Shown here: piece after piece, positions 1 through 64,000 of the stretch
Position numbering within the stretch: the stretch's first letter is position 1
Layout: each line of letters begins with the position of its first letter
NCBI RefSeq assembly: GCF_003003035.1
Contig: NZ_PVTS01000020.1
Location: 1-64,000, forward strand
DNA from: Marinilabilia salmonicolor
GTDB taxonomy: Bacteria > Bacteroidota > Bacteroidia > Bacteroidales > Marinilabiliaceae
DNA: 64,000 nucleotides
Direction: 5' to 3'
Notes under the pieces: model-generated
Databases searched by the model: none
The model's input: the letters and a program-made list of their open reading frames with translations, nothing else
What the model was told of the DNA's origin: nothing
Translations under genes and position numbers: made by a program

Positions 1-115
<115 letters not shown>

Positions 116-124
116 AAAACAGAA

Positions 125-157
125 AGCCGTTCCAATATATTGGAGCGGCTTTTTTTT
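125..157 (+). terminator. Intrinsic terminator of the rRNA operon
   Basis: AGCCG-T-TCCAA at 125-135 pairs with TTGGA-G-CGGCT at 140-150 around a TATA loop. A run of eight T residues follows. It lies directly after the 5S gene and would end the rRNA transcript. Confidence 0.9.
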
Positions 158-434
158 GTTATAAGGAGGTGCGAATTCCATTTCGCACCATTTTTTGAAA
201 GTGGCAAAGCCGAAAAACGGCTCTTTAAAACTTCCACAAGCTATTACCGTGTGGATTTGGAAATCCACACGAACAGGCAGTGTAGTCTTTAAAAGTATGT
301 ATCATAATAATAGAATAGGTTTTTTTGTTTTTAATCTTAATGTATGAGGTCTGTGAATTTGAATGTTTTTTAATCTTATTCGGTCAAAAAATCTTACCTT
401 AGTCAACATTATTTCTTTTGAGATATTTGCCGTG

Positions 435-1322
435 ATGTCAGACTTCAAAGAGCTTAGTTACAATTCCCATAAAGAACATTATAAAGATAATCCCGATATT
501 CTGGGACGCCTGAAACGTAAAAGCAGCATTGATTATTGGCGCCATGAACGAATGTATCGTCTTTTGACACCTCTTTTGAATAGAAAGGGCGCCAAATGGC
601 TGACTGTTGGAGACGGGTTGGGAACAGATGCCAACTGGTTACAGGGGAATGGCCAGAGTGTTGTGGCTTCCGATATCTCTGAATATGGTCTGAAAGCTGC
701 AGCAGAAGGAGGTTATATTCAGGATTACAAGCTGGTCAATGCAGAATCAATTGATTTTGTCGATGATAGCTTTGACTATGTCTTCTGTAAAGAGGCCTAT
801 CATCACTTTCCCCGGCCATACTTGGCGGTTTATGAAATGTTGCGGGTGGCTTCAAGAGCTGTAGTTTTAATTGAACCAGTGGATATTGGCATTCAATTTC
901 CGCTGATGGTTTTTTTGAAAAACCTTTTGGAGAAAGTTGCTCCGGGCATGGTGAACAAAGTTTGGAAAAATCGTTTTTCCTTTGAAACAGTTGGCAATTA
1001 TGTATATAAGATTTCCGAACGGGAAATTGAAAAAGTAGCAATGGGGATTGGTCTTCCCATGGTTGCTTTTAAAGGCATTAATGATTTTTACACAACAAAA
1101 TTCGATTTAAAGTCTTCAACCGGGAATAAAAAGCTCTTCCGTAAAGTCAAAGGAAGAATCAAACTGAAAGATTTCCTGAGTCGCCTGGGGGTAATTCCGT
1201 ATGAACTGGAGGCTTGCGTTATATTTAAGAAACAACCTTCACCTGAGGTTGTTGCCAATATGAAAGAACAGGGATTTAAAGTTCTTTCTCTTCCTGAAAA
1301 TCCATACCTGGAAGGGAAATAA
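435..1322 (+). CDS. Class I SAM-dependent methyltransferase
   Basis: Predicted cytoplasmic methyltransferase of about 295 residues with a Rossmann fold. A glycine-rich SAM-binding motif (LTVGDGLGTDANWL) lies near residue 55. An acidic residue follows it (VVASDIS), and the post-I region VDDSFDYVFCKEAYHHF and LRVASRAVVLIEP match the Methyltransf_11 pattern. An in-frame ATG 72 bases upstream (363) would add a hydrophobic, poorly conserved-looking leader, so the ATG before SDFKELSYNSHKEHY is preferred. The substrate cannot be told from the sequence. It is a single gene between the rRNA operon and a repeat-bearing spacer, with no obvious operon partner. Confidence 0.75.
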   Translation: MSDFKELSYNSHKEHYKDNPDILGRLKRKSSIDYWRHERMYRLLTPLLNRKGAKWLTVGDGLGTDANWLQGNGQSVVASDISEYGLKAAAEGGYIQDYKLVNAESIDFVDDSFDYVFCKEAYHHFPRPYLAVYEMLRVASRAVVLIEPVDIGIQFPLMVFLKNLLEKVAPGMVNKVWKNRFSFETVGNYVYKISEREIEKVAMGIGLPMVAFKGINDFYTTKFDLKSSTGNKKLFRKVKGRIKLKDFLSRLGVIPYELEACVIFKKQPSPEVVANMKEQGFKVLSLPENPYLEGK

Positions 1323-1324
1323 GA

Positions 1325-1480
1325 GGGGAGATTGAGGCTAAGGTTAAGGCTAAGGTTAAGAGAATCTTGTTTAATGAAGCCATCTTATTTTCCAAATTAT
1401 TATTTGAATAACCGGGTTACAAAGAAACATTCAGTGCACCTGCTCCTCTCAGCTTCAACCTCAATCTCTCCTTTTTTCAA
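1325..1480. repeat. Family G repeat: GGCTAAGGTTAAGG tracts in inverted arrangement
   Basis: The left part (1332-1362) is a tandem of AGGCTAAGGTTA units. The right part (1447-1477) carries the complementary form CAACCTCAATCTCTCC, so the two ends can pair (GATTGAGG against CCTCAATC). Related tracts lie at 4195-4265, 4347-4395, 10291-10325 and inside the legC coding region at 17690-17723. The spacer holds nothing else recognisable; the open frame across it is just the repeat translated. Confidence 0.6.
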
Positions 1481-1543
1481 CTCTTTTCTTCCTTATTTAG
1501 GAGCATTCTTCCCTTAAATAAGCCGACTTCTTTAAAAAAATTC

Positions 1544-1551
1544 TATTTTTG
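1544..1551 (+). promoter_or_regulatory. Bacteroidota -7 promoter box (TATTTTTG)
   Basis: The octamer TATTTTTG matches the Bacteroidota housekeeping consensus TAnnTTTG and sits 45 bases before the DUF5020 gene. No clear TTTG -33 element is seen upstream. It would drive the channel-permease pair. Confidence 0.5.
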
Positions 1552-1595
1552 CGGTTTAAAAAATAAGACCTGTTTTAATTTTAAACCACTTCAAA

Positions 1596-2300
1596 ATGAA
1601 AAGATTTTTTACTGCTTTAGTAATTGGAATCATTTCCGTGTCCTCTTTTTCACAAAACCTTCAGGTTCACTACGACATGGGTGAAGACCGTGGATATGCC
1701 ACTACTACCCTTGAAATGTTTAAACCCGATGAATGGGGTAGCACCTTTTTCTTTGTCGACTTCGATTATGATACCGAAGTTGGTGAGAGCGTTTCAATGG
1801 CTTATATGGAAATAGCCAGAGGTTTGAAGTTCTGGGACAACCCTTTTGAAATTCATGTGGAATATAATGGCGGATTTGGACAATTTGCGCCGGGCCTTGC
1901 TTATCAAATCAATGATGCCTGGCTGTTTGGTGGAAATTACACCTGGAACAGTCCTGATTTTAACCGGATTTTTACCCTTCAGGCTATGTATAAAGCTATT
2001 CGGGGCTATGATGATGCTTCTTTTCAGCTGACCGGGGTTTGGACTGTCAATTTTGCTGGAGGTAAGATGACCTTTTCAGGATTTGCTGATTTGTGGAAAG
2101 AGGAAAAAGTCTTTCAGGAATTTAACGGAGGTGGATTACCAGATATTATTGAAACAAATTATGTTTTCCTGACTGAACCTCAGCTTTGGTATAATGCTAC
2201 TGATCATCTTTCGCTGGGTACAGAAATTGAAGTGGCCAGCAACTTCACAGTTGAAGGGTTTAAAGTATGCCCTACAGCTGCCGTTAAATGGAATTTCTAA
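1596..2300 (+). CDS. Tsx-like outer membrane channel, DUF5020 family
   Basis: A 234-residue protein with a Sec signal peptide (MKRFFTALVIGIISVSSFSQ, cleavage after residue 19-20). The mature part consists of alternating aromatic/glycine strands ending in WNF, the usual C-terminal aromatic signature of outer membrane barrels. The sequence resembles the DUF5020 family, related to nucleoside-specific Tsx channels. It lies 20 bases before an AzgA-type purine permease, which suggests it passes nucleobases or nucleosides across the outer membrane for that carrier. The pairing is seen here; the substrate is inferred from it. Confidence 0.75.
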   Translation: MKRFFTALVIGIISVSSFSQNLQVHYDMGEDRGYATTTLEMFKPDEWGSTFFFVDFDYDTEVGESVSMAYMEIARGLKFWDNPFEIHVEYNGGFGQFAPGLAYQINDAWLFGGNYTWNSPDFNRIFTLQAMYKAIRGYDDASFQLTGVWTVNFAGGKMTFSGFADLWKEEKVFQEFNGGGLPDIIETNYVFLTEPQLWYNATDHLSLGTEIEVASNFTVEGFKVCPTAAVKWNF

Positions 2301-2320
2301 GCTTATAAAAAACGAAAGTT

Positions 2321-3613
2321 ATGTTTGAAAAGTTTTTCAATCTAAAGGCCAATAATACCAATGTGCGTACCGAAATCATTGCTGGTATTACCACATTTAT
2401 GACCATGGCCTATATCCTGGCGGTCAATCCTGATATTCTTTCAGTAACCGGAATGGATAAAAGTGCTGTTTTTTCAGCAACTACACTTTCAGCCATAGTA
2501 GGAACCCTAGTGATGGCTTTGTGGGCTAAGTTACCCTTTGCTTTGGCACCCGGAATGGGGCTGAACGCCTTTTTTGCTTTTACCGTGGTGCTGGGGATGG
2601 GCTACAGCTGGCAATTTGCTTTAACTGCAGTATTTCTGGAAGGAATTATATTTCTGATTCTTACCGCTTTCAATGTGCGTGAACTTATTGTCAATGCAAT
2701 TCCCATGAACCTCAAACATGCCATATCTGCAGGTATTGGTTTGTTTATTGCCTTTATCGGAATGCAGAATACTGGGCTGATTGTATCAAATGATGCCACG
2801 CTGGTTGCATTGGGAGATATGAGTTCTCATTCGGTTTGGATTACTTTATTTGGTCTGGTTTTGATTGGTGTATTGCTTGCCCTCAAAGTAAGAGGGGCTC
2901 TCCTGATTGGTATTTTTGCAGCCACCGTTGTTGGTATTCCTTTAGGCGTAACTCATTTGCCGGAAGGTTCATGGCTTACTCTGCCGCCGTCTATTGAGCC
3001 CATTGCTTTCAAATTTGAATTTTCCAGTATTTTCACAATCGATATGATGATTGTGCTGTTCACTTTCCTTTTTGTGGATATGTTTGACACAGTGGGTACT
3101 TTGATCGGAGTTTCATCGAAAGCCAATATGATAAAGGAAGATGGTTCTTTGCCTCGTGCCAAACAAGCTCTTTTTGCTGATGCCATTGGTACTACTGTGG
3201 GATCTTTACTTGGAACTTCCACTGTTACCACCTATGTGGAAAGTGCATCCGGAGTAGCAGAAGGAGGCCGTACCGGACTGACTTCGCTGTCAACTGCTGG
3301 TATGTTTTTATTGGCGCTGTTCTTCGCACCTATTTTCCTGATGGTTCCCGGAGCAGCCACAGCGCCGGCACTTATTTTGGTAGGATCCTTTATGTTGTCA
3401 CCTGTTCTCAAAATTAATTTTGATGATTATACCGAATCTATTCCTGCGTTCCTTACCATTGTAATGATGCCTCTGGCATACAGTATTGCTGAAGGGATTG
3501 TTTTCGGGATGTTGTCGTTTGTTGCGCTGAAGTTATTGTCAGGAAAAACAAAAGACTTATCATGGATTATGTATGTGCTGACAGTCCTCTTCTTATTGAA
3601 GTTTTTTATGTAG
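2321..3613 (+). CDS. NCS2/AzgA-type purine (guanine/hypoxanthine) permease
   Basis: A 430-residue inner membrane proton-coupled purine carrier. The N-terminal block TNVRTEIIAGITTFMTMAYI and the motif ALAPGMGLNAFFAF are hallmarks of the AzgA/PbuG/GhxP branch. DMFDTVGTLIGV and ALFADAIGTTVGSLLGTST, which shape the substrate site in this family, are intact. About 12-14 hydrophobic segments are visible and the length is normal. It is the second gene of a two-gene unit with the DUF5020 channel. A terminator lies about 130 bases downstream. Confidence 0.9.
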   Translation: MFEKFFNLKANNTNVRTEIIAGITTFMTMAYILAVNPDILSVTGMDKSAVFSATTLSAIVGTLVMALWAKLPFALAPGMGLNAFFAFTVVLGMGYSWQFALTAVFLEGIIFLILTAFNVRELIVNAIPMNLKHAISAGIGLFIAFIGMQNTGLIVSNDATLVALGDMSSHSVWITLFGLVLIGVLLALKVRGALLIGIFAATVVGIPLGVTHLPEGSWLTLPPSIEPIAFKFEFSSIFTIDMMIVLFTFLFVDMFDTVGTLIGVSSKANMIKEDGSLPRAKQALFADAIGTTVGSLLGTSTVTTYVESASGVAEGGRTGLTSLSTAGMFLLALFFAPIFLMVPGAATAPALILVGSFMLSPVLKINFDDYTESIPAFLTIVMMPLAYSIAEGIVFGMLSFVALKLLSGKTKDLSWIMYVLTVLFLLKFFM

Positions 3614-3744
3614 AGATGATTTAGACTGTAGTTTATAGCCAGTAGTCAATAGAATGAACAAATGTCGATAATTCTGTCGGATTATAGGTTGTTTAGGCAA
3701 TTGTACTTTTTAGCTGGCATCTGATAATATTAATTTCTTTTAGG

Positions 3745-3781
3745 GAGGCAGTTTTCGTTCATTCGGAAATTGCCTCTTTTT
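3745..3781 (+). terminator. Intrinsic terminator after the purine permease
   Basis: GAGGCA at 3745-3750 pairs with TGCCTC at 3771-3776, with inner pairing TTTTCG/CGGAAA, and a T tract follows. It closes the channel-permease operon. Confidence 0.7.
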
Positions 3782-3918
3782 AATTCTTCCATAATTGGTA
3801 AAAAATAGTCTGACAACCAGTTTTTATCCGTACTTTTTACTGTTGCCGTACTCGTCCTGTTTCTGCATTTACATCTTTCTCATTTTTTTGCCAGATATGC
3901 CTTTAATGACTCCCTGTT

Positions 3919-4113
3919 CTGATTTAACCTGCATTATTCACAAATAATCTATTCCGATGTCCAACTACCTGTAAAATCCAACCGTCCTCAATAAAATGGA
4001 TTTGAAAATAATCCATTATTTCCTGCATCCATTTTATCTGCGGTTGATTGTATTTCTTGATATTTGAACATCTCATAACGAAAACTCATGAATAAAGCCG
4101 GTTAAATGTTGCG
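3919..4113 (+). repeat. Family E element (MITE-like), copy 1
   Basis: About 190 bp. The ends are imperfect inverted repeats: ATTTAACCTGCATTATTCA on the left and the complement of ATTTAACCGGCTTTATTCA on the right, with TTAA just outside CC...GG at both ends. The central roughly 155 bp recurs at 40249-40403 in opposite orientation with only about four differences. The end sequences resemble those of IS1380-type elements, which is a weak inference. No gene is seen in the spacer 3782-3918. Confidence 0.7.
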
Positions 4114-4194
4114 ATGCCAAAGACTTGCCTGTTCGCTATTGATACTTACGACTGACTACCGAATTAAGATTCTTTGAAGGTACAGAATGACACA

Positions 4195-4400
4195 ATCTCT
4201 TTTTCTCAACCTCAGCCTCAATCAGAGTCCGATAAAGCTAAGTCTGAGGTTAAGGTTAAGGGAAGTTTTCTTATTTTAGTATTCTTTCCCTCTCAGTTTA
4301 AGTCTGATAAGAAAGTAACAAAGGATGAATTAATAAATCTGTTCCGCTCAACCTCAGCCTTAACCTCAATCTCAACCTTTCACCTCAATTTTCTCCCCCA
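4195..4400. repeat. Family G repeat tracts upstream of ileS
   Basis: Alternating CTCAACCTCAGCCTCAATC and TCTGAGGTTAAGGTTAAGGG tracts form inverted pairs (4198-4220 against 4245-4262). A third block at 4347-4395 contains CCTCAGCCTTAACCTCAATC. The block sits immediately before the ileS promoter. Confidence 0.6.
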
Positions 4401-4416
4401 CTATCGTCATTTTCCA

Positions 4417-4448
4417 TTTGCTTTTGTTTCAGTCAAGCGATATATTTG
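4417..4448 (+). promoter_or_regulatory. ileS promoter (TTTG - N20 - TATATTTG)
   Basis: A TTTG -33 element at 4417-4420 and the -7 box TATATTTG at 4441-4448 are separated by 20 bases, the classical Bacteroidota arrangement. The ATG of ileS lies 37 bases downstream. This is one of the two clearest complete promoters in the window. Confidence 0.7.
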
Positions 4449-4485
4449 TAAACTTTTTAAAACTGAGGCAAAAATTTACATATAA

Positions 4486-7400
4486 ATGAGCAAAAAATTT
4501 CCTGAATACAAAGGGTTAAACCTCGCTGATGTGAATCGGGAGGTTTTGAAAGAGTGGGAAGCCAATAAAACATTTGATAAGAGTCTGTCCAGCAGGGAGG
4601 GACGTCCGTCTTTTGTTTTTTACGAGGGACCGCCGTCGGCCAACGGAATGCCGGGCATTCACCACGTGATGGCGCGTACCATTAAGGATATTTTTTGCCG
4701 TTTTAAAACACAGCAGGGCTATCAGGTGCATCGTAAAGCCGGATGGGATACACACGGACTCCCGGTGGAACTTGGTGTGGAAAAGACCCTCGGAATTACC
4801 AAAGAGGATATCGGAAAATCCATCTCGGTGGCAGAATACAACGAAGCCTGTCGGAAGGATGTGATGAAATATACCGATATGTGGGAAGATTTGACCCACA
4901 AAATGGGATACTGGGTGGATATGGACCATCCTTACATCACCTACGACAACCGATACATAGAGACATTGTGGTGGATGCTTAAAGAGCTCTACAAAAAGGG
5001 ACTGCTTTACAAGGGATATACCATTCAGCCATTTTCTCCTGCTGCAGGAACCGGATTGAGTACACATGAGCTGAATCAGCCCGGCTGTTACCGTGATGTG
5101 AAGGATACCACTTGTACCGGTCAGTTCAAAGTCGTTAAAAATAACGAGTCGGAATTTTTATTCAAAGATGCCGATGCGGATGTTTTCTTCCTGGCATGGA
5201 CTACAACCCCGTGGACATTTCCTTCTAATACTGCGCTTGCCGTTGGTTCCAGTATAAAATATGTGCGTGTAAGGTCTTTTAATCCCTACACCGGTGAGCC
5301 ATTAATCGCTGTAGTTGCCAAAGATCTCGTCAACTCATTCTTTAATCCTAAAAATGCAGAGTTGTCACTTGCTGACTATACTCCGGGTGATAAGAAAATA
5401 CCATTTGAAATTTTGGATGAGTTCGACGGACAAAAACTTATCGGACTACGCTATGAGCAGTTAATCCCCTGGGTTAAACCTGACGGTGATGCATTTCGTG
5501 TCATTGCCGGAGATTTTGTGACCACCGAAGATGGTACAGGTATTGTGCATATCGCGCCTACTTTTGGTGCGGATGACAACCGGGTAGGAAAAGAGGCAGG
5601 AATTGCGCCCCTGCTATTGCTCGATAAGGACGGAAAGCAGCAACCGATGGTCGATCGCACCGGAAAATTCTTCCTGATAAAGGACCTGGATCCTTCATTT
5701 GTGAAAAATAATGTGGACATTGATACTTACAGTGAATTTTCCGGTAGATTCGTTAAGAACGGATACGATGAGAAGCTGACGGATGATGACCCCTCACTGG
5801 ATGTGGACATCGCTGTTATGCTCAAAAAGGAAAATAAAGCCTTCAAGGTTGAGAAATACGAACACAGTTATCCGCATTGCTGGAGAACTGACAAGCCTGT
5901 GCTTTATTATCCGCTCGATAGCTGGTTTATCAAGACCACGGCAGTTAGGGATAAAATGATGGAACTTAACAATACCATCAACTGGAAACCTCAATCCACA
6001 GGGACCGGAAGGTTTGGTAAATGGCTGGAAAATTTGGTGGACTGGAACCTTAGCCGATCACGTTACTGGGGAACGCCCTTACCGATCTGGCGAACTGAAG
6101 ACGGCTCTGAGGAGAAATGCATCGGATCGGTGGAAGAGCTGGTCAATGAAATCGACCGCTCGGTAAAGGCCGGTTTTATGGATAAGAATCCATTCGGCAG
6201 TTTTAATCCGGGTGATTTCAGTGATAGCAACTACAATAAGATAGATCTCCACAGACCTTATGTGGATGATGTGATACTGGTTTCAGAAACCGGGAAACGC
6301 ATGGTTCGCGAAACCGACCTGATTGATGTTTGGTTCGATTCCGGGGCTATGCCTTATGCACAAATGCATTACCCGTTTGAGGGCCTCCCCCTAGCCCCCT
6401 CCCAAGGAGGGGGAACAAGGACAGAAACCCCCAATGATTCGGGAGAGGAAAGACCTGCCTATGAAACAGGACGACCTTCTACTTACAATGGATTAGCTGG
6501 CAAAATGAAGGAGATGCGCAAAGAGCCAACTGAAGCTGAGAATGTATTGTGGCAACAATTGCGTAATAAACAAGTTGACGAATGCAAGTTTAGAAGACAG
6601 CATGCTATAGACCAGTTTATTGTGGACTTTGTTTGTCTGTCAAAAATGGTAATTGTTGAAGTTGATGGAGGTTACCATGAAAAGGCAGATGTGAAGAAAG
6701 CTGATGAACAAAGGACAAAGATTTTAGAAAACTTAGGTTACAAAGTAATCCGTTTCTCCAATGAAGAAGTCATTGGCAATACAGGATCAGTTATTGAGAG
6801 AATTAAAAATGTTTTAAATACCAGAAAAGACTTCTCTGATAAAAGTACCCCATCTTCCCCCCTTGGGGGGGATTTGAGGGGGGCTGGACTTCCCCCCTTG
6901 GGGGGGATCGAGGGGGGCTCCCTTCCTTTTCCTGCTGACTTCATAGCCGAAGGCGTGGATCAGACCCGTGGATGGTTCTTTACCCTGCATACACTGGCAA
7001 CAATGCTATTTGATAGTGTAGCCTTTAAAAATATCATCTCCAACGGACTTGTGTTAGATAAAAACGGCAACAAAATGTCTAAACGACTGGGCAATGCCGT
7101 TGATCCGTTCAAAACCATTGAGGAACATGGTTCCGATCCGTTGCGCTGGTATATGATTACCAATGCCCAGCCATGGGACAATCTGAAGTTTGATCTCTCG
7201 GGTGTGGATGAAGTGAAAAGAAAATTCTTCGGAACACTTTACAATACCTATTCTTTCTTTGCTCTTTATGCAAATATCGACGGTTTTGCCGGAAGTGAAG
7301 CCGAAGTACCTGTCGGTGAGCGTCCGGAAATTGATCGCTGGATTATTTCCCTGCTTAATACGCTGACCAAAGAGGTTACCGATGCACTGGAGAATTATGA

Positions 7401-8442
7401 ACCAACCCGTGCGGGTCGGGCCATACAGAATTTTGTGACCGAAAATCTCAGTAACTGGTATGTGCGCTTGAATCGCAAGCGTTTCTGGGGTGGCGAAATG
7501 AGCCGTGATAAACTAGCTGCTTACCAAACGCTTTATCAGGCGCTGGAAACTGTCGCTATGCTGGCAGCACCCATTGCTCCGTTTTATGCAGACCGGTTGT
7601 TTACCGACCTGAATAAACTATCAGGTCGTCATTCGGAAGAATCTGTTCATTTAGCTGAATTCCCTGTGTTTGATGAAGCGATGATCGATAAGGCACTGGA
7701 AGAACGCATGGAGTATGCTCAGCAGATTTCATCCATGGTACTTGCGCTTCGTCGAAAAGTGAACATCAAGGTTCGTCAGCCGTTACAGAAGATAATGCTG
7801 CCTGTTTACGATGCCCATTTTGAAGAGCAGATTGAGGCAGTAAAAGATTTGGTGCTGACGGAGGTTAATATCAAGGAAATTGAGTATCTTAAGGATGCCT
7901 CAGGCGTTTTGGTAAAGAAAATCAAACCCAATTTTAAAACACTTGGACCTCGTTACGGAAAAATGATGAAAGCCATCAGTAAAGCTTTTGCCGAGATGTC
8001 ACAGGAAGACATTGCCAAGTTTGAACAGGAGAATAATTTCACTCTGGTGCTTGATGGTGAAACAGTGGAACTGAATCGGGAGGATGCCGAAATTATAAGT
8101 GAGGATATTCCCGGTATGCTGGTGGCCAATGAAGGACGGATAACCGTGGCATTGGATATTACCCTTACACCTGAACTGAAGGCCGAGGGTGTTGCCCGGG
8201 AGCTGATCAACAGGATTCAAAACCTTAGAAAAGACAGTGGTTTTGAGGTGACCGATAAGATTGTGGTAAGTATTCAAAAAAACAGTGCCACGGATGTGGC
8301 CGTTGAACAACATAAAGAGTATATCGCCACACAAACGCTGGCAAATGAAATAAATCTGGTTGAATCATGTAACAGCAACGATGCTCTTTCCGTAGAGTTG
8401 GAGGAAGATGTGATTTTGTTGTTGGAGATTAAAAAAGTATAA
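4486..8442 (+). CDS. ileS: Isoleucyl-tRNA synthetase with an in-frame DUF559 insertion
   Basis: Charges tRNA-Ile with isoleucine in the cytoplasm. The protein is 1318 residues, whereas this IleRS type is usually about 1130-1150. The HIGH-type motif is NGMPGIHH near residues 53-60 and KMSKR is at 863-867. The CP1 editing core (TTPWTFPSNTALAV) and WNLSRSRYWGTPLPIWR are intact. Residues 633-814 have no place in the enzyme: they interrupt the catalytic domain between MPYAQMHYPFE and FPADFIAEGVDQTRGWF, normally joined by a short loop. The extra 182 residues are a DUF559 nuclease-fold domain flanked by proline/glycine-rich translations of GC palindromes. Without them the protein would be about 1136 residues, so frame and length are otherwise normal. 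The gene is presumably essential and the fusion presumably functional. Confidence 0.95.
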   Translation: MSKKFPEYKGLNLADVNREVLKEWEANKTFDKSLSSREGRPSFVFYEGPPSANGMPGIHHVMARTIKDIFCRFKTQQGYQVHRKAGWDTHGLPVELGVEKTLGITKEDIGKSISVAEYNEACRKDVMKYTDMWEDLTHKMGYWVDMDHPYITYDNRYIETLWWMLKELYKKGLLYKGYTIQPFSPAAGTGLSTHELNQPGCYRDVKDTTCTGQFKVVKNNESEFLFKDADADVFFLAWTTTPWTFPSNTALAVGSSIKYVRVRSFNPYTGEPLIAVVAKDLVNSFFNPKNAELSLADYTPGDKKIPFEILDEFDGQKLIGLRYEQLIPWVKPDGDAFRVIAGDFVTTEDGTGIVHIAPTFGADDNRVGKEAGIAPLLLLDKDGKQQPMVDRTGKFFLIKDLDPSFVKNNVDIDTYSEFSGRFVKNGYDEKLTDDDPSLDVDIAVMLKKENKAFKVEKYEHSYPHCWRTDKPVLYYPLDSWFIKTTAVRDKMMELNNTINWKPQSTGTGRFGKWLENLVDWNLSRSRYWGTPLPIWRTEDGSEEKCIGSVEELVNEIDRSVKAGFMDKNPFGSFNPGDFSDSNYNKIDLHRPYVDDVILVSETGKRMVRETDLIDVWFDSGAMPYAQMHYPFEGLPLAPSQGGGTRTETPNDSGEERPAYETGRPSTYNGLAGKMKEMRKEPTEAENVLWQQLRNKQVDECKFRRQHAIDQFIVDFVCLSKMVIVEVDGGYHEKADVKKADEQRTKILENLGYKVIRFSNEEVIGNTGSVIERIKNVLNTRKDFSDKSTPSSPLGGDLRGAGLPPLGGIEGGSLPFPADFIAEGVDQTRGWFFTLHTLATMLFDSVAFKNIISNGLVLDKNGNKMSKRLGNAVDPFKTIEEHGSDPLRWYMITNAQPWDNLKFDLSGVDEVKRKFFGTLYNTYSFFALYANIDGFAGSEAEVPVGERPEIDRWIISLLNTLTKEVTDALENYEPTRAGRAIQNFVTENLSNWYVRLNRKRFWGGEMSRDKLAAYQTLYQALETVAMLAAPIAPFYADRLFTDLNKLSGRHSEESVHLAEFPVFDEAMIDKALEERMEYAQQISSMVLALRRKVNIKVRQPLQKIMLPVYDAHFEEQIEAVKDLVLTEVNIKEIEYLKDASGVLVKKIKPNFKTLGPRYGKMMKAISKAFAEMSQEDIAKFEQENNFTLVLDGETVELNREDAEIISEDIPGMLVANEGRITVALDITLTPELKAEGVARELINRIQNLRKDSGFEVTDKIVVSIQKNSATDVAVEQHKEYIATQTLANEINLVESCNSNDALSVELEEDVILLLEIKKV
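6384..6413. repeat. Family B GC-rich palindrome, left edge of the ileS insert
   Basis: CCCCCTAGCCCCCTCCC followed by AAGGAGGGGG; the arms CCCCCTCC/GGAGGGGG can pair. It is translated as LPLAPSQGGG within IleRS. Confidence 0.8.
6857..6922. repeat. Family B GC-rich palindrome, two tandem units at the right edge of the ileS insert
   Basis: Two near-identical units of the form CCCCCTTGGGGGGGAT followed by GAGGGGGGCT, separated by GGACTT. They are translated as PLGGDLRGAGLPPLGGIEGG. The same unit type occurs in spacers at 13092, 34427, 35701, 35842, 37168 and 37903. Confidence 0.8.
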
Positions 8443-8563
8443 CCTTACCAAGCCTGTTTTATTGATTGCGTCGAATTTCGATTCATGAATAATCGCAATA
8501 GATGATGTGTGAATAAATCAGGATAGGTGTTTCACTCATTTTACACTAATAAATTTTGTCATT

Positions 8564-8941
8564 ATGGCAGAAAAGACCCGATATTCAGATGAAGAGTTGA
8601 AAGAATTTAAAGACATAATTCTTGCCAAGCTCGAAAAAGCAAAACGTGATTACGAATTGCTTAGAAATACCATAACCCTCGAAGATGGTAATGATACCCA
8701 GGATACCTCGCCCACATTTAAGGTTTTGGAAGAGGGAGCTGCTGTTCTTTCCAAAGAAGAGGCCGGGAAACTGGCACAGCGTCAGCAAAAATTCATTCAG
8801 CATTTGCAGGCTGCTTTGGTGCGCATTGAGAATAAAACCTATGGTATTTGCCGTGAGACCGGAAAACTAATTGCCAAAGAACGGTTGAGAGCGGTCCCAC
8901 ATGCAACCTTGAGTATCGAAGCAAAGAAAGCTCAGAAGTAG
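8564..8941 (+). CDS. TraR/DksA family transcriptional regulator
   Basis: A 125-residue DksA-like protein expected to bind RNA polymerase through its secondary channel. The N-terminal two-thirds is a charged coiled coil (SDEELKEFKDIILAKLEKAK onward). The C-terminal globular part YGICRETGKLIAKERLRAVP has the DksA zinc-finger framework. Only one of the four cysteines is present, so zinc binding is probably lost, as appears common in the Bacteroidota branch. It lies between ileS and lspA, a gene order I recognise from this phylum. Whether it responds to ppGpp cannot be told. Confidence 0.85.
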   Translation: MAEKTRYSDEELKEFKDIILAKLEKAKRDYELLRNTITLEDGNDTQDTSPTFKVLEEGAAVLSKEEAGKLAQRQQKFIQHLQAALVRIENKTYGICRETGKLIAKERLRAVPHATLSIEAKKAQK

Positions 8942-9151
8942 AGTTCCGGAAGGAGTCTTTTCTTGAAAATGGTGATTTGTTCGTCAGGAAAAATTATGCT
9001 TTTGAGGGAGGGAGTTGATGCGTTGCAATATTTGATGTGCTGCGTTCCCTGATGGGTTACACGGCGCAGGGTGTATGGCTTATATGCGGTCATTCTGTAA
9101 TTTTCTGTTGCAACGGTTGGAGAAACCCGAAACGTCAATCAACCATTACGG

Positions 9152-9342
9152 ATAAAAAACAAAAAGCAATGATGCTTGGTGCTATATTTTATGCGTGATA
9201 CGACACTTAGGCCGGAAATTTTGGCTTTTGCGGGCGGATAGGTTTAAACGGACTAGATTTTTTTGTTTCTTTTTGGAGCAATGCCAAAAAGAAAATCAAT
9301 AAAGAGGTTAAAGTTGGTCTGCTGACTTTTTCAGCAGCTCCT
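9152..9342 (+). repeat. Family A repeat, copy 1 (right part)
   Basis: Shares GGCCGGAAATTTTGG, GGCGGATAGGTTTAAACGGA, the hairpin TTTCTTTTTGG/CCAAAAAGAAA and the hairpin CTGCTGACTTTTTCAGCAG with the other copies. Left of GGCCGG it carries GATACGACACT and AATGCTTGGTGC, found elsewhere only in copy 2. It ends about 50 bases before lspA. The spacer 8942-9151 holds nothing else I can recognise. Confidence 0.8.
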
Positions 9343-9394
9343 AATTATTTTACAAACTGCTAAGAGCTACGAGCTAAGCGCTAACAGCTGAAAT

Positions 9395-10012
9395 ATGGGA
9401 AAATTAAAAACACCTGTAATCATAATTCTTGCGATTTTACTTGTTGATCAGGCGTTGAAGTTCTGGGTAAAAACCAATATGATGCTGGGAGACGAGTTTT
9501 CAGTTTTTGGCGATTGGTTTTACATTCACTTTGTTGAAAACAACGGAATGGCCTTTGGTATGGAGTTGGGAGGTGATTTCGGAAAAATTTTTCTGAGCAT
9601 TTTTCGCATAGTAGCGGTGGTAGGTATTGGTTGGTACCTTTACAAACTGACTCTTAAAAATGCACCTGTGGGGCTGATTGTAAGTGTGAGCATGGTGCTT
9701 GCCGGAGCATTGGGAAATATCATCGACAGTGCTTTTTACGGAATGATTTTTAATCACAGTTACTCTCAGGTGGCAACACTTTTCCCGGAAGGGGGGGGGT
9801 ATGCCTCTTTTCTTCATGGGCGTGTTGTGGATATGTTTTATTTCCCTCTTTTTTCCGGCACCTATCCTGATTGGTTCCCATGGCTCGGGGGACAGGAATA
9901 TATTTTTTTCCGTCCCGTGTTTAATATAGCTGATTCCTCGATTACGCTTGGAATTATTTCCATCCTGATATTTCAAAAGAAATTTTTTGAACACGAAGAG
10001 GTGGATAAATAA
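9395..10012 (+). CDS. lspA: Lipoprotein signal peptidase (signal peptidase II)
   Basis: Aspartic protease of the inner membrane that cleaves signal peptides from diacylated prolipoproteins. Family blocks are present in order: VDQALKFWVK near residue 15, NNGMAFG near 50, GALGNIIDSAFYG with the first catalytic Asp, GRVVDMFYFP, and FNIADSSITLG with the second catalytic Asp. Four membrane helices are visible. At 205 residues it is slightly longer than the enterobacterial enzyme because of a loop (FPEGGGYASF) typical of Bacteroidota. That loop is encoded by a run of nine G at 9791-9799. Its substrates would include the lipoproteins encoded at 44.2 and 56-57 kb. Confidence 0.95.
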   Translation: MGKLKTPVIIILAILLVDQALKFWVKTNMMLGDEFSVFGDWFYIHFVENNGMAFGMELGGDFGKIFLSIFRIVAVVGIGWYLYKLTLKNAPVGLIVSVSMVLAGALGNIIDSAFYGMIFNHSYSQVATLFPEGGGYASFLHGRVVDMFYFPLFSGTYPDWFPWLGGQEYIFFRPVFNIADSSITLGIISILIFQKKFFEHEEVDK

Positions 10013-10043
10013 AGCAAAAGAGCCGGTCGGAGCTGGTTTTTTT

Positions 10044-10240
10044 GTTTTATAATGAGCCTAATCCCCGGTTTTAACCGGGGGGCTGGTGCGACACACAGAT
10101 CCGTATAGCCGGCTTCAATCCGGCTTTTCAAAAACTCCGTGATGATTTTGATGTTGTTGAGAAGCCGCCTCAAAGCCGGCTATTATGGAGGTGGGCCTGC
10201 ATTGTACAATCCCCCGCCTAAAGACAGGGGCTAATCTCAT
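10044..10240 (+). repeat. Family C palindrome-ended repeat, copy 1
   Basis: Begins TTTTATAATGAGCCTAATCC with a hairpin CCCCGGTTTTAACCGGGG. The interior has AGCCGGCTTCAATCCGGCT, and it ends CCTAAAGACAGGGGCTAATCTCAT. ATGAGCCTA at one end and the complement of CTAATCTCAT at the other form imperfect terminal inverted repeats. Other copies are at 34211-34392 and 37735-37877. Confidence 0.75.
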
Positions 10241-10391
10241 GGGTTTGTTCATATTGTCTGATTCTGATGTTTATTGGAATTGATTGTTGTTCTCAACCTC
10301 ACTTACACACTTAACCTTCATTCCTCCTCCGATTTCTAAACAATCAAAAAAACTTTTCCCGTTTCCGGGCGGTTACCCCGTATAAAATTAA

Positions 10392-10399
10392 TAAATTTG
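10392..10399 (+). promoter_or_regulatory. Possible -7 promoter box (TAAATTTG) of the polysaccharide locus
   Basis: TAAATTTG matches TAnnTTTG. It would give a leader of nearly 290 bases before the export gene at 10686. A hairpin CCAAC...GTTGG lies in that leader at about 10587-10606. A weaker family G-like tract precedes it at 10291-10325. Confidence 0.4.
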
Positions 10400-10685
10400 C
10401 ACACCTTTAACATGGGCTCTTTATTGAAGCCATCTTAAAGCAGGATGACCAGACTTTTTGAATAATTTTTTGTCATGGAATACGTTTATTTTGTAAATTG
10501 ATATTCTGTGAGAATTATTCTGGTGGCCGAAAAACGGATGTAACCTGGTTTTTGGCTTATCTTGCTGAAATCATTGTGTTTACCAACTATACTCATTGTT
10601 GGTAAAAGGTGGCTCATGTGAGTCAGGAGACGGTAGTGTATCATATCCATAACTTCTTTTTGAGGTAATTCTTATTCTCTATTTT

Positions 10686-13091
10686 ATGCGTAAACTTCTC
10701 TTATTCCTACTGATGGGACTGCTTTTGGGGGGAAGCCTCAGTAGTTCTGCCCAGGAAAATATCAATCCAAGGGAAATTAAAATTTCAGAACTTTCCGATA
10801 ATCAGATTCGAAGGATTCATGATGAGATGATGAACCGGGGCCTCTCGGAACAACAGGCCATTTCGCTGGCCATGGCCCGCGGCTTCACTCGTCAGCAAAT
10901 CAATGAATTACAACGGCGCTTTGAACAACTCGGGAGTACGACTCAATCTTCAGGCGGAAAGGAGCAAATGGTTTCTGATTCATTGTTTTGGGGTGAGACT
11001 TCCAAGAAAGAGGAGATTGAAAAAACTGCCGAAAGGAAGAAGTTGTTTGGTTTTGACTTCTTTAATTCAGAGCATCTGACTTTCGAGCCAAGTGTAAATT
11101 TGCCTGCATCCAAATCATATATCATCGGGCCCGGAGATGAGTTCTCCATTGATATCTGGGGTACCTCTCAGCAGAGCTATCAGCTTTCTGTTGACAACGG
11201 AGGGAACTTGAATATACCCAATGTCGGGCCAGTTTCGGTTGGATCCCTTACGCTTGAGGAGGCAGAAAAGAAGATTTTTAATAAGCTGACATTGATATAC
11301 CGCGATCTGGCCGAAGAGAATCCGCAGACATTTGCGCACATCTATCTGGCACAGATTCGCCCCATCAAAGTTCATGTGATTGGAGAAGCTTTTGCTCCGG
11401 GTAGTTATACCCTGCCGGGATCTGCAACTGCTTTTAATGCACTGTACCTGGCGGGTGGCCCCAATATGAATGGTAGTTTCCGTGAAATTAAAATCATCCG
11501 CGAAGGGCGACAAGTAAAGACCCTCGATGTTTATGAATATCTCATCAGCGGGAAAACGGATGACAATATTTCTCTGCGTGATGACGATGTCATCATGGTG
11601 CCCTCTTACCGTTACAGAATAAGGATGAGTGGAGAGTTTAAGCGTACCGGTATTTTCGAGGGTAAGCAGGGAGAGACTGTGGCAGATATGCTGGCCTATG
11701 CCGGCGGATTTACCGATAAAGCATACCAGGAAAGGCTGGAGGTATTCAGAACTAATTCACGACAGAACTATTTTGAGGGCGTTGGTCGTGAGGATTTTGA
11801 TAATGTGTTGATTCAGAATGGAGACAGCATTATTGCAGGCGAAATTCTTAAAAGGGTCGAGAATCGTGTGATTATTGAAGGGGCGGTGATGCGTCCCGGG
11901 AACTATGAACTGACCGAAGGCTTGTCGCTGACCACCTTGCTTGAACGTGCAGAGGGATTGCGCGAGGATGCTTTCATGGAAAGAGGTCAGATATTGCGTC
12001 TGGACGATCATTTTGAGTTGCAAAATATACCATTCTCCGTGAAGGAATTGGTGGCAGGAGATTTTGATATTAACCTGAACAGAGAGGACATCGTTACCAT
12101 CTACTCCCGGGACAGCCTCCGCCAGGAGCGTAACCTTACCATCAAAGGAGAAGTGCAATACCCCGGAACATTCGATTACCGCGACGGCACCACTCTTTCC
12201 GACCTGGTAGCGATGGCCGGTGGTTTTACCGAGTCTGCTTCCAGCTCTTATATTGAAGTTGCCCGGCGCCTCAGTCATGATGAAAAAAGTGAGTACAGCA
12301 AGCGAACCGGTCATTTGTTTCAGTTCACCATTTCCCGCAATCTGGAGATGGATGAACAGGATGGTCGCTTTGAATTAAAACCATACGATCAGATATTTGT
12401 ACGTCGTGCCCCCGGATTTGTGAACTCAGGAACCGTGCGTATTAATGGGGAGGTGTTGTATGCAGGTGAATACAATCTTTCCAATCGTGAAGAGCGACTC
12501 TCGAGCGTTATTGAACGTAGCGGGGGGCTCACTCCGGATGCCTATCCACAGGGTGCCATGCTTACCCGCAAGGTAGAGACCGATGCCAAAACAAAGCGTT
12601 TACGCGACCAGTTAATGGAACGCGACAGCACCCTTCAGTTCGACGATATGGGTTTTGAAGTCCTGGCCATTGATCTGAGAACAGCCTTGGAAAATCCCGG
12701 AACCCGTGACGATGTATTTCTTCAGGCGGGAGATGAGCTGTTTATCCCCCGGGAGTTACAAACCATTAAGATCAGTGGTGAAGTGTTGAATCCTGTCAGT
12801 GCACCGTTTGTGGAGGGTAAGTCGCTCCGTCACTACGTAGATCAGGGAGGTGGATTCTCCGATATGGCAAAGAAAAGTAAGGCCTATGTGATTTATCCCA
12901 ATGGCAAGGCTGCAGCGACAACAAATTTCCTGTTTTTTAAGAATTATCCAAAAGTGCTGGCCGGAAGTGAAATAGTGATTCCTTCCAAGCCGCATCGCGA
13001 CCCGCTGCCCGCCACCGCCTGGATCAGCATCGGCAGTAGCGTGGCATCACTGGCACTTACGGTGGTGACCATTAGCAATACGTTGAAATAG
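10686..13091 (+). CDS. Wza-like polysaccharide export protein with six SLBB domains
   Basis: An 801-residue exported protein for moving a surface polysaccharide across the outer membrane. It has a signal peptide (residues 1-22, ending SSSAQ). A short helical region follows, then a Poly_export domain starting KSYIIGPGDEFSIDIWG near residue 143. Six SLBB beta-grasp repeats begin near residues 223, 311, 392, 481, 581 and 691, each with the pattern xxIxGEVxxPGxY...LxxxIxxAGGF. A hydrophobic segment (SIGSSVASLALTVVTIS) ends the protein. E. coli Wza has 379 residues and fewer SLBBs; the long form is usual in Bacteroidota. No lipobox is seen. It is the first gene of the polysaccharide locus but is separated from the Wzz gene by 2 kb of repeats. 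Confidence 0.88.
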   Translation: MRKLLLFLLMGLLLGGSLSSSAQENINPREIKISELSDNQIRRIHDEMMNRGLSEQQAISLAMARGFTRQQINELQRRFEQLGSTTQSSGGKEQMVSDSLFWGETSKKEEIEKTAERKKLFGFDFFNSEHLTFEPSVNLPASKSYIIGPGDEFSIDIWGTSQQSYQLSVDNGGNLNIPNVGPVSVGSLTLEEAEKKIFNKLTLIYRDLAEENPQTFAHIYLAQIRPIKVHVIGEAFAPGSYTLPGSATAFNALYLAGGPNMNGSFREIKIIREGRQVKTLDVYEYLISGKTDDNISLRDDDVIMVPSYRYRIRMSGEFKRTGIFEGKQGETVADMLAYAGGFTDKAYQERLEVFRTNSRQNYFEGVGREDFDNVLIQNGDSIIAGEILKRVENRVIIEGAVMRPGNYELTEGLSLTTLLERAEGLREDAFMERGQILRLDDHFELQNIPFSVKELVAGDFDINLNREDIVTIYSRDSLRQERNLTIKGEVQYPGTFDYRDGTTLSDLVAMAGGFTESASSSYIEVARRLSHDEKSEYSKRTGHLFQFTISRNLEMDEQDGRFELKPYDQIFVRRAPGFVNSGTVRINGEVLYAGEYNLSNREERLSSVIERSGGLTPDAYPQGAMLTRKVETDAKTKRLRDQLMERDSTLQFDDMGFEVLAIDLRTALENPGTRDDVFLQAGDELFIPRELQTIKISGEVLNPVSAPFVEGKSLRHYVDQGGGFSDMAKKSKAYVIYPNGKAAATTNFLFFKNYPKVLAGSEIVIPSKPHRDPLPATAWISIGSSVASLALTVVTISNTLK

Positions 13092-13120
13092 GGCCCCCTA
13101 AATCCCCCCCAAGGGGGACT
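13092..13120. repeat. Family B GC-rich palindrome
   Basis: GCCCCCTAAATCCCCCCCAA followed by GGGGGACT, directly at the 3' end of the export gene. It may act as a transcription barrier. Shorter relatives (CCCCCTGA...AGGGGG) lie at 13246-13266 and 14729-14742. Confidence 0.65.
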
Positions 13121-13257
13121 TTGAGATTAGCTGGTAGCTATTAGTTATTAGGGGGTTAGGCGAGTAGGCAAGTAGAGGTAATAAACTGAACTCAAAACCC
13201 GAAACGCAGAATTCATGCCTCAACTCTGAACCACCTACCCGCTACCCCCTGACCCCC

Positions 13258-13625
13258 TGAAGGGGGAACCGGAACGCGCAAAACGTTCAACTTGTAATTT
13301 TTAATAATGAAACCGTTTTCAAGCTTGAATGCACCCCCGACCTTGGCAGATAAGCCTAAAAACAAGGTTCTTTGATCGAAAAATCGTCTCTGTTTGAATC
13401 TTGTGCGCGCAGCAAACGAGATGAGTTTTGACGATTTCGATAAAAGAACCGTAGTTTTTAGAGCGAAAGCTGGCTCAGTCTTGAAATATTGTGATAAGTG
13501 AGAGCAGTAGCCAAGCTTGCTTGGATAATGCCGAACGCAGCAATATTCATGAAATAAGTTCTTTGCCTACTTTCTTGTATCAAGACAAGAAAGTAGGTCA
13601 GGGTTTAAGGGATGAAATCTCTTTT
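13258..13625 (+). repeat. Family F composite hairpin element, copy 1
   Basis: The left part runs from GAACCGGAACGCGCAAAACG to CTTGGCAG. The middle hairpin starts at CTAAAAACAAGGTTCTTTGA (about 13356), with AATCGTC facing GACGATTTCGATAAAAGAACC and AGTTTTTAG. The right hairpin, CCTACTTTCTTG/CAAGAAAGTAGG, lies at about 13566-13597 and is followed by GGGATGAAATC. Unlike copy 2 it carries about 80 unshared bases (13485-13565). Confidence 0.7.
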
Positions 13626-13672
13626 TGAAGTAAGGAAAAAATCTTGGTTAATTAGCGATTAACAATTTAAAC

Positions 13673-14010
13673 GGCGCGTGGGCCTGTCCGCTTTCCGGGC
13701 CGGCGGATGGCGGAAAGCCAAAATGGGCGAATTTTAGGAGCCTTGCGTCAGTGTTGTTTCATGTGTAAAATAATGTATAAGTTGAAGTTGGTTTTTGATT
13801 TTTTAGTAATGAGAAAAAGTGAGCATAGCCTTAGCTACGTGAATCTTTTTATCATGAATAAAAAACAAAAATCAACAATGCTTGGTGCAATATTTTATTC
13901 GTGATACGACACTACGGCCGGAAATTTTGGTTTTCGCGAGAGGATAGGATTAAGCGGACTAGACTTTTTTGTTTCTTTTTGGGGCAATGCCAAAAAGAAA
14001 AATAAAACGA
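13673..14010 (+). repeat. Family A repeat, copy 2 (with an internal insertion)
   Basis: Carries the GGGCCTGTCCGCTTTCCGGG start, the CCAAAAT/ATTTTGG arms and the TTTCTTTTTGG/CCAAAAAGAAA hairpin. About 165 bases are inserted between CTTGCG and GGCCGGAAATTTTGG, the same junction seen in copy 1. The open frame at 13707-13904 is repeat sequence and not a gene. Confidence 0.75.
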
Positions 14011-14051
14011 AATCCCCTTTTAAGAAAATGTTTTGATCATAAGAATTTAAA

Positions 14052-14285
14052 ATGCCAACAATATATCGACAAAACGGTTATCGGTTTTTCTTCTATTCAA
14101 ATGATCATACTCCTCCTCACATTCATGTTGAAAAAGGAAGAGGTACTGCAAAATATTTATTGAATGACGCAACCCTGGTTGGGTCCCGACGTTTTAATTC
14201 TAATGAACTTGGAGAAATGAGAAAGATAGTTTTGGAAAATCTTTCTTTGTTTAATGATAAATGGGATGAGTATTTTAAAGATTAA
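14052..14285 (+). CDS. DUF4160 domain protein (putative toxin-antitoxin-like partner)
   Basis: A complete 77-residue DUF4160 protein. Diagnostic is the N-terminal block MPTIYRQNGYRFFFYSND with DHTPPHIHVEKGRGTAKY (conserved His-x-His), followed by a helical C-terminus ELGEMRKIVLENLSLFNDKW. DUF4160 genes are regularly paired with DUF2442 genes, as here, with a 20-base overlap, and the pair has been proposed to be toxin-antitoxin-like. The activity is not established and no nuclease motif is visible. The pair sits between repeat elements, as expected of a mobile accessory module. Confidence 0.8.
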   Translation: MPTIYRQNGYRFFFYSNDHTPPHIHVEKGRGTAKYLLNDATLVGSRRFNSNELGEMRKIVLENLSLFNDKWDEYFKD

Positions 14286-14499
14286 AAAATCTACCAATGC
14301 AGTTAATCTGTGGTTCGATGACCAAAAACTGCATTTGGTTCTCGAAGATGGACGCGAGGTAAGTGTACCATTGGAATGGTTCCCTTTACTGAGAGATGCT
14401 TCTTCCAAACAATTAAACAACTGGCGTTTTATTGGAGACGGGGAAGGAATTCATTGGGAGGATCTTGATGAGGATTTGTTGGTTGAAGCACTTTTGTGA
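14266..14499 (+). CDS. DUF2442 domain protein
   Basis: A 77-residue protein with the DUF2442 core: LWFDDQKLHLVLEDGREVSV, then PLEWFPLLRDAS and IHWEDLDEDLLVEALL. I chose the ATG before SILKIKKS. An ATG 12 bases upstream would lengthen the overlap with the DUF4160 gene from 20 to 32 bases. Translational coupling with that gene is likely. In other genomes DUF2442 proteins are suspected antitoxins or regulators; the role here is inferred only from the pairing. Confidence 0.8.
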   Translation: MSILKIKKSTNAVNLWFDDQKLHLVLEDGREVSVPLEWFPLLRDASSKQLNNWRFIGDGEGIHWEDLDEDLLVEALL

Positions 14500-14576
14500 A
14501 GAAGAAATCAAAACTCAGCATCCTGAGCGCTACCCCTTATGAAGTATAATCTTCATAGGGTAAACCTGAGCCTTTC

Positions 14577-14675
14577 AATGGGGAACTGCCAACGCGCATT
14601 GCACAGAACCGGTACGATAAACCCTGAAATTGTTTTCAAGCTTGAGTGTTTACCCCGCGCTTGGCAGATACAAGG
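14577..14675 (+). repeat. Family F partial copy (left part only)
   Basis: GGGGAACTGCCAACGCGC followed after about 45 bases by TTTTCAAGCTTGAGTG and CGCGCTTGGCAGATA. CTGCCAACGCGC pairs with GCGCTTGGCAG. It lies just before the full second copy. Confidence 0.65.
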
Positions 14676-14737
14676 CTGAAGAGTATTAAAATTTTACAGT
14701 AATGAAATGTAAATCCGCTCTCGCTCTACCCCCTGAT

Positions 14738-15035
14738 GGGGGAACTGTCAACGCGTAAAGCATTCAACTTGTAATATATATATTTGAACCCGTTTTCAAG
14801 CTTGAATGCACCCCCGACTTTGGCAGATAAGCCTAAAAACAAGGTTCTTTGATCGAAAAATCGTCTCTGTTTGAGGCTCACGGCGTAGCAAGTGAGATGA
14901 GTTTTGACGATTTCGATAAAAGAACCGTAGTTTTTAGAGCGAAAGCTGGCGAAGTCTTGACCTTTTTTTGATTACTTTTTTTGTGTCAAGACAAAAAAAG
15001 TAATTCAGGGTCTAAGGGATGAAATCCCTCAAAAA
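14738..15035 (+). repeat. Family F composite hairpin element, copy 2
   Basis: Three successive hairpins. First, CTGTCAACGCG...GCATTCAACTTG faces CAAGCTTGAATGC...GACTTTGGCAG. Second, CTAAAAAC-GGTTCTTT-GATCGAAAAATCGTC faces GACGATTTCGAT-AAAAGAACC-GTAGTTTTTAG. Third is TTACTTTTTTTG/CAAAAAAAGTAA, followed by GGGATGAAATCCC. It ends about 45 bases before the Wzz-like gene. The spacer 14500-14737 otherwise holds only the partial copy. Confidence 0.75.
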
Positions 15036-15081
15036 AGATTTGATTAAACAAAAAAGAAATCATTATCATACACCATAATTC

Positions 15082-16215
15082 ATGGAACAAACCACCAAAG
15101 AAAATTCTGTGAACAAAACAGAACGCCCAATCATCAAAGACGACGAAATAGACCTCATAGCCCTGGCCCACACCATCTGGGATAACCGCAAAACCATCTG
15201 GTATTCCATAGCCGTTGCAGTTGTTATTGGCTTAATGGTTGCCATATTTAGCCCCGTAAAATACACTGCCTCAGCAACAATCCTTCCTCAGGCAGAAGGC
15301 AAAACCGACCTGGGAGGCCTCGGCGGACTGGCAAGTATGGCCGGCATTAACCTGGGCTCTATGATGGGAAGCGCTTCAGGCATTCAGCCCGATTTGTATC
15401 CCAAAGTAATCAACAGTTATCCGTTCCTCAACGAACTGGTACACCAGCCGTTTAACTTTGAAGAGGAAGAAACTCCGAAGTCCATTTATGAGCAACGAAT
15501 GCAGGATTCTATTCCCGGGTTTGGGGCCACTTTGATGAAATATACTCTTCGTCTGCCCTGGACCATCAAGAATGCCTTGATGGGAGAGGACAAGAAAATT
15601 TCTGCTGGAGTACCCGGTCAATCTGCCATAGATGTCACAAGACTTTCGGAAGAGGAGACCGAAATATTAAAATCAATGACTGAAGTTGTTACTGTTTCTG
15701 TGGACAATGAAACAGGCCTGGTGACCATTGGTGCTGAGTTGGGAGAACCACTGCTGACAGCTCAGGTAACGCAAAAGACGGTGGAACTACTTCAAAAATA
15801 CATCATCGAATACAAAACCCGACAGGCAACGCAGAATCTTGAGTTTATTGAAGCTCGCCTCAAAGAAAAAAAGGCAGAATTCGAAACAGCCCGTGAAGCC
15901 TTTTTTGAATATCGCGATCGCAACCGAAACATCATTGAGGAACGTACCAATATCCGCTATCAGGAGTTGAGTGATTCCTACAACCTGGCTTCGGAGGTTT
16001 ATCAGAGTCTGGCGGAACAAAAGGAGCAGGCAGAGATTGCCGTGAAGAAAGATACTCCTGCTTTTTCTGTTATTGAACCGGTTAAGGTGCCTATTGAGAA
16101 GTCGGCTCCTAGGCGGACTCTTATTTTGATAATAAGCATTTTTCTTGGGGGATTTATTGGGATTGGATTGATTTTTGGAAGAATGGTTTGGAGTAAGATG
16201 AGGAATGCATGGTAG
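15082..16215 (+). CDS. Wzz/GumC-type polysaccharide chain-length determinant
   Basis: A 377-residue inner membrane protein with the polysaccharide co-polymerase layout. A short cytoplasmic N-terminus (DEIDLIALAHTIWDNRKTIW) leads into the first helix (SIAVAVVIGLMVAIF, residues 36-52). Then come KYTASATILPQ (Wzz motif), a long periplasmic region with coiled coil (NLEFIEARLKEKKAEFETAR), the proline-rich VIEPVKVPIEKSAPRR, and a second helix (LILIISIFLGGFIGIGLIF). No tyrosine kinase domain is fused. It is followed after 50 bases by the nonulosonic acid genes and probably sets the chain length of the polymer they decorate. Confidence 0.87.
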   Translation: MEQTTKENSVNKTERPIIKDDEIDLIALAHTIWDNRKTIWYSIAVAVVIGLMVAIFSPVKYTASATILPQAEGKTDLGGLGGLASMAGINLGSMMGSASGIQPDLYPKVINSYPFLNELVHQPFNFEEEETPKSIYEQRMQDSIPGFGATLMKYTLRLPWTIKNALMGEDKKISAGVPGQSAIDVTRLSEEETEILKSMTEVVTVSVDNETGLVTIGAELGEPLLTAQVTQKTVELLQKYIIEYKTRQATQNLEFIEARLKEKKAEFETAREAFFEYRDRNRNIIEERTNIRYQELSDSYNLASEVYQSLAEQKEQAEIAVKKDTPAFSVIEPVKVPIEKSAPRRTLILIISIFLGGFIGIGLIFGRMVWSKMRNAW

Positions 16216-16264
16216 GTTTTAAATGTTAACCTTTGTAAAGAAAGAAAGACAAAAAAAAATATCA

Positions 16265-17248
16265 ATGAAAGAGAAAGTATTAGTTACAGGTGCTGATGGT
16301 TTTATAGGATCTCATTTAACCGAATTTTTACTTGAGGAAGGGTATCAGGTAAAAGCTTTAGCACAATATAATTCATTTAATAATTGGGGGTGGTTGGAAG
16401 ACGTTCCTGAAAATGCGAATATAGAGGTTATTACAGGAGATATTCGTGATTCACATTTTTGTAAAGAAATCACTAGAGGTGTTGATGTTATTTATCATTT
16501 AGCAGCTTTGATAGCTATTCCTTTTTCTTATGTTGCACCCGACAGCTACGTGGATACTAATGTGAAGGGGACATTAAATATATGCCAGGCTGCAAAGGAA
16601 AACGGCAATATACGTGTTATTCATACTTCTACCTCTGAGGTATATGGAACTGCTCAATATGTTCCTATCGACGAAAAACATCCCAAACAAGCTCAATCTC
16701 CATATTCCGCATCAAAAATTGGAGCAGACGCCATGGCAATGAGTTTTTATAATGCTTTTGAGCTTCCTGTTACCATTGCTCGACCTTTTAATACATACGG
16801 TCCACGTCAGTCCGCCCGAGCAATAATACCTACTATTATTACCCAAATAGCAAACGGGATTAAAGAAATAAAACTGGGAGACCTGAGTCCAACCAGAGAT
16901 TTTAATTTTGTAAAAGATACTTGCAAAGGATTTGTAGCCTTAGCTGAAAGTGAGGCCACCATTGGTAAGGAGATAAACATCTGTTCCAATTTCGAGATCT
17001 CAATGAAGGATACACTTAATCTGATAAAAGAAATAATGAAATCAGATGTGGAGTTTATTACTGATGAACAGCGTCTAAGACCTCAAAATTCAGAAGTATT
17101 CAGGCTTTGGGGAGAAAATAAATTGATTAGAGAACTTACCGGCTTTAAACCTGATTACAATATTGAGAAGGGACTTGCCGAAACTTGCAAATGGTTCTCT
17201 GACCCAGAGAATCTAAAAAAATACAAAGCAGGAATCTATAATGTTTGA
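16265..17248 (+). CDS. legB: NAD-dependent sugar-nucleotide 4,6-dehydratase (LegB type)
   Basis: A 327-residue SDR-family enzyme with the NAD-binding motif VTGADGFIGSHLTEFL at the N-terminus. The catalytic region is STSEVYGTA, then YSASKIGAD (Tyr-x3-Lys). RPFNTYGPRQSARAIIPTII is typical of nucleotide-sugar dehydratases. It is the first of seven nonulosonic acid genes, and in that setting it should make the 4-keto-6-deoxy intermediate from GDP- or UDP-N-acetylglucosamine, as in the Campylobacter legionaminate pathway. An ATG 42 bases upstream adds only a lysine-rich leader; the start next to KEKVLVTG is preferred. Confidence 0.85.
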   Translation: MKEKVLVTGADGFIGSHLTEFLLEEGYQVKALAQYNSFNNWGWLEDVPENANIEVITGDIRDSHFCKEITRGVDVIYHLAALIAIPFSYVAPDSYVDTNVKGTLNICQAAKENGNIRVIHTSTSEVYGTAQYVPIDEKHPKQAQSPYSASKIGADAMAMSFYNAFELPVTIARPFNTYGPRQSARAIIPTIITQIANGIKEIKLGDLSPTRDFNFVKDTCKGFVALAESEATIGKEINICSNFEISMKDTLNLIKEIMKSDVEFITDEQRLRPQNSEVFRLWGENKLIRELTGFKPDYNIEKGLAETCKWFSDPENLKKYKAGIYNV

Positions 17249-17254
17249 GAACTT

Positions 17255-18436
17255 ATGCAGGATTATTCATCAGTAATAGAATTTATACGCGAGACTTTTC
17301 ATACTCCTGAAGCATTTATTCCGCTTCATGAGCCCCGTTTTTTGGGGAATGAAAAAAAGTACTTGGAGGAGTGCATTGATTCAACTTTTGTTTCCAGTGT
17401 AGGAAAATTTGTTGATCGCTTTGAGGAAATGGTTACAGAATTTACCGGAACGAATAAAGCTGTTGTTTGTGTGAATGGAACAAATGCGTTGCATTTAGCA
17501 TTGCAACTTTCAAATGTTAGGCCGGATGATGAAGTTATTACTCAACCTCTGACTTTTATTGCAACAGGGAATGCCATTAGTTATTGTGGAGCCAGTCCTG
17601 TTTTTGTAGATGTTGACAGAGATACTTTGGGGTTGTCACCGCAAAAGCTGGAAGAGTGGCTGGAGGAGAATGTGGATATGAGAAATGGCAAGGCTGAGGT
17701 TAAGAATAATGAAGCTCAACCTTACAATAAGTCGACTGGTAGGCGTATTGCTGCCTGCGTACCCATGCACACTTTTGGTCATCCGTGCAGGATTGACAAA
17801 ATCGTTGAAGTATGTAATCGCTACAACATCAAAGTTGTCGAAGATGCTGCTGAAAGCCTGGGAAGTTATTACAAAAACCAACATACAGGAACATTTGCCG
17901 ATATTGGTGTTTTAAGTTTTAACGGAAACAAGACAATTACAACAGGTGGTGGAGGAATGTTGTTGTTTAAGGATAAAGCCATGGGAGAGTATGCAAAACA
18001 TTTGACTACTCAGGCTAAAATGCCTCATAAATGGGAATTTAGACATGACCATATCGGCTATAATTATCGGATGCCTAATATAAATGCCGCTTTGGGGTGT
18101 GCTCAGATGGAACAATTGCCAAAATTCCTGAAAGTAAAGAGAGAATTGGCCAAAAGATATGACAGGTTTTTCTCATCGTCTTCCTTTAACTCAGTTTTCG
18201 TCAATGAACCATCTCATTCCAACAGTAACTACTGGCTCAATGCTATTTTGTTGAATAACAAAGAGGAACGTGAGCATTTTTTGGAACAAACCAATGAAGC
18301 AGGCGTTATGACTCGACCTGTTTGGGAGTTAATGAATACCCTCCCGATGTTCAGGAAATGTGAAAAGGGAGATTTGTCCAATGCCGAATGGCTGGCAGAC
18401 AGGTTGGTCAATATTCCAAGTAGTGTCATCCTTTGA
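17255..18436 (+). CDS. legC: LegC-type PLP-dependent aminotransferase
   Basis: A 393-residue DegT/DnrJ/EryC1-family enzyme that would aminate the 4-keto sugar made by LegB. Visible blocks: FVSSVGKFVDRFEE near residue 45, CVNGTNALHLALQL (cofactor phosphate site), VVEDAAESLGSYY, and SFNGNKTITTGGGGML containing the Schiff-base lysine. It starts 6 bases after legB. Around residues 146-157 a short stretch (KAEVKNNEAQP) looks extra relative to my recollection of the family. It is encoded by a family G-like inverted repeat, AAGGCTGAGGTT at 17690 against AAGCTCAACCTT at 17712. Confidence 0.87.
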   Translation: MQDYSSVIEFIRETFHTPEAFIPLHEPRFLGNEKKYLEECIDSTFVSSVGKFVDRFEEMVTEFTGTNKAVVCVNGTNALHLALQLSNVRPDDEVITQPLTFIATGNAISYCGASPVFVDVDRDTLGLSPQKLEEWLEENVDMRNGKAEVKNNEAQPYNKSTGRRIAACVPMHTFGHPCRIDKIVEVCNRYNIKVVEDAAESLGSYYKNQHTGTFADIGVLSFNGNKTITTGGGGMLLFKDKAMGEYAKHLTTQAKMPHKWEFRHDHIGYNYRMPNINAALGCAQMEQLPKFLKVKRELAKRYDRFFSSSSFNSVFVNEPSHSNSNYWLNAILLNNKEEREHFLEQTNEAGVMTRPVWELMNTLPMFRKCEKGDLSNAEWLADRLVNIPSSVIL

Positions 18437-18472
18437 TTTTTTTCAATTTTTGCCTAATCTACTTTTTAACTT

Positions 18473-19084
18473 ATGAAACCATTACTTCTTATTGGGGGAG
18501 GCGGACACTGTAAATCCTGTATTGATGTAATTGAACAGGAGGGTAAATATCAAATTGTCGGGATTGTAGATGTAAAAGAAAAAGTGGGACAGTCCATTCT
18601 GGGATATCCGATTGTTGGAACCGACGATGATTTGTCTAATTTGGTTCAGCAATATAAAAATGTATTAATTACCATAGGTCAAATAAAATCGGCAAGCATA
18701 CGAATCAAAATATATGAACAATTAAAGCAGCTCGGAGCTGAATTTCCGGTTGTTATGGCCCCTACTGCTTATGTTAGTAATCAAGCTTTAGTTGAAGAGG
18801 GGACAATTATTATGCATCATGCTTTAATTAATGCAGAAGCCAAAGTTGGATTTAATTGCATTATTAATACAAAAGCACTTGTCGAACATGGAGCAACAAT
18901 TGGAAAGCACTGTCATATATCGACAGGAGCGATAGTAAATGGACAGACCATTGTTAGTAGCGAATGTTTTATCGGGAGTGGAGCAACTTTAGTTAATAAT
19001 ATACATCTAACTGAAAAAGTAATTGTTCCCGCGGGTGCTAAAGTAATGAAGGATATTATGAGGCCAGGCATATATATACAGTGA
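18473..19084 (+). CDS. NeuD/LegH/PglD-type sugar N-acetyltransferase
   Basis: A 203-residue two-domain protein. The N-terminal Rossmann-like sugar-nucleotide domain begins LLIGGGGHCKSCIDVIEQE, matching the PglD/NeuD signature. A left-handed beta-helix of hexapeptide repeats follows from about residue 95 (EEGTIIMHHALINAEAKVGF, HISTGAIVNGQTIV). The C-terminus (PAGAKVMKDIMRPGIYIQ) is typical. In this cluster it should N-acetylate the 4-amino group added by LegC. It follows legC by 36 bases. Confidence 0.85.
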   Translation: MKPLLLIGGGGHCKSCIDVIEQEGKYQIVGIVDVKEKVGQSILGYPIVGTDDDLSNLVQQYKNVLITIGQIKSASIRIKIYEQLKQLGAEFPVVMAPTAYVSNQALVEEGTIIMHHALINAEAKVGFNCIINTKALVEHGATIGKHCHISTGAIVNGQTIVSSECFIGSGATLVNNIHLTEKVIVPAGAKVMKDIMRPGIYIQ

Positions 19085-19130
19085 TTTCCGTATCTGTTCA
19101 AAGTCAATTCCACAAACTTTTAAATATAGC

Positions 19131-20138
19131 ATGCACACAATTATTATAGCGGAAGCTGGAGTCAACCACAACGGCGAAATAAATAAAGCAAAAAAACTAA
19201 TTGATGTAGCGGCAAAAGCCGGTGTTGATTATGTAAAATTTCAAACTTTTAAAGCCGATAAGTTAACTAGTAAAACAGCAAAAAAGGCTTCGTACCAATC
19301 CCAAAATATAAATGATGGGGATGATACTCAGTATTCCATGTTAAAAAAACTGGAATTAAGTGAGAATGATCATTTAGAATTAATGAGTTATTGTACTCAG
19401 AAAGGTGTCCAATTCCTTTCAACGGGCTTTGATGAGATTAGTATTGATTTTTTGGACAAATTGAATATCAAATTATTTAAAGTTCCTTCAGGCGAAATTA
19501 CCAATAAACCATATCTGCAACATATTTCATCCAAAAAGAAGCCTGTCATTTTAAGTACTGGGATGGCAACGATCTCTGAAATTGAAAATGCATTACAAGT
19601 TTTGACTACAGAAGGTATTCCAAAAGACCAAATAACCGTTTTACACTGTAATACAGAATATCCTACTCCCATGGAGGATGTCAACCTTAAGGCCATGGAA
19701 ACGATAAAGAATGAATTAAAGGTTAAAATTGGGTATTCTGATCATACTTTAGGCATTGAAGTGCCAGTTGCAGCCGTGGCTCTTGGGGCCTCAGTAATTG
19801 AAAAACACTTTACATTAGACAGAAATCTTCCAGGACCTGACCATAGAGCATCACTTGAGCCAGATGAATTAGAACAAATGGTCAAAGCCATTAGGAATGT
19901 GGAATTAGCATTGTCAGGCTCAGGAAGGAAGGAACCAAGCCCAAGTGAACAAAAAAACATTAGTGTCGCCAGAAAAAGCATTGTGGCTGCAAGAAGGATT
20001 AGTAAGGGTGAAAAGTTTTCGCCTGAAAATATTACTGTAAAAAGACCTGGTGATGGAATTAGTCCAATGTTATGGGATGATGTTATAGGGAAAGATGCTA
20101 AACAGAATTTTGAAGAGGATGAATTAATTAAAATATAA
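19131..20138 (+). CDS. legI: Nonulosonic acid synthase (legionaminate synthase, NeuB family)
   Basis: A 335-residue enzyme condensing phosphoenolpyruvate with a hexosamine to give the nine-carbon acid. N-terminal NeuB TIM barrel: IIIAEAGVNHNGEINKAKKL, VDYVKFQTFKADKL, KVPSGEITNKPYL, VILSTGMATISEIE and IGYSDHTLG, then EKHFTLDRNLPGPDHRASLE. A C-terminal SAF/antifreeze-like domain starts near residue 280 (RKSIVAARRISKGEKFSPEN). Legionaminate as product is inferred from the legB/legC/ptmE neighbours; sialate or pseudaminate synthases share the same fold. Confidence 0.9.
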   Translation: MHTIIIAEAGVNHNGEINKAKKLIDVAAKAGVDYVKFQTFKADKLTSKTAKKASYQSQNINDGDDTQYSMLKKLELSENDHLELMSYCTQKGVQFLSTGFDEISIDFLDKLNIKLFKVPSGEITNKPYLQHISSKKKPVILSTGMATISEIENALQVLTTEGIPKDQITVLHCNTEYPTPMEDVNLKAMETIKNELKVKIGYSDHTLGIEVPVAAVALGASVIEKHFTLDRNLPGPDHRASLEPDELEQMVKAIRNVELALSGSGRKEPSPSEQKNISVARKSIVAARRISKGEKFSPENITVKRPGDGISPMLWDDVIGKDAKQNFEEDELIKI

Positions 20139-20230
20139 TCTACATGTAGGGTTAAGTGGGATTACAAAATAATCAAGAATTATTTTTGTCTGGTTTTGAA
20201 TCTCATTTGTGATAATTGTGGAAATTAATT

Positions 20231-21394
20231 ATGAAGAAAATTGCTATCATAACTGCCACGCGTGCTGAATATGGGCTTTTAAGGCCTCTGATTGAATTGG
20301 TACATAAAGATCCGGAACTTGAACTTCAACTTTTGGTAACAGGAGCCCATCTTTCTCCTTACCACGGAAATACATGGCAACAAATCGAAACAGACGGTTA
20401 CCCCATTGATAAAAAAATTGAGATCCTTCTATCTTCTGATACTCCGGTAGCTGTCTCAAAAGCTATGGGATTGGCACAAGTTTCCTTTGCAGAGACTTTT
20501 GAAGAACTGAAACCTGATATTGTAGTTATTTTAGGTGACCGTTACGAAATGCTGGCCATAGCATCTACCTCTTTATTGTTTAATATTCCTATTGCTCATC
20601 TTCATGGGGGAGAATTGACTTTTGGTGCTATTGACGACTCCATAAGACATGCCATTACAAAAATGAGTAGTTTACATTTTACCTCAACAGAAGAATACAG
20701 GAAACGGGTTATTCAAATGGGGGAAGCTCCTGGATCAGTTTTCAACACAGGTGCCATTGGATTAGACAACATTAGAAATCTTAAGCTATTTAATCGACAG
20801 GAGTTAGAATCAGCCATTGGAACAAAACTTAAGAATAGAAATTTCTTAATAACTTATCATCCTGAAACCCGCAACAATGAATCCATAATATATCAAATGG
20901 ATCAGTTATTGGGTACATTAGATGGATTTGATAACGACACGCTACTCCTCTTTACCGGGGCCAATGCAGATGTTCACGGTAATGAAATCAATGCCATTTT
21001 TAAAGAGTTTGTTACAAACCATCCTAAAAAGTCTCTTTTTTTTGAGTCATTAGGACAGATAAGATATCTGTCATGTCTCAAACATTTTGATATGGTAATC
21101 GGGAATTCATCAAGCGGTATTATTGAAGCCCCTTCCTTCCGCATTCCGGTCGTAAACATTGGAGAGAGACAGGCTGGACGTATTATGGCCCAGAATGTAA
21201 TTAGTTGTCAAAATAGTAAGGCTGAAATAAAAAGTGCTATACGCAAAGGGTTGTCTGCATCTTTTCGAAAAAGCATTGAATTTTTAATATCTCCTTATGG
21301 AGAAGGAAATGCTGCCCCTCAAATAATAGATATTTTAAAAAAATCGTGTATTCAAGGTGTAAAGAAATTTCATGATTTAAAACCTCAACCTTAG
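20231..21394 (+). CDS. legG: Hydrolysing UDP-GlcNAc 2-epimerase-type enzyme (LegG/NeuC)
   Basis: A 387-residue GT-B-fold epimerase that removes the nucleotide and inverts C2 to give the free hexosamine used by the synthase. Motifs: IAIITATRAEYGLLRPLIEL, VILGDRYEMLAIA, IAHLHGGELTFGAIDDSIRH, GNSSSGIIEAPSF and VNIGERQAGR. The start at MKKIAIITATR is chosen over a GTG 15 bases upstream. It lies about 90 bases after legI. The hydrolysing type is distinguished from the WecB-type enzyme at 42.5 kb by the NeuC-like DDSIRHAITK region. Confidence 0.88.
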   Translation: MKKIAIITATRAEYGLLRPLIELVHKDPELELQLLVTGAHLSPYHGNTWQQIETDGYPIDKKIEILLSSDTPVAVSKAMGLAQVSFAETFEELKPDIVVILGDRYEMLAIASTSLLFNIPIAHLHGGELTFGAIDDSIRHAITKMSSLHFTSTEEYRKRVIQMGEAPGSVFNTGAIGLDNIRNLKLFNRQELESAIGTKLKNRNFLITYHPETRNNESIIYQMDQLLGTLDGFDNDTLLLFTGANADVHGNEINAIFKEFVTNHPKKSLFFESLGQIRYLSCLKHFDMVIGNSSSGIIEAPSFRIPVVNIGERQAGRIMAQNVISCQNSKAEIKSAIRKGLSASFRKSIEFLISPYGEGNAAPQIIDILKKSCIQGVKKFHDLKPQP

Positions 21395-21457
21395 TATCAG
21401 GCGAATCACTTATTTTCAAAGCACCTGCTAATTTGGTTATCTAATTACTTAAAAAAA

Positions 21458-22501
21458 ATGATTAACCACACTAAACACATCATACATTCCGGGGTACCCC
21501 TTAAGGAAGCACTAAAAATGCTCAATGAAGTTCCTAAAAATCTCTCCCTGTTTGTTGTTAACGAAAAAAAACAGTTGATAGGAACACTAACCGATGGAGA
21601 TATCCGCCGGGGACTACTTGCCGGTATTCCCGTTGATTCTAACGTTGACGAATTTATGTTCACCTCTTTCCATGCTCTACATGGAAGCCCTGAACCAAAA
21701 GACATTCAAAAATTGAGAGAATTGGGGATTAAGCTTGTTCCAATATTGAACGAGGAAAAGAAGATTATTAAAATACTTGACCTGAAGCAAATAAAAACCA
21801 GTCTTCCTGTTGATGCTGTTATCATGGCGGGTGGCCGGGGCGAAAGGCTGCGCCCGCTTACCGATAATGTACCTAAACCCATGTTGCCGCTGGGCGATAA
21901 ACCTATCATTGAGCACAATATTGATAGGCTTAAGGAGTACGGTATAAGTAATATTCATATATCGATTAATTATCTTGGTCAGCAAATTATTGATCGTTTT
22001 GGAGATGGAGAATCCAGAAATTTAAATATCAAATATGTCGCAGAAGATAAGCCATTAGGAACTATTGGCTCCATCAGTTTGATTGAAGAATTTGAAAATC
22101 CTTACATTCTTGTTATGAATTCTGATCTTTTTACTGATGCTGATTTTGAAGATATGTGGTTGTCAATGCAAGAACGGAATGCGGATCTATGCGTTGCTTC
22201 CATTCCTTATACAGTTAATATTCCGTTTGCTATAATGGAACGAACAAACGACAGTATAACAGGACTTAAAGAGAAACCCAGCAATACTCATTATGCTAAT
22301 GCGGGTATTTATATGTTTCGTAAAGATGTATTAAAACAAATTCCTCACAACCAAAAATTTAATGCAACTGATTTAATTGAGGCAGTAATCGCAAAAAAAG
22401 GGAAGGTAATTGATAATCCAATCACGGGTTACTGGATTGATATTGGAAGGCATGAAGAATATCATAAAGCGAAAGAGATAATTAAGCATCTTAAACATTA
22501 G
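21458..22501 (+). CDS. CBS-domain nucleotidyltransferase (PtmE-like)
   Basis: A 347-residue protein with two fused parts. Residues 1-110 form a CBS pair (LFVVNEKKQLIGTLTDGDIR and the second half ending VPILNEEKKIIKILDLKQI). From residue 115 there is a sugar-1-phosphate nucleotidyltransferase (DAVIMAGGRGERLRPLTDNV, PKPMLPLGDKPI). This architecture is that of Campylobacter PtmE, which makes GDP-glucosamine to feed legionaminic acid synthesis. Its presence argues for a GDP-sugar legionaminate route rather than sialic acid. The next gene follows after 5 bases. Confidence 0.85.
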   Translation: MINHTKHIIHSGVPLKEALKMLNEVPKNLSLFVVNEKKQLIGTLTDGDIRRGLLAGIPVDSNVDEFMFTSFHALHGSPEPKDIQKLRELGIKLVPILNEEKKIIKILDLKQIKTSLPVDAVIMAGGRGERLRPLTDNVPKPMLPLGDKPIIEHNIDRLKEYGISNIHISINYLGQQIIDRFGDGESRNLNIKYVAEDKPLGTIGSISLIEEFENPYILVMNSDLFTDADFEDMWLSMQERNADLCVASIPYTVNIPFAIMERTNDSITGLKEKPSNTHYANAGIYMFRKDVLKQIPHNQKFNATDLIEAVIAKKGKVIDNPITGYWIDIGRHEEYHKAKEIIKHLKH

Positions 22502-22506
22502 AGAAT

Positions 22507-23208
22507 ATGGATTATGAGATTCGTGAGAGATTAGTGGTTATTCCAGCTAGGGGTGGTTCCAAGGGACTTCCAAAGAAAAATATTAAAATACTAAATGGAA
22601 AGTGTTTGATTTATTATTCTATTGATGCGGCAAGGGAAGTAGTTTCGGATGATGATATTTGTATTACAACAGATGATATTGAGATTAAAGAAACTGTTGA
22701 AAATTATGGGTTAAAAGTTCCATTTTTACGACCTGCTGAGTTGGCAACAGATTCTGCTGAAACCTATTCAGTTTTATTGCATGCATTAAATTATTATGAA
22801 AGTTTAGGGATAAAATATAAGCGACTTATTTTGCTTCAACCGACTTCGCCGTTACGGAAAGGAAAACATGTTAAGGAAGCGGATCAATTATATTCATCTG
22901 AAATAGATATGGTTGTTTCGGTAAAAGAAACTAAGAGTAATCCTTATTATTTATTGTTTGAAGAAAACGAAAAAGGCTTTTTGGTTAAGTCAAAAGATGG
23001 TGATTTTGTGAGAAGACAAGATTGCCCCAAGGTTTGGGAATTTAATGGTGCTGTTTATATTATTAACTCCGAATCTCTTCGGCAAATGCCATTGAATAAA
23101 TTCAAGAGAGTTGTGAAGTATGAAATGGATGAGTATAGTTCATTTGACATAGATGATGAAATGGATTGGAAAATTATTTTGGAATATACAAAACAAAATG
23201 GTATTTGA
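22507..23208 (+). CDS. legF: CMP-nonulosonate (legionaminate/sialate) cytidylyltransferase
   Basis: A 233-residue enzyme activating the nine-carbon acid with CTP. The N-terminal signature VVIPARGGSKGLPKKNIKIL is the CTP-binding loop; LLQPTSPLRKGKHV and SSFDIDDEMDWKIIL are also diagnostic of the NeuA/NeuN/LegF family. It ends the seven-gene donor-sugar block, and the product would be CMP-legionaminate or a relative. From here on the DNA is noticeably richer in A+T. Confidence 0.9.
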   Translation: MDYEIRERLVVIPARGGSKGLPKKNIKILNGKCLIYYSIDAAREVVSDDDICITTDDIEIKETVENYGLKVPFLRPAELATDSAETYSVLLHALNYYESLGIKYKRLILLQPTSPLRKGKHVKEADQLYSSEIDMVVSVKETKSNPYYLLFEENEKGFLVKSKDGDFVRRQDCPKVWEFNGAVYIINSESLRQMPLNKFKRVVKYEMDEYSSFDIDDEMDWKIILEYTKQNGI

Positions 23209-23311
23209 ACAAATGTGAATCTATGAAAGTATGATATTTTTTCTATATGGCGCATGATAACATTAACTTAATGAGATTGATATGTAACGAATTTAATGAA
23301 TAAGAATCCTG

Positions 23312-24733
23312 ATGCCAAGCCTCTTAAAAAATACAGTAATATATACAATTGGAAGAATGTTTCCTCAAATGGCTAATTTTATTTTGTTGCCACTCTATAC
23401 TCGCTATTTAAGTACTGATGGTTATGGGATCGTTGAGTCCATGCTTGTATTTGGAATGATATTGTCCATTTTTTTATCAATGGCTTCCGAAAGATCAATG
23501 TTTCGACTTTATTATGATTATGGAAGTATAAAGGGGAGAATGTATTTTGTTGGAAACGTCTTCTTGCTAATCTTGATGTCCTCAACCTTTTTTACAGTTG
23601 GACTTTTTCTTTTTGATGATTATGTGACTATAATATATGAATCAATAGAGTTTAATCCTTATTATGTGTACACTATTGTAAGTTCTTTTTGCCTTTCCTA
23701 CTCATTTATTCCAATGACTTTATTTCAAGTAGAGGGGAAAGCTATAAACTTTATTTTTCTCAATATTGGGATATTTCTCCTTAATACAGCATTTATTGTT
23801 TTTTTTGTTGTTATAGAAGAACAAGGTTCTGAGGGATATTTGAAAGGGAAAATGATTGCGAGTATTATTTTGTTGCCTGTCTTTTTATGGATAATATTTA
23901 AACGTTCGATTGTTAAGTTTAAGTTTGAAGTATTGAAAAACATTTTAAGTTTTTCAATACCAATGATACCAGTATTGATCATGGCTTGGGTTTTAAATAT
24001 GTCAAATAGGATTTTTATTGAGCAGTATTATAGTCTTGAAGAGGTGGGGGTCTTTTCTTTAGCCTTTAAAATAGCTAGTTTGGGAAGTATAATCTTAGCT
24101 GCTTTATTTACATCATATAATCCTGTTTTTTATAAAATTGCAAACGAGAAAGGTGTAAGAGATGCAAAACCTGAATTAAAAAAAGTTAATAACGTAATTA
24201 TTATTGCGGTGTTTGCTGTGTTGGGCGTAATTGCTTTTTTATCAGAAGAGTTAATTATGGTGGTGTTTGATTCAAGATATCATTTAGCCGGGAAATTGAT
24301 TCCAGTTCTCTTGCTATCAGTATTATTTGTTCAATTAACCGGTCTTCTAAACCTAATGATTTACCAGCAAAAAAAAACATATTTGGTAACAATTGTATCT
24401 GTTGTTGGAGCATTTACGAGTGTAGGTTTGAATTTTATACTTGTTCCCAATTATGGAATGTGGGGAGCTGCATATGCAAGTGCTTTAACGTCATTTTTTA
24501 TGTTTTTGCTGGAGTATATTTTCGCTACAAAAGCATACTTTATCCCAATGCCTATTTTTAGAATATCAGGTTGGCTGGTAGTATTATCTGTTGTAATATA
24601 CGTAGGAAATTATTTTCTTTCTGAAACGATTTGGTTAAAGCTATTGGTTAAATTGCTATTGATTGTTTTGATGATTGCATTTTTTTACCAAAATAATAGG
24701 GGAAAAATACAATTTTTGCTAAAGGATTTTTGA
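23312..24733 (+). CDS. Wzx-type lipid-linked oligosaccharide flippase
   Basis: A 473-residue polytopic protein of the polysaccharide transport branch of the MOP superfamily, with about 12-14 hydrophobic helices. The N-terminus ([38 protein letters not shown]) is the typical Wzx start. It would flip undecaprenyl-linked repeat units to the periplasmic face. The next gene starts 2 bases after its stop, so the two are co-transcribed. Gene name wzx by function only; sequence conservation in this family is low. Confidence 0.85.
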
Positions 24734-24734
24734 T

Positions 24735-25292
24735 ATGGGAGGTTTGTTAAATGTATTTTTACGCTTTAGGGTCTACCGAGTTTTTGAACATTTATCGAAT
24801 TTAAATTTAAAGTTAAGAATTCGGCAATTTGAAATTGAATCAGGACAGAAGATTAATTTTATAGCTCAGGGAAGTAATAATCTAGCTTTATTGGGAGATT
24901 TAAGCAAGTTTAAAATACACTCTACAAGTCATATTAAATCAGATGCTTTTATTGAATGTAGTGGAGGAGTCGAAATTGGTAAGTATTTTCATACAGGAAG
25001 AGGATTAACAATTTTTTCCACGAATCATAATTATGATAGCAAGTTAAGTATTCCATATGATGAAATAAGTATACTGGCTCCTGTTAAAATAAAAGATTTT
25101 GTCTGGTGTGGTGCGAATGTAACTATAGTTCCTGGGGTGACAATAGGGGAAGGAGCTGTAGTTGGTGCTGGAGCGGTTGTGACAAAGAATGTTCCTCCGT
25201 GCGCTATTGTAGGGGGTAATCCAGCAAAAATAATCAAGTATAGAGATGTGGAAATATTTAATATATTAAAAAGAGAAGGAAAATACTTTTAA
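24735..25292 (+). CDS. Hexapeptide-repeat acyltransferase
   Basis: A 185-residue left-handed beta-helix acetyltransferase. The signature runs [20 protein letters not shown], then [20 protein letters not shown], and ends [12 protein letters not shown], as in WcaF/WbbJ-type sugar O-acetyltransferases. The catalytic histidine is probably that of FHTGRG or STNHNYD. Its stop overlaps the start of the next gene by one base. It probably O-acetylates a sugar of the repeat unit. Confidence 0.82.
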
Positions 25293-26332
25293 TGGAATTT
25301 GATGCTTTAATCTTTATTCAAGCCGCTGGAGATACCTTATATGCTTTAGATTTGCTTAAGAAATATCAGGGAAAACGAGTCCATTTGTGCGTTATTAATA
25401 TTGAGAATGTATACTTTTATTTAAAAAAAATCTCACTTGAGAATGTACAACTAGATTTTTATCCATATATTAATTTTAATCATAAAAACATAATTTCAAT
25501 TTGGAAGTCTAGAAATAACATTAAGGAAGTATTTGAATCGTACTTTGAAAGAAATAAATATCAAGAAATTTATTTCTTTTCTCGTTTTTTTGATTGGTTA
25601 ACACCTACTTTAATAGGAAAATATAATGAAAAATATCCTGTCAAGGTTCATTATTTAAATTACAACGATGAGTACGCAGTTCGGACGGATAAAAAATTAT
25701 ATCTATCCTCCAAAAGTTTTTTCGCTCATAAATATTTTATTTCAATAGTTCAATTCATCACTGGAATTAGTTTTTTTGCACGGTATGAGAGAAGAACTAT
25801 AGAGTTTGACTATAAAAAATATGGTATAGAGAGTCGTGAGGTTTCATACTCACCAAGAGTGCCCATTGAATATCAAGTAAATTTCGAATACATTGATGAT
25901 AGATCTATCTTATTCTTAATATCACCTGTTGAATTTGAACTAATAACATCTTCGTCTGTCGTTAAGTTAAAATCTTTTTTAGGTGAGTTAAGGAAAGACG
26001 GGTTTAATTTAATTGTTAAAGGCCATCCACGGTTGGGCATTCCAAAGGAATTGATTAATTGTTTTGACAATGAAATTCCAATGGAAATCCCTGTAGAAAT
26101 TATAAATTTTGAGAAGAAGAAGTTTACTCTAGGAGTTTTTTCTTCCGGACTGTCGTTTTTGTCTCTTTACTCTAATGGACCTGTTTTTTCTTTAATAGAT
26201 TCATTGCATTTTAAGAATCCTCAAGTTGTCTCTGGATATAAAAAATACCTGTTAGAGCGCTCAAATCAAAAAATTTCTTTCCCTTCAAGTTTTGATTGTC
26301 TTAAGAGTCTTATGGTCCCGGGAAAAGTTTAA
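25292..26332 (+). CDS. Sialyltransferase-like protein, candidate nonulosonic acid transferase
   Basis: 346 residues; no family is obvious at first sight. Three features recall bacterial GT-B sialyltransferases (GT52/GT38/GT80 type): NYNDEYAVR around D126-E127, where those enzymes have an Asp/Glu-Asp/Glu-Gly motif; VKGHPR with H245-P246; and FSSGLSFL with S284-S285. The order and spacing (roughly 120, 245, 285) fit that layout. The locus makes a CMP-nonulosonic acid and needs a transferase for it, and no other gene here looks like one. It is AT-rich and overlaps the preceding acyltransferase gene. Assignment is inference; another GT-B role is possible. Confidence 0.5.
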   Translation: MEFDALIFIQAAGDTLYALDLLKKYQGKRVHLCVINIENVYFYLKKISLENVQLDFYPYINFNHKNIISIWKSRNNIKEVFESYFERNKYQEIYFFSRFFDWLTPTLIGKYNEKYPVKVHYLNYNDEYAVRTDKKLYLSSKSFFAHKYFISIVQFITGISFFARYERRTIEFDYKKYGIESREVSYSPRVPIEYQVNFEYIDDRSILFLISPVEFELITSSSVVKLKSFLGELRKDGFNLIVKGHPRLGIPKELINCFDNEIPMEIPVEIINFEKKKFTLGVFSSGLSFLSLYSNGPVFSLIDSLHFKNPQVVSGYKKYLLERSNQKISFPSSFDCLKSLMVPGKV

Positions 26333-26423
26333 TGATTTTATTTATAGGTTACCTACGGCTGGAATTGACTGTTGTCAGCCCGAATTTTCATAGGAGTATT
26401 CAATATTTTGAAATAAAAGATTG

Positions 26424-27422
26424 ATGGAAAGAATTGAAATCATAAATGATTCTTATTCAACAACGAAAAGGTTATTTAAAAGTCGTGCTTACATGGAGTT
26501 AAGAGGAGCTGATTTGGAAGTAAAAGAGGGAGGACTTCGCTTAAGGGGATTCACTAAAGAAAACAGTGAAAAGTTACCATTGATTTCTGTAATTACAATT
26601 GTTTATAATGCTGCAAGTGTATTAGAATCTACAATTAAGAGTGTTTTATTTCAGGATTATTCAAATGTTGAATATATTATAATTGATGGTGAATCCATAG
26701 ATGGAACATCATATGTAATAAAAAAATATGATAAGTGTGTTGATTACTGGATTTCTGAGAAGGATAAGGGTATTTATGATGCAATGAACAAAGGGGCTGA
26801 ATTTGCAAGAGGCCAGTGGATTATCTATATGAATGCTGGAGACAGTTTTTATAATTGTGATACTTTAAAAAAGTTTGTTGCTTCAATTTCAGAAAATGAA
26901 AATGCTGAGATTATTTATGGCGATACTTATCTGCATTCCGAGTTTGGGGAGAAAGCATTTAAGATGAGTGATCATCGGTTATTAAGAATATTGAATTCTC
27001 ATAATACCATATGTCATCAATCAGCATTTGTAAGAAGAGAAGTTGTGCAAAATTTAATGTTTAGGGATTTTAAATATTCAATGGATCTTGAATTTTGGAC
27101 AAGATGTCTTCAAAATGGACTGAAATTTAAGCATATTAGTGAAATAGTAAGTAATTATTATGTAGGCGGTATATCTTCAAGCCCTAATACTGCTCTTTCT
27201 GTTTTGATTGAACATCGAATTGTAAAGATGCTTTGGTTGCGAAATTATTCCACGAAAGCTTTAATTTCTCTTGTGTTCGATTATTACAAACTTTATTCTA
27301 AATTATTTTTAAGGTCTTTTTTAGGGAATAAGAAATATTACAAACTCAAAAAAAGTTTAAAAGCGTTAAATAAAAGAAATGTTATTGTGATTCTTGTAGT
27401 TCTAAGTATCCTTTTGTTTTGA
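26424..27422 (+). CDS. Family 2 glycosyltransferase with a C-terminal membrane tail
   Basis: A 332-residue GT-A-fold enzyme. A roughly 50-residue N-terminal extension precedes the GT2 core: PLISVITIVYNAASVLESTI near residue 55, then EYIIIDGESIDGTSYVI. SEKDKGIYDAMNKGAEFARG and WIIYMNAGDSFY follow, the latter in place of a DxD motif. A C-terminal hydrophobic segment (VIVILVVLSILLF) may anchor it. The core resembles WcaA/WcaE-like enzymes. ATG at 26424 is preferred to the TTG three bases upstream. Confidence 0.82.
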   Translation: MERIEIINDSYSTTKRLFKSRAYMELRGADLEVKEGGLRLRGFTKENSEKLPLISVITIVYNAASVLESTIKSVLFQDYSNVEYIIIDGESIDGTSYVIKKYDKCVDYWISEKDKGIYDAMNKGAEFARGQWIIYMNAGDSFYNCDTLKKFVASISENENAEIIYGDTYLHSEFGEKAFKMSDHRLLRILNSHNTICHQSAFVRREVVQNLMFRDFKYSMDLEFWTRCLQNGLKFKHISEIVSNYYVGGISSSPNTALSVLIEHRIVKMLWLRNYSTKALISLVFDYYKLYSKLFLRSFLGNKKYYKLKKSLKALNKRNVIVILVVLSILLF

Positions 27423-27472
27423 TGAGGTGTATTGCTATTTGATGTCCTGCCAAGTAACCCAGCTGAAGTTAT

Positions 27473-28657
27473 ATGAAAATATTAATATTTAATACGCTTT
27501 ATTATCCAAATATTACTGGAGGCGCAGAGAAGTCCGTTCAACTTTTAGCTGAAGGATTAGTAAAAGCGAATTATACTCCTATAATAGTATCTAGTTCAGA
27601 CCAAACATCTGTAAGTTATGTAAATGGCGTAAAGGTATATTATGTAAAAACATCTAACTTGTATTGGGCATTTCATGCAAAGCGAGAACCGAACCATAAA
27701 AAGTATATTTGGCATATATTAGATGCTTACAATCCTTTAAATAATCAGATAGAGAAAATTTTAAAATATGAAAGGCCAGACCTTGTTCATACAAATAATT
27801 TGGCTGGTTTTTCTGTTTCAGTTTGGAAGCTGGCCCAAAAATATAAGATTAAGATTATTCACACTTTAAGAGACTATTATTTATTATGTCCTTCTTTGAC
27901 AATGTTTAAAAACGGCCATAATTGTGATCGTCAGTGTAGAACTTGCCAAATGCTTTCCATTCCGAAGAAGATGTTATCCCAAAATATTGATGCTGTTGTT
28001 GGAATAAGTCAATATATCTTGGAAAAACATTGTAAGGAAGGGTATTTTTTAGATTCCAAAAAGGACATAATATTTAATAGTGTTTCTACCCGCTTATCAG
28101 AAATAAAAGAGAATCCGACCGGGGAAACAGTTGTTGGATTTGTTGGAACGCTAACCCCTAGCAAAGGAATTGAAACTCTATTAAAGGGTTTTGTAAAGCT
28201 TGAACAAGAGGATGTAAAGCTTTATGTTTATGGAAAAGGAGCTGAACCAAATTATGAAAGTTATTTAAAAAAAACATATTCAGATGATAGAATAGATTTT
28301 AAAGGCTTTCGTAATGCAGAGAATATTTATGGTAATATAGATTTACTCGTTGTACCTTCTCTTTGGAACGAACCGTTTGGAAGAATTGTTCCGGAAGCTA
28401 ATTCCTTTCATGTTCCAGTATTGGCATCGAGTAAGGGAGGTTTACCAGAACTTATAAAAGTTGGGGAAAATGGTTATTTGTTTGATGTTGATAATGTCAA
28501 TGAATTAACCGAAAAATTATCAACCCTTATCAAAGAGGTAAAAAGCCGGACATTCTCCTTTGATGTAGAAATGTTTTCTCAGGAAAAAATAACTCGTCAA
28601 TATGTAGAGTTGTTTGAAAGGGTTAGTATGGTAGATGATAAAAAGTCTTTGGTTTGA
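27473..28657 (+). CDS. Family 4 glycosyltransferase
   Basis: A 394-residue GT-B enzyme. The N-terminal domain begins LIFNTLYYPNITGGAEKSVQ, typical of GT4, with acceptor-side motif HTLRDYYLLCPSLTMF. The C-terminal donor domain starts TVVGFVGTLTPSKGIETLLK near residue 220. It contains VPSLWNEPFGRIVPEANSFH, the E-x7-E motif that contacts the nucleotide sugar. The sugar transferred is unknown. The polymerase gene follows after 6 bases. Confidence 0.87.
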   Translation: MKILIFNTLYYPNITGGAEKSVQLLAEGLVKANYTPIIVSSSDQTSVSYVNGVKVYYVKTSNLYWAFHAKREPNHKKYIWHILDAYNPLNNQIEKILKYERPDLVHTNNLAGFSVSVWKLAQKYKIKIIHTLRDYYLLCPSLTMFKNGHNCDRQCRTCQMLSIPKKMLSQNIDAVVGISQYILEKHCKEGYFLDSKKDIIFNSVSTRLSEIKENPTGETVVGFVGTLTPSKGIETLLKGFVKLEQEDVKLYVYGKGAEPNYESYLKKTYSDDRIDFKGFRNAENIYGNIDLLVVPSLWNEPFGRIVPEANSFHVPVLASSKGGLPELIKVGENGYLFDVDNVNELTEKLSTLIKEVKSRTFSFDVEMFSQEKITRQYVELFERVSMVDDKKSLV

Positions 28658-28663
28658 TTTAAA

Positions 28664-29896
28664 ATGGAAATACTCTTTAAAAAAAATATTAGTTATATTA
28701 TTTTGTTTTATTTCTTCATGAAGGCATTTGATGGGGCTATACGTTATTTCCTTAGTTTGTTTCAATTGACTATTTTAGCATATCTGCCTATTGTTTTAAT
28801 GGCTACTGCATTAATTGTAAACGTGCTTTATGTTTTTTATAAAATGAGAGTTAAAGTTTCAGGAGCAATTATTATTTCATTAATATTTCTGTTTGTAATA
28901 AATGCATTTTTTAATATTTCCTCATTAAAACAAATTATTTGGGGGCTATATATTTTAATTCCTTTTTTATTTGGTTTTACTTTTACTGATTCCATTATTA
29001 ATGAATTTCAACAAAATAAAAAAATTATATTTATTTTGGCTTTAATAGCAGGAATTGGGGTGGTTACTAACTATTTTATTAGCTTTCCGTGGCAAGGCTT
29101 TACCTATGAAATACAAGGTCAAAGCATTGAAGGTTCAAGGCAATGGAGTACTCATGGTATTTCCAGACTTGCCGGCCTCGGCAGGACATCTTTTTCATCT
29201 GCAGTGACAATCTGTTCGCTAAGTTTAATTGTATTTACTTTTAAAAAGTGTAAATTAAGTTGTTTGTTATTGTGGATAATTAGTTTTATTGCGATAATAT
29301 TGACAACTACGAAAGGCATTATTGCTGTTTACACAATTTTGACTATTATTTTAATTTCCAGAAACTGGATTAATGTATTTTTTTTAAGAAGGCTCCCGGT
29401 TTTTGTTTTATTAGTTATGATTCTATTGCCTTTTGGATCGGCATACTATTTTCGTAATACTTTTTCGCCACAATTAGGAGAAAATCATTTAGATTCATTT
29501 TTTATCAGAATAATTTCAACTTGGCCTCAGGGGGTTCATGCGATTTCGGAAAACGGAAATTTCTTGTTAGGGAGAGGAATTGGAGGATTAGGAATTCCTG
29601 CAGGGAAAATGAATGACATAATTAGTGCAGGACCTGGAGATAATATGGCTGTTTATGTCTTTGGTATTGGTGGTATCTTAGGTTTGTTTTTATTATTAAA
29701 GTTGGCCCTTAAAGCTTCTAAAGCAGCTGTTACTTATTGGAGGAGTGAGTACTTATTTATCTACTTGTCTGTCCTAATGTTATTTTTATATGGAATTACT
29801 ACTAATATAATTGAATCCGCAATCTTGTCAGTATTTTTAGGGTTAGTCACTGGGAAAAAAATTGAAATAAGAAATGAACGGTATGTTTGTTATTAA
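28664..29896 (+). CDS. Wzy-like O-antigen/capsule polymerase (O-antigen ligase family)
   Basis: A 410-residue protein with about 10-11 hydrophobic helices and a large loop between residues 260 and 330 containing RIISTWPQGVHAISENGNFL and GRGIGGLG. Another conserved stretch is STHGISRLAGLGRTSFSSAV. The pattern is that of Wzy/WaaL proteins, whose primary sequences diverge strongly. In this locus with Wzx and Wzz nearby, a polymerase role is the natural reading. The gene is very AT-rich. It overlaps the next gene by 23 bases. Confidence 0.75.
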   Translation: MEILFKKNISYIILFYFFMKAFDGAIRYFLSLFQLTILAYLPIVLMATALIVNVLYVFYKMRVKVSGAIIISLIFLFVINAFFNISSLKQIIWGLYILIPFLFGFTFTDSIINEFQQNKKIIFILALIAGIGVVTNYFISFPWQGFTYEIQGQSIEGSRQWSTHGISRLAGLGRTSFSSAVTICSLSLIVFTFKKCKLSCLLLWIISFIAIILTTTKGIIAVYTILTIILISRNWINVFFLRRLPVFVLLVMILLPFGSAYYFRNTFSPQLGENHLDSFFIRIISTWPQGVHAISENGNFLLGRGIGGLGIPAGKMNDIISAGPGDNMAVYVFGIGGILGLFLLLKLALKASKAAVTYWRSEYLFIYLSVLMLFLYGITTNIIESAILSVFLGLVTGKKIEIRNERYVCY

Positions 29897-30929
29897 TGGA
29901 CGTTTCCTATCCCAAAAAGTGACTGGTGTTCAGAGGTTTGCTATTGAGTTGACCAAGAGGTTGAAGGAGGTTGAGAAAAATATAATTGTATTGGCACCAA
30001 AGAATATAATTCAGCAAGAACTAGCTATAGAATTGGGGGTTAAGATAATTGGGAGAAATGTAGGACATCTTTGGGAGCAGTTAGATTTGCCATTTTATTT
30101 AAGGAAAAATGGCAATCCTCTTTTGGTAAATTTCTGTAACACGGCTCCGCTTCTTTATCCTAATTCAATTGTAACGATACATGATCTTGCATTTTTAGAA
30201 AATCCTGGCTGGTTCTCTCGAAAGTTTTATTTAGGTTATAGATTTTTGATTCCGCTAATAGCCAGAAAATCCAAGCGAATTTTCACAGTTAGTGAGTTTT
30301 CCAAATCGGAAATTTATAAAAAGTTGAAAGTTGATAAACCGGTGGATGTAATCTACAATGGTGTTGAACATATTACAACCTTAAATAAAAGTGAGGAAGT
30401 CTATCCCAATCAACCATATATTCTTTTTGTTGGCTCTTTGGATCCTCGAAAAAATATGGGGAAATTGATTGAGGCCATGAAATTTATCCGCCAAGGAGTT
30501 GTGTTAAAGATAGTTGGAGGTAATAATGGACTGTTTAGTCAACTATACTCGGACATAAAACTGTCAGATCGTGTTCATTTTTTAGGATATGTTTCAGATG
30601 CGGAGTTATCTACCTTATATCAATCTGCTGTTTGTTTTGTTTATCCGTCTTTATATGAGGGTTTTGGTATCCCTCCGTTAGAAGCTCAAGTTTCTGGCAC
30701 CCCTGTTGTCGCCTCAAATATTAGAGTATTTAATGAAGTATTAGGTGATTCAGCATTATATTTTGATCCGCAAAATTCAAAAGATATTGCTTCAACAATT
30801 TGTAAGCTTCTTGCTTTAAATATATCTGAACGAAATCAGTTAATTGAGAAAGGTTATAATAATATTAAAAGATTTAATTGGCAAAATTCTGCTAATAGAG
30901 TAATTGAAAAGGTAAAATTAAGTAAATGA
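29874..30929 (+). CDS. Family 4 glycosyltransferase (mannosyltransferase-like)
   Basis: A 351-residue GT-B enzyme. The N-terminus FVINGRFLSQKVTGVQRFAI matches the GT4 subgroup that includes many mannosyl- and rhamnosyltransferases; VTIHDLAFLENPGWF follows near residue 100. The donor half has ILFVGSLDPRKNMGKLIEAM and VYPSLYEGFGIPPLEAQVSG (E-x7-E). The first ATG lies inside the polymerase gene; an ATG nine bases later is equally possible. It overlaps the following gene by 4 bases (ATGA), so coupling is likely. Confidence 0.87.
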   Translation: MNGMFVINGRFLSQKVTGVQRFAIELTKRLKEVEKNIIVLAPKNIIQQELAIELGVKIIGRNVGHLWEQLDLPFYLRKNGNPLLVNFCNTAPLLYPNSIVTIHDLAFLENPGWFSRKFYLGYRFLIPLIARKSKRIFTVSEFSKSEIYKKLKVDKPVDVIYNGVEHITTLNKSEEVYPNQPYILFVGSLDPRKNMGKLIEAMKFIRQGVVLKIVGGNNGLFSQLYSDIKLSDRVHFLGYVSDAELSTLYQSAVCFVYPSLYEGFGIPPLEAQVSGTPVVASNIRVFNEVLGDSALYFDPQNSKDIASTICKLLALNISERNQLIEKGYNNIKRFNWQNSANRVIEKVKLSK

Positions 30930-32044
30930 AGGTGGCAGTTGTTCAGGATTGGTTAACGGAAATTGGGGGTGCAGAGAAAGTGTTTTCAGGTATTTTGGAA
31001 TTGTTTCCTGAAGCTGATATTTATACACTTGCAGCTCATGAAAGAGTACTAACCGATTTGAAAATTGATAGAAATAGAGTATATGAATCTTTCATCGTGA
31101 AGCTGCCCTTTGGACGGAAAAAATATAGAAATTATCTTCCTTTATTTTCAAAAGCGATAGAAAGTTTTGATTTATCTGATTATGACTTAATATTATCTTC
31201 TTCTTCTTCCGTTGCAAAAGGGATCCTCAAACAGTCAAATCAATTGCACATTTGTTATTGTCATTCACCGGTCAGATATGCATGGGACTTATATCATCAA
31301 TACCTTAAAGAAGCGAGTTTACAAGGTTTTGGGCCAAAAGCCTTATTTGTAAGGCATGTATTGCATAAGTTAAGAATTTGGGATGTCATAAGTGCTAATC
31401 GGGTAGATCATTTTATAGCCAATTCAAAATATATAAAAAGACGCATCAATAACGTTTACAGAAAAGATTCAACTGTTATTTATCCTCCTGTTGATATTGA
31501 AAAATTTCGGTTGGAAGAGGAGAAATCCGATTATTATTTTACCGCGTCCCGAATGGTTCCTTATAAAAAGATTGATCTAATCGTAAAAACATTTAGTGAG
31601 CTTCCTGATAAAAAACTAAAAGTAGCTGGGGTGGGGCCGGATTTCGAAAAGATTAAAAAACTTGCAGGTTCGAATGTGGAATTTTTAGGTTTTGTAAGTG
31701 ATGAAGAAATGCAAATTTTAATTAGCCAAGCTAAGGCCTTTGTTTTTGCTGCAAATGAAGATTTTGGAATAATTCCCGTTGAAGCCCAGGCATGTGGGAC
31801 TCCGGTTATCGCTTTGGGCAAAGGGGGCACAAAAGAAACTGTCATTGACGGCATAACAGGGGTTCATTTCGAAAGTCAAACGGAAGAAGCTTTAAAGGAA
31901 GCAATCCATAAATTTGAGGCAATTAAGTTTGACTTTCAAAAAATAAGAGAAAGTGTTGAGAAGTTTTCGAAAACACGTTTTATCAATGAATTGAAACAAT
32001 TTATTAGTGTTAAACTTCATGATTTTCATGAAGAAATCAAATGA
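30926..32044 (+). CDS. Family 4 glycosyltransferase (WbaZ-like)
   Basis: A 372-residue GT-B enzyme, last gene of the polysaccharide operon. VAVVQDWLTEIGGAEKVFSG opens the acceptor domain, and CYCHSPVRYAWDLYHQYL near residue 112 is characteristic of the WbaZ/mannosyltransferase subgroup. The donor site is YFTASRMVPYKKIDLIVKTF, then AANEDFGIIPVEAQACGTPV with the E-x7-E motif. Donor and acceptor are unknown. An IS21 remnant begins about 115 bases downstream, marking the end of the locus. Confidence 0.87.
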   Translation: MKVAVVQDWLTEIGGAEKVFSGILELFPEADIYTLAAHERVLTDLKIDRNRVYESFIVKLPFGRKKYRNYLPLFSKAIESFDLSDYDLILSSSSSVAKGILKQSNQLHICYCHSPVRYAWDLYHQYLKEASLQGFGPKALFVRHVLHKLRIWDVISANRVDHFIANSKYIKRRINNVYRKDSTVIYPPVDIEKFRLEEEKSDYYFTASRMVPYKKIDLIVKTFSELPDKKLKVAGVGPDFEKIKKLAGSNVEFLGFVSDEEMQILISQAKAFVFAANEDFGIIPVEAQACGTPVIALGKGGTKETVIDGITGVHFESQTEEALKEAIHKFEAIKFDFQKIRESVEKFSKTRFINELKQFISVKLHDFHEEIK

Positions 32045-32159
32045 TTTGGAATGATCTTCTACACCCTCCTCCGCCTCCACAAGCGCATCAAAAGCCGAAG
32101 GCTAAAGCTCTTGGGGTTGTTTGCCGCCTCTCATTTAGGGCTTCGACTGTTACCGGCAA

Positions 32160-32256
32160 CTAAATATGTATGATTTTCGGCAAATAAGGATGTATCAAAA
32201 TCGGTAAATAAGGATGCATGATTTTGGTTTAAAAATAGGATGATTAATTGTTAAAT
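32160..32256 (-). mobile_element. IS21-family end region (remnant)
   Basis: Contains two copies of CGGYAAATAAGGATG about 23 bases apart (around 32177-32216), the kind of repeated terminal motif found at IS21-type ends. It adjoins a degraded istB fragment on the minus strand. No istA sequence is present, so only one end of the element survives. Confidence 0.6.
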
Positions 32257-32440
32257 TCAAAGAAATTTTTCCGGTTTGCCATTCTGTATCCTTTTCCTTG
32301 TAATTTTATCACAGCGAAAAAGAATTTGTAGCCTTATCCTTCTGTCAAGAATGGCGGTAACAATCACGCTGTCTTCCAGGAACTCAACCCAATCTTTAGG
32401 CGACTTATTTGTTGTGATAATCAAAGAAGTTTTCCTTTTT
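32257..32440 (-). pseudogene. istB: istB fragment (C-terminal end of the IS21 helper ATPase)
   Basis: The minus strand encodes about 60 residues ending at a stop (32257-32259). It includes [20 protein letters not shown] followed by [11 protein letters not shown] and ILFRCDKIT. This matches the C-terminal part of IstB (sensor-1 region ITTNK and the AILDR sequence). The P-loop and N-terminal domain are missing. The rest of the spacer up to the Fic gene (32441-32594) shows nothing recognisable. Confidence 0.75.
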
Positions 32441-32594
32441 TTGGGAGGGTGTAAACAAACGCATCTTTCTATTTCTATGCTTCCGGAGAGACCTCTTAAT
32501 TATCTTTCACGCACCATTGTCTTTTTTAATCACTTTTCATGGGAAGTAATCGATTTTCACCTATATTTGTGATGTTAGTTTTTCATGACGCTGT

Positions 32595-34130
32595 ATGGAA
32601 AACATAAATTTTTCACAAGTAGTAACTGTTTTTCATGGCCGGACCCTTCCTGAAAAGGCCAGGATTGCAGGTTATGGGGCTGTTATTGATAAACTTGGCC
32701 TTTCAATGCCAATGCCGGAGCGACTTGCTTTGATTAGTTCTAAGAACCGTCAATACGTGTACGGTAACTGGCGGGTATTTACTTCCCGTCACCTTCCGGA
32801 TAATGATCTTTACAGTCACTTGATTTTTGCCATAAAGTATGAAGGAATCAATCTGTTGTTTTTTAAAAAGTTGTTTCTGAAGATATCAACCTCCGAGGTA
32901 ATCTCAATAATATCCGGAGAGCCAACCGGACAATACAGTCGAAAAATCTGGTTTTTGTATGAATGGCTGATGACGGATCTTTTGGATGTGCCAGATATTC
33001 AGCAAGGGAATTACGTGCCTCTATTGGATGAGAAAAAGCAATTTGCAACCCGGGGCGTTCGTTCAAAGCGTCATAGAATCATCAATAATTTGCCCGGGAC
33101 ACGAGATTTCTGTCCGCTTGTATTTAAAACCGAAAAATTAATAAACTATTGTAGTTCCGCATTATCCGAGCAACAGGATAAACGTTTGAGCAGAGTCGGT
33201 AAAGATCTTTTACAAAGAGCCTCCGCCTTTTTATTATTGAAGGATTCTAAAGCCTCTTTTTCCATTGAAGGAGAAAGTCCTAAAAGCAAACGGGCTGCCC
33301 GGTGGGGCAACGCAATAGGTCAGGCTGGAACCAATGCACTTAGCAAGGATGAACTGCTTCGATTACAACAAATGGTGATTGAAAATACACGGTTTGTAAT
33401 GTTGGGTTTTCGCCGTGAAGGTGGTTTTGTCGGGGAGCATGACCGGTTAACAGGAGAACCGGTACCTGAACACATTTCTGCTCGTTGGCAGGATTTGGAA
33501 CAACTTATGTCAGGGCTCACCGCTACAAGTTATTTGTTGGAAGAGGAAGAGATTGATGCTGTTGTTGCTGCTGCAATCGTGGCCTTCGGCTTTGTTTTTA
33601 TTCATCCGTTTCAGGACGGCAATGGGCGTATTCATCGTTATTTGATACATCACATCCTGGCAAGAAAGGGGTTTACCAAACAGGGGGTGATTTTTCCTGT
33701 TTCTACATCTATTTTGGACCACATAACTGATTACAGGAATATTCTTCAACAATATTCCCATCCGCTTCTTGATTTTATTGATTGGGAGCAAACAGCCGAC
33801 AATAATGTGACTGTGCAAAACGAAACCATTGATTTCTATCGTTACTTTGATGCAACCCCTCAGGCAGAATTTCTATACGATTGTGTTGCTGATACTATTT
33901 TTAACATCATTCCTCAGGAGGTGAAATACCTGGCCCAATATGACAGATTTAAACATTTTTTGGATGATGAATTTGAAATGCCGGACAAAACGGTGGCACT
34001 TTTAGTTCGTTTTTTGGAACAAAATGAAGGAAAGCTGTCTAATAGAGCCAAAGATAAAGAATTTTCGGATTTATCAGATTCAGAGTTAGAGGTCATAGAA
34101 AAGAGGTTTGCAGATATTTTTTATGATTAA
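32595..34130 (+). CDS. Fic family AMPylase with N-terminal inhibitory motif
   Basis: A 511-residue Fic protein. The catalytic motif HPFQDGNGRIHR is complete at residues 337-348 (HxFx[D/E]GNGRxxR), so it should transfer AMP or another nucleotide to hydroxyl side chains. SFSIEG at 221-226 fits the inhibitory motif [S/T]xxxE[G/N], upstream of the Fic core, making it a class II, self-inhibited enzyme. The first 150 residues (HGRTLPEKARIAGYGAVIDK, YVYGNWRVFTSRH) form an N-terminal region often seen on large Fic proteins. The C-terminus after residue 430 looks helical. It is flanked by an IS21 remnant and a family C repeat, suggesting acquisition by transfer. Confidence 0.9.
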   Translation: MENINFSQVVTVFHGRTLPEKARIAGYGAVIDKLGLSMPMPERLALISSKNRQYVYGNWRVFTSRHLPDNDLYSHLIFAIKYEGINLLFFKKLFLKISTSEVISIISGEPTGQYSRKIWFLYEWLMTDLLDVPDIQQGNYVPLLDEKKQFATRGVRSKRHRIINNLPGTRDFCPLVFKTEKLINYCSSALSEQQDKRLSRVGKDLLQRASAFLLLKDSKASFSIEGESPKSKRAARWGNAIGQAGTNALSKDELLRLQQMVIENTRFVMLGFRREGGFVGEHDRLTGEPVPEHISARWQDLEQLMSGLTATSYLLEEEEIDAVVAAAIVAFGFVFIHPFQDGNGRIHRYLIHHILARKGFTKQGVIFPVSTSILDHITDYRNILQQYSHPLLDFIDWEQTADNNVTVQNETIDFYRYFDATPQAEFLYDCVADTIFNIIPQEVKYLAQYDRFKHFLDDEFEMPDKTVALLVRFLEQNEGKLSNRAKDKEFSDLSDSELEVIEKRFADIFYD

Positions 34131-34210
34131 AGGGTTATCGTAGATTTTTCTAAAATGCCTTTGTTTGGCAAAACGGCAGAACCGAGTAAAGGTTCGTAAT
34201 GGAAATATAG

Positions 34211-34392
34211 TTTTATAATGAGCCTGGCCCCGTCTTTAGGGGGGGTGTATTACGGAATACAGTTCACGAGAGCCGGCTATCAGCCGGCTTTTCCGATAAA
34301 TGCACGATGATTTTGTTGTCTTTTGGAAGTTGGCTGATATGGACTGTGCTATATGCCAAAACCACCGGACTAAAGACCGGTGCTAATCTCAT
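34211..34392 (+). repeat. Family C palindrome-ended repeat, copy 2
   Basis: Starts TTTTATAATGAGCCTGGCCC, contains the hairpin AGCCGGCTATCAGCCGGCT, and ends ACCGGACTAAAGACCGGTGC followed by TAATCTCAT. Same ends and order as the copies at 10044 and 37735. It occupies the spacer between the Fic and AAA/DUF4143 genes. Confidence 0.78.
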
Positions 34393-34426
34393 AAATAGCT
34401 ATTTTTCAATATATAGCCGTATGCTA

Positions 34427-34464
34427 AATCCCCCTCCCTGGGAGGGGTTAGGGGAGGCCCCCCA
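34427..34464. repeat. Family B GC-rich palindrome
   Basis: CCCCCTCCCTGGGAGGGG followed by TTAGGGGAGGCCCCCC, the same type as the units bounding the ileS insert. Confidence 0.7.
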
Positions 34465-34538
34465 CTTGCAAAAAAGTTAAATTATCAATATCTTGCTTCT
34501 AAATATCATGACAATCCAAGCTGGCACTTTTAATTATC

Positions 34539-35681
34539 ATGTATAAAAGAAGTCAAATATTTGAAAAATCAGGAAAGGAAAGTTTCTTTTTATGGGGAGC
34601 CCGTCAGACAGGGAAAAGCACTTTGTTAAAAACTGTTTATCCGGAATCATTATGGTTTGACCTTTTGCAGACAGACGTATTTGAGAGGTTACACAGAGAA
34701 CCATCACAGTTGAGGGAGATCGTAATGGCTTCAGATCTGCGTAAGCCTGTCGTGATTGATGAGATTCAAAAAATTCCTGCATTATTAGACGAAATCCACT
34801 GGTTGATAGAAAACAGTGCGGCTCAATTTATTCTGAGTGGTTCCAGTCCCCGGAAAATTTTATTTTCGAAGGCAAATCTATTAGGAGGTAGAGCGTTGAG
34901 GTATGAGTTATATCCATTGGTGAGTTGTGAGATTCCTGACTTTGATCTTATACGGGCATTAAATAATGGTTTGTTGCCGCGACATTATTTGTCAGATGAA
35001 CCTGAAAGACTTATTTCTGCATACATAGGAAGTTATCTTCAGGATGAAATAATGGCGGAGGCCAGAATAAGAAAAGTTTCGACATTTTCCAGATTTCTTG
35101 AAACGGCTGCTTTTTCAAATGGAGAAATGGTAAATTATTCCAGGATTGCTTCAGAGTGTGGGGTAAGTGCTCCGACGATTAAAGAGTACTTCCAGATTTT
35201 GGTAGATACTTTAACCGGTAGTTTTCTGCCTTCTTTTCAAAAGAGGCCCAAAAGAAGAGTGATACATGCGCCTAAATTTTATTATTTCGATGTTGGGATT
35301 GTCAATTATTTGTTGAAACGCGGAGAAATAAAACCTCGGAGTGAGATGTTTGGAAATGCTTTTGAACACTTCATATATCAGGAAATTCGTGCGCACAGGC
35401 ATTACTCAGGTATTGAATATCCCATTTATTACTGGCGGACAGCGTCTCAGATAGAGATTGACTTTGTCCTGGGAGATCATGAAATAGCAATTGAGGTTAA
35501 ATCAACCGATAATGCCGGGAAAAGACATATCAAAGGCTTACAATACTTTGAAGAGGAATATAATGTTAAGCATTCAATACTGGTATCGAACGATCCATTT
35601 CCACGAAAGATAGGAAGTGTAAGTATAATGCCCTGGAAAATATTCCTTCAGAAACTTTGGAATGGTGAACTGATAAAATAA
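34539..35681 (+). CDS. AAA family ATPase with C-terminal DUF4143 domain
   Basis: A 380-residue protein of the AAA_14/DUF4143 group. The P-loop GARQTGKSTLL is at residues 20-30, Walker B is VVIDEIQKIP, and a sensor-like LSGSSPRK follows. A winged-helix-like middle part (YSRIASECGVSAPTIKEYFQ) precedes the DUF4143 domain. That domain ends IEIDFVLGDHEIAIEVKST, whose Asp...Glu-x-Lys arrangement resembles a PD-(D/E)XK nuclease core. The biological role of the family is not settled. It is surrounded by family B and C repeats, typical of accessory DNA. Confidence 0.87.
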   Translation: MYKRSQIFEKSGKESFFLWGARQTGKSTLLKTVYPESLWFDLLQTDVFERLHREPSQLREIVMASDLRKPVVIDEIQKIPALLDEIHWLIENSAAQFILSGSSPRKILFSKANLLGGRALRYELYPLVSCEIPDFDLIRALNNGLLPRHYLSDEPERLISAYIGSYLQDEIMAEARIRKVSTFSRFLETAAFSNGEMVNYSRIASECGVSAPTIKEYFQILVDTLTGSFLPSFQKRPKRRVIHAPKFYYFDVGIVNYLLKRGEIKPRSEMFGNAFEHFIYQEIRAHRHYSGIEYPIYYWRTASQIEIDFVLGDHEIAIEVKSTDNAGKRHIKGLQYFEEEYNVKHSILVSNDPFPRKIGSVSIMPWKIFLQKLWNGELIK

Positions 35682-35700
35682 GGGTTTGTTGGATATGGGG

Positions 35701-35913
35701 GAGGCCCTCAGTCCCCCTCCCTGGGAGGGATTAGGGGAGGCTCCTCAATCATTTTTCCTTCCCGTTTCTATCCAACCAACCATCAAAATTATATCTTTGA
35801 CTAAATTTTATAGAATACAAATCTTTTAATTAAAACGAAGCATCCCCCCTCCTTGGGAGGGGACCGTTTTAAGTCAGTCCGTCTTAAACAGGCAGTCGGG
35901 GGAGGCCCCCATA
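35701..35913. repeat. Two family B GC-rich palindromes
   Basis: Unit one (35701-35746) contains CCCCCTCCCTGGGAGGG and AGGGGAGGCTCC. Unit two (35842-35913) starts CCCCCCTCCTTGGGAGGGG, has about 40 bases of AT-richer sequence inserted, and ends GGGGGAGGCCCCC. Unit two lies 5 bases before the ABC permease start codon. Confidence 0.7.
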
Positions 35914-35917
35914 TAGT

Positions 35918-37162
35918 ATGAACTTAGAACTTTTCATAGCCAACAAGATCAAGTCCGGAGGTATTTCCGGAAAGCGCCTTGCCGGACCGGTGGTGAAGGT
36001 GGCGGTGGCAGGTATTGTGCTGGGTATGGTTGTAATGATTATTTCTGTGGCTACCGGTATGGGGTTTCAGAAAGAGATTAGGGAGAAAATCATTGGCTTT
36101 GGCAGTCACATACAAGTGGTGAGCTATGATTTCAACATGAGTTACCAGACCAACCCTGTTGAGCAGGATTCCATGCTGGAGCAGCAGATGCTCAGTGTTC
36201 CCGGGGTGGAGCATGTGCAACGGTTTGCCACCAAACCGGGACTTATCAAAACCCGTGATGAGATGCAGGGGATTGTGTTGCGCGGTGTGGGGCCCGAATT
36301 TGACTGGTCTTTTTTTCAAACTATCCTTACGGAGGGTGGACGGCTCAGTCTCAATGAAGAAAAAAGTTCCAACGGAGTGCTGATCAGCGACGACCTGGCC
36401 TCGGTGCTCAACCTGGAGGTGGGTGACAGAGTGCCTATGTACTTTTTTGAGGATCAGATACGTGCTCGTAATTTCACCATTGAAGGGATATTTGACAGTC
36501 ATTTGCCCGAACTGGACGAAACATTTGTGATGGTTGATATTCGTCAGGTTCAGCGACTCAATAACTGGAGTGAGAATAAAATTTCGGGCTATGAATTACT
36601 GGCCGGTGATTTTGAGGATTTGATGATGACCGGAAGCAACGTGGCTGAAGTGGTTTCAGGACATATCAGCGAGGATGGCACCATGCTGCGCACCCGTACC
36701 ATTCAACAAACACAGCCGCAGATATTCGGATGGCTCGATTTGCTGGATATGAATATCATTGTCATCATTGTTCTTATTGTCTTGGTGGCAGGTTTCAATA
36801 TGATAACAGGTTTGCTGATTTTAATTCTGGAACGCACCAATATGATCGGAGTGCTAAAAGCCATGGGGATGGCCGACCGCCCGCTTCGCAAAGTATTCCT
36901 GACGCTTGCGGCAAACATCACCATCAAAGGTCTTTTCTGGGGTAATCTTCTGGGACTTGGATTCTGCTTTGCTCAGAGTTATTTCGGTTTTGTGAAACTC
37001 GACCCTGCAAATTATTTTCTGGATACCGTGCCTATTCATCTCTCCGCCCTGCACATCATCCTGTTGAATGTCGGGGCTGTACTGACCATTTTCCTGATGA
37101 TGATCGGACCGTCCTATCTGGTGGCGAGGATATCTCCGGTAAAAGCGATTCGGTTTGAGTAA
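35918..37162 (+). CDS. FtsX/LolC-E-type ABC transporter permease
   Basis: A 414-residue inner membrane permease. The N-terminal FIANKIKSGGISGKRLAGPV leads into a first helix (VAVAGIVLGMVVMIISVATG). A periplasmic MacB_PCD domain covers about residues 60-260 (VEHVQRFATKPGLIKTRDEM). Three C-terminal helices carry the FtsX core (IILVLVAGFNMITGLLILI and LERTNMIGVLKAMGM), and the gene ends in SPVKAIRFE. The layout is that of LolC/LolE-like lipoprotein release permeases. No ATPase or periplasmic partner is encoded nearby, so the partner must lie elsewhere. Confidence 0.85.
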   Translation: MNLELFIANKIKSGGISGKRLAGPVVKVAVAGIVLGMVVMIISVATGMGFQKEIREKIIGFGSHIQVVSYDFNMSYQTNPVEQDSMLEQQMLSVPGVEHVQRFATKPGLIKTRDEMQGIVLRGVGPEFDWSFFQTILTEGGRLSLNEEKSSNGVLISDDLASVLNLEVGDRVPMYFFEDQIRARNFTIEGIFDSHLPELDETFVMVDIRQVQRLNNWSENKISGYELLAGDFEDLMMTGSNVAEVVSGHISEDGTMLRTRTIQQTQPQIFGWLDLLDMNIIVIIVLIVLVAGFNMITGLLILILERTNMIGVLKAMGMADRPLRKVFLTLAANITIKGLFWGNLLGLGFCFAQSYFGFVKLDPANYFLDTVPIHLSALHIILLNVGAVLTIFLMMIGPSYLVARISPVKAIRFE

Positions 37163-37167
37163 AAGAA

Positions 37168-37254
37168 GCCCCCTATATCCCCCCAAGGGAGAGAAGAGCC
37201 CCCTATATCCCCCCAAGGGGGAGAAGAGCCCCCTATATCCCCCCAAGGGGGACT
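37168..37254 (+). repeat. Three tandem 30-bp family B units
   Basis: GCCCCCTATATCCCCCCAAG begins at 37168, 37198 and 37228, an exact 30-base period, with GGGGAGAAGA completing each unit. No spacers differ between units, so this is a tandem repeat and not a CRISPR. It starts 6 bases after the permease stop codon. Confidence 0.85.
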
Positions 37255-37408
37255 GGTCGGTAATTTGTTTTGTTTTTCCGGGAAGTTTGTGAGGGGCGGG
37301 GATATTAAAACATCGTACAGATAAGGAGAACCGATATCAGTAAGTACGGTTTGCTGAAAAACAATTAAAGAACTAATATAAAGATTATTATGGTTGATAA
37401 TCGTGCAA

Positions 37409-37726
37409 GGTTTTTCAAGTAAATCTTTTAAAAAGTTTGCATCTGTGGTGATTAATAGTCAAAATATCACTGTTCAAAATATTTTTCTAGGTTAAGCGAT
37501 TTTTTCTATTTAAAAGGCGCGGGGGCCTGTCCGTTTTCCGGGCCGGCGGATAGCGGGAAGCCAAAATGGGCGACTTTCAAGGCCTTGCGCAATGGCCGGA
37601 AATTTTGGATTTCGCGGGCGGATAGGTTTAAACGGACTAGATTTTTTTGTTTCTTTTTGGAGCAATGCCAAAAAGAAAATCTATAAAGAAATTAAAAAAT
37701 GGTCTGCTGTCTTTTTCAGCAGTCCC
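37409..37726 (+). repeat. Family A repeat, copy 3 (long form)
   Basis: Includes the AT-rich left part shared with copies 5 and 7 (AAGTTTGCA...GGTGATTAATAGTCAAAA) and the core from 37516. Arms CCAAAAT (37561-37567) and ATTTTGG (37602-37608) pair inside outer arms GTCCGTTTT/AAACGGAC. The two right-hand hairpins follow. Open frames through it are repeat-derived. Confidence 0.85.
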
Positions 37727-37734
37727 TAAATACG

Positions 37735-37877
37735 GTTTTATAATGAGCCTAGCCCTCCGTTTTAAGGGGGGGGATCATTAACGCTTCACACAGTTCATGG
37801 AAGCCGGCTTCAAGCCTGCTGAAATAGGGTCGGCCGTATATCAAACACACCGGTCTGAAGACCGGTGCTAATCTCAT
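37735..37877 (+). repeat. Family C palindrome-ended repeat, copy 3
   Basis: TTTTATAATGAGCCTAGCCC at the left, AGCCGGCTTCAAGCCTGCT inside, and GGTCTGAAGACCGGTGC with TAATCTCAT at the right. It begins 8 bases after a family A copy, so repeats nest next to each other here. Confidence 0.78.
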
Positions 37878-37902
37878 ACATATCCATGTTTTAACATGCA
37901 AC

Positions 37903-38003
37903 TTTCCCCCCTCCTTGGGAGGGGAATGCCAAACGTATCTTTTTATTTCAATGTTTTGGGGGAGGCCTTTCCCCCTCCTTGAGAGGGGCCAGTGGAGGCT
38001 CCC
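37903..38003. repeat. Family B GC-rich palindromes flanking a short AT-rich segment
   Basis: CCCCCCTCCTTGGGAGGGG at 37904 and GGGGGAGGCCTTTCCCCCTC at about 37958. From 38004 to the wzi promoter I see only a short imperfect palindrome, GAAAGGCTTCC-type, and no gene. Confidence 0.65.
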
Positions 38004-38263
38004 TTTTTCGTACACCTCGTGTTCGATTTCGAACACATTGAAGGTTGTTGTGTAATGGCTCTGGAAACTCCATTAGGCTTAAAATGAGTAAGGTAGTGAA
38101 GGTGAAAGATTAAAAAACCTTAAAAAAGGAAGCCTTTCTGCCTTTTGGCATGCTTTTCTCATGGTATTGGTTGGTTTAAAATTAAAAAATAGGACAATAA
38201 GGAAGCCATTCGGTCAAACGTGACATGAATGGCTTTCTTCTTTTCAGGAGGGAATAAAAAAAC

Positions 38264-38271
38264 TATCTTTG
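38264..38271 (+). promoter_or_regulatory. wzi -7 promoter box (TATCTTTG)
   Basis: TATCTTTG fits TAnnTTTG exactly. It places the transcript start at about 38277, downstream of an in-frame ATG at 38229 and upstream of the ATG at 38298. It therefore decides the start of the Wzi-like gene. Confidence 0.65.
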
Positions 38272-38297
38272 CACCCGAATACCAACCCCAGGACAAA

Positions 38298-39878
38298 ATG
38301 ACTACTTCACACAGGATAGCATTCGTCACCATTTGTTGCCTTGCCCTTGCTTTTCAGGCTAAGGGGCAGTCTGATGTCAATGTTCACGGAACTGTTTCAG
38401 GCCGAACCATTCTTCATAACGGAGAACTGCCACCCTTATGGTCAGTGGCATTACAGGAAGGCCGGTGGAACAATCTTGAGGGCAGTCAGACGCTCCTCAC
38501 AGCAGCGACCGGTATTTCCGGTAATCTAAAAAGCGGATGGAAACTTTCAGCCGGTTTGGAAATGGATTATTCTTCCGGATATGATGATGCCTACCTGCAT
38601 GCCGGTTGGGGCGAAATTGCATGGAAGAACTGGTCTCTGAAGGGTGGAAAACATATCTTCGATCCTGTCTTTACTGAATCCAATATGGGCACCGGAAGTT
38701 ATCTTTTCGGAACCAATTTTCGTCCGGTTCCCCGCATTACCTTTGAACTTTCAGAATACACATCCATTCCTTTTACAAATGGTTTTGCCGAAGTGCGCGG
38801 AGGGATCTCGCAAGCCTGGTTGTCGGATCAGCCATCCAGCGGCGATGTGTTGCTGCATGAGAAGTATGCTTACCTGCGCATTCGCCCGGGCAATTGGAAT
38901 CTCTATGGTGGATTGAATCATAGCACCCTGTTTGGCGGGCGACGAAACGGAGTGGATATTCCCATCGATTTCTGGCCCACCTTCTTTGGAAAGGGCAGTT
39001 CAAAAATTGGCGGAGGCGAAGCAACCAATGCTGCCGGGGCCCATATGGGGATGTACGATTTCGGAACTCAGTTGGAAACCCCAAACGGGCATATCAATAT
39101 TTATTATCAGATACCTTTTTCCGATGGTTCCGGAATGCTATTCTGGCAGGGCAACAGCGATCATATACTCGGAGTTGACTGGCATCTCAATGAGCCCTCC
39201 TGGCTTTCCAATATTACCTTTGAATGGTTTCAGACCGCTTATCAGAGTGGCAACGGGATGCCGGATCCATACCTGAACGGGATTATTTTTCCCAAGCAGG
39301 TGGAGGATAAGAACGGTTTTGTGGAAGAGAATTTTGGGATAGTGCCCGATCATCCTTTATCGCTCGAAGAGTTTAAAACTATTCTGGAAGACGAAATTAA
39401 CCACGGCAACGATTTTGGTGGTCGCGACGGCTACATGAACAACGGGATGTATACCGCCGGATGGAGTCGTGACGGCCATATCATGGGAAGTCCGATGAAT
39501 CTGACCCGGGAACAAATGCTGGAAGTGCGGCCCGACATGGAATTTAACAGCAGTGTAGGAATAAAAAACGATCGTTTCAGCGGATTGCATCTTGGAGGTC
39601 GGGGAGATTTGAATGCAGAGCTTTCCTGGAAAATGAAAATCACCTGGACGCGCAATTTCGGAACCTATTTTGAGCAGTATCCCAGACGATATACCTGGAA
39701 TGAAGATGAAGATTACTGGTTCAAAGGAGGACGTGACCAATGGTACACCATGGCCGGAGCAGAGTGGACTCCTGAAAAAATAAAAGGACTTTCAGTAGGG
39801 GTTGACCTTTTTTACGATGGAGGGGATATTTATCATTCTTTTGGGGCTAAAACTGCTGTTACCTTTAGGTTGTTTTAG
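38298..39878 (+). CDS. Wzi-like capsule assembly outer membrane protein
   Basis: A 526-residue outer membrane beta-barrel related to Wzi, the lectin-like protein that holds capsule to the cell surface. Signal peptide MTTSHRIAFVTICCLALAFQAKG. The mature part has FRPVPRITFELSEYTSIPFT, YLRIRPGNWNLYGGLNHS and FGGRRNGVDIPIDFWPTFFG, typical of the family, with a terminal strand ending VTFRLF. The promoter supports the start at MTTSHR. It is not adjacent to the main polysaccharide locus but belongs functionally with it. Confidence 0.85.
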   Translation: MTTSHRIAFVTICCLALAFQAKGQSDVNVHGTVSGRTILHNGELPPLWSVALQEGRWNNLEGSQTLLTAATGISGNLKSGWKLSAGLEMDYSSGYDDAYLHAGWGEIAWKNWSLKGGKHIFDPVFTESNMGTGSYLFGTNFRPVPRITFELSEYTSIPFTNGFAEVRGGISQAWLSDQPSSGDVLLHEKYAYLRIRPGNWNLYGGLNHSTLFGGRRNGVDIPIDFWPTFFGKGSSKIGGGEATNAAGAHMGMYDFGTQLETPNGHINIYYQIPFSDGSGMLFWQGNSDHILGVDWHLNEPSWLSNITFEWFQTAYQSGNGMPDPYLNGIIFPKQVEDKNGFVEENFGIVPDHPLSLEEFKTILEDEINHGNDFGGRDGYMNNGMYTAGWSRDGHIMGSPMNLTREQMLEVRPDMEFNSSVGIKNDRFSGLHLGGRGDLNAELSWKMKITWTRNFGTYFEQYPRRYTWNEDEDYWFKGGRDQWYTMAGAEWTPEKIKGLSVGVDLFYDGGDIYHSFGAKTAVTFRLF

Positions 39879-40097
39879 CGTCAATGTGGTGGTGCCTATT
39901 TGACCAGGCGTTGTAGGAGGAGGTGTTGTTACAAGTTGCCAGGGGTGTTTAATGTGCCGGTTGTGAACGATCTATCGTCAAAGTGTGAAGTTCAAGGATT
40001 TTTATTTTAGATAAGTCTGAGTTTGAAAAAAGCAAGGTGTAAAACTCTGATATTTAGGGGTCTATTTTGTGGTTGACGGAATATTGCTGTTTGAAAA

Positions 40098-40230
40098 GCG
40101 GGTGGGCCCGTCCGCTTTCCGGGCCGGCGGATAGGTTTATACGGGCTAGACTTTTTTGGTTTCTTGGGGCGTTGCCAAAAAGAACAATAAAAAATGAAAT
40201 AAAAATAGGGCTGCTGACTTTTTCACCTGC
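40098..40230 (+). repeat. Family A repeat, copy 4 (internally deleted)
   Basis: Has the start GGTGGGCCCGTCCGCTTTCC and the right hairpins but lacks about 85 bases of the middle. The join falls at GGCGGATAG, which occurs twice in full copies, so recombination between those direct repeats explains the deletion. No gene is seen in 39879-40097. Confidence 0.8.
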
Positions 40231-40403
40231 TTTATTCATGAATTATCGTTATGGGATGTTCAAATATCAAGAAATACAATCAACCGCAGATAAAATGGAT
40301 GCAGGAAATAATGGATTATTTTCAAATCCATTTTATTGAGGACGGTTGGATTTTGCAGATAGTTGGACATCGGAATAGATTATTTATGAATAATGCAGGT
40401 TCA
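40231..40403 (-). repeat. Family E element (MITE-like), copy 2
   Basis: Near-identical reverse complement of 3929-4083, with about four differences over roughly 155 bases. The ends carry TTTATTCATGAATTATCG and TTATTTATGAATAATGCAGG. The small open frame reading into it (40067-40339) is repeat-derived. Confidence 0.75.
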
Positions 40404-40415
40404 GTAGCCTCTATA

Positions 40416-40592
40416 TAGTGCCCGTCTATAAAGTCGGGATAGTTTCTGGCTGGAGCTGTGTCTGTTCAGAAAGTGACAGTTACAAGGCTTGCGAAGTCCG
40501 AAAATACGGAGTTTACTTTTCGTAAATGAGTACTTTTCGGACAAGCGTAACGCAGTAAATGGTACTTTATGGACAGACACTATATAGGGAAT
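40416..40592 (+). repeat. Family D element (MITE-like), copy 1
   Basis: Terminal inverted repeats ATATAGTGCCCGTCTATAAA on the left against the complement of TTTATGGACAGACACTATAT on the right. Inner arms: GTTAC...GTCCGAAAA (40496-40504) against TTTTCGGAC (40534-40542)...GTAAC, with TACGGAGTTTAC/GTAAATGAGTA at the tip. The whole element can fold into one long hairpin. It ends about 48 bases before the glycosylphosphotransferase start. Confidence 0.78.
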
Positions 40593-40640
40593 AAGCGAAA
40601 AAAAAAGCATAAATTTGAATATTCTGATCAAAGGGAAAGT

Positions 40641-42035
40641 ATGTTAAGGGAAAAAGCGAAAGTCGTTAACCGGTTGCTCGCCATAGTGGATGTCTTCATC
40701 GCATTGGTGAGTTTTAATATTGCTGTCTTTATTGATAAGGGGGAGTTTCTGCCTTTTCAAAACAAGGACTCCATTATTTTGCATTTTGTGATTTTGGCTA
40801 TTTGGTATGTGCTGGCCCGAACATTTCGGCTGAACCAGCTCTATCGATCCAGACCTTATTCAGCAGTGCTTTTTGCCTGTTTGAGTCTGGCCGTTACGGG
40901 AACAGCGTTTCTGGCTGTTTCGGTGTGGGCCTTCAACCTCTTTTCTATTGGCTTGCGCCTCTTGCTTTATTTTGGGGCCATAGATCTTGGACTTACCTTT
41001 CTTTTTAAGGTTTTCAATTATGCCTTCCTGAAGAATGCCCGTGCCAAAGGACATAACACTTCCAACGTGGTGGTGATCGGGGATAATAGTGCCCGCAGTT
41101 TTTTACGTCAGATTGTGAAGATGAAAGAGTGGGGCTATCGGGTAACTGCAATTATGGGTACTGAAGAGTTGGAGCAGGAGTTTGGTGCTGTGGCTCCTTT
41201 TCTGCCTGACGATACAGATGTGGAAGCACTTCTGAGAGAAAAGACCATTGACGAATTGATATACTGTAAAGAAGGTGCCGATCAGAAGGAGATAGAACGG
41301 TTGCTGTCCATTACCTCCGAGGTTGGGGTGGTATTTCGTATGTATTCTTCTTTCTTTAATATGCTGACTAATAAAACGCATCTGCACTATTTTGGTACCA
41401 CCCCTTTGTTGACCATTTCCAATACGCCACTTAATTATCTGGAGCTTAGAATAAAAGATTTGTTTGACTTTGTTTTTTCGTTGTTTGTGGTGGTCGTGTT
41501 TTCCCCTGTTTTTGTTTTATTGGCACTTGCTATTAAGCTTGACTCCAAAGGTCCTGTATTTTTCTCCCAGAAGAGGGTGGGCTTACGTGGCCGGAAATTT
41601 AATGTCTATAAATTCCGGACTATGGTTACCAATGCCGAGGAATTGAAGAAGAAACTGATGGAACAGAACGAAATGGACGGGCCGGTATTTAAAATTACCA
41701 AAGATCCGCGTATTACCAGGGTTGGCCATTTTCTTCGTAAAACAAGTCTGGATGAATTACCGCAGTTTTTCAATGTGCTTACCGGGGATATGTCGGTGGT
41801 TGGTCCCCGTCCGCCACTGCCCGATGAGGTACGGCAATATGAGAGCTGGCAGGTAAGGAGGTTGTCTATGAAACCTGGTATTACTTGTATTTGGCAGGTC
41901 TCCGGACGCAATAATATTCCTTTTGATGAGTGGATGAAGATGGATCTTCAGTACATCGATAACTGGTCACTGAAACTGGATTTTGTGATTTTTCTGAAGA
42001 CCATTCGTACCATGGTGCGGGGAGACGGGAAATAA
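40641..42035 (+). CDS. Undecaprenyl-phosphate glycosylphosphotransferase (WcaJ-like)
   Basis: A 464-residue initiating enzyme that moves a sugar-1-phosphate onto undecaprenyl phosphate. It has four N-terminal helices (RLLAIVDVFIALVSFNIAVF and following), a CoA-binding-like Rossmann region (NVVVIGDNSARSFLRQIVKM), then a fifth helix (LFDFVFSLFVVVVFSPVFVL). The catalytic bacterial sugar transferase domain contains GPVFFSQKRVGLRGRKFNVY, KFRTM, TSLDELPQFFNVLTGDMSVV, GPRPPLP and KPGITCIWQVSGRN. An in-frame ATG at 40569 lies inside the family D repeat, so the ATG at 40641 is preferred. It could start the polymer made by the 15-32 kb locus. Confidence 0.88.
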   Translation: MLREKAKVVNRLLAIVDVFIALVSFNIAVFIDKGEFLPFQNKDSIILHFVILAIWYVLARTFRLNQLYRSRPYSAVLFACLSLAVTGTAFLAVSVWAFNLFSIGLRLLLYFGAIDLGLTFLFKVFNYAFLKNARAKGHNTSNVVVIGDNSARSFLRQIVKMKEWGYRVTAIMGTEELEQEFGAVAPFLPDDTDVEALLREKTIDELIYCKEGADQKEIERLLSITSEVGVVFRMYSSFFNMLTNKTHLHYFGTTPLLTISNTPLNYLELRIKDLFDFVFSLFVVVVFSPVFVLLALAIKLDSKGPVFFSQKRVGLRGRKFNVYKFRTMVTNAEELKKKLMEQNEMDGPVFKITKDPRITRVGHFLRKTSLDELPQFFNVLTGDMSVVGPRPPLPDEVRQYESWQVRRLSMKPGITCIWQVSGRNNIPFDEWMKMDLQYIDNWSLKLDFVIFLKTIRTMVRGDGK

Positions 42036-42111
42036 TGAGGGGATGTTAAGGGTGAGATGTCTGAAGCTCCTGACATAGATGATAACCATCTCCCTTTAAT
42101 AATGATTAATT

Positions 42112-42449
42112 AGAGTCTGTCCCTAAGCTAAGCGTTTTTCAAGTAAATCATTCAAAAAGTTTGCAGTGTTGGTGATTAATAGTCAAAAGATTACTGTTAA
42201 AAAGATTTTGCTCGGTTAAACGACTTTTCCTGGTTAAGAGGTGCGGTGGCCTGTCCGTTTTCCGGGCCGGCGGATAGCGGGAAGGCTTAATGGGCGACAT
42301 TAAGGCCTTGTGGGCCAGCTGGAAATTAAGCCTGATGTGGGCGGATAGGTTTAAACGGACTATATTTTTTTGTTTCTTTTTGGAGCAATGCCAAAAAGAA
42401 AATAAATAAAGAAATTAAAATTGGTCTGCTGAATTTTTCAGCTGCCCCC
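42112..42449 (+). repeat. Family A repeat, copy 5 (long form), preceded by a family D end
   Basis: TAGAGTCTGTCCCTAAG at 42112 resembles a family D terminus. The family A long form starts near 42130 and its core at 42239. Arms GGCTTAAT (42284-42291) and ATTAAGCC (42325-42332) replace the CCAAAAT/ATTTTGG arms of copies 3 and 7. It ends about 58 bases before wecB. Confidence 0.82.
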
Positions 42450-42507
42450 AATTAAGATACAGCATTTTTGCGCAGTTTTCACCAAACTCAGGAAGCAGAA
42501 TTTGATT

Positions 42508-43623
42508 ATGCAAAAAATTATCCTCGTAGCCGGTGCACGTCCTAATTTTGTAAAGATAGCCCCCTTGTGGCGGGCTTTTTCTGCGATTAAAGGAGTGGAA
42601 GTAACACTGGTGCATACCGGGCAGCACTACGATGATGCCATGAGCAAGGTGTTTTTTGAAGATCTCGGGCTTCCGGAACCGGAGTACAATTTGAATGTGG
42701 GCAGTGGCAGTCAGGCCGGACAAACGGCGGATATCATGACCCGGTTTGATCAGGTGCTGGATGAAATGATGCCTCATGATGTGATTGTGGTAGGAGATGT
42801 CAATTCCACCCTTGCCTGTTCTCTTGTATCTGTAAAGCGCGGTATCCGCACCTCTCATGTGGAAGCTGGCCTGAGAAGTTTCGATCGCTCCATGCCCGAA
42901 GAAATTAACCGGCTGGCCACGGATGCCATTTCCGATTTGCTTTTTGTTTCTGAGCCATCAGGAATCGAAAACCTGAAAAGAGAGGGGGTGGCTGATGAGA
43001 AAGTGCATTTTGTGGGAAATGTGATGATCGATAGCCTTGTTTTTGCTTCTGAGGCTATTAAGGAGTCAGACGTCCTGAGCCGTTTTCTGCTTGAGTCGTA
43101 TAAATATGTGCTGGTCACCATTCATCGTCCCTCAAATGTGGACCATCCACCCCGGTTGAGAGAACTGATAAACTGGCTGAAAGAGCTTTCCTCCAAAATG
43201 CCTGTGGTTTTTCCGGTTCATCCCAGAACCCGAAACCGTCTTGTTGAGGCCGGCCTTGATCCGGCTCAGATAAAGCAACAATTTCCCAATCTGAAATTGG
43301 TTTCGCCTCAGGGATACATTGATTTTCAGAAGCTGGTCAGTCAGGCCCGCCTGGTAATCACCGATAGCGGAGGCCTGCAGGAGGAGACTACCTGGCTTGG
43401 AGTACCCTGTGTTACTTTGCGTGAAAATACCGAACGACCTGTAACGATAGAGCAGGGCACTAATTATCTGGCAGGTTTTGATTTTGCAAAGGCTGATGAT
43501 GTGGTTAATGCCTGCCTTGCCGGAAAATCCCCAAAAGGTCAGGTCCCGGATTTATGGGATGGGCATGCGGCCCAACGAATCGTTGATGTATTGTTGCGTA
43601 AACATAAAGCAAGGAATGTGTAA
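42508..43623 (+). CDS. wecB: Non-hydrolysing UDP-N-acetylglucosamine 2-epimerase
   Basis: A 371-residue enzyme interconverting UDP-GlcNAc and UDP-ManNAc. Motifs: IILVAGARPNFVKIAPLWRA, VTLVHTGQHYDDAMSKVFFE, VVGDVNSTLACSLVSVKRGI, SHVEAGLRSFDRSMPEEINR, TIHRPSNVD and TDSGGLQEETTWLGVPCVTL. The histidine and glutamates are all in place. It differs from the NeuC-type enzyme at 20.2 kb. An upstream TTG was rejected in favour of the ATG before QKIILVAG. It likely supplies ManNAc-type precursors for the surface polysaccharide. Confidence 0.92.
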   Translation: MQKIILVAGARPNFVKIAPLWRAFSAIKGVEVTLVHTGQHYDDAMSKVFFEDLGLPEPEYNLNVGSGSQAGQTADIMTRFDQVLDEMMPHDVIVVGDVNSTLACSLVSVKRGIRTSHVEAGLRSFDRSMPEEINRLATDAISDLLFVSEPSGIENLKREGVADEKVHFVGNVMIDSLVFASEAIKESDVLSRFLLESYKYVLVTIHRPSNVDHPPRLRELINWLKELSSKMPVVFPVHPRTRNRLVEAGLDPAQIKQQFPNLKLVSPQGYIDFQKLVSQARLVITDSGGLQEETTWLGVPCVTLRENTERPVTIEQGTNYLAGFDFAKADDVVNACLAGKSPKGQVPDLWDGHAAQRIVDVLLRKHKARNV

Positions 43624-43712
43624 ATACGGAGATTGCTCATTATAAATGAGTAATTTTCGGACGAGCGTAACGACGCAAGTGGACCTTTATGGACAGAAAC
43701 TAAATAAATAAT
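43620..43712 (+). repeat. Family D element, partial copy (right half)
   Basis: Contains AAATGAGTAATTTTCGGAC, GAGCGTAACGACGCAAGTGG and CTTTATGGACAGAAACTAAA, the right half of the family D hairpin. It overlaps the stop codon of wecB. A family E-like end (CGAAAACTTATGAATAAACC) lies at 43820-43845. The rest of 43713-44017 shows nothing else. Confidence 0.65.
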
Positions 43713-44017
43713 CGTGATCAAAATAAGTGTTTAACAGGCTTGCCAGGGACTGACCTTGGCAATTAAACATATCCTCTTGTGATATAAATGCTTAAGAAAT
43801 AACTTGTCCGTTTCATTACGAAAACTTATGAATAAACCAGGTTAGAACTACCGATTTGTTCTAAATTTGCAACATTGATGGATCGAATATGGCGATAAAT
43901 GCATCAAAATAATATGCTTAAGTTCTCTAAATAGGATCTGCTGAAAAATACTTAAAAAAATAATATTTAGTTGTTTAAAGGAATGTTATTATAGTGAAGG
44001 ACTGTTACTATTTGAAG

Positions 44018-44227
44018 GGCGGGGAGGCCCGTCCGTTTTCCGGGCCGGCGGTTGGAGAGAAGGCTTAATGAGCGACTTCAAGGCTTTGCGGGCCAGCCGG
44101 AAATTAAGCCTGATGCGGACGGATAGGTTTAAACGGACTAGACTTTTTTGTTTCTTTTTGGGGTAATGCTAAAAAGAAAATCAATTAAGAAATAAATATA
44201 GGGCTGCTGATTTTTTCAGTAGCCTCT
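44018..44227 (+). repeat. Family A repeat, copy 6
   Basis: Core with arms GGCTTAAT (44062-44069) and ATTAAGCC (44103-44110), the same variant as copy 5. The hairpin GCTGCTGATTTTTTCAGTAG ends it, 13 bases before the DUF4296 gene, so it would lie in the 5' leader of that gene. Confidence 0.85.
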
Positions 44228-44239
44228 AAATAAGACTTC

Positions 44240-45100
44240 ATGATACGACCGATTGTAATAATTATCTTCAGTGCCTCTTTGCTGATTTCGGGATGCAGTC
44301 CCAAAGAGCCAATTCCCAAAGAGTTTCCGGACAAGACTGAGATGGCGGAAATACTGGCCAAACTCTATTTCGCAGAAAGTGTGTTGTCTAATCGGAAGTA
44401 CAGTCCCGGAAGCAGTGATGAAGGAGAGGTGGCCCCTGCGTATTATAAATATGTGCTTGAGGACTTCGGACTCACCACCACCGAATTTGACACCATCCGT
44501 CAGTGGTATGTCTCGCACCCCTATCACTATCAGGAGGTTTATGAGCAGGTGGTGTTGCTGATAACCCAACGGGAAGCTGAACTGAAAAAACAAATTAAAG
44601 CGGAAGAAGCAGCTGCTGACAGTTTGCCTGAGGTAAAGGATTTATGGAACAGTGAGCGAAAAATGGTTGTCAATTCCCTTGATACCGCCGATCGTCGACT
44701 GCCTTTCCGGATCAAAGTTGATTCAATCGAAAGAGGACGAATAAGACTGTCTGCGTTTTACCGTTTTTTACGCCCTGACAGAAGCCGGGATGGGAGGACT
44801 GAGATGGTTACACTGTTTGCCGACAGCACCTCCGATACACTCTCTGTGGAGTTGACCAAAGTTTTTGAAAAGAAACCATTTTCTTTGATTGCACCATTGG
44901 ATACAATGCCTCCGGTTATTGAAATTTCCGGTTATCTCTTTCTTCATGACACTACCGCCACCGGTGCAGTGGAATTTTCTGATATCAGCCTTGAACATCA
45001 GGAAAATAATGACAATGATGATAGTGAGGAGGAAGCAGAACCGGAAGATGCCGTTAACAGAGATCTTGAACTTTTAAAATCGGGACCCGATGTCCGTTAA
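44240..45100 (+). CDS. DUF4296 lipoprotein
   Basis: A 286-residue predicted outer-membrane-directed lipoprotein. Lipobox LLISGC with Cys19. The DUF4296 domain covers residues 25-115 (DKTEMAEILAKLYFAESVLS, YYKYVLEDFGLTTTEFDTIR, QWYVSHPYHYQEVYEQVV). The C-terminal half has alternating strands and an acidic tail (NDNDDSEEEAEPED). Function unknown; the domain is essentially restricted to Bacteroidota. It overlaps the next gene by 11 bases. Confidence 0.85.
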   Translation: MIRPIVIIIFSASLLISGCSPKEPIPKEFPDKTEMAEILAKLYFAESVLSNRKYSPGSSDEGEVAPAYYKYVLEDFGLTTTEFDTIRQWYVSHPYHYQEVYEQVVLLITQREAELKKQIKAEEAAADSLPEVKDLWNSERKMVVNSLDTADRRLPFRIKVDSIERGRIRLSAFYRFLRPDRSRDGRTEMVTLFADSTSDTLSVELTKVFEKKPFSLIAPLDTMPPVIEISGYLFLHDTTATGAVEFSDISLEHQENNDNDDSEEEAEPEDAVNRDLELLKSGPDVR

Positions 45101-45704
45101 TCGTTTTGCTTCACATTTTATGCTTTCTCCGGATGGAGAGTTGCTGCGTTGGCCGGTGATTACAGTGAATGATGAGGGAGTCATTGAATCTGTGGAGCAT
45201 TTTGAGAATGGGTTTCAGGAACGGCCGTTTACCCGGTTTTTTGCAGGAATTCTGTGTCCGGCTTTTGTGGATATCTTTGCAGAAGTTACCACCGATGAAA
45301 TTGAGCGGCATAAATCTGTGAAAAATCGTCACTTTCGTGATGGGACAATTTTATTAGGGGTTAAGGCTGACGACAACCCGGTTTCAAAGGCTAACGATGG
45401 TTTGCCCGTGGTGATGGAAAAAAAGCAGGACCATGCAATCTCCCCCTTGTCGTCCGGGTTAAGTGGGCAAGGGACATTGCTCGAGCGGATGAAAACGCAT
45501 TCTTCAGATGTTTCGATGACAAAAATGCTCTTGGAAGTTACCATGATTGCTGCCCGGAGCACCGGTTTTTTAAGTCTCGGAAGGCTCGAAAAGGGGGCCT
45601 CTCCCGGTATCTTGTTGTTGCAAAGTATTGATCTGGTGTCTAAACGATGGACGCCTTCTTCTTCAGTCAGATGGCTGAGTATTCCCGCCGTGATTGGTGC
45701 ATAA
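45090..45704 (+). CDS. Amidohydrolase-like protein lacking the catalytic barrel
   Basis: 204 residues, overlapping the DUF4296 gene. The start (ITVNDEGVIESVEHFENG, ILCPAFVDIFAEV) resembles the N-terminal beta-sandwich of amidohydrolases up to the point where an HxH metal motif should follow, but no histidines are there. The end (LLEVTMIAARSTGFLSLGRL, EKGASPGILLL) resembles the C-terminal part. The TIM barrel and metal ligands between them are absent, so it looks like an internally deleted or structurally repurposed amidohydrolase. The reading frame is clean, with no stops. Activity as a hydrolase is unlikely. Confidence 0.6.
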   Translation: MSVNRFASHFMLSPDGELLRWPVITVNDEGVIESVEHFENGFQERPFTRFFAGILCPAFVDIFAEVTTDEIERHKSVKNRHFRDGTILLGVKADDNPVSKANDGLPVVMEKKQDHAISPLSSGLSGQGTLLERMKTHSSDVSMTKMLLEVTMIAARSTGFLSLGRLEKGASPGILLLQSIDLVSKRWTPSSSVRWLSIPAVIGA

Positions 45705-45897
45705 TAAAGTATGGGGCCATTCTCATCCCTTCCGTTCAGAGCCAAGAGCCAAGAGCTCACCTCTCCTCGTTCACCTCTTCTGCCTTCTAACTACCCACTA
45801 CTGGCTACTGACTACTCACTATCGGCTACTGACTACAGCCAACTCACAAATTACCAAATCCCATTCAAAAATATTCCCGATTCCATGTGGTTTTTTG

Positions 45898-45905
45898 TAT
45901 CTTTG
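45898..45905 (+). promoter_or_regulatory. pgk -7 promoter box (TATCTTTG)
   Basis: TATCTTTG matches TAnnTTTG and lies 70 bases before the pgk start codon. The preceding 150 bases contain only imperfect CTACTGGCTACTGACTACTC-like direct repeats. Confidence 0.55.
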
Positions 45906-45975
45906 TGTGTCCGAAAAAGAACTGTAATGCCTGCTTCAGTCAGGCCAGGATAGAAACTCTATAATTCTTAATATT

Positions 45976-47235
45976 ATGTCGAAAATCGAAGCTTACAATT
46001 TCTCAGGTAAGAAAGCCATTGTTCGTGTGGATTTCAATGTTCCTTTCAACGAAAAGTTTGAAATTACTGATGATACCCGCATTCAGGCTGCTTTGCCAAC
46101 TTTAAAGAAAATTATTAAAGACGGCGGTTCTGCAATTGTGATGTCTCATTTGGGGCGTCCAAAAGGAAAAGCCAACCCTGATTTTTCCATGAAGCATGTT
46201 CAGGGGCGTTTGTCTGAACTGCTGGGAGTGGACGTGGTATTTGCCAAGGATTCAGTAGGACCCGATGCAAAAGAAAAAGCCTCTTCTTTGCAACCCGGTC
46301 AGGTATTGATGTTGGAGAATCTGCGTTTTCATCTTGAGGAAGAAGGTAAGCCAAAATTGGCCGACGATGCTTCAGAAGACGAGAAAAAAGCTGCCAAGGC
46401 AGAAATGAAAGAGAAGCAGCAGCAATTCTCGAAAGATTTGGCTGCACTGGCCGATGTATATGTGAACGATGCATTTGGTACAGCCCACCGTGCGCATGCT
46501 TCAACTGCTGTGATTGCCGACTTTTTTGATGCTGACAGCAAGATGTTTGGTTACCTGATTGAACGTGAGCTCCTGAGCCTTGATAAGGTGCTTAAGGCTC
46601 CTGAAAGACCATTTACCGCTATCATGGGTGGTGCAAAGGTTTCTACCAAAATTACCATCATCGAAAATCTGCTGGATAAGGTGAATAACCTGATTTTGGG
46701 TGGAGGTATGACTTATACATTTATCAAAGCCCATGGTGGTAACATCGGTAGTTCTATCTGCGAGGATGAATATCTTGACCTGGCGTTGAAAATTGAAAAG
46801 CTGGCTAAGGAGAAAAATGTTAAGCTTTATCTGCCCGCTGATGTGCTGGCTGCCGATGCATTTGACAACAATGCAAATACCAAAATAGTGCCGGTGGATG
46901 AGATTCCTGAAGGATGGATGGGGTTGGATGCCGGCCCGGAGAGTATCAAAACCATGCAGGAGGTAATCGAAAATTCAAAAACCATCTTGTGGAACGGCCC
47001 TGTTGGTGTGTTTGAAATGGAGACTTTTGAGAAAGGTTCAAAAGCTGTGGCGGAGGCTATTGCTGCCGGAACTAAGAAAGGTGCCTATTCTTTGATTGGC
47101 GGAGGGGACTCTGTGGCTTGTATCAACAAGTTTGAGAAAGCTGATGAGGTTTCATACATCTCTACTGCCGGTGGTGCGCTTCTGGAATATCTGGAAGGCA
47201 AAGAACTGCCCGGTATTAAGGCCATTCGCGGATAA
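45976..47235 (+). CDS. pgk: Phosphoglycerate kinase
   Basis: A 419-residue glycolytic enzyme converting 1,3-bisphosphoglycerate and ADP to 3-phosphoglycerate and [23 protein letters not shown] and [19 protein letters not shown] carry the substrate-binding arginines; [14 protein letters not shown] and [16 protein letters not shown] follow. The nucleotide site has [25 protein letters not shown] and [12 protein letters not shown]. It is slightly longer than the E. coli enzyme because of a charged insertion near residue 125. A single-gene unit with its own promoter and terminator. Confidence 0.97.
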
Positions 47236-47297
47236 TATTTTCTGAATTTTGATACAAAAAGGGCACGGGCTCATTTTGTGAAGACTATATGATCTTG

Positions 47298-47340
47298 CCG
47301 CCGGACACTGCATAGAAGGCTTTGTTCGGCGGTTTTTTTT
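47298..47340 (+). terminator. Intrinsic terminator after pgk
   Basis: CCGCCGGAC (47298-47306) pairs with GTTCGGCGG (47324-47332) with one mismatch, followed by eight T residues. It lies about 60 bases after the pgk stop codon. Confidence 0.75.
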
Positions 47341-47467
47341 GAATTGTATAGCGAATCCGTTAAAAGTCGCATTTTTTTTGCGACTAAAATTCGTTTAATT
47401 CGGGTCTGCTTGAAGACGTATAATGTAAAGATTATGAATGATTTAATGGCTGTGTTTTCATTTGAAG

Positions 47468-47800
47468 TGCAAGGTTTTCAAGCTAATCACTAAAATAAGT
47501 TTGCAATTAAGAAGACTTAAGACGGTAATTATTAACAACTTACCAGTCAAAAGAATGTTTTTTGTTTGAATGAGTTTTACTGGTTGAAAGGGGGGCGGGC
47601 CTGTCCGTTTTCCGGGCCGGCGGATAGCGGGAAGCCAAAATGGGCGATTTTCAAGGCCTTGCGCAATGGCCGGAAATTTTGGATTTTGCGGGCGGCTAGG
47701 TTTAAACGGACTAGATTTTTTTGTTTCTTTTTGGAGCAATGCCAAAAAGAAAATCAATAAAGAAATTAAAATTGGTCCGCTGACTTTTTTAGCAGCCCCT
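47468..47800 (+). repeat. Family A repeat, copy 7 (long form)
   Basis: AT-rich left part with AAGTTTGCA and AGTCAAAAGAAT, core from 47590 with arms CCAAAAT (47635-47641) and ATTTTGG (47676-47682), then both right hairpins. It ends about 128 bases before waaA. Nothing else is recognisable in the spacer 47341-47467. Confidence 0.85.
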
Positions 47801-47927
47801 GATTCGAATAATTTGTGGACCCAAAATAATTAAATGGCGCAGCCATTTCATTATCACCTTTTAGAAAATCTTTTGTCAAACAAACACGACCATCAGGGTT
47901 AAGACATTAAAGAAAAAATAGAATATT

Positions 47928-49172
47928 ATGCAGTTCCTTTATACCATCGGAGTTCGACTCTTCTCATTTGCCGTAGCACTTGCAGCTCCTTTTAACGAAA
48001 AAGCAAAATTGCTTTATAAGGGAAGAAAAGAGATCTGGCAAAAATTGTCGGCATTGAAGGGCGAATCTTCCGTAGTCTGGATTCACTGTGCTTCTCTTGG
48101 GGAGTTTGAACAGGGAAGGCCGGTGATTGAGGCGATCCGAAAAAATGTTCCCGGTAAAAAGATTCTGCTAACTTTCTTCTCTCCATCGGGCTATGAGGTG
48201 CGAAAGAACTATGATTTGGCAGATGTTGTCTGCTATTTGCCTGCGGACACTCCTCGAAATGCCCGTCGCTTATTGAAAGTGGTGCAGCCTGAGTCAGCTT
48301 TTTTTGTGAAGTACGAGTTTTGGCCCAACCTTTTTAAGGAACTGGCGCTCCGCGATATCCCGCTCTATAGTATCTCTTCTATTTTCAGAGAAAACCAGGT
48401 GTTTTTTAAATGGTATGGAAAATGGTTTCAGAAATCCCTGAAAGCTGTAACACACTTTTATGTTCAGGATGAGACTTCCGGAAAGCTTCTTCAGAGTATA
48501 GGGATAAAAAATTATGAGGTAGCAGGAGATACCCGGTTCGACAGGGTAAAGGCTATTGTTGATGCCGCCACCGAGGTGCAGATGGCCGCTCAGTTTGCTG
48601 CAGGGGCTGATTTTGTGTTGGTTGCAGGAAGTACCTGGCCCCCCGATGAAGATTTGCTTTGCCGTTACATCAACGAGGCTCCCGATGGCGTGAAGTTAAT
48701 TATGGCACCGCATGAAGTACATGAAGGCCATGTTCAGGAGATTGAGCAAAAGCTGAAGGTTCCGTATTTTCGTTTTACCCGCAATGGGGATGCTGAACCC
48801 GGGGGTAGTCGGGTGCTGATCGTGGATACCATTGGGCTGTTGTCTGCAATTTATCGCTACGGGCAGGTTGCATGGATTGGCGGAGGGTTTGGAAAAGGCA
48901 TTCACAATACACTGGAGGCTGCCACTTATGGGATTCCTGTTGCCTTTGGTCCCGAATATCATAAGTTTAAAGAAGCCCGCGATTTGATTGAAGTGGGCGG
49001 TGGTTTTTCGGTAAATGACTATGAAGGCTTTTTTTCGATGTTAGAAAATTTCAGGACCAATGATGCCCGTCGGCAAGAGTCCGGAAAAGCTGCCGGGTCC
49101 TATGTGAAATCTATGTGCGGAGCAACCGGTATGATTATGGAGCAGGTGTTTGGAGTGAAGGCAGAGGTGTGA
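47928..49172 (+). CDS. waaA: 3-deoxy-D-manno-octulosonic acid (Kdo) transferase
   Basis: A 414-residue GT30 enzyme adding Kdo from CMP-Kdo to lipid A precursor at the inner membrane. It has an N-terminal membrane-associated helix (LYTIGVRLFSFAVALAAPFN). WIHCASLGEFEQGRPVIEAI contains the catalytic glutamate region, and KILLTFFSPSGYEV and KYEFWPNLF follow. The C-terminal donor domain has VLVAGSTWPPDEDLL, LIMAPHEVHEGH and WIGGGFGKGIHNTLEAATYG. Length is normal. It shows that the organism builds Kdo-containing lipopolysaccharide. Confidence 0.95.
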   Translation: MQFLYTIGVRLFSFAVALAAPFNEKAKLLYKGRKEIWQKLSALKGESSVVWIHCASLGEFEQGRPVIEAIRKNVPGKKILLTFFSPSGYEVRKNYDLADVVCYLPADTPRNARRLLKVVQPESAFFVKYEFWPNLFKELALRDIPLYSISSIFRENQVFFKWYGKWFQKSLKAVTHFYVQDETSGKLLQSIGIKNYEVAGDTRFDRVKAIVDAATEVQMAAQFAAGADFVLVAGSTWPPDEDLLCRYINEAPDGVKLIMAPHEVHEGHVQEIEQKLKVPYFRFTRNGDAEPGGSRVLIVDTIGLLSAIYRYGQVAWIGGGFGKGIHNTLEAATYGIPVAFGPEYHKFKEARDLIEVGGGFSVNDYEGFFSMLENFRTNDARRQESGKAAGSYVKSMCGATGMIMEQVFGVKAEV

Positions 49173-49339
49173 TCTTCGATGAGTTTGGTTTGCAAGGAGG
49201 CAAAGTCGCAAGTGAGCGACTCAAAAGGAAATGCTATTGTTTTACCGGACAATAGTGATTATTTATGAATAATTCAGTCCTCCCCAAAACGAGGCTTTTT
49301 CCTTTTAAAGGAATACATAATGTTGTTGCGTTTTTTTAA

Positions 49340-49515
49340 GGCCGAAGGTCTTTAAGCAATAGCCTGGGGCAACGCCCCAGGGAAATTGAAACATTCTCCC
49401 TCCCCCCTCTCATTATTGGTCGCGTCGCGACCAATAATGAGAGGGGAGTGGGGGATGCCTCAAAACCCAGGGCGTTGCCCTGGGCTATTGCTCTCAGGCT
49501 TTCAGCCTGTTTACA
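49340..49515. repeat. Nested perfect palindrome element
   Basis: The centre CTCATTATTGGTCGC-GTC-GCGACCAATAATGAG (about 49410-49442) is a perfect 15-base inverted repeat extended by CCCCTCT/AGAGGGG. Around it, AGCAATAGCCTGGGGCAACG with CCCCAGG (about 49356-49381) pairs with CCCAGGGCGTTGCCCTGGGC and TATTGCT (about 49465-49492). Two outer hairpins, GGCCGAAGGTC-like and CAGGCTTTCAGCCTG, close it. A family E end (ATTTATGAATAATTCAG) is just upstream at 49260 and a degraded family D end at 49533-49605. No gene is present. Confidence 0.75.
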
Positions 49516-49679
49516 CCATACCTGTTTTATTACGTAAATGAGTATTTTGGTAGCGAGTATAACGAAGCAAGTGGTACTTTATGACCAGACACTGACTACC
49601 GAATTGTGCTGTTTTCTGTTCTGCTCCCAAAAGCAGTTCTCCCAATCTTTCCCTGAAGTTATCAACAATCTGTTAATGG

Positions 49680-49909
49680 TTTTCCAAAATTTGGAAAAAT
49701 CAGTTGAGTGCCTTTGATCGAAATGTTAATAAATGTAGCCAAATCCCTGTTTTACTGTCTGCTTCAGAGGGTTTGATATCTGCAATTTTTTAATCAAAAA
49801 AAATTCTAAAGATTTGTGAAGTTTTCCATTTTGGGAAACTTTTTAAATTTTTAAAAACTTCAAGTAGAAGAAAATCAATAAATAAGACTTTCTTTTTGGG
49901 AAACTTTTG
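49680..49909. promoter_or_regulatory. Candidate operator sites upstream of nrdJ
   Basis: TTTTCCAAAATTTGGAAAA at 49680-49698 is a perfect 9-base palindrome. GTTTTCCATTTTGGGAAAC at 49821-49839 is a near palindrome. TTTTGGGAAACTTTT recurs exactly at 49829-49843 and 49895-49909, 66 bases apart. All lie in the 1-kb AT-rich region before the ribonucleotide reductase gene. The binding protein is unknown; they do not look like a typical NrdR box pair. From 49910 to 50185 I see nothing further. Confidence 0.4.
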
Positions 49910-50185
49910 AGATTGTTGATAAAAAATAGTTGTCTCAAAAGAAAAGCTTTTCTAACTTGCACTCGTCAAACAGGAATTATTAAAAATTATTAATAAACAA
50001 TTTATCAAACCGTTAACCAGATTGATGCATTTCTTTTTGCGACGGAATGTTCAGGAATTCGGGTAAATCTGATAAAAAGCCGGCCGTGGGGTTGTTTTGC
50101 CGGTATGACAGATATATGATCCAATTAAATTCCGGCATTACGCAGCAAATTGTTGTGGATTAATCAGAATAAAAAAATAACCATC

Positions 50186-52744
50186 ATGGCAGAAACAGAT
50201 GTTGACCTGAAAACCCGGGTGAAAGACGGAAAAACTTTCACTCATGAGGATGCTTACCAAAAGGCGCTTGAGTACTTTGAGGGGGATGAGCTTGCAGCCC
50301 GCGTGTGGGTAAATAAGTATGCTCTGAAAGACTCTCAGGGATGTCTTTATGAAATGACTCCCGATGAAATGCACTGGCGATTGGCCAGGGAGGTTGCCCG
50401 TATCGAAAAGAAATATCCGAATCCTATGTCGGAAGAGCAGCTTTTTGGGCTGTTTCAGCGCTTTAAGTACATCGTGCCGCAGGGAGGTCCTATGGCAGGT
50501 ATTGGTAATAAATATCAGGTGGCATCGTTGTCAAATTGCTTTGTGATTGGCAGTGAAGGTCCTTCCGACTCTTACGGGGGCATAATGAAAGTGGACCAGG
50601 AGCAGGTTCAGTTGATGAAACGCCGTGGTGGAGTGGGGCATGACCTGTCGCACATTCGGCCTAAGGGTTCTCCGGTGAAAAATTCTGCCCTCACGTCAAC
50701 AGGAATCGTGCCTTTTATGGAGCGTTTTTCCAATTCTACCCGTGAAGTAGCCCAGGATGGTCGTCGTGGCGCCCTGATGTTGAGTGTCTCTGTCAAACAC
50801 CCCGACTCTGAGAAGTTTATTGATGCCAAAATGGAGCAGGGAAAAGTTACCGGTGCCAATGTTTCTGTGAAGATTGATGATGGTTTCATGGAGTCTGTGG
50901 TAGATGGTACCGAATATCAACAACAGTATCCGGTGGATGCCGCGGAACCTAAAGTGCGTAAAAACATCAATGCCCGTAATTTATGGGAAAAGGTGGTGCA
51001 CAACGCCTGGAAATCTGCCGAGCCCGGTATCCTTTTCTGGGATACCATTATTCGGGAGTCTGTGCCGGACTGCTATGCCGATCTGGGGTACCGCACCATG
51101 AGTACCAATCCATGTGGTGAAATTCCTTTGTGTCCTTACGATAGCTGCCGTCTCATTGCCATAAATCTCTATTCATACGTCGATAATCCCTTTACGGATA
51201 ATGCCAGCTTTAACTTTGAGCTGTTTAAAGAACATGCCGGCTATGCTCAGCGCATAATGGACGATATAATTGACCTGGAACTGGAGAAAATTGATGGTAT
51301 CCTCGAAAAAGTCAATGCTGATCCCGAAACAGAGGAGATTAAGAGCGTTGAAAAGAATCTGTGGCTCAATATCCGCAAAAAAGCGGAAGAAGGTCGCCGT
51401 ACCGGAATAGGTATCACAGGCGAAGGTGATATGCTGGCTGCACTGGGACTTCGTTACGGAAGCGATATTGCTACCGATTTTTCAGTGGAAGTTCATAAAT
51501 CACTGGCCGTTTCGGCTTACAAATCGTCTGTTGAACTGGCTAAAGAGCGTGGTGCTTTCCCGATTTTTGATGCCGAAAAGGAGAAAAACAATCCGTTCAT
51601 CCAGAGGTTGGCAGAAGCCGATCCAGATATGTATGAGGAGATGAAGAAACATGGTCGCCGTAACATTGCCTTGCTGACCATTGCCCCAACCGGAACCACC
51701 AGTCTGATGACACAGACTTCCAGTGGTATTGAACCGGTGTTCCTGCCTGTGTATAAGCGTCGCCGTAAGGTAAATCCCAACGATCCGGAAGTGAGAGTGG
51801 ACTTTGTGGATGAAGTGGGCGACAGCTGGGAAGAGTACATCGTTTTCCATCATAAGTTTGTGACCTGGATGAAGGCCAACAACATCGATACTACAAAAAA
51901 TTACTCGCAGGAGGAGCTGGATAAACTCATTGAGAAGTCTCCTTATTATAAGGCCACTTCCAATGATGTGGACTGGATGAGCAAAGTGCGCATGCAGGGT
52001 CAGGTGCAAAAATGGGTGGATCATTCCATCAGTGTAACCATAAACCTTCCTTCTACGGCCACAGAGGAGCTGGTGGGACAGTTGTATGTGGAAGCCTGGA
52101 AAAGCGGTTGTAAAGGTGTGACGGTTTATCGGGATGGATCGCGTGCCGGCGTTTTGCTGAACAATTCAGAAAAGAAAGAGGACGAGGGATTTAAATTCCC
52201 CAAAAAACGTCCCGAGGTTCTGGAGGCTGACGTGGTTCGTTTCCAGAATAACAAGGAAAAATGGATTGCTTTTGTGGGATTGCTCGATGGACGCCCCTAT
52301 GAGATTTTTACCGGTTTGGCTGATGATGAGGATGGAATTCTCCTGCCCAAATCAGTTCAGAAGGGATACATCATTAAGAGCAGAGACAACGATGGCACTT
52401 CACGCTATGATTTTCAGTATGTAAACAAGCGCGGATACAAAACGACCATAGAAGGTTTGTCCTTTAAGTTCCATAAGGAATTCTGGAACTATGCAAAACT
52501 TATTTCAGGGGTGTTGCGACACGGCATGCCCATCGAAGATGCATTGCACCTGGTTGCCGGTTTGCAGTTGGACAACGAGAATATCAACAACTGGAAAAAT
52601 GGTGTGGAACGTGCCCTTAAGAAATACATTCCCAATGGCACCAAAGTAAAGAAAGGCCATTGCGAAAATTGTGGCTCCGACAAGCTGGTTTATCAGGAAG
52701 GTTGCCTGATTTGTCAGAGTTGCGGAACCTCTAAATGCGGATGA
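50186..52744 (+). CDS. nrdJ: Adenosylcobalamin-dependent (class II) ribonucleotide reductase
   Basis: An 852-residue B12-dependent enzyme reducing ribonucleotides to deoxyribonucleotides. SNCFVIG holds the first redox cysteine (C118), and NPCGEIPLCPYDSC contains N308, C310 and E312, the active-site trio. LMKRRGGVGHDLSHIRPKGS and TIAPTGTTSLMTQTSSGIEP are class II signatures. The C-terminus has a C-x2-C...C-x2-C zinc-ribbon-like tail (CENCGSDKLVYQEGCLICQS). The ATG before AETDVDLK is chosen over a TTG 36 bases upstream. The enzyme does not need oxygen or a second subunit, which suits variable oxygen supply. No cobalamin riboswitch was seen. Confidence 0.95.
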   Translation: MAETDVDLKTRVKDGKTFTHEDAYQKALEYFEGDELAARVWVNKYALKDSQGCLYEMTPDEMHWRLAREVARIEKKYPNPMSEEQLFGLFQRFKYIVPQGGPMAGIGNKYQVASLSNCFVIGSEGPSDSYGGIMKVDQEQVQLMKRRGGVGHDLSHIRPKGSPVKNSALTSTGIVPFMERFSNSTREVAQDGRRGALMLSVSVKHPDSEKFIDAKMEQGKVTGANVSVKIDDGFMESVVDGTEYQQQYPVDAAEPKVRKNINARNLWEKVVHNAWKSAEPGILFWDTIIRESVPDCYADLGYRTMSTNPCGEIPLCPYDSCRLIAINLYSYVDNPFTDNASFNFELFKEHAGYAQRIMDDIIDLELEKIDGILEKVNADPETEEIKSVEKNLWLNIRKKAEEGRRTGIGITGEGDMLAALGLRYGSDIATDFSVEVHKSLAVSAYKSSVELAKERGAFPIFDAEKEKNNPFIQRLAEADPDMYEEMKKHGRRNIALLTIAPTGTTSLMTQTSSGIEPVFLPVYKRRRKVNPNDPEVRVDFVDEVGDSWEEYIVFHHKFVTWMKANNIDTTKNYSQEELDKLIEKSPYYKATSNDVDWMSKVRMQGQVQKWVDHSISVTINLPSTATEELVGQLYVEAWKSGCKGVTVYRDGSRAGVLLNNSEKKEDEGFKFPKKRPEVLEADVVRFQNNKEKWIAFVGLLDGRPYEIFTGLADDEDGILLPKSVQKGYIIKSRDNDGTSRYDFQYVNKRGYKTTIEGLSFKFHKEFWNYAKLISGVLRHGMPIEDALHLVAGLQLDNENINNWKNGVERALKKYIPNGTKVKKGHCENCGSDKLVYQEGCLICQSCGTSKCG

Positions 52745-52772
52745 TTTATTTTGCCAATTTGTAACCTTGAAG

Positions 52773-52803
52773 GCCTGTCGGATTTTATTCGGCAGGCTTT
52801 TTT
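52773..52803 (+). terminator. Intrinsic terminator after nrdJ
   Basis: GCCTGTCG at 52773-52780 pairs with CGGCAGGC at 52790-52797 (one G-T pair), followed by six T residues. It lies 29 bases after the stop codon. The following 260 bases (52804-53065) contain a small GAAGCTTGCTTC palindrome and no gene. Confidence 0.85.
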
Positions 52804-53065
52804 GGTAAGATGGGGAAAGTGTAAAAGAATTACTGTTGTTCGGAAAACTATTATTTTTAAAGAAGCTTGCTTCGCACTGCTCGCAAAGGTCTGTTCATTG
52901 CGACCGTAATGAAGCAACCTCAATTATTTAACCGGACAACAATGAAAAACAATGCAAGAATATTGATTTTTATCATGTTTTGGTGTGTGTTTTGTTTAAG
53001 GTAGAAGCGATAAATATTTTACAAACCCTAATCTGAATAATGGAAACTGTGAATTCTTAATTAGC

Positions 53066-53228
53066 CTGTCTATAAACTAAGCAAATTCTGTTTTTAGAGC
53101 TGTTTCTGGTTAGAAAGTGCCAGTTACAAGGCTTGAGAAGCCCGAAAATCCGCAGTTTTCTTGAGTAAATGAGGAATTTTCGGGCAAGCGTAACGCAGTA
53201 AATGGCACTTTATGGACAATCACTATTT
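53066..53228 (+). repeat. Family D element (MITE-like), copy 2
   Basis: Same plan as copy 1: AAAGTGCCAGTTAC faces GTAAC...TGGCACTTT, and GCCCGAAAA (53140-53148) faces TTTTCGGGC (53177-53185). Both strands of the inner stem differ from copy 1 in a compensating way (GCCCG/CGGGC here, GTCCG/CGGAC there). Confidence 0.78.
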
Positions 53229-53424
53229 AAGAGTTTTCGTTAGGAGATGTTTAAATGTCAATATATTCAGGCAACCACAAAGAAAAGTGATGAAGGGAAT
53301 AGTGAAATATTTCCAAGTCAGCTTTATTGAGGTCGCCAGAATTTATCAGGTAGGTGAAAATTGTAATAGATAATTTATAAAAAATACAGGTTAACTGTTC
53401 CTGAAAAAATCCTCTTCGTTTTTC

Positions 53425-53432
53425 TATCTTTG
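53425..53432 (+). promoter_or_regulatory. gltX -7 promoter box (TATCTTTG)
   Basis: TATCTTTG matches TAnnTTTG, 25 bases before the gltX ATG. A -33 TTTG is not evident. Confidence 0.65.
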
Positions 53433-53457
53433 CAGCAGAAAATAAAAAAATACAAAT

Positions 53458-54990
53458 ATGAGTAATCAACCATCCGTTCGCGTCCGTTTTGCCCCCAGTC
53501 CTACAGGTCCGTTGCACATGGGAGGTGTCAGAACAGCCTTGTTTAATTATCTTTTTGCCCGTAAAAACGGGGGGACTTTTATTCTGCGTATTGAGGATAC
53601 AGATCAAACCCGCTATGTCAAAGGTGCTGAAGATTATATTATTGAATCCTTAAAATGGTGCGGACTGGAGTTTGATGAAGGACCTGTTCAGGGTGGAAAT
53701 TATGGCCCCTACCGGCAAAGTGAGCGCAAGGCCCAATACCGGGAATATGCCGATTTGCTGATGGAAAAGGGACATGCTTACATTGCATTTGATACAGCTG
53801 AGGAGTTGGATCAGGCACGTAAGGAGGCAGAGGCCGATGGTAAAACATTTTCCTATGATGAGCACTCACGTATGTCGATGAAGAATTCCTTGTCTATGCC
53901 CAAAGAAGAGGTTGATAAACTGCTTCTGGAGAATGCTCCTCATGTGATTCGCTTCAAGATGCCGGAGCAGGCAGAGGTGGTGGAAGATGAAGATATGATA
54001 CGGGGCAGGGTCTCTTTTCGTACTTCAGACCTGGATGACAAGGTGCTTTTTAAGGCCGACGGAATGCCCACTTACCATTTGGCGAATGTTGTGGATGACC
54101 ACCTGATGGAAGTAACGCATGTGATTCGTGGTGAAGAGTGGCTGCCTTCTATGCCGCTTCATGTATTACTTTACCGTGCTTTTGGGTGGGATAAACCGAT
54201 TTTTGCTCATCTGCCTTTGATACTGAAGCCCCAGGGGAAAGGAAAATTGAGCAAGAGGGATGGAGATAAGCTTGGATTCCCCGTCTTCCCGCTGAAGTGG
54301 ACCGATCCGGAGACACAGGAGGTGGCCGCAGGTTATCGGGAGGATGGTTATTTTCCGGAAGCTTTTATCAATATGTTGGCACTGCTTGGATGGAATCCCG
54401 GAACCGAACAGGAGCTTTTTACCAAAGATGAGTTAGTGAATGCGTTTTCTTTTGATCGCGTAAATAAGTCCGGGGCTCGTTTTGATCCCGAAAAAGCAAA
54501 GTGGTTCAACCATCAGTATCTTATTCAGAAAACGGATGAAGAACTGGCAGGACTTTTTGGACCGGTACTCGTGGAGAAAGGGGTTGTACCTCCCCCGGTT
54601 GATCATCTGGCCAAAATAGTGGCTCTGGTAAAGGAACGGGTGAGTTTTGTACATGAATTGTGGGAGCAGAGTTCCTTTTTCTTTGTTGCCCCGGATGCGT
54701 ACGATGCTAAAGTGGTCAAAAAACGTTGGAAAGGAGAGATTCCTGCTTTTATGGACAAATTGGCCGTTTTCTTCAAGAATGACAATGGTTTATGGAGTGC
54801 CGCTGTATTAAAAGAGGAAGTTTCCAAACTTATTGAAGAAAATGAGATGAATTTCGGGGGCGTGATGAATGCTCTTCGTCTGGCTCTTGTGGGAGGGAGC
54901 TTTGGCCCCGATTTGTTTACCATTGTTGAGATGCTTGGCCAGGATGAGGTGGTGACCAGAATTAATAAAGCGGTGAGTGAACTCGGATAA
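53458..54990 (+). CDS. gltX: Glutamyl-tRNA synthetase
   Basis: A 510-residue class I synthetase charging tRNA-Glu. The HIGH-type motif is FAPSPTGPLHMGGVRTALFN near residue 10; the KMSKS-type motif is GKLSKRDGDKLG near residue 262. FILRIEDTDQTRYVKGAEDY, TYHLANVVDDHLMEVTHVIR and WNPGTEQELF are typical blocks. A separate glnS at 62 kb means that tRNA-Gln is charged directly rather than through Glu-tRNA-Gln. Single gene with its own promoter. Confidence 0.97.
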   Translation: MSNQPSVRVRFAPSPTGPLHMGGVRTALFNYLFARKNGGTFILRIEDTDQTRYVKGAEDYIIESLKWCGLEFDEGPVQGGNYGPYRQSERKAQYREYADLLMEKGHAYIAFDTAEELDQARKEAEADGKTFSYDEHSRMSMKNSLSMPKEEVDKLLLENAPHVIRFKMPEQAEVVEDEDMIRGRVSFRTSDLDDKVLFKADGMPTYHLANVVDDHLMEVTHVIRGEEWLPSMPLHVLLYRAFGWDKPIFAHLPLILKPQGKGKLSKRDGDKLGFPVFPLKWTDPETQEVAAGYREDGYFPEAFINMLALLGWNPGTEQELFTKDELVNAFSFDRVNKSGARFDPEKAKWFNHQYLIQKTDEELAGLFGPVLVEKGVVPPPVDHLAKIVALVKERVSFVHELWEQSSFFFVAPDAYDAKVVKKRWKGEIPAFMDKLAVFFKNDNGLWSAAVLKEEVSKLIEENEMNFGGVMNALRLALVGGSFGPDLFTIVEMLGQDEVVTRINKAVSELG

Positions 54991-55119
54991 GGGTGGAAAT
55001 TGAGTGGAACCATTCTTGCAGTAGAGTAGGGGAGTTGTCGGAGCACTATCTCATCCAAAACTCCGAACCCAAAACTCCGAACCCGAAACCCTCAACTCAA
55101 AACTCAAAACTAAAATCGC

Positions 55120-55734
55120 GTGCAAATAGAAAAATTAAAACAACTGCTTAATGGGCCTTTGCCCGGTGAACCAGCTCACGAGCTGATGGCGCCCAGTGTC
55201 CGGTTTACGGGAACACGGATGCCTGATCCTGCTCTGGCTCGTCCAAGCAGTGTTTTGATTTTGTTCTACCCCCGTAGCGGCAATTGGTATCTTCCTTTTA
55301 TTCAGCGTCCTGTTTATGATGGTGTTCATAGCGGGCAAATCAGTTTTCCCGGTGGCAAATGCGAGGAGGAAGATGCTGATTTTTGTTCCACTGCTTTGCG
55401 TGAAAGCCATGAAGAGATTGGGGTTGTTCCTGAGGATGTCCAAATTATAGGATCGCTGACCCCTCTGTATATTCCCAATAGCAATTTTCAGGTTTATCCG
55501 CAGGTAGGATGGCTCGATTATGAGCCTGCTTTTTCGCCCGATTCCACCGAAGTGGACGAAATAATAGAAGTCCCGTTGGAGCTCTTGCTCAAAAGAGAGA
55601 ATGTAAAGCAGCTGAACCGGAATATCAACGGAACAACGCTGATAGCACCGTACTTCGAAGCAGGAGATCGTGCAATTTGGGGCGCCACAGCTATGATTCT
55701 CAGCGAAATGCTGGAGGTGCTTCGGAAAATATAG
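55120..55734 (+). CDS. NUDIX hydrolase, CoA pyrophosphatase (NudL) type
   Basis: A 204-residue protein starting at GTG. RPVYDGVHSGQISFPGGKCE is the UPF0035 signature that precedes the Nudix box in the NudL/CoA diphosphatase group, and ALRESHEEIGVVPEDVQIIG is the metal-binding core (REx2EExG). Expected to hydrolyse CoA or related dinucleotides to phosphopantetheine and adenosine 3',5'-bisphosphate. A sequence of AACTCAAAACT-like direct repeats (55070-55110) lies just upstream. Confidence 0.87.
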   Translation: MQIEKLKQLLNGPLPGEPAHELMAPSVRFTGTRMPDPALARPSSVLILFYPRSGNWYLPFIQRPVYDGVHSGQISFPGGKCEEEDADFCSTALRESHEEIGVVPEDVQIIGSLTPLYIPNSNFQVYPQVGWLDYEPAFSPDSTEVDEIIEVPLELLLKRENVKQLNRNINGTTLIAPYFEAGDRAIWGATAMILSEMLEVLRKI

Positions 55735-55751
55735 AAGGTGTAAAGACTAAC

Positions 55752-55952
55752 TAGAGTCCGTCTATAAAGTCGGGAAAGTTTCTGGCGGGAGCTGTGTCTG
55801 TTCAGAAAGTGCCAGTTACAAGGCTTGCGACCGCGTGTCGCCTAAAGCTTTAGCGGTGGCGCAAGTCCGAAAATACGGAGTTTACTTTTCGTAAATGAGT
55901 ACTTTTCGGACAAGCGTAACGCAGTAAATGGTACTTTATGGACAGACACTAA
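55752..55952 (+). repeat. Family D element (MITE-like), copy 3, with a small internal insertion
   Basis: TAGAGTCCGTCTATAAAGTC and TACTTTATGGACAGACACTA are its ends. The stem GTCCGAAAA/TTTTCGGAC is as in copy 1. About 33 bases are inserted in one arm, carrying CGCCTAAAGCTTTAGCGG, itself a palindrome. It fills the space between the convergent NudL and MltF genes and could terminate both transcripts. Confidence 0.78.
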
Positions 55953-57380
55953 CTATTCCATCACATTCTTGTAATGCTCATATCGTTCAAGTATCTCCGT
56001 AACATAATGGTAGGGCTCTTCTCCCCGGCAGTAACCAAATTTCACCACCGGGTCATTGAAAAATTTGGGCTCTGATTTGTGCAGCAGGTAGTAATCCACA
56101 TTGTTTTCCCAGACCAGGGGATCTTTTCCGTATTTTTCTGCCAGGTTCATGGCATCCAGTACATGGCCAAGCCCTACATTGTATGAGGCCAGTACAAACT
56201 TGATTCGCTCTTCAGGATCGGTGACTCTTGATTCCAGCCGTTCATCAAGCCATTTGAGAAATTCCACTCCGCCACGGATGTTTTGTCTCGGGTTTTCCGG
56301 ATTTACCACTCCGAAGCGATCAGCGGTGCCCGGCATTAGTTGCATAAGTCCCTGCGCTCCTGCCCAGCTTTCCACCTTTGGAAAAAAGCGAGATTCCTGA
56401 TAAATCAGGGAGGCAATCAGTCGCCAGTCCCAGTTAAACTTGTTGCTTTCCTCTTTTATCATCTCATCAAAATCCGAAACCTGACCTCCCTTGATCGAAT
56501 GAAATCCCTCATCCACCAGATGAACCGACCGTTTATTGAGGTAATATTTCTGATAAATCTGATTGTATCGGGCTGTTTTTTTGAAGCTGATGAGCCAGTT
56601 GTCGATGACATTTAACAAGTCGGGCGATGTGGAGCGCACAGCCCACGAAAGTTTTTGCGGAAAACTGATGGCCGTTTCCACATCCAGATTGGGATAGTAG
56701 TTGAGGTTTACCCGGGCCAGATTTTCGTCACACACCGTATATTTTATTTCTCCGCTGGCAACCAGGCCAATGAGTTGTTCCACTTCATAATCTGCAATTT
56801 CCACGATGTTAATGCTGTCACCGATTTCTTGTGCCAGATTTCTCAATCGCTTGGCGTAGGCCGATTCTTTTTGTACGTAGATGGTTTCTCCAGCCAGGTT
56901 TAGCTGGTTGCGAATAAGTTTGTTGTACTCCCTGTTGCCTGTATTGCCATTGTCGGGTTGGTAGCGCTGTTGCACCAGTATTTGCCGGCTGAAACTATGC
57001 GGCTCGCTGAACCGGATTCCATCGTTTTTCTCAAGGGTGGCTGCCAGATTGCTTGCTATGATGTCGATGGCCCCCTTTTTTAGGTTCCGATAGTTGGTGG
57101 AGAGATCGTTGTTGATTGTTACATCCAACTTCAATCCCATATAATTGCTAAACTCCTGGAGCAGCTCCAGCTGGTAGCCCATGGGGGTTCCTTTGTACAC
57201 AAAATAGTTGGTGGAGTTGTAGTTGGTAACGACTCTGACCACCCCTTCTTCCTTAATTTCGTTCAGGTCCCGTTCCGAGAGTTCAATGGAAGTATCCTTG
57301 GCATCGTTTTCTTTTTCCTGAAAACATGCGGATAGCAGGAGGGCTAAGGCTGATAAAATTACAGTAAAAATCTTTCCCAT
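55953..57380 (-). CDS. mltF: Membrane-bound lytic murein transglycosylase F
   Basis: A 475-residue lipoprotein that cleaves peptidoglycan glycan strands. Lipobox LLLSAC with Cys19. Residues 40-275 form a solute-binding-protein type 3 domain (VVRVVTNYNSTNYFVYKGTP, MGYQLELLQEFSNYMGLKLD), the regulatory part of MltF. Residues about 295-440 are the SLT domain with catalytic Glu in SLIYQESRFFPKVESWAGAQ, GLMQLMPGTADRFGV, and VLASYNVGLGHVLDAM. Length is normal. It has its own promoter and is transcribed in the same direction as the porin upstream. Confidence 0.93.
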   Translation of the reverse strand: MGKIFTVILSALALLLSACFQEKENDAKDTSIELSERDLNEIKEEGVVRVVTNYNSTNYFVYKGTPMGYQLELLQEFSNYMGLKLDVTINNDLSTNYRNLKKGAIDIIASNLAATLEKNDGIRFSEPHSFSRQILVQQRYQPDNGNTGNREYNKLIRNQLNLAGETIYVQKESAYAKRLRNLAQEIGDSINIVEIADYEVEQLIGLVASGEIKYTVCDENLARVNLNYYPNLDVETAISFPQKLSWAVRSTSPDLLNVIDNWLISFKKTARYNQIYQKYYLNKRSVHLVDEGFHSIKGGQVSDFDEMIKEESNKFNWDWRLIASLIYQESRFFPKVESWAGAQGLMQLMPGTADRFGVVNPENPRQNIRGGVEFLKWLDERLESRVTDPEERIKFVLASYNVGLGHVLDAMNLAEKYGKDPLVWENNVDYYLLHKSEPKFFNDPVVKFGYCRGEEPYHYVTEILERYEHYKNVME

Positions 57381-57457
57381 AAAGTTTCATTTATGACCGG
57401 CCTTCCTCGCTGTGTTTCGGAATCTAAAGTGGTGTTTGTGGCGGTCAATATGATGGG

Positions 57458-57465
57458 CAAAGATA
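57458..57465 (-). promoter_or_regulatory. mltF -7 promoter box (TATCTTTG, minus strand)
   Basis: Reads TATCTTTG on the minus strand, 77 bases before the mltF start codon. The gene can therefore be transcribed independently of the porin gene. Confidence 0.6.
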
Positions 57466-57502
57466 CTAAAATGTTGACATGCAGAAAAAAACGGTTCCGG
57501 CA

Positions 57503-59581
57503 TTAGTCGTAAAAATTCCACGAAACGCCAAACCTCAGGCCTCCGGGATTGATCGGATAGCCGATTGTGTGGAAGTAATCGCTGTTCATCAGCCCCTGGT
57601 TTACGTGATCATATTTGACGAAGATGTTTGCTCTTTTGAGATGAAAATTGACAAACGGATCTACAACCGGATAGTTGCCTGTCTTTCTCTCCCGTTGTAT
57701 GTGGAATTGTCCGGTGGCCGGCATAAAGTCCGGTGCGTAATAAGCCGTGTGGTATCTCACGTCAAAGCCCAACTGGAAAAACAACACCTGAAAAAGCGTA
57801 TTTTCAAAGTAGTTGGAGCTGAAAACGGATAATTCAGGTACCGGAACAATGCGGTCGTGGCTGGTAAGCTGATAAACCACTTCGTTTCTGCTGTGCAGAT
57901 TCCAGAGTTGAAAATGCTTCTTTAGTTTTATTTGTATCAGCTGAAGGAACTCGCTGGTCTGTTCGGGCAGAGCCTCTTCGTTCCAGTAAATATGATCGTT
58001 TAAGAGTCTGATCTCTCCGGTGAGTTGCAACCGCCGGGTGGGGATATTAATTCCACCATGAATCCGGACTGTTTGTTCCGGATCGAAACGTTTATCCCAC
58101 GATAGGTGGTTGGAGTAATATTGCTCAGTGAAAAAGTCCGGTGAAGTGAGGTAAAGACCGCCGCGCGCAAAAAATCCTGCAGTGTCCCTGGCAACTCTGA
58201 AACGTGTGTTGAAGCCTCCGGTAAGTTCACTGTCGCCTGCTTTGTGGCCTTGAAACCAGACACGAAGTCCTGCATCGTAAAAGAAATTCTCACCACGGTT
58301 TTTGAATAGTTGACCACCAAATGCCGTGGCGGTTCGTTGTTCTTTTTTCTTGTGATAAATGAATTCTCCTGTGGGGTTGCCAGCGGTATCTTCTATCGCG
58401 ACTGTAGATGCCGGCCAGCGATTGCGCTCCACTTCATTCATCAGATACACGCGCATACCAAACTGTAGAAAAGGGTTGGCTTCTTCATTGAATTTTAGCT
58501 GAATGGTATTGCGATAAGTGGTTTGATAGGTGGTATCTTTGGTTTGGGTGGGGTCGTTGTTAATCCGGTCATAAAACCAAAGAGACTCGTCTTCCGGAAA
58601 AACACTTGCCAGATCATCTATTTTATATGCACGTCTGTAACGATCCATTTCAAAAGTGTGACTCGCTGTGGCCAAAGATGTTTTTTCCTTTACCGAGTCA
58701 TTTACCGCTATGGAGACACTTCCTATTTTAAGCTTTTGATTGATAAATAGTTTGTAATTGTCGATGCGGGTGGATGCATTGGTGAAGTAAACAGGGATGT
58801 ATTCCGGCCCGTCGTACTCGTTGTCTTCCGGACTCAGGATGTTATTATCGTCAATGATTCCTCCGTTGTTCAATTGGTCGGTTTTTCCGTAAAAAAATGA
58901 TCCATGAACCTCATATTTTCTGCCCGAATAGGATGAAAAAAGTCTGAAAAGGCGGTTGTCCACCTGTTGTCCGTCGTATTTTCCAACCGATGAAATTAAT
59001 TTGTAGTTGAATCCGACATTGACATTTTCATTGATGTTTTGTGTGAACAGTACCCCAACGTTTTCTTCACTTCGACGTTTGGGACCACTGTGCTGATAAT
59101 AAAGATTGGTGTATGGAGTTCGGGTGTTATAATACTTCCAATCTTCGGGTGAGGTAAGCCAGTAATTGAGGTTGCGGGAGAATAAAAAACTGTTTCCCAC
59201 CGGCATATCTTCAATGATGACCGATTGAGCGGGAGCTCCCAGGTTGCCGGTAAAAACGTTTGCAATGGAGCGTTGATAGATCGGATTGTAAATTTGAAAT
59301 CCGGTGGATACAGTGTCCACCACTACGGTGTCGGAAAGGCTGAAATCATCCACCAGTCGCCAGTTTTTTACTTCACTTGGCACCGTTGGCTGTTGACTTC
59401 CGGCTTCCTGTTCGTCGCTGTTGTTCTGGTTTTGGTTTTGTCCGTTTTGAAAGCCTCCCTGCTGCATAGTGGGAAACCCTCTTCCTCCGCCTGACTGATT
59501 GTTCCCACTGGGGATAAACTGAGCAAAGGTTGACGTTGCCAGTGCCAGAAACACAATATGTATGATGATAAATTTCTTCAT
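57503..59581 (-). CDS. Putative beta-barrel porin (Porin_10-like)
   Basis: A 692-residue outer membrane protein. Signal peptide MKKFIIIHIVFLALATSTFA followed by a low-complexity Gln/Asn/Gly linker (NNQSGGGRGFPTMQQGGFQN). The barrel has many aromatic-rich strands (FSRNLNYWLTSPEDWKYYNT, YTNLYYQHSGPKRRSEENVG, RFRVARDTAGFFARGGLYL) and ends GLRFGVSWNFYD with a terminal aromatic. The N-terminal part around FQIYNPIYQRSIANVF recalls Bacteroidota Porin_10 proteins. An in-frame start 117 bases upstream lies above the promoter, so the ATG before KKFIIIH is used. Substrate unknown. Confidence 0.8.
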   Translation of the reverse strand: MKKFIIIHIVFLALATSTFAQFIPSGNNQSGGGRGFPTMQQGGFQNGQNQNQNNSDEQEAGSQQPTVPSEVKNWRLVDDFSLSDTVVVDTVSTGFQIYNPIYQRSIANVFTGNLGAPAQSVIIEDMPVGNSFLFSRNLNYWLTSPEDWKYYNTRTPYTNLYYQHSGPKRRSEENVGVLFTQNINENVNVGFNYKLISSVGKYDGQQVDNRLFRLFSSYSGRKYEVHGSFFYGKTDQLNNGGIIDDNNILSPEDNEYDGPEYIPVYFTNASTRIDNYKLFINQKLKIGSVSIAVNDSVKEKTSLATASHTFEMDRYRRAYKIDDLASVFPEDESLWFYDRINNDPTQTKDTTYQTTYRNTIQLKFNEEANPFLQFGMRVYLMNEVERNRWPASTVAIEDTAGNPTGEFIYHKKKEQRTATAFGGQLFKNRGENFFYDAGLRVWFQGHKAGDSELTGGFNTRFRVARDTAGFFARGGLYLTSPDFFTEQYYSNHLSWDKRFDPEQTVRIHGGINIPTRRLQLTGEIRLLNDHIYWNEEALPEQTSEFLQLIQIKLKKHFQLWNLHSRNEVVYQLTSHDRIVPVPELSVFSSNYFENTLFQVLFFQLGFDVRYHTAYYAPDFMPATGQFHIQRERKTGNYPVVDPFVNFHLKRANIFVKYDHVNQGLMNSDYFHTIGYPINPGGLRFGVSWNFYD

Positions 59582-59588
59582 TGCGACG

Positions 59589-59596
59589 CAAAGATA
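59589..59596 (-). promoter_or_regulatory. -7 promoter box of the porin gene (TATCTTTG, minus strand)
   Basis: TATCTTTG on the minus strand ends only 7 bases before the ATG at 59581. If used, the transcript would start almost at the start codon, giving a nearly leaderless mRNA. Chance occurrence cannot be excluded. Confidence 0.45.
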
Positions 59597-59807
59597 TTGA
59601 AAAATAGAATGTGGGAAAGCCTGTTTCCTGAACAAGTGGTCATATTTTGGCACAAAGTTTCCCGGTTTACCTCTTTCAGAGCAGGTCGAATACAGCAAAC
59701 TTCCTGCCGAAGATAACCGTCCGGTCCGGATGCGGCAAATTTTGACGGTTGCCCGGGCACTTCTTTTGAGAAATATTCTAATAAGGAGAGGATTGGTTTT
59801 TTATTTT

Positions 59808-59815
59808 TACTTTTG
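59808..59815 (+). promoter_or_regulatory. folB -7 promoter box (TACTTTTG)
   Basis: TACTTTTG matches TAnnTTTG, 19 bases before the preferred folB start codon. Confidence 0.55.
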
Positions 59816-59834
59816 TGCTTCAAAATGATTGGTT

Positions 59835-60203
59835 ATGGATTCAATGATAAAAACAGGGATTATAGAGCTTGAAGAGATGGAGTTTTATGCCTATCACGGC
59901 TGTTTTCGAGAAGAAAATGTGGTGGGAAACAGGTTTTTGGTAAATATATCTATTCGTACTGATATGACCAGGCCAATGCAAACCGATAACATTAATGATG
60001 CACTAAATTATGTCCAGGTTTACAATCTGGTTAGGACTGAGATGCAACAGACCTCCAATTTGCTGGAGCATGTCACCGCCCGTGTAATGGATTCTCTCTG
60101 TCGGCATTTTCCTGATATTGAGTGGCTGAGGGTGAAGATTTCCAAGATGAATCCCCCGATGGGCGGGCAGATGAGAAATGTGAGTGTAACTTTGGAGCGG
60201 TAG
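59835..60203 (+). CDS. folB: Dihydroneopterin aldolase
   Basis: About 122 residues. Converts 7,8-dihydroneopterin to 6-hydroxymethyl-dihydropterin and glycolaldehyde in folate synthesis. IIELEEMEFYAYHGCFREEN contains the conserved YxxHG; DNINDALNYVQVYNLV and LLEHVTARVMDSL follow, and VKISKMNPPMGGQMRNVSV has the lysine and proline-rich end. Start chosen at ATG 59835; a TTG 6 bases earlier and an ATG 9 bases later are alternatives. Monocistronic, followed by tRNA-Cys. Confidence 0.92.
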   Translation: MDSMIKTGIIELEEMEFYAYHGCFREENVVGNRFLVNISIRTDMTRPMQTDNINDALNYVQVYNLVRTEMQQTSNLLEHVTARVMDSLCRHFPDIEWLRVKISKMNPPMGGQMRNVSVTLER

Positions 60204-60226
60204 CAGGAAAATAAAAATAACAACAT

Positions 60227-60261
60227 TTTGTTGGGTTGAACAGAAAAAATCCTTACTTTTG
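60227..60261 (+). promoter_or_regulatory. tRNA-Cys promoter (TTTGTTG - N20 - TACTTTTG)
   Basis: TTTGTTG at 60227-60233 and TACTTTTG at 60254-60261 are separated by 20 bases, an almost ideal Bacteroidota promoter. It lies 25 bases before the tRNA, as expected for a stable RNA gene. Confidence 0.8.
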
Positions 60262-60286
60262 CAACCGCATTTTTGACCAATACAAT

Positions 60287-60357
60287 GGTCGGTTGGCCGA
60301 GTGGCTAGGCAGCGGTCTGCAAAACCGCGTACGGCGGTTCGAATCCGCCACCGACCT
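60287..60357 (+). tRNA. tRNA-Cys (anticodon GCA)
   Basis: The acceptor stem GGTCGGT (60287-60293) pairs with ACCGACC (60350-60356), with discriminator T. The anticodon GCA at 60319-60321 sits in the loop CTGCAAA between AGCGGT-type arms, and the T-loop GTTCGAATC is present. CCA is not encoded. Total 71 bases with a short variable loop. Confidence 0.95.
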
Positions 60358-60362
60358 CAATT

Positions 60363-60407
60363 AAAAGCCCCGCTGTGATTTTTTGAATCACAGCGGGGCT
60401 TTTAGTT
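60363..60407 (+). terminator. Intrinsic terminator of tRNA-Cys
   Basis: AAAAGCCCCGCTGTGATT pairs perfectly with AATCACAGCGGGGCTTTT over 18 bases with a TTTTG loop. Being symmetrical, it can also terminate the convergent gene on the minus strand. Confidence 0.93.
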
Positions 60408-60421
60408 TGAAGACGCATATC

Positions 60422-60724
60422 CTACTCCTCATACCCCGCCTTGCAGGATAAACATTCATTGGCATAGTTGTCGTACTCATCAAATGCAGGGCCTGGTTTC
60501 CCATTGATTGTGATGATGCGATCAAGTCTTACAAATTCTCCGTTTTTCAGCGTTATGAATTCCCCTTCACTATTCTTGGGCAGGTGTTTAAATTTGCCTT
60601 TTGCCTGCCCTAACGAGTTGTCAGGAAGAAAAAAGAATATGTTCTGCTCTTCGTTTTTGTGAACGGTTGATTCAAGTATATCGAAAAAATCGGGGTCCAC
60701 CGGCGTGTATTTTGAGTATTTCAT
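60422..60724 (-). CDS. Rof-like (Rho-binding antiterminator family) small protein
   Basis: About 100 residues. MKYSKYTPVDPDFFDILE at the N-terminus and EFITLKNGEFVRLDRIITIN further on fit the Rof/YaeO pattern (YxPxxxxxxDxLE and RLDRI). Rof binds Rho and reduces termination. The middle is longer than in E. coli Rof, and the C-terminus adds CLSC. The start before KYSKYTP is preferred to an ATG 42 bases upstream. The resemblance is by eye only, so the assignment is tentative. Confidence 0.5.
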   Translation of the reverse strand: MKYSKYTPVDPDFFDILESTVHKNEEQNIFFFLPDNSLGQAKGKFKHLPKNSEGEFITLKNGEFVRLDRIITINGKPGPAFDEYDNYANECLSCKAGYEE

Positions 60725-60766
60725 GGCTTCCTTTTTTTTGAAAGTATAAGATATGGATTTTAACAT

Positions 60767-61208
60767 CGGATGTAAAGTTCTTTTTTAATAGGATAAATTA
60801 CAATAGATCGTTAGATTTTAGAAGTTAGAGATTAGATGGAATCGTAAGATGTTGACATTCTGCATTTTATTTTAAAAAAACACTTATTTAAACTTAACGA
60901 TTTAATTTCCAGAGCTTTGAAAAAAGTTTAACGGACTATTGAAAAATAGATGTCTGGAAATAAAGATGCCTTGTGATGAGTGGATATATTTCATTGATAA
61001 AAGCCATTAATTGAATGATGAATGTTTTTTTATGTTCGTGAAAAAATGACAACTGTTCGCTACCGAACATCCATTATTCGGAAGTGGACAAAATTTGGTT
61101 ACTTGGAAAAGCGATAAAATCCTGTTAGTTAGTGCTTTGTGATTATTGGCACATCCTTTGGAATTCCCTGTGTAAAATATAAAAACAAACATCTAAAAAC
61201 AGATAGTT
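60767..61208. other. Spacer without recognisable genes
   Basis: About 440 AT-rich bases between the Rof-like gene and a secreted-protein gene. A few TTAGATTTTAGAAGTTAGAG-like direct repeats are seen near 60815. No promoter with both boxes and no family A-G element was found. Confidence 0.5.
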
Positions 61209-61712
61209 ATGAAACGAGTAAATTTTGTTGCAGGGTTACTTTTCTTTGTTATGATTTTGTCCGGTTCTTCAGTAGTGGCTGCCGGAGATGCTGTGTCGGT
61301 ATTGTCAGGAAATTCACTGACTGAATTGGGTAATTACCAGATTACGGAACTTGAATCTGAAACCATCGGAAATGAGACTGTCCGCAAATTTCAGATTGAG
61401 TACGAAAACGGAAGTGCCCCGATTGTTGTATTGCTGAACGAACGTAAACGATGCAATGATTTTATTGTACGAAGCAATGTGATGGAAATTCAGTATGTAT
61501 GCAAGAAGTCCGGTTTTGGAGCCACTACCATCAGCAACAGCGACTTTAGAGTGCTTCCCGAACAAACCAATAATATGTTTTTGTCACAGGAGGCATTGAG
61601 CCGTCAGGAGAAGATCGTTAACAGTCAGGTATCAGTAGAAAAGGCACTTGGACTTATTGCCTGTTACTATCCCGGGTTGCTGAAGAATATTCAGAATATT
61701 TCGGCCAATTAA
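61209..61712 (+). CDS. Secreted protein of unknown function
   Basis: 167 residues with a clear Sec signal peptide (MKRVNFVAGLLFFVMILSGS, cleavage probably after VVAA). The mature part is mostly beta (FQIEYENGSAPIVVLLNERK, NVMEIQYVCKKSGFG) with a helical end (EKALGLIACYYPGLLKNIQN). Three cysteines are present. No lipobox, no family I recognise. It ends in its own terminator and is probably monocistronic. Confidence 0.7.
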   Translation: MKRVNFVAGLLFFVMILSGSSVVAAGDAVSVLSGNSLTELGNYQITELESETIGNETVRKFQIEYENGSAPIVVLLNERKRCNDFIVRSNVMEIQYVCKKSGFGATTISNSDFRVLPEQTNNMFLSQEALSRQEKIVNSQVSVEKALGLIACYYPGLLKNIQNISAN

Positions 61713-61757
61713 GAATAGATTAGCTTTTTTATTGTTTGAATTTTGGTGAATTTTTGA

Positions 61758-61805
61758 GGGATGCACTGTTAAGGTATGAAAACCTGAACGGTGCATTCCT
61801 TTTTT
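61758..61805 (+). terminator. Intrinsic terminator after the secreted protein gene
   Basis: GGGATGCAC at 61758-61766 pairs with GTGCATTCC at 61791-61799 with G-T pairs, extended by TGTT/AACG and AGGT/ACCT. A T-rich tract follows. Confidence 0.75.
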
Positions 61806-61841
61806 ATTTTCCGACCTGTTTTAATACCCACCAAAAAGCGT

Positions 61842-61849
61842 TATTTTTG
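61842..61849 (+). promoter_or_regulatory. glnS -7 promoter box (TATTTTTG)
   Basis: TATTTTTG matches TAnnTTTG, about 100 bases before the glnS start codon. Confidence 0.55.
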
Positions 61850-61949
61850 CCAACCATTGACGGATTTGTTTTGCCATAAGGCGAAATCTGAAATTGATGG
61901 TTAAGCAACCCAAAACCCAAAGAAATCAATAGAAATAATACGGATAATT

Positions 61950-63659
61950 ATGAGCAATACTACCGAAGGCGCAACGCCATCAGCCGGTAAAGGCAATTTT
62001 ATTCATCAGGAAATAGATAAAGACCTGCAGGAGGGGAAGAACGGAGGTGCGGTGTTAACGCGTTTCCCGCCGGAGCCTAACGGATACCTGCATATTGGCC
62101 ATGCAAAGTCAATATGTCTCAATTTTGGGTTGGCCGAGAAATATGGTGGCGGATGTAATCTTCGGTTTGATGATACCAATCCGGCAAAAGAGGAGGTGGA
62201 GTATGTGGATTCCATCAAAAAGGATGTGAACTGGCTTGGTTTCGACTGGGTGGGTGATGAACATTATGCTTCTGATTATTTCGACCAGCTTTTTGAGTGG
62301 GCCGTGAAACTGATTAAGGCCGGAAAAGCTTATGTGGATGATCAAAGTGCGGAGGCAATTGCCGCTCAAAAAGGAACGCCGACACAACCCGGAGTGGAAA
62401 GTCAGTTTAGAAACCGCAGCGTGGAAGAGAACCTGGATTTGTTTATGCGCATGAAAGAGGGCGAATTCAAAGAAGGTGAGAGAGTCTTGCGGGCCAAAAT
62501 TGACATGGCTTCCTCAAATATGCATATGCGTGATCCTATTATGTATCGCATCATTCATAAAAGTCATCATCGCACAGGTGATAAATGGTGTATTTATCCG
62601 ATGTATGACTTTACGCATGGGCAAAGTGATTTTATTGAAGGTATTACCCATTCAATATGTACTTTGGAATTTGAAGTTCACCGACCGCTTTACAACTGGT
62701 TTTTGGATCAAGTACTTGAAGGAGAGCCTGCTCCTGAGCGCCGTCCCCGTCAGATTGAATTTGCCCGTTTGAATTTGAATTATACCGTGATGAGCAAACG
62801 TCGTCTCCTGGAACTGGTTCAGAAGGGCATTGTAAAAGGATGGGATGATCCCCGAATGCCAACCATTTCCGGATTACGTCGTCGTGGATACACCCCTGAG
62901 TCTATTCGTATGTTTGCCGACCGGGTGGGGGTAGCGCGCCGTGACAACATCATTGATGTGGCTTTGCTGGAGCATTGTGTGCGTGAGGATCTGAATAAAA
63001 AAGCTCCTCGTGTGAATGCTGTTATCGATCCGGTAAAACTGATTCTGACCAATTATCCTGAAGACCAGGTGGAGTGGATGGAGGCCATCAATAATCCGGA
63101 GGATGAAAATGGCGGAAGTCGTAAGATTCCTTTTACACGGGAGCTTTATATTGAGCGGAATGATTTTATGGAAGAGCCTCCCAAGAAATTTTTCCGACTG
63201 GGCCCCGGTCGTGAGGTACGCCTGAAAAATGGATATATTGTGAAGTGTGAGGACTTCAAAAAGAATGAGCAGGGGGAGATTGAAGAGATCTATTGTACCT
63301 ACGATCCGCAGACCCGAAGCGGAAGTGATACCAGCGGTAAAAAGGTGAAAGGAACCCTGCATTGGGTTAGTGCTTCACATAGTTTACCTGCCGAGGTGCG
63401 TCAGTACGACCGCCTGTTTATGGATGAAGATCCTGCGGGACATAAGGATAAGGATTTTAAAGACTTCCTGAATCCTGATTCTTTGACTGTTTTGAAGAAA
63501 TGCCGTGTGGAGCCTTCATTAAAAGAGGCAGAGGCATTGGATGCATTTCAGTTTCAAAGGTTGGGGTATTTTTGTGTGGACCCTGATTCCACGCCTGATC
63601 ACTTGGTCTTTAATCGAACTGTGCCCTTGCGTGATGCCTGGGCAAAAATGAATAAGTGA
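61950..63659 (+). CDS. glnS: Glutaminyl-tRNA synthetase
   Basis: A 569-residue class I enzyme charging tRNA-Gln. Motifs: [20 protein letters not shown] (HIGH), [40 protein letters not shown] and [13 protein letters not shown] (KMSKS variant). A C-terminal anticodon-binding beta-barrel region includes [20 protein letters not shown]. Length matches bacterial GlnRS. A reductase gene starts 4 bases after its stop, so the two may be co-transcribed. Confidence 0.97.
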
Positions 63660-63663
63660 TTAT

Positions 63664-64000
63664 ATGAAAGTTCTTGCAATCAATGGAAGTCCCCGAAAAG
63701 GTGGAAACACAGAGTTGTTAATTAAGGAGGTTTTTAAAGTCCTGGAATCGGAAGGTATTGAAACCGAATTGATGCACATTGGAGGTAGGGAGGTGAATGG
63801 CTGTACTGCCTGTGGAAAATGTCGCAAGGAGAAAGATGGGCAATGCCATATAAAAAATCCTGTCCTCAATGAGTGCATGAAGAAGATGGAGGAGGCTGAT
63901 GGGATTATACTTGGTTCTCCGGTTTATTTTGCTGATATCACTCCCGAATTAAAAGCACTGATTGATGTTTCGGGTTATGCGCTTCGCGGGGCAGGCAACC
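63664..64000 (+). CDS. Flavodoxin-fold NAD(P)H-dependent FMN reductase, 5' part only
   Basis: The gene runs off the window; 112 residues are visible and the frame is open to the edge. MKVLAINGSPRKGGNTELLI is the FMN phosphate-binding start of the family. CTACGKCRKEKDGQC is a cysteine-rich block common in iron-sulfur or multimeric flavodoxin members, and ADGIILGSPVYFADITPELK is the second flavin loop. It lies 4 bases after glnS. Substrate unknown. Confidence 0.87.
   Translation, partial: MKVLAINGSPRKGGNTELLIKEVFKVLESEGIETELMHIGGREVNGCTACGKCRKEKDGQCHIKNPVLNECMKKMEEADGIILGSPVYFADITPELKALIDVSGYALRGAGN

Follow-up and report, generated by a model that had tools for sequence, protein, structure and literature searches.

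The usual view of small mobile repeats that carry no genes is that only their ends are conserved. The BOX element is made up of boxA, boxB and boxC sequence modules, and REP/BIME elements with RAYT are hairpins of 20-40 nt that flank the gene for a Y1 transposase. As PMC3049150 presents the BOX elements of Streptococcus pneumoniae in the part used here, they are dispersed and intergenic, have conserved end modules, interchangeable inner modules and a predicted RNA fold, and are called a non-autonomous mobile element. The part of PMC12306157 used here treats short palindromes of 10-71 nt.

The window analyzed in this work is a 64,000-nucleotide stretch (G000:C20:1-64000) of the genome of Marinilabilia salmonicolor, designated G000. 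It contains two full copies of a repeat family, F, at about 13258-13625 and 14728-15029, and a partial copy at 14580-14670. The copies bracket a DUF4160/DUF2442 (dhiTA-type) gene pair amid polysaccharide-export genes, the nearest of which encode an SLBB/Poly_export protein (10686-13091) and a Wzz protein (15082-16215). The F elements of the window contain short ORFs only, and about 50 nt separate the end of copy 2 from the Wzz gene, which lies on the same strand. The DUF4160/DUF2442 pair is not represented among the PADLOC models. The parts of the locus are as follows.

13239..13338 (+): left unit of copy 1, with CCCCCTGAAGGGGG hairpin and TTCAAGCTTGAA palindrome; other left ends occur elsewhere in the genome
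13339..13484 (+): F core of copy 1, with GACCTTGGCAGATAAGCC, the long stem, GTTTTTAGAGCGAAAGCTGGC, and CTTGA at 13480-13484
13485..13557 (+): optional hairpin module C, not present in copy 2 and subject to gain or loss at an orthologous copy at another site
13559..13625 (+): 3' domain of copy 1, with a hairpin at 13566-13597 (loop ATCAAG, 13579-13584), then a hairpin at 13608-13622
13660..14013 (+): repeat of family X, a separate modular family, between F copy 1 and the TA pair
14010..14040 (+): F-like right-end remnant AAATCCCCTTTTAAGAAAATGTTTTG, directly before DUF4160, resembling the end of the minimal F of G003
14052..14285 (+): DUF4160 protein (PF13711), as in dhiTA pairs
14254..14499 (+): DUF2442 protein (PF10387), as in dhiTA pairs
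14580..14670 (+): partial F copy, consisting of the left unit and the first GGCAGATA only
14728..14811 (+): left unit of copy 2
14812..14960 (+): F core of copy 2, with CTTGAC at 14956-14961
14964..15029 (+): 3' domain of copy 2, with a hairpin at 14971-15004 (loop GTCAAG, 14985-14990), then AGGGATGAAATCCCT

A preliminary description of this locus had placed two full copies and one partial copy of F around the DUF4160/DUF2442 pair, an arrangement confirmed by direct repeats between the full copies (13273-13397/14750-14874, 91%; 13407-13484/14883-14960, 94%) and by a third left piece at 14625-14670. The long middle stem pairs as described there. The three hairpins that it counted are real, but the number is higher, since there are a left unit, a long stem, the optional hairpin at 13485-13557, a right hairpin and a short AGGGAT-GAA-ATCYCT hairpin. 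The right stem, reported to differ completely between copies while staying complementary, does stay complementary on different arms, at 13 of 13 positions in copy 1 (13566-13578/13585-13597) and 14 of 14 in copy 2 (14971-14984/14991-15004); "completely" overstates a difference at few positions.

Family X is found also at window 9152-9295, 37508-37692, 42234-42415, 44007-44180 and 47584-47766. It is represented by 76 pieces in G000, has two core modules (query 21-108 and 277-374), and may carry an inner palindromic insertion ending AGTGTTGTTTCATG / CGTGATACGACACT. A further repeat family, ending TATGGACAGACACTA, occurs at window 40494-40582, 43614, 49506, 53137 and 55863; one copy of it adjoins a Y1 transposase gene (L056) and another a DDE transposase in Labilibacter (L174).

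The body of F, about 210-290 nt, consists in order of the core, the optional hairpin C, the 3' hairpin and AGGGATGAAATCCCT, where the core comprises GACCTTGGCAGRTAAGCC, a long stem that bears TGTTTGAG...GAGTTT close to the tip, and GTTTTTAGAGCGAAAGCTGGC. Among copies, the arms of the 3' hairpin take alternative forms: CCTAC..., GATTAC..., CCCGAAATA..., or a 51-nt insertion in one arm. The core stem is missing from some copies (C13), and others (C1:166401, C2:84313) start inside or after it. Copies of the own genus with intact ends start near AAACCTGTCCAAAATA and end in TTTAGGACACTATTG; Labilibacter-type copies have GAATCAAGGGTTGAA inverted repeats at their ends instead. At the filled site G000:C2:156840-157190 and its ortholog in the sister genome G003, a 74-bp C module is present in G003 and absent from G000, so a copy can gain or lose a hairpin as a whole. 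Hairpin modules of F are gained, lost and exchanged.

The family extends far beyond the window. The sequence of copy 1 matches 54 pieces in its own genome, where a covariance model built from 23 copies finds 26 matches; in the window the model gives ten matches at E<=1, two of them the full copies and the rest weak or antisense. An F match was found in 28 of 100 related genomes, the own genome included, and full-length copies in other genera show 73-78% identity. In a sample of the phylum, 8 of 148 genomes, again counting the own genome, have a covariance-model match, and two of these lie outside the class. A 22-base pattern from the 3' domain matched 86 stretches of named genomes; the 80 matches listed are mainly from Labilibacter, Saccharicrinis, Ancylomarina, Marinifilum, Carboxylicivirga, Plebeiobacterium, Massilibacteroides and Paludibacter. 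The plasmids, phages and viral contigs searched gave no F match.

Copies of F are intergenic and lie between unrelated genes. Some form series, as on contig C27 of G000 and in two of the matched distant genomes, where F-like units are closely spaced and in one case tandem with a 333-bp period; the gene content of these two genomes looks like that of Chryseobacterium relatives. On C27 (L031 4100-11040), F and X copies stand in a single orientation around small helix-turn-helix genes, and one F hairpin is split by an insertion whose ends are TCCGGTAAAA and which has an 8-bp repeat, CAATAGTG. The F-like series of the two distant genomes, at L309 13933-15119, L316 7368-8545 and L308 13089-13919, are each unidirectional and lie between ordinary genes.

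The interior of F is strongly constrained as a fold across genera, and in a weaker form across the phylum. The folds of window copies 1 and 2 are much stronger than those of dinucleotide shuffles (z -6.2 for copy 1, -6.9 for copy 2). RNAalifold, applied to 23 full copies, predicted 62 pairs, 27 of them with changes on both sides. Removing five doubtful pairs and adding a loop helix gave a set of 63 pairs, of which 28 show changes on both sides; none of 500 shuffles reached the observed value by any measure, and 97.1% of cells are paired, compared to 87.1% in shuffled alignments and 38-49% with partners slid. The loop helix joins an upstream CTTGAY to the six-base loop RTCAAG of the 3' hairpin; in copy 2 of the window, for example, the loop GTCAAG covaries with CTTGAC. 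It is paired in 57 of 59 distinct sequences, with T-A in 48, C-G in seven, A-T in one and T-G in one at the variable position and mismatches in two, a value reached by none of 20000 permutations. Among 25 matches in distant genomes, 23 are readable and 22 of these are complementary (T-A 12, A-T 9, C-G 1), the exception being an A-A mismatch.

The 71 right-domain sequences were selected for having the hairpin, which biases counts for the D1 stem, and three of them (L188, L212, L230) were dropped before alignment A1 was made. In a check free of this selection, 71 of 85 pattern matches have ATCAAG or ATTAAG within the next 30 nt, where shuffled sequences give a mean of 3.0 and a maximum of 10; several of the remaining 14 look like chance matches. 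Because the loop is wholly paired and leaves no spare bases, we infer that the loop helix is an alternative to the hairpin, or a partly opened form of it, rather than a simple pseudoknot. Covarying pairs across lineages, the mark of a structured-RNA class, are present in F, and the covariance models of Rfam 15 match neither F nor the distant relatives scanned. The structural constraint that the preliminary description had suggested is thus strongly supported, both by the pairs changed on both sides and by the covariation of the loop helix, distant genomes included.

Core stems contain 48 G-U cells versus two A-C cells, or 21 versus two pairs, a count that rests on pairs predicted with RNA energies on the plus strand; for pairs found on both strands it is 19 versus 5. 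In the 3' hairpins the asymmetry is weak (6 versus 5 in alignment A2, 43 versus 22 in A1). The G-U excess is suggestive, since plus-strand RNA or single-stranded DNA would be expected to show it. The plus strand also folds better than the minus strand in 23 of 23 copies. This advantage was rejected as proof of RNA, as dinucleotide composition explains most of it (mean z -1.0 in the composition control). Orientation of F relative to the upstream gene is the same at 38 loci and opposite at 24 (p=0.098, a weak bias), with eight loci judged to be chance matches left out.

Evidence for mobility comes from comparison of sister genomes. At G000:C2:156840-157190 (L043), an F copy is bracketed by two GTTGTGTAAC repeats, a 10-bp target duplication. 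The site is filled by the same copy in G003, while in G004 and G002 one related target sequence runs uninterrupted; G001 is without F in this comparison. At a second locus, G003:C138, F is absent from G004, G000 and G002, and divergence of the flanks obscures the junction there. The Labilibacter-type 15-mer TIR has 14 matches, versus none for the reversed control, and forms five distinct inverted pairs 282-327 bp apart, four of which show direct repeats of 7-10 bp at their ends when read by eye. In the own genus the ends are a short, imperfect TGTCC. An automated search of 37 copies placed the best direct repeat at the expected register in nine, of which two, L123 and L125, look like one orthologous insertion. 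Single repeats of such length are not rare in AT-rich DNA, so the argument for mobility is carried by the shared register and the empty site. For the F copies of the window, no target duplication and no canonical ends or TIR were found. Given the insertion with duplication at L043 and the TIRs of related copies, F moves like a MITE.

Candidates for an autonomous partner were examined and rejected. The right-end pattern has 16 matches in the own genome, four of them outside F, which is at the level of the reversed control (eight). For PF01609 transposases, 29 loci in five genomes were scanned, with single motif matches in six and no matching TIR pair. In Labilibacter, the one TIR pattern examined gave no pair 1-3 kb apart.

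F is probably a non-autonomous, MITE-like mobile element of Bacteroidota with a conserved modular fold as its interior; with similar assurance we read it as a phylum-wide, BOX-like, non-autonomous mobile element in which an RNA-like fold is conserved. A DDE-type transposase supplied in trans would move F by way of its ends. Once transcribed from neighboring operons, the interior would act as plus-strand RNA, a self-folding segment that may make the insertion tolerable through attenuation, processing or shielding; alternatively, the interior could be a structure needed for mobility itself. The window would then hold two degenerate, probably immobile copies in an exopolysaccharide operon, bracketing a TA-exchange hotspot.

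It is possible, but on balance unlikely, that F is a selfish element that depends for its spread on its conserved RNA, which might, for instance, bind a host protein or a transposase. So read, and with the same low expectation, F would have a long closed domain and a 3' hairpin, the loop of which would be paired to an upstream strand in a pseudoknot or a two-state switch. Were this true, there would be a phylum-wide class of RNA-dependent, TIR-bounded mobile elements whose hairpin modules recombine between copies.

Less likely again is a family of structured non-coding RNA genes, trans-acting or cis-regulatory, that has merely been multiplied, with mobility secondary. The phylum-wide fold of F with covariation and the predominance of G-U over A-C in the core stems would suit such a family; the gene neighborhoods of F, however, are unrelated and its orientation mixed, presence or absence comes with a target duplication, ends differ between genera, and F copies have no promoter-like site above chance.

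The preliminary description had also likened the arrangement to a composite transposon-like cassette, in which two F copies would serve as ends and carry the DUF4160/DUF2442 pair between sites. The copies do stand in direct orientation on either side of the pair. The interval between the SLBB and Wzz genes varies in length: 1990 bp (G000), 1854 bp (G004) and 4497 bp (G003) (slot coordinates: L111 5555-7410; L112 6918-11434; L086/L113; window 13092-15081). In G004 it holds a left unit, the first 59 bases of the F core, X, an NTase (PF18765/PF01909), a HepT-like protein (PF01934), and then again a left unit, the start of the F core and X, so that two truncated F copies enclose a different TA pair at this locus. 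In G003 it starts with a left unit, a minimal F and DUF4160/DUF2442 (93% DNA identity), followed by an NTase, a HEPN gene, a PIN-like gene (below the Pfam cut-off), a left unit that lacks the F body, and a 23S_rRNA_IVP-type gene. In G001 the slot is occupied by a nucleotidyltransferase/HEPN-like pair, as read from the sequence, with no F match. G003 thus has the DUF pair in place, its left F gutted and the F body absent on the right, which largely matches what the preliminary description named as its refutation, conservation of the pair at this locus without F copies. No transposase lies in or between the copies, where a composite transposon has two transposase-bearing insertion sequences. Elsewhere F copies lie amid unrelated genes, and no gene family recurs within 2.5 kb of the other copies in the own genome, except pseudo-ORFs of the repeats and a few unrelated paralog pairs. 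A cassette is therefore very improbable, and that part of the preliminary description does not hold.

Across sister species the SLBB-Wzz gap is a slot for TA exchange (DUF4160/DUF2442, NTase/HepT, NTase/HEPN plus PIN) in a polysaccharide operon. In G003 a long run of CTCAACCTCAGCC / GGTTAAGGCTAAG-type repeats (L112 6980-8660) adjoins the TA genes, with similar sequence at window 4185-4397 and 1448-1492. Since F or its remnants are shared by the slot in G000, G003 and G004, they were probably at the locus before these split, while the gene content between them changes. The locus is consistent with a repeat-bearing hotspot and not with a unit that moves as a whole, and the repeats may aid recombination there.

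Finally, F might consist of single-stranded DNA hairpins of the REP/BIME type, mobilized on one strand by a Y1 (IS200/RAYT) transposase. This would suit the hairpins, the one-strand G-T/A-C asymmetry, the strong folds under DNA parameters (z -7.7 and -5.7) and the ten Y1 matches in the own genome, but is a most improbable explanation, as no F copy lies within 1.5 kb of any of these ten, the F body is about 210-290 nt rather than 20-40, and F has target duplications and TIRs, neither of which Y1 enzymes are known to make.

What F offers is an interior fold kept by compensatory changes while ends and hairpin modules vary, and with this the question of why such elements fold becomes testable. Its presence in surface-polysaccharide operons beside a TA-exchange slot means that it may affect expression and recombination there.

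No description of the F element was found in the open-access literature searched, and in PMC2267715 none of four Bacteroidota/Chlorobi genus names occurs. Flavo-1 and GUCCY-hairpin are, in the parts of PMC2864571 and PMC9723704 used here, computed structured RNA motifs of Bacteroidetes, the phylum of F, and matches to Flavo-1 lie in either orientation to transcripts; F itself has no Rfam match, and GUCCY-hairpin stands without an Rfam accession in the table of PMC2864571. Like F, the Porphyromonas gingivalis MITEs BrickBuilt and MITE239/464/700 are gene-less, with TIRs, target duplications and strong hairpins, as far as the text of PMC4596501 used here describes them. In contrast to F, BrickBuilt has a 23-nt minisatellite as its interior, TIRs matching the IS5 family and short, variable TSDs, and the TIRs printed in that part of PMC4596501 differ from those of F. 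The likeness to BOX elements, on the account in the part of PMC3049150 used here, is one of modular, intergenic, folded, non-autonomous design only; unlike BOX, F combines a phylum-wide fold with a helix between a loop and an upstream strand, and one repeat family of that account is without an empty site comparable to the one, with target duplication, of F. On these partial accounts, F is closest to BOX elements by design and to Bacteroidota MITEs by habit (PMC3049150; PMC4596501). We file it among modular non-autonomous mobile repeats, where its distinction is a fold conserved by covariation across a phylum.
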